Positions 1-20,612 of a stretch of DNA of 20,612 bases are shown here, piece by piece. Below the pieces are notes generated by a model. The model was not told the DNA's origin, made no database searches, and worked only from the letters and a program-made list of their open reading frames with translations. A program made the translations under genes and the position numbers. Numbering within the stretch: the first letter of the stretch is position 1; each line of letters opens with the position of its first letter. This DNA comes from a virus: IMG/VR virus record IMGVR_UViG_3300017765_000093, positions 1 through 20,612 of that record, one strand, 5' to 3'.

Positions 1-1
1 A

Positions 2-3000
2 ATTTATGTAGGTAATGCAATGACTCAATGGTTTGTAGACGTTGTAGTAGTAGAATCTCAATATAGTTGTAATGCAGGATTAGCATTAGTTTATGTAGTT
101 GCAACTGAAGCAGAAGCTGACGGGATATATAATACAAATACTCCAAATACAAACGTTGCTGCTAATGTAGGTGAACCATGGTTTTTAGACCCATGTGTAT
201 TTGTATATGGTTGTACTCAACCAAACGCATTAAATTATAACCCATTAGCAGGAGTAGATGATGGTTCATGTATTAATATTCCGGGATGTACAGATTCAAC
301 ATCTGCAAATTACAACCCAGCAGCTACTTTAGATGATGGAAGTTGTGGAGGAGGGGGACCTATAGCATGTTCACCCGGTAAAGAGTTAGTAACTGTTCAA
401 ATTATGCTAGACCAATATGCAGGAGAGACTGGTTGGAATATGTATACAACTAGTGGTACTTTAATCCATGAACAACCAACTGGTTCTTATTCAGGACAAC
501 CAATGGGAGCTATTGTAACTAAATATCTTTGTATAGATTATGGTACACAAATACAATTTCAAATTGAAGATGATTTTGGTGATGGTTTAGGTGGAGCACA
601 ATTTGGAGGTATTGATGGAATGTGGGTAGTTTATACTGAATGTGATACTCTTTCACAAGGTATTGGAGATTTTGGTTCAATATATACTGAAGTTGCAGAT
701 ATTAATGAATGTGCACAAATACCAATATTAGGTTGTACAGATCCATCATATCAAGAATTTAATCCTATGGCAACTGTAGATGATAGTTCATGTATTACCT
801 TAAACGTGTTTGGTTGTATTGATACTAACGCTTTTAATTACAACCCAGCTGCAACAGCACAATTACAAAACCCTGGATGTGATAATATATTAAGATTAAC
901 TGATTGGGCTGATAATGGGTGGGCAGGTTCATTTTTAGTAGTAACTCAAGGAAATAATTGGTGGGGACCTTTTACATTAGAATCTAACGATTTAGTATTA
1001 GATACTATTATAAATTTTAACACAGCAGAAGAAATAAACACTTATTTTTATTCATTTGGTCAATCAGTACCAACATCAAATCAATGTAGATTTCAAATAA
1101 TTAATCCAGTAGGAATGGTTATTTCAGAAGGAGGGTCAAACTCATTTACAGATCCAATGTTATCTTACAACCAATTTGGTCAAATTTATGATGATATAGC
1201 ATTATGTGGAGATAATTGTATTCCTAAAATTTATGGGTGTACTGATTCTTTAGCAGTAAATTATGTTCCTCAAGCTAATACTACAGATAATTCTTGTTAT
1301 TATACACCTGGTTGTACAGATGCAGCTTATTTAGAATACCATACTCAAGGATTCACAGCTGATTATGATGATGGTTCTTGTATTACTTATGCAATTTTTG
1401 GTTGTATGGATCCATCTAAATTTAATTATGATCAGTATGCAACAGTTCAATGGACATCAGTTGTAGATCAAACAGATCCTTGTATCGCAAAAATATTTGG
1501 ATGTTTAGACCCAACTGCTTTTAATTTTGATCCTTTAGCCAACACAGAAGATTATTCATGTGTTCCTGTGATTTATGGTTGTATGGATCCAACACAATTT
1601 AACTATAATCCTTCTGCGAATACTGACAATAATTCTTGTATTTCATATATATATGGATGTACGGATAGTACTGCGTTTAATTACAATTTAAATGCGAATA
1701 CTAGTGATGGTTCATGTGTACCTATACTATCAGGATGTACAGATTCAACTGCAACAAATTACAATTTATTAGCAAATACAGATGATGGAAGTTGTATATC
1801 TTACTTATATGGTTGTACAGATAGTACAGCTATAAATTATAATAATTTAGCTAATACAGATGATGGTTCATGTATACCTTACATTTATGGTTGTACAGAT
1901 CCAACAGCATTTAATTATAATGCTACTGCAAATACTGATGATGGTGGTTGTGTTCCTTACATTTATGGTTGTATGGATCCTACAATGTGGAATTATAATA
2001 TATTAGCTAATACAGCTGATACTTGTATACCTTATGTTTATGGATGTACTGATCCTACAGCTTGGAATTATGATTCATTAGCTAATACTAATGTAGGATG
2101 TATTGCTTTTGTTTATGGGTGTACAAATCCATCAGCATTTAATTATGATCCGTTAGCAAATACTGATGACAATTCATGTGTTCCTGTTATTATTGGTTGT
2201 ATGGATGCTACACAATTTAATTTTGATCCAACAGCAAATACACCTTCAGGTAATTGTATCCCTTATATGTTTGGTTGTATGGATTCAACAATGTTTAATT
2301 ATGATCCACTTGCAAATACAGATAATGGAAATTGTATACCATTTATTTATGGTTGTACAGATGCAACAGCATTAAATTACGATCCTTTAGCCAATACAAA
2401 CGATAATAGTTGTATACCATTTATTTATGGATGTACAGACAGTACTATGTTTAATTATAATCCTTTAGCTAATACAGATAACGGATCATGCATACCATTT
2501 ATTTATGGATGTACTGATGCGGCTGCTTTTAATTATAATCCAGCAGCCAACACTAATGATAATTCATGTTGTTTAATTTCAGGTTGTACTGATTCAACAG
2601 CTTTAAATTATAATCAATTTGCTTGTTTTGATGATAATTCTTGTATAACAATAATAACTGGTTGTACTGACGTTTCAGCTTACAATTATGATCCAACAGC
2701 AAACGTAACAGATTCAACAGCTTGCTTGTATGATGCAGGTTGTTATGGAGGACCTGGAATACCATATTGGTTAAATGATCCTTGTTATGCTTGGGTAATT
2801 GATGTAGATGATTATTGTTGTACTACTGAGTGGGATAATATATGTCAATTAACTTATAATTATTGTGAAAATGAATGGCCTGAAGGTATAGATAATTTTC
2901 CTAAAAGAACTATAACTAATTCAGAAATATTAGTTTATCCTAATCCAACAAAGGGTATAATTAATATAATTACTTCAAAAGAAATAAAAATAGATATTTA

Positions 3001-3133
3001 TAATTCAATAGGTAAAAAAATAATAAGTAACTCTGAAAGTAAAGTAGATTTATCTAAATATCCTTCAGGAATATTTATATTATATATGGAATATAATAAT
3101 ACAATAATAAAGAAAAAAATAATCAAACAATAA
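2..3133 (+). CDS. Cys-rich DDGSC-repeat surface protein with type IX secretion sorting domain (5' partial)
   Basis: Residue numbers count from the first ATG at 20. The frame is open from base 2 to that ATG, so the true start probably lies left of the window. The protein has a partial N-terminal domain (1-63) and 23 repeats of the form GCTDxxAxNYNPxAxxDDGSC between residues 64 and 902. Two inserted domains interrupt the early repeats, at about 110-237 (with an EDDFGDGLGG motif) and 287-405. A Cys-rich module follows at 908-949 (CYGG, then DDYCCTTEWDNIC). The last 70 residues match the type IX sorting domain: YPNP at 973-976, then IYNSIGKK, LSKYPSGIF and a basic KKKIIKQ end. In Bacteroidota such domains send proteins through the outer membrane and anchor them on the cell surface. 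Repeats of this kind occur in secreted adhesin-like proteins, so adhesion or receptor binding is plausible but inferred. The gene ends with tandem TAA TAA. Finding this tail beside phage tail genes is odd. A tail fibre with a borrowed host tail is the main alternative. Confidence 0.85.
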   Translation: MYVGNAMTQWFVDVVVVESQYSCNAGLALVYVVATEAEADGIYNTNTPNTNVAANVGEPWFLDPCVFVYGCTQPNALNYNPLAGVDDGSCINIPGCTDSTSANYNPAATLDDGSCGGGGPIACSPGKELVTVQIMLDQYAGETGWNMYTTSGTLIHEQPTGSYSGQPMGAIVTKYLCIDYGTQIQFQIEDDFGDGLGGAQFGGIDGMWVVYTECDTLSQGIGDFGSIYTEVADINECAQIPILGCTDPSYQEFNPMATVDDSSCITLNVFGCIDTNAFNYNPAATAQLQNPGCDNILRLTDWADNGWAGSFLVVTQGNNWWGPFTLESNDLVLDTIINFNTAEEINTYFYSFGQSVPTSNQCRFQIINPVGMVISEGGSNSFTDPMLSYNQFGQIYDDIALCGDNCIPKIYGCTDSLAVNYVPQANTTDNSCYYTPGCTDAAYLEYHTQGFTADYDDGSCITYAIFGCMDPSKFNYDQYATVQWTSVVDQTDPCIAKIFGCLDPTAFNFDPLANTEDYSCVPVIYGCMDPTQFNYNPSANTDNNSCISYIYGCTDSTAFNYNLNANTSDGSCVPILSGCTDSTATNYNLLANTDDGSCISYLYGCTDSTAINYNNLANTDDGSCIPYIYGCTDPTAFNYNATANTDDGGCVPYIYGCMDPTMWNYNILANTADTCIPYVYGCTDPTAWNYDSLANTNVGCIAFVYGCTNPSAFNYDPLANTDDNSCVPVIIGCMDATQFNFDPTANTPSGNCIPYMFGCMDSTMFNYDPLANTDNGNCIPFIYGCTDATALNYDPLANTNDNSCIPFIYGCTDSTMFNYNPLANTDNGSCIPFIYGCTDAAAFNYNPAANTNDNSCCLISGCTDSTALNYNQFACFDDNSCITIITGCTDVSAYNYDPTANVTDSTACLYDAGCYGGPGIPYWLNDPCYAWVIDVDDYCCTTEWDNICQLTYNYCENEWPEGIDNFPKRTITNSEILVYPNPTKGIINIITSKEIKIDIYNSIGKKIISNSESKVDLSKYPSGIFILYMEYNNTIIKKKIIKQ
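209..2725 (+). repeat. Tandem Cys-rich DDGSC repeat array (23 copies, 78-bp phase in the regular part)
   Basis: I count 23 copies of a 20-28-residue unit starting GC[TM]D and ending in Cys. Copies 8 to 21 (about 1499-2581) run head to tail with a period of mostly 26 residues (78 bp). Their linkers are short and alike, such as IPFIY, IPYIY and VPVIY. Copies 1 to 7 are irregular and are split by two inserted domains. Copies 14 and 15 have lost one residue. Each unit has two Cys and several Asp/Asn, which suggests a disulfide or Ca-binding stalk; this is inference. The DNA copies differ from each other, so the array is not newly amplified. Confidence 0.9.
2921..3133 (+). other. Type IX secretion system (Por) C-terminal sorting domain
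   Basis: The segment encodes residues 968-1037 of the repeat protein. It has the family's order of features: a hydrophobic-YPNP start, a short beta strand, the IDIYNSIGKK strand-turn, the VDLSKYPSGIFIL segment and a short basic C-terminus. This domain is known to be needed for export by the type IX system of Bacteroidota and is usually cleaved or lipid-anchored at the surface. It is the strongest single clue to the host group. Confidence 0.88.
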
Positions 3134-3150
3134 TAATCAGTTTCTAGAAT

Positions 3151-3165
3151 AATTTTATATTTATA
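3151..3165 (+). promoter_or_regulatory. Candidate late promoter motif, copy 1
   Basis: AATTTTATATTTATA lies in the 55-nt gap after the repeat-protein gene, with the TATTTATA core ending 23 nt before the next ATG. The same 15-mer occurs at 13106-13120, and with two changes at 9336-9350. The core is the exact reverse complement of the T4 late promoter box TATAAATA, so its working strand is uncertain. AT-rich DNA gives chance hits. Confidence 0.45.
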
Positions 3166-3188
3166 TAGGAATAGCATACAATAAACAG

Positions 3189-4121
3189 ATGGCAAATAAT
3201 AAATTTTACGGATACACACCAGATTCTTCTAAAGAAAAAGAAGGTAATAGATTAGATTCTTTAAATCCATATGAATTTAAAAAGGGTATGGATTATGAAT
3301 TAGTTAAAATAGGATGTGCAAGATTACAAGAATCAACTCTTGAAGAAAGAATGAAAACTACAGAAACAGTTATTCAAAATCTAAATTACCACCCATCATA
3401 CTATTCTGGTCTTATCCATTATGAAACTCAATTTAGAAATTCTAAAACTAAACCTGCTTTTAAAAGTTGGTTAAAAGAATTTCATGAAGAAACTGCTATG
3501 AAACCTGTTTCTGAAAAAGATAGATTAAAAGAAGCTATAAAAAATCAAATAAAAAAAAATTTATTAAAAGAACAATCTGATGATTTTGAAGATTTTGATT
3601 TTGATGATGAATCTACTTCAAAAACCGCTTCTAAAGCTGGGGGTAAAAAAGGAAAAGGAGAAAAAGGATTAGATAAAGAAAGTGAAAAACTTTCTAAAGA
3701 AAAAGATAGTTTAAAAGATAAAATGTTTCCTTTAATGCAAGCATTTAAAGCTAAAAAGAAAGGAAGAAAAAAGTATGGTAAAGAAGAATACGAAGCTGAT
3801 TTAAAAAAGATAAAAACATCAGATAAATCTCCAGTAGCCACTGAAAAAGGAAATGATCATGTTACTGATAGGATTAAAGCTATTAATAAAAGGTTAGAAG
3901 CTATAGAAAAAGAAAAAGAAGACATTATTTTAAGAGAAAGAATGGATAAAAGAGAAGTAGCATCTACTATGATGGATAGACAAATTCATAAAGAATTACT
4001 TAATATAATTAAAGAAGCAGGTATTAATTTAAGAGAAGGAGCAGAATCTATAAAACCTTATTATGAGATAGCTAAAATGTCTTATATGGAAGGATTAACA
4101 GCAGGTATAAGACAATATTAA
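3189..4121 (+). CDS. Charged phage protein of unknown function, possible structural or core protein
   Basis: This 310-residue protein starts at the first ATG after the motif at 3151-3165. The N-terminal 110 residues look folded (FYGYTP, NPYEFKKGMDYEL, HPSYYSGL, FKSWLKEF). An acidic stretch follows (132-141, rich in Asp and Phe), then a Lys/Gly/Ser linker (145-178) and the basic block KKKGRKKYGK (189-198). The C-terminal half (226-310) is charged and helical, likely partly coiled coil. I recall similar N-terminal segments in marine T4-like phages but no proven function. It heads a run of four charged proteins, which would fit prohead-core or internal virion proteins. That is a guess from composition and position. 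Confidence 0.8.
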   Translation: MANNKFYGYTPDSSKEKEGNRLDSLNPYEFKKGMDYELVKIGCARLQESTLEERMKTTETVIQNLNYHPSYYSGLIHYETQFRNSKTKPAFKSWLKEFHEETAMKPVSEKDRLKEAIKNQIKKNLLKEQSDDFEDFDFDDESTSKTASKAGGKKGKGEKGLDKESEKLSKEKDSLKDKMFPLMQAFKAKKKGRKKYGKEEYEADLKKIKTSDKSPVATEKGNDHVTDRIKAINKRLEAIEKEKEDIILRERMDKREVASTMMDRQIHKELLNIIKEAGINLREGAESIKPYYEIAKMSYMEGLTAGIRQY

Positions 4122-4128
4122 ATTTATA
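4114..4128 (+). promoter_or_regulatory. Weaker copy of the candidate late promoter motif
   Basis: AATATTAAATTTATA matches the 15-mer at 3151 in 13 of 15 positions. It overlaps the stop codon of the preceding gene and ends 12 nt before the ATG at 4141. The overlap with coding sequence makes it less certain than the three intergenic copies. Confidence 0.25.
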
Positions 4129-4140
4129 AAATAAAATAAA

Positions 4141-4443
4141 ATGGCAAAAGAAAATTTAACAGAAAGATTCCAAGAACTAGCAGGTATTAAACCATTAGTA
4201 CATTTAAAGGAAGAAGAAGTAAAAGAACAATTCATGAATCGTATGGAATCAAATCCTATGTTAAAAGAAGAATTATTTACAGCGTTAGCAGGATTAGCAG
4301 GTGTTTTAGGAATGGCAGGAGTAACATCTCAGATTCAAATGGCTTTAGAAGACCCAGCAATTGCTGAAAAATATCCAGCATTAGCTAAAATATTTGGGTT
4401 TTTAGAAAAAATTGGAGGAGACGTAAGTAAAGGAATTAAGTAA
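4141..4443 (+). CDS. Small helical phage protein, unknown function
   Basis: This 100-residue protein is unrecognised. The N-terminal part is charged and helical (TERFQELAGIKPL, then a Lys/Glu-rich helix). The middle (about 43-62) is a short Ala/Leu/Gly-rich hydrophobic stretch (LAGLAGVLGMAGV), and the end is amphipathic again. The hydrophobic part is short for a firm membrane call and could equally be a buried helix. It starts 19 nt after the previous gene and is followed after another 19 nt by a basic 82-residue protein, so the three are probably co-transcribed. The start follows an A-rich leader without a Shine-Dalgarno sequence, as is common in Bacteroidota. Confidence 0.72.
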   Translation: MAKENLTERFQELAGIKPLVHLKEEEVKEQFMNRMESNPMLKEELFTALAGLAGVLGMAGVTSQIQMALEDPAIAEKYPALAKIFGFLEKIGGDVSKGIK

Positions 4444-4462
4444 TAAAAGATTAAAATTAGTT

Positions 4463-4711
4463 ATGAAGAAGTATTTTAAAAGGTTGTGGAACGCGCTTTG
4501 GGATTCTACAAATTTAGATGAAAAAGCAGAAGCAGCATTAAAAGAAGCGAAAGCTAGAATCGCTGAAATGAAAAAAGAACTAGCAGATGTTAAACATGCA
4601 GCTAAAAACACTGTTGCTCAAGCAAAAGATGTTGTAGATGCAGCTAAAGGGAAAAAAAGACGAGGAAGAAAACCTTATTATAAAAATAAAAAGAAAAAAA
4701 AGACTAATTAA
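4463..4711 (+). CDS. Small coiled-coil protein with basic AT-hook-like tail
   Basis: This 82-residue protein has an amphipathic N-terminus (KKYFKRLWNALWD), an Ala/Glu/Lys-rich helix (19-62) likely to form a coiled coil, and a very basic tail. The tail contains KKRRGRKPYYK (64-74) followed by KNKKKKK. The RRGRKP core resembles an AT-hook, which suggests DNA or RNA binding, perhaps charge neutralisation or DNA contact inside the head. That role is inferred from composition only. Similar basic blocks occur in the proteins encoded at 3189 and 8576. The gene lies 19 nt after the previous one and 20 nt before the next. Confidence 0.72.
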   Translation: MKKYFKRLWNALWDSTNLDEKAEAALKEAKARIAEMKKELADVKHAAKNTVAQAKDVVDAAKGKKRRGRKPYYKNKKKKKTN

Positions 4712-4731
4712 TACATTTAAAAAGAGAAAAA

Positions 4732-5247
4732 ATGAACTTAAAAGAATTACAAGACATGATTAAAGAGGAATTTACTTCCTTTATTAATGAACAACCAGGA
4801 GGCCCAATGGGGGGTCCAGCAGCACCAGGACCAGCAGGACCACCAATGCCATCTATTGATGTAGCACCAGGAGATGTAGATGCTATGGAACCACCAGCAG
4901 GAGGTCCTGATGGAGCTGAAGCTCAATTACAAAAAATATTCGGTATGCTTAAATCATATTTTGAAGGTGGTGAAGAAGGAATGGAGCCAGAAATGGATGA
5001 TATGGATAATGATGCAGGTGATATGGATGTAGATGCAGGAACAGATGAGCCTACTGATGTAGAACCAGCTGAAGATGATGAAGAAACTGTTGATGAAGCG
5101 TATGGTGAAACAACAGGAGGGAATGCAGCAAGCAATTCTGGACAATATGGAGGGGCTTATGGAGCTACAGGAGAAGATAAAGGTAATGCTCAATTACACG
5201 AAGGTTTTAAAACTCGTCTTCAAAAATTAGCTAACATAAGAAAATAA
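4732..5247 (+). CDS. Acidic, Pro/Gly-rich low-complexity phage protein
   Basis: This 171-residue protein is unrecognised. It starts with an amphipathic helix (LKELQDMIKEEFTSFINE, 3-20), then a Pro/Gly/Ala-rich segment (22-60), a short helix (62-78) and a strongly acidic Asp/Glu/Met stretch (80-125). A Gly/Ser/Tyr-rich linker leads to a basic end with HEGFKTRLQKLANIRK (156-171). The pattern of ordered ends joined by an acidic disordered middle fits an internal virion or scaffold-like protein, but no family was recognised. The next gene starts 4 nt after its stop, so translation is probably coupled. Confidence 0.75.
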   Translation: MNLKELQDMIKEEFTSFINEQPGGPMGGPAAPGPAGPPMPSIDVAPGDVDAMEPPAGGPDGAEAQLQKIFGMLKSYFEGGEEGMEPEMDDMDNDAGDMDVDAGTDEPTDVEPAEDDEETVDEAYGETTGGNAASNSGQYGGAYGATGEDKGNAQLHEGFKTRLQKLANIRK

Positions 5248-5251
5248 ACTC

Positions 5252-6802
5252 ATGACTCTTGATGAGTTAGTATTAGAATGGTCTTATAGAACTCAAAGGG
5301 GATATCCTAAGCTGGATAACCCTTCTGACGTTCTGATTTTAAAACAAATCTTAACAGAACTTAATTTACCAACAGATAATCTTTTAAAAAATTTAAAAGA
5401 AATGCCAAGTTATTTATCTAAAGGTGAATTAGAAAAATATAAAGATAATCCATCTAAAGATAGAATTTCTATTTTAATTAAAAAAATAGAAAATGATGAA
5501 GAATTAACATTAAAAGATGGAGGTACTTTTGTTGTTGCTAATAAAGAAGATGCAATTAATGATTTAATGGGAGATATACCTAAATTTGGTGTAGAATTAA
5601 TTGATAAAGATGGTAATAAAATAAAAACTAGTGATATACAAAAAACACCAGAATTTGGGGGCGCAGATAAAGTAAGTACTGATCCAGAAAATCTTAAAGT
5701 TAGAACAGATACAAAAGAAAGTTTAGTTATATTAATGTGTAATATTTTATCAAATGGGAGTAATTTAAAACCATTTAATACAAAATCTTTTATAGATAAT
5801 ATTAATATAATAAAATCATTTTCAAATAAATATAAAGATATAGAAAGTGAAATACAAGGATATATAGAAACATTACTTGATTTAGTAGAAAATTATGAAA
5901 ATCTTTCTACTAAGTCTAAAAGAAAATCAGAAGCTATATTTAATAATCCATATTCTATAGCAGTAGAAATATTAAAAACTTATCCTAAACCTAGATTTAA
6001 TAGAGGAGAAATATTTAATAAAATAAGAACAGAATGTTCAAGAATAACGGTTTTAGAAAAAGATAAATGGAATCCTGGAGATATTTATTTAGTAAATTTT
6101 GAACCAGAATTACCTATAGAAACAGATTCAATTGCTCCTTGGAATGATTTATTTGTAAATAATTGGGGAGATACAGATAAACCTTTAGTTTCAATTACAT
6201 TAAAAGAAGAAAAATATCAACCAGGTAGAGCTAAATCCTATTTAACTAAATTTGGAGATAAAGTTGAATATGATTTAAGTAAAGAAGAGTTAGAATGGGA
6301 TGAAGAAAATTATAAATCTGAAATTACAAGATTAAGAGAAATAGTTTCAAAATTAATAGAAGATGGAGGAACTGGATCTCCTAATGAAGTTATAAAAAGA
6401 GGAGATGGATGGGAAGGTAAGTTTTCAGAAGGTAGAGCAAAATTACAAGGTACATATGGTGCTTATAAATTATTAGAATTTATATTAAAACATCCAGAAG
6501 CTTCTATAGCAGGTTTATTTGCTTATGGTCAATCTATACCTGGAGATCCATCAGCTAATCCTACTTTTTTCAAATTAGTAGGAGGAAATAAAGGAGAATT
6601 AAAAGCAATTGAAAAATACCCTGGAGGTTCTAATACAGATTTAACCAAAGATGAACCTGTAATAATAACTGATACAACAAAATCAGCAAATATTACTATT
6701 TCAGGAAAATTAGATATTATTAAAGACGGAGAAATAGAACGAACTGAAGACGTAAGTAAAACTTTTAGAGGGGATTACGGAAGAGCAGTAGGAATTGTTT
6801 AA
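5252..6802 (+). CDS. Phage protein with possible PD-(D/E)XK nuclease-like core
   Basis: This 516-residue protein starts 4 nt after the acidic protein gene. The N-terminus (1-60) has LDELVLEWSYRTQRGYP, which looks like a separate small module. Charged linkers occupy about 60-150 and a helical region 150-265. At 271-330 there is DKWNPGDIYLVNF, a gap, then WNDLFVNNW and PLVSITLKEEK. A KWNPxDIW...ISLKK pattern of this kind is one I associate with degenerate PD-(D/E)XK nuclease folds. Here D277 and K318 could be active-site residues, but the usual acidic residue before xK is Thr316, so activity is doubtful. The C-terminal part (380-455) has GLFAYGQSIPGD and NPTFFKLVGG. Roles in DNA end processing, host DNA breakdown or virion structure are all open. 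Confidence 0.72.
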   Translation: MTLDELVLEWSYRTQRGYPKLDNPSDVLILKQILTELNLPTDNLLKNLKEMPSYLSKGELEKYKDNPSKDRISILIKKIENDEELTLKDGGTFVVANKEDAINDLMGDIPKFGVELIDKDGNKIKTSDIQKTPEFGGADKVSTDPENLKVRTDTKESLVILMCNILSNGSNLKPFNTKSFIDNINIIKSFSNKYKDIESEIQGYIETLLDLVENYENLSTKSKRKSEAIFNNPYSIAVEILKTYPKPRFNRGEIFNKIRTECSRITVLEKDKWNPGDIYLVNFEPELPIETDSIAPWNDLFVNNWGDTDKPLVSITLKEEKYQPGRAKSYLTKFGDKVEYDLSKEELEWDEENYKSEITRLREIVSKLIEDGGTGSPNEVIKRGDGWEGKFSEGRAKLQGTYGAYKLLEFILKHPEASIAGLFAYGQSIPGDPSANPTFFKLVGGNKGELKAIEKYPGGSNTDLTKDEPVIITDTTKSANITISGKLDIIKDGEIERTEDVSKTFRGDYGRAVGIV

Positions 6803-6814
6803 AAAATTTGGTTA

Positions 6815-6857
6815 CCCTAAAAATTAGTGGTACCCTACAACTGTAGGGGTTTTAGGT
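6815..6857 (+). terminator. Bulged GC-richer hairpin between genes (terminator or RNA control element)
   Basis: The 75-nt gap 6803-6877 holds a two-part stem. The inner stem is CCCTAC (6833-6838) with GTAGGG (6843-6848) around loop AACT. The outer stem is CCTAAAA (6816-6822) with TTTTAGG (6850-6856). A 10-nt bulge lies on the 5' side and a single G on the 3' side. A short TTTT follows the inner stem, so it could be a weak intrinsic terminator, but those bases also form the outer stem. The gap also repeats GGTTACCCT and GGTACCCT. An RNA regulatory element or processing site is as likely. Confidence 0.45.
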
Positions 6858-6877
6858 TGAAATGGCGAACCGGTAAT

Positions 6878-7252
6878 ATGACACAGTACAATCCAAAAAA
6901 CATAGAAGAAACACTGAAGCGAATGGAAAAAGCGGATGAGTTAAAAGGCATACACCGCTCTGGTACTAATATAATGTCGTTCTTTGATGATAATGATCAA
7001 GAACATGAATTACAAAAACAACAATCAGCAGCAGAAGTCAAAAAAGATGAATATCTTAAAAGTGTTGAATTATTAAAAACACTTATTCAAGAAAAAGGAA
7101 CTAAAGACGATTTAAACCGTATAATAGCAATTGGTCTTTTAATTGAAACTACAGACTTTCTTAATATACCTCCAGATCGTAAAAAAATGTTAAAAGAAAA
7201 TATGGAATGGTGTAATAAACAATATGAAAAATACTTGGATCCCCAAAAATAA
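6878..7252 (+). CDS. Small helical phage protein, unknown function
   Basis: The ATG at 6878 gives 124 residues. The longer in-frame start, GTG at 6827, lies inside the hairpin element and adds residues with no recognisable character, so I prefer the ATG. The protein is charged and mainly helical (IEETLKRMEKADELKG, a central Lys/Glu/Gln helix, and DRKKMLKENMEWCNKQYEKYL near the end). No family was recognised. The first 100 bases use more GC-ending codons (GCG, CGC, TCG) than the surrounding genes, which may mark it and the hairpin as an unusual patch. It opens a group of non-structural-looking genes before the sigma factor. Confidence 0.72.
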   Translation: MTQYNPKNIEETLKRMEKADELKGIHRSGTNIMSFFDDNDQEHELQKQQSAAEVKKDEYLKSVELLKTLIQEKGTKDDLNRIIAIGLLIETTDFLNIPPDRKKMLKENMEWCNKQYEKYLDPQK

Positions 7253-7265
7253 TTTACTATAATTA
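7251..7265 (+). promoter_or_regulatory. Very weak copy of the candidate promoter motif
   Basis: AATTTACTATAATTA matches the 15-mer at 3151 in only 11 of 15 positions, in the 34-nt gap before the ATG at 7287. It also holds a TATAAT string. AT-rich chance similarity is a good explanation, so this is listed only because it lies in an intergenic gap. Confidence 0.12.
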
Positions 7266-7286
7266 AATAAATAATAAAAAACAGTT

Positions 7287-7505
7287 ATGAAATACGCAAG
7301 ACAAACACAAGATGCCCTAGATAGATTAGATCAATCTTTAGCAACATTAAGAGGATTAATTAAAAGAGGACAAAATGAAGAAGCTCTTCAATATATGGAG
7401 CAAGGTGATTTAAAAGAAAGATTTGGAGAATTACAAAGTATAATTACTATATCATCTACAAATACCTTAGGAGCAAGTGGGATACAAAATTTAGGAGCTC
7501 TTTAA
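7287..7505 (+). CDS. Small coiled-coil phage protein, unknown function
   Basis: This 72-residue protein is mainly one helix (RQTQDALDRLDQSLATLRGL, then IKRGQNEEALQYMEQ and LKERFGELQSIITIS). The heptad-like spacing of Leu/Ile suggests a short coiled coil. The C-terminal 17 residues are Ser/Thr/Gly-rich and probably flexible. Similar short proteins occur in marine T4-like phages near late genes, as far as I recall, without known function. The next gene starts two bases after the stop (TAATATG), so the two are probably translated together. Confidence 0.75.
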   Translation: MKYARQTQDALDRLDQSLATLRGLIKRGQNEEALQYMEQGDLKERFGELQSIITISSTNTLGASGIQNLGAL

Positions 7506-7506
7506 T

Positions 7507-8289
7507 ATGTTATCAGCAGAAAAAATCCAATCAAATTGGGATCGTTATATAAACACAATAACAACCTGTTTTTCTAAAGAAAGAACAGACATACTATTAC
7601 CATTCCTAGACAAGTATAAAGAAAGAATGATGATGATGCCTGCTTCAAGTAAAAATTGGCACCATTCAGCATTTGCAGGTGGTTATACTGATCATGTTTT
7701 ACGTGTATATGATTGTGCAAATCAATTATATAAAACGTGGAAATCAATGGGTGGTGATATATCCACATATACTGTTGAAGAAATGCATTTCGCCGCTTTA
7801 TTCCATGATTTAGGCAAGATGGGCCAACAAGAAGGCGAATACTACCAACCAAACGATTCACAATGGCATGTTGATAAATTAGGTATGGTTTATAAATTTA
7901 ATACTGACATTCCAGCAATGAAAGTTCCAGAACGTTCATTATTTATTTTACAGGAAATTGGATGTAAAGTTACCCAAAATGAATTTATTACAATTAAAAT
8001 TCATGATGGTTTATATGATGAGTCAAATAAGTTTTACTTTATGTCTGGTCAAAAAGAAACTAGATTAAGAACACATTTACCGTTATTAATGCATCAAGCA
8101 GATCATATGGCTGCTCAAATCGAATTTGAATTATGGAATAACGCATCTAATAGTGTTCCTAAATCAAAACCAGCTAATGCTACTAAAGGTGATAAAACAC
8201 TTAGAGCAGCTAAAAAAGTAAACACAGAAAATAACCCAAAATTAGCATCAGCAACATTAGATGTTATAGATTCGTTTTTTAAAGATTAA
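7507..8289 (+). CDS. HD-domain metal-dependent phosphohydrolase
   Basis: This 260-residue protein belongs to the HD superfamily, whose members hydrolyse phosphate esters or phosphodiesters (nucleotides, nucleic acids, second messengers) using one or two metal ions. Visible motifs are HHSAFAGGYTDHVLRV (52-67, ligand H63), the HD pair in ALFHDLGKMG (H100, D101), IHDG (H166, D167) and MHQADHMAAQIEFE (195-208, H196 and D199). The order resembles YhaM-type exoribonucleases and related HD proteins, but the substrate cannot be read from the sequence. Residues 210-255 are a basic, likely disordered tail. It lies between small helical proteins and the sigma factor gene, so a role in nucleotide or RNA turnover during infection, or against a signalling-based host defence, is possible. 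Both are inference. Confidence 0.85.
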   Translation: MLSAEKIQSNWDRYINTITTCFSKERTDILLPFLDKYKERMMMMPASSKNWHHSAFAGGYTDHVLRVYDCANQLYKTWKSMGGDISTYTVEEMHFAALFHDLGKMGQQEGEYYQPNDSQWHVDKLGMVYKFNTDIPAMKVPERSLFILQEIGCKVTQNEFITIKIHDGLYDESNKFYFMSGQKETRLRTHLPLLMHQADHMAAQIEFELWNNASNSVPKSKPANATKGDKTLRAAKKVNTENNPKLASATLDVIDSFFKD

Positions 8290-8291
8290 AC

Positions 8292-8561
8292 ATGATAACA
8301 CTTAGTATTATATTAACATTAGTAGTAACAATTTCTTTTTTTGTTGTTAAAAATTTAATTAAAAAAAATGAAAATCAAGAAGATATTTTAAAAAATTATG
8401 AAAATTTTATTACTAAACAGAGTGAAGCAATAAATGCATGTAATCAAAGATTAAATGAAGTAGATAATAAGGGTATATTTAAAGCAGATGATGAAATAGG
8501 ATGGATGTTTGAAGAAATTAAAAAAATACAAGATGCTTTAAACGAATTTACTCTTAAATAA
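8292..8561 (+). CDS. Small membrane-anchored coiled-coil protein
   Basis: This 89-residue protein begins with a single hydrophobic segment (about 2-20, ITLSIILTLVVTISFFVV), followed by Lys residues and a hydrophilic helical part. That fits an N-terminal membrane anchor with the rest in the cytoplasm (positive-inside rule). No signal peptidase site is evident. Small proteins of this build are common in T4-like phages, where their function is mostly unknown. It starts two bases after the HD gene stop and ends 14 nt before the sigma factor gene, so all three are probably expressed together. Confidence 0.75.
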   Translation: MITLSIILTLVVTISFFVVKNLIKKNENQEDILKNYENFITKQSEAINACNQRLNEVDNKGIFKADDEIGWMFEEIKKIQDALNEFTLK

Positions 8562-8575
8562 ATGTAAAAACACAC

Positions 8576-9334
8576 ATGACAAACAGAATCCCACAAGAAC
8601 CAGTAATCACTGGTTCTCTTGCGCCAGAACCAAAAAGAAGAGGAAGAAAAAGAACTAAAAAAAGGTATTTTACAGAAGATACAGACGCAGCTATAAAAGA
8701 ATACTTAGCATCTTCAAATCAAGATAAAAGAGATTATATATTTAAAACAAGAATACATTACCCTTTTTATAAATTAGCAGAAAATCTTATCCATACATTT
8801 AAATTCTACTATACAGAAGTAGATAATTTAGAAGATTTAAAACATGAAGTAATTTGTTTTCTTTTAGAAAAATTAGATTATTTCAAACCAGAAAAAGGTA
8901 CTAAAGCATTTAGTTATTTTTCTATTGTAGGTAAAAATTATCTTATATTATATAATAATAACAATTATAAAAAGAAAAAACAAAAAGCAGATCCTTTGGC
9001 AGCAGACGAAGATGAAGGAGTTTTACGTCAGTTAGGTAGAGATGAACGTAAACAAGAAATTAAAGATTTTATAGATTATTTTACTGAATATATTGATAAA
9101 AATATGTTTATAATGTTTAAAAAAGATAAAGATAGAAAAGTATGTGATGCTATAAATGTACTTTTTAAACGTAGAGAAAATTTAGAAATATTTAATAAAA
9201 AAGCACTTTATATTTATATTAGAGAAATGACAGATGTAGATACCCCAGTTATTACTAAAGTAACTAAAAAATTAAAAGTTTTATATAAAGAACTTTACTC
9301 TGAATTTATTGAAACGGGGTATGTAAAAGTCTAA
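8576..9334 (+). CDS. 55: gp55-like late-transcription sigma factor
   Basis: This 252-residue protein resembles T4 gp55, the sigma-like factor that redirects host RNA polymerase to late promoters. The key stretch is at 84-126: NLEDLKHEVICFLLEKLDYF, then PEKGTKAFSYFSIVGKNYLI. It matches the sigma region 2 core with its aromatic, promoter-melting segment. The N-terminus has a basic RRGRKRTKKRYF block (21-32) absent from T4 gp55, and a Lys-rich loop follows at 131-136. The C-terminal half is helical (IDYFTEYIDKNMF, VITKVTKKLKVLYKELYSEF) and may contact polymerase or a sliding clamp. T4 gp55 is 185 residues, so this is a longer form. A strong hairpin in the RNA lies 20 nt after the start codon. 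The late genes follow directly. Confidence 0.8.
   Translation: MTNRIPQEPVITGSLAPEPKRRGRKRTKKRYFTEDTDAAIKEYLASSNQDKRDYIFKTRIHYPFYKLAENLIHTFKFYYTEVDNLEDLKHEVICFLLEKLDYFKPEKGTKAFSYFSIVGKNYLILYNNNNYKKKKQKADPLAADEDEGVLRQLGRDERKQEIKDFIDYFTEYIDKNMFIMFKKDKDRKVCDAINVLFKRRENLEIFNKKALYIYIREMTDVDTPVITKVTKKLKVLYKELYSEFIETGYVKV
8596..8617 (+). promoter_or_regulatory. Perfect 9-bp hairpin just inside the sigma factor gene
   Basis: AGAACCAGT (8596-8604) and ACTGGTTCT (8609-8617) form a perfect 9-bp stem with loop AATC. CAAG before and CTTG after (8618-8621) can extend it past a small bulge. It begins 20 nt downstream of the ATG at 8576, where it could slow early translation. No T-run follows, so it is not a terminator. 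Confidence 0.35.
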
Positions 9335-9335
9335 A

Positions 9336-9350
9336 AATTCCATATTTATA
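9336..9350 (+). promoter_or_regulatory. Candidate late promoter motif, copy 2
   Basis: AATTCCATATTTATA sits in the 26-nt gap after the sigma factor gene. It differs from the copies at 3151 and 13106 at two positions (CC for TT). The TATTTATA core ends 10 nt before the ATG at 9361, which would leave almost no 5' leader if it is a -10 element. It precedes the hub and spike genes. Confidence 0.45.
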
Positions 9351-9360
9351 ATAAAATAAT

Positions 9361-9729
9361 ATGGATTCATTAAATCAAATACTTTTTGACGATAAATCCT
9401 TTGGTGATTTACTCAAAGAAATTCATGGCAATCAAAAGAAAAAAGCAAAACAACTTGCATCTTTAATAGCAGAATTACGTCCTTTAGTTCAATCTTCAGG
9501 TGATGCTACTGTAGTAGTTCCTTTAATTAAAGAATATATGGAAATTAGTGTTAAAAATGATGACCAACTTATCAAAATGGCTGCTATTGTACAACGTTTA
9601 TCTACAGGTGCTGCTTCAACAGGAGATGGTGGATTATTAACTAATGAAGAAATGGATCAATTAATGGATGTAGCTGAAGAAATAGCTAAAACAGTTGAAA
9701 ATCCAAAACAAATAGAAGAACCTAAATAA
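9361..9729 (+). CDS. Helical phage protein next to sigma factor, unknown function
   Basis: This 122-residue protein is helical, with a folded-looking core (FGDLLKEIHGNQKKKAKQL, LIAELRPLVQSSGDATVVVP, IKEYMEISVKNDDQLIKMAA) and a Gly/Ser/Thr linker at about 86-93. The end is acidic. No family was recognised. Its place directly after gp55 and before the hub genes would suit a late transcription co-factor such as T4 gp33 (similar size), a tail assembly chaperone, or a minor structural protein. Nothing in the sequence decides between them. The next gene starts one base after the stop (TAAAATG). Confidence 0.75.
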   Translation: MDSLNQILFDDKSFGDLLKEIHGNQKKKAKQLASLIAELRPLVQSSGDATVVVPLIKEYMEISVKNDDQLIKMAAIVQRLSTGAASTGDGGLLTNEEMDQLMDVAEEIAKTVENPKQIEEPK

Positions 9730-9730
9730 A

Positions 9731-10585
9731 ATGGCAGTATATAAAAAAGACAGAATAAATATATCTGCATCACCAGAAAGTTCTAAATTACTAGCAGTAA
9801 GAGTATTAGATATAATATTAGATATAGAACACCCATATGCAGAACAATTTGGTAAACATGATGCTATAGGGGCTATTACTTTTACTTATTTAGATGATAA
9901 TTTACCTTTAGAAAGAGCTTGGTTAAGTGGTAATAGTGCTTTTCCTTTATTTGCAAATATTAAAAATTATCCTTTAAAAAATGAAATAGTATTAATATTA
10001 TCTACTTATGATAAAAATACATATAGAAATAATTCTACATCTAATTTTTATATTCCTAGTTTAAATATATGGAATCATCCACACCATAATGCTCTTCCCA
10101 CAATCCAAAATACAAAAAATCCTAATGTATTAGCTGATTATACAAATTCAGAAAATGGAGCAATATCCAGACAAGTAACAGATGGAAGTACAGATATAAA
10201 TTTAGGAAAATATTTTAGAGAACAAGTAAGAATTAAACCTTTATTACCTTATGAAGGTGATATGATTGTAGAAGGTAGATTTGGAAATTCTATAAGATTA
10301 GGATCAACATCACAAGCTATAAGTATGATGGGGGATCAAGTAATTCCAGAAGCAAATAAAAATAGATGGAGCGATTTAGGTCAAAATGGAGAACCTATTA
10401 TAATTATAAAAAATGGACAAAGAATAGAAGAAATAAACGATAAAGGTTGGGAACACACAGTAGAAAATATAGACTTAGATGATTCTAGTATTTATCTAAC
10501 TTCTAACCAACAAATAACAGATTTTACTCCTGCTTCAGATAATGAAGATTCATATCTTGCAGGAGAATCTTTACTTCCAATATAA
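9731..10585 (+). CDS. gp5-like baseplate hub/spike base protein
   Basis: This 284-residue protein looks like the non-enzymatic part of T4 gp5 at the centre of the baseplate. The N-terminal half is beta-rich (LLAVRVLDIILDI, AITFTYLDDNLPLERAWLS) and could be the OB-like fold. Residues about 162-250 carry a pattern I associate with marine phage hub proteins: FREQVRIKPLLPYEGDMI, EGRFGNSIRLGST, then GEPIIIIKNGQ, and later DDSSIYLTSNQQI. No lysozyme catalytic motif is present. The stop TAA shares its last A with the ATG of the peptidase gene that follows, so the two are probably made together. The gp5 assignment rests on pattern and place, so it remains moderate. Confidence 0.72.
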   Translation: MAVYKKDRINISASPESSKLLAVRVLDIILDIEHPYAEQFGKHDAIGAITFTYLDDNLPLERAWLSGNSAFPLFANIKNYPLKNEIVLILSTYDKNTYRNNSTSNFYIPSLNIWNHPHHNALPTIQNTKNPNVLADYTNSENGAISRQVTDGSTDINLGKYFREQVRIKPLLPYEGDMIVEGRFGNSIRLGSTSQAISMMGDQVIPEANKNRWSDLGQNGEPIIIIKNGQRIEEINDKGWEHTVENIDLDDSSIYLTSNQQITDFTPASDNEDSYLAGESLLPI

Positions 10586-11442
10586 TGGTTAAAAAAAAAG
10601 AAAATATAATAATTAAACCAGAAATAGAAGATATTTCTTTTAAATCAGGTAATATAAAAGAAGATGTAGTATTACATTCTCCAAAAACACCTACTATTAT
10701 TGAACAAATGATAGAAAGTGAATTACCTTGGGATGTACAAGAACAAACATCATATATAATAGAAAGAAAAACAGACACCCAATTCTTAAATTATGAAAAT
10801 GATGTAATATTAAATACTTTAACAAAACCAACAAAATCAACCCCTGAATTATATACATTATCTTCAGGTAGTATATCAGAAATATATAGTCCATTAGAAC
10901 AAAATATAGGAAACTATTATAAATTAAAACAATTAATATCTTATGATTATAAAAATCCAACATTTAGTGAAATAAATAACTATCCAGGAGTAGATTTAAA
11001 TTATAATGGAGAACAAATAGTTAAAAATTTAAAAAATTTAATGGAAAATTGTGTAGATAGAATAATTGAAGCATATCCTAATTTTATATTAATATCTGCT
11101 TATAGAAGTTTAACATTAAATAGAATGATTGGAGGTTCTCATGATAATAGTAATCATATAAGTGGATGTGCTATTGATTTTAAAATATCAGAAGAACATA
11201 CATCTTATATATTTAATTGGTGTATTAAAAATTTACCAGAATTTTATGAATTAATGTGGGCTTATCCTGAAAGAGGAAATAAATCATGGATTCATATATC
11301 TTATAAAAAAGGACAAAATATAAAAAGAACAACATTAGCTTCAGAAAGAGAAGATATTCATAAATCTTATGGAGGGTATAGAAGAGGATATAAACAAGAA
11401 TATCAAGAAGGAATAGTAGAAGCAATTCAAAATTTAGTATAA
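10585..11442 (+). CDS. Tail-associated M15-family peptidoglycan peptidase
   Basis: This 285-residue protein cuts cross-linking peptides in peptidoglycan, judged by its C-terminal M15 (VanY/D-Ala-D-Ala carboxypeptidase-like) domain. The motifs are ISAYRSLTLNRMIGG (170-184), SNHISGCAIDF (189-199) and SWIHISY (234-240). H191, D198 and H237 are the expected zinc ligands. The first 100 residues have no recognised domain and may attach the enzyme to the hub. It overlaps the gp5-like gene by one base (TAATG) and is followed after one base by the spike-like gene. The position suggests it opens the cell wall during DNA injection, replacing the lysozyme built into T4 gp5. A role in lysis from within is the less likely alternative. 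Confidence 0.85.
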   Translation: MVKKKENIIIKPEIEDISFKSGNIKEDVVLHSPKTPTIIEQMIESELPWDVQEQTSYIIERKTDTQFLNYENDVILNTLTKPTKSTPELYTLSSGSISEIYSPLEQNIGNYYKLKQLISYDYKNPTFSEINNYPGVDLNYNGEQIVKNLKNLMENCVDRIIEAYPNFILISAYRSLTLNRMIGGSHDNSNHISGCAIDFKISEEHTSYIFNWCIKNLPEFYELMWAYPERGNKSWIHISYKKGQNIKRTTLASEREDIHKSYGGYRRGYKQEYQEGIVEAIQNLV

Positions 11443-11443
11443 T

Positions 11444-11950
11444 ATGAGTTACATACCAACAAAACCAGGATTATTTCAAGGAAAACAAGTACTTATAAAT
11501 TCAGATAGATTAGTATTTAATGCTAAAAATGATTCAATATTATTATATTCTGATAAAGTTATAGGATTTAGTACTAATGGAAGTATTCATTTTGACACAA
11601 CAAATATAGATAAAAATAAATTTATAGTAAATGCACCTAATATTTATTTAGGTTTAAATAAACATGATCAATCATTACCATCTAATCCAGCAATTTTAGG
11701 AGATGAATTAGGAGAATTTTTAGGAGGAGATACAGGAGTATTAGAAATATTTCTTGATATGATAGATGTAATATGTGATCATTTACAATTCCAATGCCCT
11801 TCAGGAGGAAAAGGAAAATTAACTACAGCAAACTGGAAAAATGAAGGTATGTTTGCAGCCATAAAAGGAAGAGTACAAGAATTAAAAGATGATGCTATGG
11901 CTAAACCTGGAATAAGTTCAATAAAAAGTGATATAACTAAAATAGGATAA
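11444..11950 (+). CDS. Beta-rich baseplate spike-like protein
   Basis: This 168-residue protein begins with short alternating strands (GKQVLINSDRLVFNAKNDSI, LLYSDKVIGFSTNGSIHFDT), then FIVNAPNIYLG. Such regular short strands are typical of beta-helix or beta-solenoid spike proteins, such as the C-terminal part of T4 gp5. Residues 90-168 hold a helical segment (LGEFLGGDTGVLEIFLDMID) and a flexible end. I recall similar proteins in marine T4-like phages next to hub genes. It follows the peptidase by one base and precedes the hydrophobic protein by one base. Forming the cell-puncturing tip is inferred from fold type and position. Confidence 0.72.
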   Translation: MSYIPTKPGLFQGKQVLINSDRLVFNAKNDSILLYSDKVIGFSTNGSIHFDTTNIDKNKFIVNAPNIYLGLNKHDQSLPSNPAILGDELGEFLGGDTGVLEIFLDMIDVICDHLQFQCPSGGKGKLTTANWKNEGMFAAIKGRVQELKDDAMAKPGISSIKSDITKIG

Positions 11951-11951
11951 A

Positions 11952-13103
11952 ATGTCAACACAACAAGTAAGTCTTTTAATGAACCGTGAAATAAGCGGTG
12001 TAATGATGAAAGCTAAATCAAAAATAAAAGATGAAGGTAAAAAAATGATAAAAGAAAAAGTTTTATCAAAATTACCTTCAAAAGATGAAATTAAAGAAAA
12101 ATTAATATCAGCTGCTTGTAGTATATCTGCTCAAGAAAAAATGAAAAAGGTATACAATAAATTACATGGTATTTTAGAAAAATTAGAAGCAATATTATTA
12201 AAAGCTAAAGGTAAATTAGATGCTATTAATGCAAAAATTAAAAAAATAACAGATGGAATATTACCAAAAATAGCAATAATATTTGGTATATTAGCAGTTA
12301 TATTAATAGTAGTTGAAATATTAATGATAGTAGCTAAATTAGGAATAAATTTTTTAGTAGGTATGTTAGCTCATGGTGGTATACAACAAAAATTAGCTAT
12401 GATAATTATTAAGGGTATAGGAATAATTGGTGAATTTGGAGGAATGATAAAATCGGGATCAAAAGCAGCCAAAAAGTATATGAAAATGGCTTTAAAAATA
12501 GTAGCATCTATATTAGCAGCTGTTCTTTTAATTCAACCTATTTTAGATCTTGTACAAAAAATGATGGCATTTATAGAATATTTATATTTAATGTATCTCC
12601 AAATGTGTAATACATCAAATTCCTCTGTTAGAGATTCTGATGGAAATATAAATGAATCTTTATTAGAATCAGAAATATTAAAAAATGACCCAACAGGATT
12701 ATACCCTGATCCTAATGTATTAAATGGAAATAAAGGATTAGGAAGTGATGTAGGTTTAGGAACAGTAGGAACTGGTCCTGGTAATAATGGAAATACAGGT
12801 ACAGGTACAGGAGCAGGTATGGGTATAGGAAATGGAATAAATGGAAATTTAGGTTCAGGTAATGGTATAGGAGCTGGAGGAAATCAAGGACTTCCAGGAT
12901 ATGGAGGAACAGGAACAGGTGCAGGAGGAGGAGTTGTAAATAACTCAGAACTTGGAGGTATTTCAGAAAGATTAACTACAATTTATGAAGATCTTATATT
13001 AGAACTTGAAGGACAAGGAAAAAAAGAAATAGTAGAACATTTACAAAATTTAGATTTTGGATTTAAAACAAGATTTGAAAGAAAAATTGTACCAATAAAT
13101 TAA
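11952..13103 (+). CDS. Hydrophobic baseplate-region protein with glycine-rich linker
   Basis: This 383-residue protein is unrecognised. It has a Lys-rich helical N-terminus (1-100), a long hydrophobic segment (about 104-140, IAIIFGILAVILIVVEILMI and on), a second at about 148-164, and a third (178-218, MALKIVASILAAVLLIQPIL and an aromatic extension). A Gly/Thr/Asn-rich linker follows (260-328), then a helical end with LDFGFKTRFERKI (367-379). The segments could cross a membrane. In the spike cluster this may be a protein that is delivered to or opens the inner membrane, or a hub core or tape-measure-like protein. T4-type tape-measure proteins are longer, so I favour a membrane-active role, as inference. 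The repeats in the linker are Gly-Thr-Gly-like. Confidence 0.78.
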   Translation: MSTQQVSLLMNREISGVMMKAKSKIKDEGKKMIKEKVLSKLPSKDEIKEKLISAACSISAQEKMKKVYNKLHGILEKLEAILLKAKGKLDAINAKIKKITDGILPKIAIIFGILAVILIVVEILMIVAKLGINFLVGMLAHGGIQQKLAMIIIKGIGIIGEFGGMIKSGSKAAKKYMKMALKIVASILAAVLLIQPILDLVQKMMAFIEYLYLMYLQMCNTSNSSVRDSDGNINESLLESEILKNDPTGLYPDPNVLNGNKGLGSDVGLGTVGTGPGNNGNTGTGTGAGMGIGNGINGNLGSGNGIGAGGNQGLPGYGGTGTGAGGGVVNNSELGGISERLTTIYEDLILELEGQGKKEIVEHLQNLDFGFKTRFERKIVPIN

Positions 13104-13105
13104 AA

Positions 13106-13120
13106 AATTTTATATTTATA
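13106..13120 (+). promoter_or_regulatory. Candidate late promoter motif, copy 3
   Basis: AATTTTATATTTATA is identical to the copy at 3151-3165. It lies in the 36-nt gap before the ATG at 13140, with the TATTTATA core ending 19 nt upstream. It would drive the wedge gene block that follows. It is the reverse complement form of the T4 late box, so direction is unproven. Confidence 0.45.
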
Positions 13121-13139
13121 ATAAATAATAGATAACAAC

Positions 13140-13604
13140 ATGAAAGCAAAAACCTTTGAAAATCTAATTAGAAAAGTAGTTAGAGAAGAAATTGATTATG
13201 CGTTACGTAGAGAAATTAAAACACTTAAAGAAGATTTACGTGATGAATTAAAACCAACAATTACAGAACATAAAGAAAGAATAGTAAAAGTACCTAATTC
13301 AATACCTAAAACAGCAAAAAATGAATTAAGAGAAAAAATTATGGGGTCAAACGTATTACCTAAAAGACCACCAATAAAACAAAATTTTACAAATAATTCT
13401 ACTTTAAATGATTTATTAAATGAAACAGCAATGGGAGATACAAACACAGAATCAGGAAATGCTCCTGTAAGTATGGCTCAACCTTTTGCAACATCTGCCC
13501 CTTTACCTATGGATACAACAGGAATGCCTACAGCAGTAGCAGATGCAGTTACAAGAGACTATAGTAGTTTAATGAAAGCAATAGATAAGAAAAAAGCAAA
13601 ATAA
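13140..13604 (+). CDS. Small phage protein with helical N-terminus, unknown function
   Basis: This 154-residue protein starts with an amphipathic charged helix (KTFENLIRKVVREEIDYALR, then EIKTLKEDLRDELKP), followed by a Ser/Thr/Asn/Pro-rich, probably disordered part (about 75-135) and a short basic end. No family was recognised. Its position immediately before gp25 suggests a minor baseplate or assembly protein. The helix start resembles that of the acidic protein at 4732 (LKELQDMIKEEF), which may be a shared docking element, though short charged helices are easily alike by chance. It ends 3 nt before the gp25 start. Confidence 0.74.
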   Translation: MKAKTFENLIRKVVREEIDYALRREIKTLKEDLRDELKPTITEHKERIVKVPNSIPKTAKNELREKIMGSNVLPKRPPIKQNFTNNSTLNDLLNETAMGDTNTESGNAPVSMAQPFATSAPLPMDTTGMPTAVADAVTRDYSSLMKAIDKKKAK

Positions 13605-13607
13605 AAT

Positions 13608-14012
13608 ATGCCTATAATTCAAGGAGTAAAAAGAAAAAACCCATTAGATATTAATAGAAATGTTACTATTGGGGTAGCTTTTCCCTTAGATGAAACAAAT
13701 ATGTTTACAGGAACTCCTACTACTAAGGAACAAGTTAAAAGTAATCTTTTAAATCTTTTATTAACAAAAAAAGGAGAAAGAATAAATCATCCAGGGTTTG
13801 GTATAGGATTACAAAATTTTTTATTTGAAAATAATATAGATAGTGAAGCAGTAAATGAAGAAATACATAATCAAATTCAATTTTATATTCCTGAAATAAC
13901 ATTATCAGATACACAGATAAATTTTAATCCAGATGAACATACTATAACAATAAAAATAATATATGAATTTAACTTAGATAGTACTCAAGATGCTATCTTA
14001 ATAACTGTTTAA
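13608..14012 (+). CDS. 25: Baseplate wedge protein gp25
   Basis: This 134-residue protein belongs to the GPW/gp25 family and is close to the 132 residues of T4 gp25. In contractile tails it links the wedge to the sheath and helps start sheath assembly. Visible features are NRNVTIGVAFPLDE near the start, the conserved LLTKKGERINHPGFGIGLQN (52-71), LFENN after it, and the C-terminal beta strands (ITLSDTQINFNPDEHTITIK). The start follows the previous stop by three bases. The gp6-type gene starts one base after its stop (TAATATG), the same order as in other contractile tail gene blocks. Length and motif make this one of the safest calls in the window. Confidence 0.92.
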   Translation: MPIIQGVKRKNPLDINRNVTIGVAFPLDETNMFTGTPTTKEQVKSNLLNLLLTKKGERINHPGFGIGLQNFLFENNIDSEAVNEEIHNQIQFYIPEITLSDTQINFNPDEHTITIKIIYEFNLDSTQDAILITV

Positions 14013-14013
14013 T

Positions 14014-15912
14014 ATGGCTTACTCAAAAGTATCAAATAAAAATCAAGATAAAGATGTAAAATACCTAAATAAAGATTATAATTCTTTTAGGGATCAATTA
14101 ATGGAATTCGCAGAAGTTTATTATCCTAATAATTTTAATGATTTTAGTGAAGGAAATCCAGGAATGATGTTTCTCGAAATGGCTGCTTATGTAGGAGACG
14201 TATTATCTTTTTACACTGATACTCAATTAAGAGAAAGTTTTTTATTATTAGCTCAAGAAGAAGAAAATTTATATAATTTAGCTTATTCTATGGGGTATAA
14301 ACCAAAAGTAACAACAGCTGCTAGCACTATGTTAGATGTATATCAATTAGTCCCATCTATTCAAAATGTAGGAGATAGTACATATCATCCTGATTACACA
14401 TATGCTTTAGATATAAACACTAATTCTTCTTTTAAAACAGCAGATGATATAAAATTTTATACAGTAGATCCTGTTAGATTTAATTATTCTTCATCTATAG
14501 ACCCCACAAATACAAGTGTATATCAATATGATTCTACAGATAATCCAGAATATTTTTTATTAAAAAAATCAGTAAAAGCCATATCTGGAGAAAAAATAAC
14601 AACTCAATTTACTATAGGAGCTGCCGAAAGATTTAAAACAATAACTTTATTTAATTCAGATATAATATCAATAGAATCAATAAAAGATGATGAAGGAAAT
14701 ATATGGACAGAAGTCCCATATTTGGCTCAAGATACTGTTTTTGAAGAAGTTGAAAATACAGGAGCAAATGATCCTAAATTACAAGGATTTAATCATCAAA
14801 CTCCATATCTTTTAAAATTAAAAAAAGTACCAAAAAGATTTGTAACACGTTTTAAATCAAACGAAGAATTAGAAATACAGTTTGGCCCAGGATCAACAGA
14901 TAATGCTGATCCAATAATAACTCCAGATCCTAATAATATAGGTTTAGGAATTAAAGATGGAAGAAATAAACTAGATACAGCATATGACCCTTCTAACTTT
15001 ATGTATACTAAATCTTATGGAGAAGCACCAGCAAATACAACATTAACAGTAACTTATTTAGTAGGAGGAGGTTTAAAATCTAATGTATCTGCAAATACAA
15101 TTACCCAAATAGAAAATATAACAACAACTCCACAACCTAATTTATCTGCAAATATGGCTACTTTTATAAGGGGGTCAATAGCTGTAAACAACCCAGAATC
15201 AGCAAAAGGAGGAGGAGCAGGAGATTCTGTAGAAGAGATAAGAATGAATGCAATGGCTAATTTTTCTGCTCAACAAAGAACTGTAACAAAAGATGATTAT
15301 ATAATTAGAACTTTATCTTTACCCCCTAGGTTAGGCACTGTATCAAAAGCATATATAACTCAAGATGATCAGATTTCTCCTATGACAAATGAACCAAATC
15401 GTATTCCAAATCCTTTAGCTTTAAATTTATATACTTTAGGATATAATGCTGATAAAAAAATAACAACATTAAATTCAGCTACTAAACATAATTTAATGAC
15501 TTATTTAGAACAATTTAGAATGTTAAAAGATGCTATTAATATTAAAGATGCTTTTCCTATTAATTTTAGTATAGATTTTGAAGTAACTGCTTTTAAAAAT
15601 TATAATAATCAAGAAGTATTATTAGAATGTATATCAGAATTAAAAGATTATTTTAATATAGATAAATGGCAAATAAATCAACCTATTATCATATCAGAAT
15701 TAGAAAATTTATTAGCAGGAGTAAAAGGAGTACAAACAGTAGAAAAAGTAGAACTTAAAAACAAATCAGGAACATCATTGGGATATTCCCAATATAAATA
15801 TGATTTTATAGGAGCTACTAAAAAAAGAGTAATTTATCCATCATTAGATCCTAGTATATTTGAGTTAAAATACCCAGATACAGATATTAAAGGACGAGTA
15901 ATAACATATTAA
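14014..15912 (+). CDS. 6: Baseplate wedge protein gp6 (J-like)
   Basis: This 632-residue protein is close to T4 gp6 (660 residues), the wedge protein that forms the ring around the baseplate hub. The N-terminus (17-80) shows the family pattern: YLNKDYNSFRDQLMEFAEVY, NFNDFSEGNPGMMFLEMAAY, GDVLSFYTDTQLRESFLLLA, then YNLAYSMGYKPK. The middle is beta-rich with YLVGGGLKSNVSANTI. A J-like segment follows at about 390-425 (INPESAKGGGAG in sense: NNPESAKGGGAG, then EEIRMNAMANFSAQQRTVTK). The C-terminal half has a mixed alpha/beta part (FPINFSIDFEVTAF). It follows gp25 and precedes the DNRLRE-like protein, each with tight spacing. No break or frameshift is seen. Confidence 0.9.
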   Translation: MAYSKVSNKNQDKDVKYLNKDYNSFRDQLMEFAEVYYPNNFNDFSEGNPGMMFLEMAAYVGDVLSFYTDTQLRESFLLLAQEEENLYNLAYSMGYKPKVTTAASTMLDVYQLVPSIQNVGDSTYHPDYTYALDINTNSSFKTADDIKFYTVDPVRFNYSSSIDPTNTSVYQYDSTDNPEYFLLKKSVKAISGEKITTQFTIGAAERFKTITLFNSDIISIESIKDDEGNIWTEVPYLAQDTVFEEVENTGANDPKLQGFNHQTPYLLKLKKVPKRFVTRFKSNEELEIQFGPGSTDNADPIITPDPNNIGLGIKDGRNKLDTAYDPSNFMYTKSYGEAPANTTLTVTYLVGGGLKSNVSANTITQIENITTTPQPNLSANMATFIRGSIAVNNPESAKGGGAGDSVEEIRMNAMANFSAQQRTVTKDDYIIRTLSLPPRLGTVSKAYITQDDQISPMTNEPNRIPNPLALNLYTLGYNADKKITTLNSATKHNLMTYLEQFRMLKDAINIKDAFPINFSIDFEVTAFKNYNNQEVLLECISELKDYFNIDKWQINQPIIISELENLLAGVKGVQTVEKVELKNKSGTSLGYSQYKYDFIGATKKRVIYPSLDPSIFELKYPDTDIKGRVITY

Positions 15913-15913
15913 A

Positions 15914-17182
15914 ATGGCATATTATTTTATATTTCCCGAAGCAGACACAACATTATACAGTCATCCTGATAGATTAAATTTAAATACAGGAAAAGATGAA
16001 ATATTAGAAATTGTAAAAGAAATAGGAACAACAGATAAAAAACACTATCCATCTAGAGTTCTTATTAAATTTCCAACTAAGGAAGTTACAGATGTAATTG
16101 AAAATACTATAGGATCTTCAACATTCAATTTAAAAACTTCATGTAGTATACAATTATATTCTACTGAGCACAAAAATTTAACAAAAATATTAAATTTACA
16201 ATCCTTTCCCGTATCTCAATCATGGCATGAAGGATCAGGTAGATTCTCAAATTTACCTACAGGTTCAGATGGAGCAAGTTGGGAACATAGACATGATAGT
16301 GATGATGGAAATAAATGGATAAATTTTGAAGCAGGAGTAGGATACTCAGAAATATTTCATGAAACTTTAAATCCAAATGGAGGTTTTGTAATAGAAGCAT
16401 ATACATCTTATACATCATCCCTTGGAGGATTATCTTATTATCCTATGTTTTATCCAGGTACTACAGGATCTATAAGTAGCTCAGCTATATCACATGGAGG
16501 GGGAACTTGGTGGACAGGTAGTGGTTTTAGTTCTACACAACAATTTTTACAAGGAAATAGTTTAGATATAGATATAAATGTTACAGATGCATTAAAAAAA
16601 CACAGTGCAAGTTTTTTTGCAAGCCAAATATATCCTGATGGTATACCTAATCATGGATTTATAATAAAACAACCAGATTCTGTTGAAGCAAACACAACAA
16701 GTAGTTTTGGTGAAATGCAATATTTTTCAGTAGATACTAAAACAATATACCCCCCAAGATTAACATTTAAATGGGATGATAGTGTACATACTAAACAATC
16801 TGTAGCTAAAAAAAGTGGAGAATGTAGTCTGTATTTATATGGAAATAAAGAAGAATATAATCAAAATGATGAAGTCAAATTTAAAATTCATGTAAGAGAT
16901 AAATATCCTACAAGAACGTTTGCAACCTCTTCAAATTATTTAAATGTAAATTATCTTACAACTTCCTCTTATTATAGTATAAGAGATGCAAAAACAGAAG
17001 AAGAAATAATACCTTTTGATAATAATTTTACAAAAATGAGCACGGATAGTAATGGAATGTTTTTTAAAATATACATGAAAGGTCTTCAACCAGAAAGATA
17101 CTATCGTATTTTATTTAAACACGAAAATGATGATGGTATTACTGTGTATGATAATGATTATTATTTTAAGGTAGTTAGATAA
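15914..17182 (+). CDS. Structural tail protein with DNRLRE-like domain
   Basis: This 422-residue protein begins with a beta-rich domain that resembles DNRLRE-type modules of surface proteins: DTTLYSHPDRLNLNTGKDEI (11-30), SRVLIKFP, SIQLYSTEH, SQSWHEGSGRFSN and DGASWEHR. The middle has aromatic GGGTWWTGSGF and a beta part with FKWDDS. The last 130 residues (about 293-422) look like an Ig-like or fibronectin-like beta sandwich (CSLYLYGNKEEYNQNDEVKF, ending YDNDYYFKVVR). In a phage it would sit on the outside of the baseplate wedge, perhaps attaching fibres or binding glycans, by inference. It starts one base after gp6 stops, and its own stop overlaps the next ATG by one base. Confidence 0.78.
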   Translation: MAYYFIFPEADTTLYSHPDRLNLNTGKDEILEIVKEIGTTDKKHYPSRVLIKFPTKEVTDVIENTIGSSTFNLKTSCSIQLYSTEHKNLTKILNLQSFPVSQSWHEGSGRFSNLPTGSDGASWEHRHDSDDGNKWINFEAGVGYSEIFHETLNPNGGFVIEAYTSYTSSLGGLSYYPMFYPGTTGSISSSAISHGGGTWWTGSGFSSTQQFLQGNSLDIDINVTDALKKHSASFFASQIYPDGIPNHGFIIKQPDSVEANTTSSFGEMQYFSVDTKTIYPPRLTFKWDDSVHTKQSVAKKSGECSLYLYGNKEEYNQNDEVKFKIHVRDKYPTRTFATSSNYLNVNYLTTSSYYSIRDAKTEEEIIPFDNNFTKMSTDSNGMFFKIYMKGLQPERYYRILFKHENDDGITVYDNDYYFKVVR

Positions 17183-18813
17183 TGTCTCAAGAAAATTTAA
17201 AATTAAATAAAACAATATACAATAACAAAGAATTTACAGATGTTATTGATAGGGAATTTTCTAGTCTTATAAAAACACAAAATACTATTAATGTAGAAAG
17301 ATTTTTTGGTCTATATAGAGAATTATTTTATAAAATAGAAAAATATGAAAATTCTAAATCTCATTATAAACTTATATTAGAAAGTCAAGATTATCTTAAT
17401 AATTATATTGATTGGAGAGATCAAATAATAAGTGATTTAATAGATAGAATAGGAGAATTAGAAAAGATTTTAATAGATAAACAAACTATAGAAAACAGAA
17501 GTCATCCTATTTACCCAGATGGTACTTTTTTAAGATCACCCGCAAGAAATACTAATGGTTTACCTATATGGGTTATGCAAAATGGGGTTAAAAGAGAAAT
17601 AAAAAATTATAATACTTTTAAAGCTTTAAAAAGAGCAGCAGGAAATCAATATGAAGATAATGATGATGATGTTTGTAGAAAACTAGAAATATCAGAATTA
17701 GATGATATATTAGATGGACCACATATAAAAGAAGATAATGATATTAATTTAAAAGATGGAGAAATAACAGATTTAGATATAACACTTCAAGGAATATCTG
17801 ATTATGTTGAAGCTGAATTAACCTGCTTAGAAGGATCAGATGATCCTAATAATTTAGCCCCATTTAATACAACACAATATTCATCAAGATTTAGTTCTTG
17901 TAAAATAGAATATGAATCTTTAGATATAAATGCACCTGGAAAAAGAAAATACATAACAGAAACAATATTTCCAGGAGAAACTAAATCTATAAAATATAGA
18001 AACAATGATGTAACTCTTCAAGGTTCTTTAAATATAATAGAAGGTTTCACACAAGAAAAAATAATAAAAGACACAGGTATAGATATAGGAGCTCCTATTA
18101 AACAAGATGCTTATGGAAATTGGAAAGATGAAAATAATAACTTTGTATATAGATATTATGATCTTCCTGGTGTTCCTTATAGCTTTAAAAAATATAGAAA
18201 TTCTTCTTATGGTACTAAAATGATACAACCTACTTCAAGAAATACAGACGCATCTTGGTGGTTACCATATAATGATCATGCATTTAATGATGCTAATGAA
18301 TTACAAATACAAGAAAGATTATTTGAAGAAGTACTTAATGATCCTACTAATGTTTATTATAATACAAATGTAACATGGAATGGATGGAGTGGTCCTTTAG
18401 GAGGGTTATATGGGGAACCTATATATTATCTTTCAAGTCCTATAGGAGAACTAGAAGGGTATAATAATATGTTTGTAGTAAAAACAGGAACTAATCTTGA
18501 AGATTTAAATGAAACAGGAGCTGGAAATTTATTATATAATGTTCAATATTATGTTATATTAAATAAAGATTATGAACCTTATAATCAATTAAATAGAATA
18601 AAATCATCTTTAGATTATTATTTTAGTCAAATTTTGTTAAATAATGTAGGAAGTGTTGAATTTTTAAACACAAAATCATACACAGATTTAGAACAAATAG
18701 CTTTAAATTGGAATTATCCAAAATCAATATTTTTAAATAATTGGTGGTTAACTATGAGTAATTCTACTAGAAGTAATCAAAAATTAGTATATCCTGGATT
18801 TAATAATTTATAA
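17182..18813 (+). CDS. Baseplate/tail structural protein, tandem paralog A
   Basis: This 543-residue protein shares its first 180 residues with the next gene product. Shared signatures are LNKTIYNNKEFTDVIDREFS (8-27), ERFFGLYRELFYKIEK (39-54), a coiled coil (about 79-103), and IWVMQNGVKREIKN (129-142), followed by an acidic VCRKLEISELDDILDGP. The C-terminal part (from about 190) is unique, with many aromatic residues (SWWLPYNDHAF, TWNGWSGPLGGLYG, FLNNWWLTM). The role is unknown; a wedge or fibre-attachment component fits its place. The ATG overlaps the previous stop by one base and its stop overlaps the next ATG the same way. Confidence 0.77.
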   Translation: MSQENLKLNKTIYNNKEFTDVIDREFSSLIKTQNTINVERFFGLYRELFYKIEKYENSKSHYKLILESQDYLNNYIDWRDQIISDLIDRIGELEKILIDKQTIENRSHPIYPDGTFLRSPARNTNGLPIWVMQNGVKREIKNYNTFKALKRAAGNQYEDNDDDVCRKLEISELDDILDGPHIKEDNDINLKDGEITDLDITLQGISDYVEAELTCLEGSDDPNNLAPFNTTQYSSRFSSCKIEYESLDINAPGKRKYITETIFPGETKSIKYRNNDVTLQGSLNIIEGFTQEKIIKDTGIDIGAPIKQDAYGNWKDENNNFVYRYYDLPGVPYSFKKYRNSSYGTKMIQPTSRNTDASWWLPYNDHAFNDANELQIQERLFEEVLNDPTNVYYNTNVTWNGWSGPLGGLYGEPIYYLSSPIGELEGYNNMFVVKTGTNLEDLNETGAGNLLYNVQYYVILNKDYEPYNQLNRIKSSLDYYFSQILLNNVGSVEFLNTKSYTDLEQIALNWNYPKSIFLNNWWLTMSNSTRSNQKLVYPGFNNL

Positions 18814-19676
18814 TGAGAAAAATAAGATTAAATAAAGAAATTTTTGGAGCTAGAGAATCTCGTGATTATTTAGATGAGGAATTTTCTGAAATAAAAATTA
18901 AAAAATACACAGTAGAAGAATTTTTTGAATTTTATGATGAATTATTTTATGATATAGAAAAAGAAGGACATTTATCTCATTCTACTATAATAGCTAAAAG
19001 CACAGAGTATGTTGGTACTCCCCCTAATCCAAAAGACCAAGAAATAATAGATTTAAAAGAACAAGTAAGAGATATACAATTTGAAATAGATTCTATAGAA
19101 GAAGAACACCCCTTTTTACCTAATAGAACAGTTATTCAAGTCAGAAATCAACCTGCTCTTAGATATTATATGCAATCAGGAAGAAGAAGACAAATAAAAA
19201 ATGATGAAATATTAAAATCTATAAGACAACAAACAAGAACAGCTGATGGAATACCTAATGAAGATTATTGTGTTTTATTAGATGCAGAAGCTATATTAAG
19301 TATACTTCCAGGACCAGATGTAGAAGTAGAAGCAGATTTAACAGTAAATACAGCTTTAATTAATAGGTATAACCCAGCACTAAGTTCTAAATCAAATGGT
19401 CAATTACAAGCAGCAGATATAAGGGCAGATATAGAACAAGGAATGAGATTAGAAAAACCAGATTTAAAAAACACATCAATAGTACCTGAAATGAGTCAAT
19501 ATAATCCTTTAGCTAATATAGAAGAACCAGGATTACCTCCAGGAGGATTAGATTTTACTACTTTAATTAATAATACTAATTCTTTTAATGAAAATCAAGA
19601 ATCTCTAGATAATTGGCAAGGTAGAAATCAAAATTACAATACAAGAACCGTTAATGACGGAACAACATTATTATAA
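18813..19676 (+). CDS. Baseplate/tail structural protein, tandem paralog B
   Basis: This 287-residue protein repeats the N-terminal module of the previous gene product: RLNKEIFGARESRDYLDEEF (5-24), VEEFFEFYDELFYDIEK (34-50), a coiled coil (about 75-97), YYMQSGRRRQIKN (118-130), then EDYCVLLDAEAILSILPGP (150-168). It lacks the long aromatic C-terminal part and instead has a Pro/Asn-rich, probably extended tail (180-287). The two may have arisen by tandem duplication followed by domain loss or gain, and may assemble through the shared module. It is linked to both neighbours by one-base TAATG overlaps. The function is unknown. Confidence 0.76.
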   Translation: MRKIRLNKEIFGARESRDYLDEEFSEIKIKKYTVEEFFEFYDELFYDIEKEGHLSHSTIIAKSTEYVGTPPNPKDQEIIDLKEQVRDIQFEIDSIEEEHPFLPNRTVIQVRNQPALRYYMQSGRRRQIKNDEILKSIRQQTRTADGIPNEDYCVLLDAEAILSILPGPDVEVEADLTVNTALINRYNPALSSKSNGQLQAADIRADIEQGMRLEKPDLKNTSIVPEMSQYNPLANIEEPGLPPGGLDFTTLINNTNSFNENQESLDNWQGRNQNYNTRTVNDGTTLL

Positions 19677-20612
19677 TGGCAGATAAAGTAATAAAAATAG
19701 AAAGTGATATTTTATTTAGTCCTAAACAAGGATCAATATCATCCCAAAATATAACTAAAACATTTGGTAGAAATGAAGACCATGTAGATGTCCATATATA
19801 TGATCTTAAAAACAATTTACTCCAATCTATAATAAATTGTACTGATTATTCATTTACAAATCAAAATACTCCTCCTTCTTCTACTTTAAATCCTACAAAT
19901 GTAGAACCTGAAATAATAGAAGGACTACCAGGAGCAGGTGAAAAAGATTATGATAGTCCAGGTCCTAATATGGCTAAAGACGGGTATTGGGTAAATACAG
20001 GACAAGAAAAAATATGGGTATCTAATATACCTTTAAGTTCAGACAAAAATATAGGAACAACAGATGAAATGAGTATAGATCCTGAATCTATATTAAAAAA
20101 ATCAGGATATACAACAGGTAAATATATAGTTAAAATTAGTTTAAAAAGAAAAAAAATTTTTAACACTGAAGGATTTCCTTTTTCTATTAAAGAAATATCA
20201 TCTAATCGTAAAGAAATAAGAACAGTAACTCCAAAAATACCAAATAATACTCTTAATGCAGCTGTTGGAAGTTTTATTTCAGAAATAGAAAGTTCAGTTT
20301 ATTTTAAAGATTTTCATTTATCTTTTGGGCAAGATATTAATATTTTAGGAATAAATATTTTATTAAATAAAAATGCTTCTAAATATGAAGTTTTATTTAA
20401 ATTATTAAACCCCTTACCTAATTTTATAACAAATCAAAGTAATTTTACTATATGTGAATATATAATAGATCCAGTAAAATATACAATAGATTTAGGATAT
20501 CCAGCTACTGAAGATAATACTATACCTTTAAGAGGTCCAAACACAAAAATAGATATAAGATTACATAATAGTATTCCATCAAAATTAAAAAACTATAACC
20601 AGATATTAGAAT
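19676..20612 (+). CDS. Structural tail/baseplate protein (3' partial)
   Basis: The frame opens at the ATG overlapping the previous stop (TAATG) and stays open for 312 codons to the right window edge, so the gene is cut off. The encoded protein is beta-rich, with KYIVKISLKRKKIFNTEG (about 143-160) and the segment FSIKEISSNRKEIRTV. I recall the IKEISxxRxEIR pattern from large structural proteins of marine T4-like phages in the same position after gp6. It is probably a much longer baseplate or fibre-related protein, perhaps in the place of T4 gp7. That comparison is by position only. The residues TPPSSTLNPTNVEP mark a flexible loop near 64-77. Confidence 0.75.
   Translation, partial: MADKVIKIESDILFSPKQGSISSQNITKTFGRNEDHVDVHIYDLKNNLLQSIINCTDYSFTNQNTPPSSTLNPTNVEPEIIEGLPGAGEKDYDSPGPNMAKDGYWVNTGQEKIWVSNIPLSSDKNIGTTDEMSIDPESILKKSGYTTGKYIVKISLKRKKIFNTEGFPFSIKEISSNRKEIRTVTPKIPNNTLNAAVGSFISEIESSVYFKDFHLSFGQDINILGINILLNKNASKYEVLFKLLNPLPNFITNQSNFTICEYIIDPVKYTIDLGYPATEDNTIPLRGPNTKIDIRLHNSIPSKLKNYNQILE

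Follow-up and report, generated by a model that had tools for sequence, protein, structure and literature searches.

A conserved intergenic element with promoter-like features and a palindrome over the predicted start site in phages with a likely Flavobacteriales host

Introduction

Late promoters of phage T4 carry TATAAATA at -10, and the virion RNA polymerase of phage N4 uses hairpin promoters. At the level of translation, T4 RegA and gp32 are examples of control through an autogenous operator. To our knowledge, transcription control in phages of marine Flavobacteriales has been little studied, and no literature on the promoters of the phage group considered here was found among the matches listed.

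For the Bacteroidetes, the primary promoter (sigma-ABfr) is described as a -33 TTTG and a -7 TAnnTTTG (PMC6847099, PMC2483708). In Flavobacterium johnsoniae, the boxes are TTTG (-33) and TAHHTTTG (-7), transcription starts 4-5 nt 3' of the latter, the mean leader is 33 nt and the -33 motif is far less evident than the -7 box (PMC6847099). In this study, a gap between two genes of a virus record carrying gp25-kind and gp6-kind baseplate genes (20.6 kb; the whole stretch is referred to as the window) was compared with these systems, and with the corresponding loci of related viruses.

Results and Discussion

The gap and its neighbouring genes

Long ORFs lie nearly end to end on the + strand across the window, while the ORFs listed for the - strand do not exceed 98 aa. 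Gap 6803-6877 (75 nt), flanked by a 516-aa ORF (5252-6802, +) and a 124-aa ORF, is the widest among the called + strand ORFs (the runner-up has 55 nt) and has a GC content of 38.7% against 28.0% for the window. Both properties had been pointed out in the original prediction, which was also correct about the presence of an outer stem (CCTAAAA, 6816-6822, perfectly paired with TTTTAGG, 6850-6856), an inner stem (CCCTAC, 6833-6838, with GTAGGG, 6843-6848) and a repeat (GGTTACCCT, 6810-6818, and GGTACCCT, 6829-6836). A tRNA search found none, and Rfam 15 returned no family at the gathering score for the whole window; for region 6700-7000 the only Rfam matches (E 1.9 and 7.5) fell short of the gathering score and lay off the hairpin. 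Phage records searched with the DNA of 5252-8289 and with the 124-aa protein gave no match.

Among phage records, those most similar to the gp6-like baseplate protein were from Flavobacterium phages (48.2%), with a Microcystis phage next (45.8%), and one relative (L121) lies in a metagenome-assembled genome (MAG) contig named Flavobacteriales, with the frame kept and TAGG replacing TTGG. For these two reasons, a Flavobacteriales host is likely. The window also encodes a 1037-aa phage ORF (20-3133) in which many CTDxxAxNYxxxANTDDGSC-like repeats were noticed by eye; its C-terminus matches the Por_Secre_tail domain (PF18962, E 1.3e-9, above the cut-off), a sorting signal for type IX secretion in Bacteroidetes.

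Downstream of the gap, the gene order is kept across relatives (Table 1). For the 124-aa protein (AF2 mean pLDDT 69), no PDB match was obtained at E 0.001, and the comparison with Pfam gave only a sub-threshold HTH_71 match at residues 1-24 (E 0.059), which was not used. A TTGG-N19-TATAATT string overlaps the end of this ORF and gap 7253-7286; it may be due to chance, since TTGGAT encodes Leu-Asp. A Sigma70_r2 match was found in 25 of 28 homologues of the sigma-like gene (best E 0.034, below the curated cut-off), and its product, for which the AF2 model is too poor to be informative, had no PDB match by sequence and none by structure at E 0.001. This gene, which we take to be T4 gp55-like, putatively encodes a late sigma factor, a reading that draws also on its place near the baseplate genes; if it is correct, a non-late promoter ahead of the gene makes sense.

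Table 1. Features of the element, the downstream unit and the candidate late motif in the window
Feature	Position	Strand	Details
A-rich tract	6803-6806	+	Adjoins the upstream ORF's stop codon, immediately 5' of TTTGG; alignment columns 1-4
TTGG, -33/-35-like element	6808-6811	+	Constant distance to the core in 104 redundant locus copies
Spacer, 19 nt	6812-6830	+	Fixed length, variable sequence; pairwise identity 0.542
TACCCTAC, -7/-10-like element	6831-6838	+	TAYCCTAY in relatives (alignment of 42 sequences)
Palindrome/hairpin CCCTAC-AACT-GTAGGG	6833-6848	.	Predicted to cover about -10 to +6
Predicted transcription start, G6843 or T6844	6843	+	4-5 nt past the -7 element, as in F. johnsoniae
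Predicted mRNA leader, 34-35 nt	6843-6877	+	First bases GTAGGGGTT conserved, remainder variable in sequence and length
124-aa ORF, first of the unit, predicted helical	6878-7252	+	Conserved ATG and protein
72-aa ORF	7287-7505	+	Homologue 3' of the element in every relative compared
HD-type phosphohydrolase-like gene	7507-8289	+	phrog_28876, E 3.4e-13; Pfam HD below cut-off
Sigma-like gene	8576-9334	+	Weak similarity to sigma-70 region 2
ATATTTATAA (often CCATATTTATAATAAAA)	9342-9351, 13112-13121		Precedes ORFs at 9361 and 13140
ATATTTATAA, near-copy	3157-3166		Before ORF at 3189

Anatomy and conservation of the element

In 42 distinct sequences the region has the form of an element of about 75 nt, which consists of an A-tract, [T/C]TTGG, 19 nt, TAYCCTAY, NACT, GTAGGG[G/T]T, a leader of variable length and ATG. 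The spacing from TTGG to TA is exactly 19 in 104 of 104 redundant copies, TTGG being read as TAGG in one of them (L121), and positions T29, A30 and C32-A35 are invariant in the 42 distinct sequences (the pattern used for picking these asks for the -7 box). Among 30 sequences chosen with a pattern that already asked for this frame, the mean pairwise identity was 0.946 for the core (28 columns), 0.897 for TTGG with the preceding base and 0.542 for the spacer; the values for the 124-aa gene, taken for comparison, were 0.668 at fourfold sites and 0.711 at third positions. Two fixed boxes separated by a stretch that drifts in sequence but not in length are what one expects of a promoter. A noncoding core of 28 nt that changes more slowly than the adjacent coding sequence makes a good starting point, as a testable promoter and a possible operator.

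The exact core was found once per contig, along with two further matches with 3 mismatches. Its distance to the ATG varies between 45 and 64 nt across relatives, and not in steps of three, therefore the leader is not coding; an upstream GTG extension of the 124-aa ORF (6827) was rejected on the same grounds. The A-tract is also present ahead of CTTGG at other promoter-like sites in related contigs.

A search of IMG/VR with the 124-aa protein identified 46 loci, and 11 more were added when it was used as a profile. With the exception of 7 loci cut by the contig start (L034, L040, L043-L047), these 57 could be assessed, and in 46 of the resulting 50 (many of them near-duplicates) the element lies directly before the 124-aa gene, a figure which is not conditioned on the element. 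The extraction patterns for the 30- and 42-sequence sets, on the other hand, already require the upstream box, the 19 nt and much of the core; near-duplicate loci are many, and 42 distinct 70-nt sequences remain. The 4 loci lacking the element are two look-alike pairs. By eye, the gene in L055/L056 seems to start with TTG near a leftover TTTGG, and in L041/L042 the upstream ORF extends nearly into a shortened gene.

Scanning IMG/VR with the core alone (a pattern that requires the core, including GTAGGG) gave 57 stretches with one match each, and in 55 of them the 124-aa gene starts 45-64 nt past the first base of the core. Two loci (L107 and L108) keep the element and lack the 124-aa gene, with the 72-aa gene, the phosphohydrolase and the sigma-like gene following in order, and thus the element serves the unit. 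In both, an ORF of about 40 aa lies between the element and the 72-aa gene. These loci also bear on the idea that the site is a translational operator bound by the 124-aa protein itself, in the manner of T4 RegA or gp32. The position of the 55 of 57 exact core matches just ahead of the gene would fit such control, but the element occurs without the gene (L107, L108) and the gene without the element (L041, L042, L055, L056), and the protein is predicted to be all-helical and lacks a PDB match at E 0.001; we regard an autogenous operator as extremely unlikely.

Another explanation is that the element marks the border of a gene-exchange module and is kept by recombination rather than by function. 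The identity of the upstream protein to that of the window (best segment) is 28-82% where it was found, and the downstream HD and sigma-like genes are 71-97% identical to those of the window, as would be expected at such a border. Recombination alone, however, does not maintain a core at 0.946 with a spacer at 0.542 inside the same element, which leaves this explanation with little probability.

Outside the phage group, a 22-letter core pattern had no exact match in bacterial and archaeal genomes (genome_contigs). Relaxed scans added no members: L122-L125, from a relaxed variant scan, had no tblastn match to any of 12 window proteins and appeared by eye to be chance matches, and the same was true of 34 of the 68 stretches of a relaxed scan (L126-L159), the remaining 34 being element members already present in the core scan. 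L182 and L184 were judged by eye to be chance matches as well, and L052 was rejected because its 17-mer lies in unrelated, GC-rich surroundings that lack the TTGG frame.

Comparison with known promoters

Like the sigma-ABfr promoter, the element has a TTTG-like upstream box ([T/C]TTGG) at 19 nt from TA, a T at -12, an A at -11 and a T at -7, as well as room for a start 4-5 nt further on and a leader near the mean of 33 nt. It differs in the -7 box, which is TAYCCTAY and not TAHHTTTG: of the six near-invariant bases of the host consensus (T-12, A-11, T-8, T-7, T-6, G-5) three are missing, and only T-12, A-11 and T-7 are kept. It differs also in being invariant to about +8, with a palindrome over the predicted start site. 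The setting resembles that of T4 late promoters in that the phage has baseplate genes and a sigma-like gene lies 3' of the element. In contrast to those promoters, the element has an upstream box and is present in a single copy, and TATAAATA is absent from gap 6803-6877, the likely late motif being ATATTTATAA in this case. With the hairpin promoters of the N4 virion RNA polymerase it shares a small conserved palindrome, but here the palindrome spans the predicted start.

Gap 6803-6877 is probably a phage promoter region that reads rightwards and starts the downstream unit. We infer promoter activity, the position of the start and a regulator acting at the palindrome; the promoter reading was adopted because of the fixed spacing over a drifting spacer and because a CTTGG-N19-TAT frame recurs ahead of further genes in related contigs. 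RNA polymerase would recognise TTGG together with the A-tract, and then TACCCTAC 19 bp on, and transcription would start near G6843, yielding a 35-nt leader for a unit with the 124-aa ORF first and extending through the HD phosphohydrolase and the sigma-like gene. The palindrome would span the start site as DNA, with only its right arm transcribed from G6843. Either a phage factor would help, or the promoter would be weak until a regulator acts; such a factor or regulator is proposed because two points argue against an ordinary host promoter, the poor fit of the -7 box to the host consensus and the finding that in F. johnsoniae the -33 motif is far less evident than the -7 box.

Several observations count against a promoter. 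Each E. coli sigma-70 hexamer is matched at just 3 of its 6 positions, below the scan threshold; its invariant stretch reaches about +8, beyond the needs of a plain promoter; pairing in 42 of 42 sequences, including G-U wobbles, suits an RNA hairpin equally well; the exact core is single in each contig, unlike a promoter class; and the element is missing from four loci (two look-alike pairs). A promoter region is ordinary in kind, while the conservation, the non-consensus -7 box and the start-site palindrome are unusual. The earlier suggestion that the structure may separate two transcription units is supported insofar as the downstream one most likely begins at this site.

Structure of the hairpin in relatives

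The inner hairpin stands alone in the window, where no other perfect 6-bp stem combines four or more GC pairs with a loop of 3-8; such hairpins averaged 0.33 in 60 shuffles of the window, and 74 of 2000 shuffles of the gap contained at least one. Its pairing is conserved, contrary to the lack of conservation that the original prediction had named as part of its refutation: the stem is kept in 42/42 distinct element sequences, with 100% of cells paired. Four of the six pairs never vary and no double change was found, therefore the alignment cannot prove an RNA stem. When the outer stem and the hairpin were scored jointly, 339 of 500 column shuffles were at least as high; against slid versions of the same structure the pairing was 80.8% compared with at most 59.4%, which is expected of a structure taken from one of the sequences. 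For the hairpin with a second stem (42 sequences), 500/500 column shuffles were at least as high. Folding of the 101-nt region was no better than that of shuffles (z +0.27 on the + strand, -0.19 on the - strand), and the compensating changes that the original prediction proposed to look for amounted to none in the inner hairpin. Among further stems, the one TTGG..CCAA-type stem tested was paired in 67.6% of cells, and a GGUC..GACC stem 3' of the core looked inconsistent by eye.

The conserved pairing could nevertheless reflect an RNA hairpin, CCUAC-NACU-GUAGG with conserved flanks, that acts on a read-through transcript as a processing, stability or protein-binding site of a polycistronic mRNA. 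The only changes in the arms (U-G to C-G and C-G to U-G) preserve pairing in RNA in each of the 42 sequences, read-through is plausible given the nearly end-to-end + strand ORFs, and a stem of this kind is uncommon in the gap shuffles. However, compensatory double changes are missing and the pair counts, though above those of slid versions, are not above those of column shuffles; the region is no more stable than shuffles, there is no Rfam family, and the TTGG..CCAA-type stem is kept in just over two-thirds of cells. Moreover, such a hairpin offers no role for TTGG at a fixed 19-nt distance over an unconserved spacer. An RNA hairpin of this type is possible but rather doubtful. For the small regulatory RNA that had been suggested, neither an Rfam match nor a compensatory double change in the hairpin was obtained.

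It had also been suggested that a short terminator and a longer structure form two competing states. One stem lies inside the other and both can form at once, hence by themselves they are not alternatives, and for the outer stem only 64.3% of cells keep the pairing (30 relatives), which does not favour the longer form. An intrinsic terminator of the upstream unit would agree with a scan that lists 6833-6848 with GTTTT as terminator-like on the + strand. However, the same scan gives 3 such sites in the first 20 kb, fewer than in shuffles (mean 5.4), and in six distinct relatives with the hairpin intact (L121, L039, L107, L058, L061, L062) no more than 2-3 T are left of the T-run. In addition, terminator-like hairpins of relatives are, by eye, much stronger (e.g. 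GAGAGCAGCC..GGCTGCTCTTTTTTTT), and a terminator need not keep its sequence. We therefore consider termination at this site highly improbable; a hairpin followed by T residues, read from a single genome, can lead to a promoter being taken for a terminator.

The same frame at other sites

The spacing of the promoter-like frame was surveyed in the window and 13 relatives (14 contigs, 95 gaps), the element gaps being left out. For the pattern TTGG-Nk-TA[ACT][ACT][TC]T, with k running from 12 to 27, there were 4 matches at a spacing of 19 and no more than one at each of the other values; the reverse strand of the same gaps gave none with k=19 and never more than 2 for a single k. Three of the four k=19 sites read A-tract-CTTGG-N19-TAT[AC]TTGACGTCATATTAAT; they belong to two contigs, and each lies ahead of a different ORF (184, 205 and 61 aa), with an ATG 19-24 nt past TTGACGTC. 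As the k=19 sites are not many and share homology in part, the spacing peak does not represent independent events, and it is support, not proof, of the promoter reading. The CTTGG-N19-TAT[AC]TTGACGTCA sites resemble the element in the A-tract, the CTTGG, the 19-nt spacer, the TAT, a palindrome in the start region and an ORF shortly 3', and differ from it in a -7 box nearer the host consensus, another palindrome and other genes.

TTGG-N19-TATMTTKR was found in 0 of 8 further contigs. When 30 contigs were searched for TTGG-N19-TATCCTA elsewhere, the matches listed included no additional exact copy, and those with up to 2 mismatches were about as numerous as in a reversed-pattern control. The A-tract-CTTGG-N19-TAT[AC]TTGACGTCATATTAAT sites ahead of the three ORFs (L160, 3676-3746; L169, reverse strand; L183) make up a second promoter-like family, with the palindrome TGACGTCA.

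It is conceivable, though we put this forward tentatively, that a single promoter frame (A-tract, CTTGG, 19 bp, TAT) serves the phage group and is combined with interchangeable palindromes over the transcription bubble (CCTAC-NACT-GTAGG in this case, TGACGTCA elsewhere), each with its own regulator. The copy studied here would then gate the putative late-sigma unit and so set the time of the change to ATATTTATAA late promoters.

A candidate late motif

The 47 distinct contigs that bear the element have 190 gaps, and 51 of these contain the word ATATTTATAA; it is the most enriched word and was chosen after looking, and its sites lie at matching places in related contigs, so that the 51 gaps are not independent. 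It was not found in the identical 190 gaps when these were reversed or reverse-complemented, and it was absent from the Microcystis phage stretch. We regard ATATTTATAA as a candidate late promoter for these phages, and together with the element it outlines a possible scheme of timing. In 33.8 kb of Flavobacterium phage immuto, it occurs twice on the + strand and 0 times on the - strand. The same phage also contains a repeated TTCGTATATTTAGGTA (L053, positions 4639, 4909 and 9851), which is possibly a host-type promoter.
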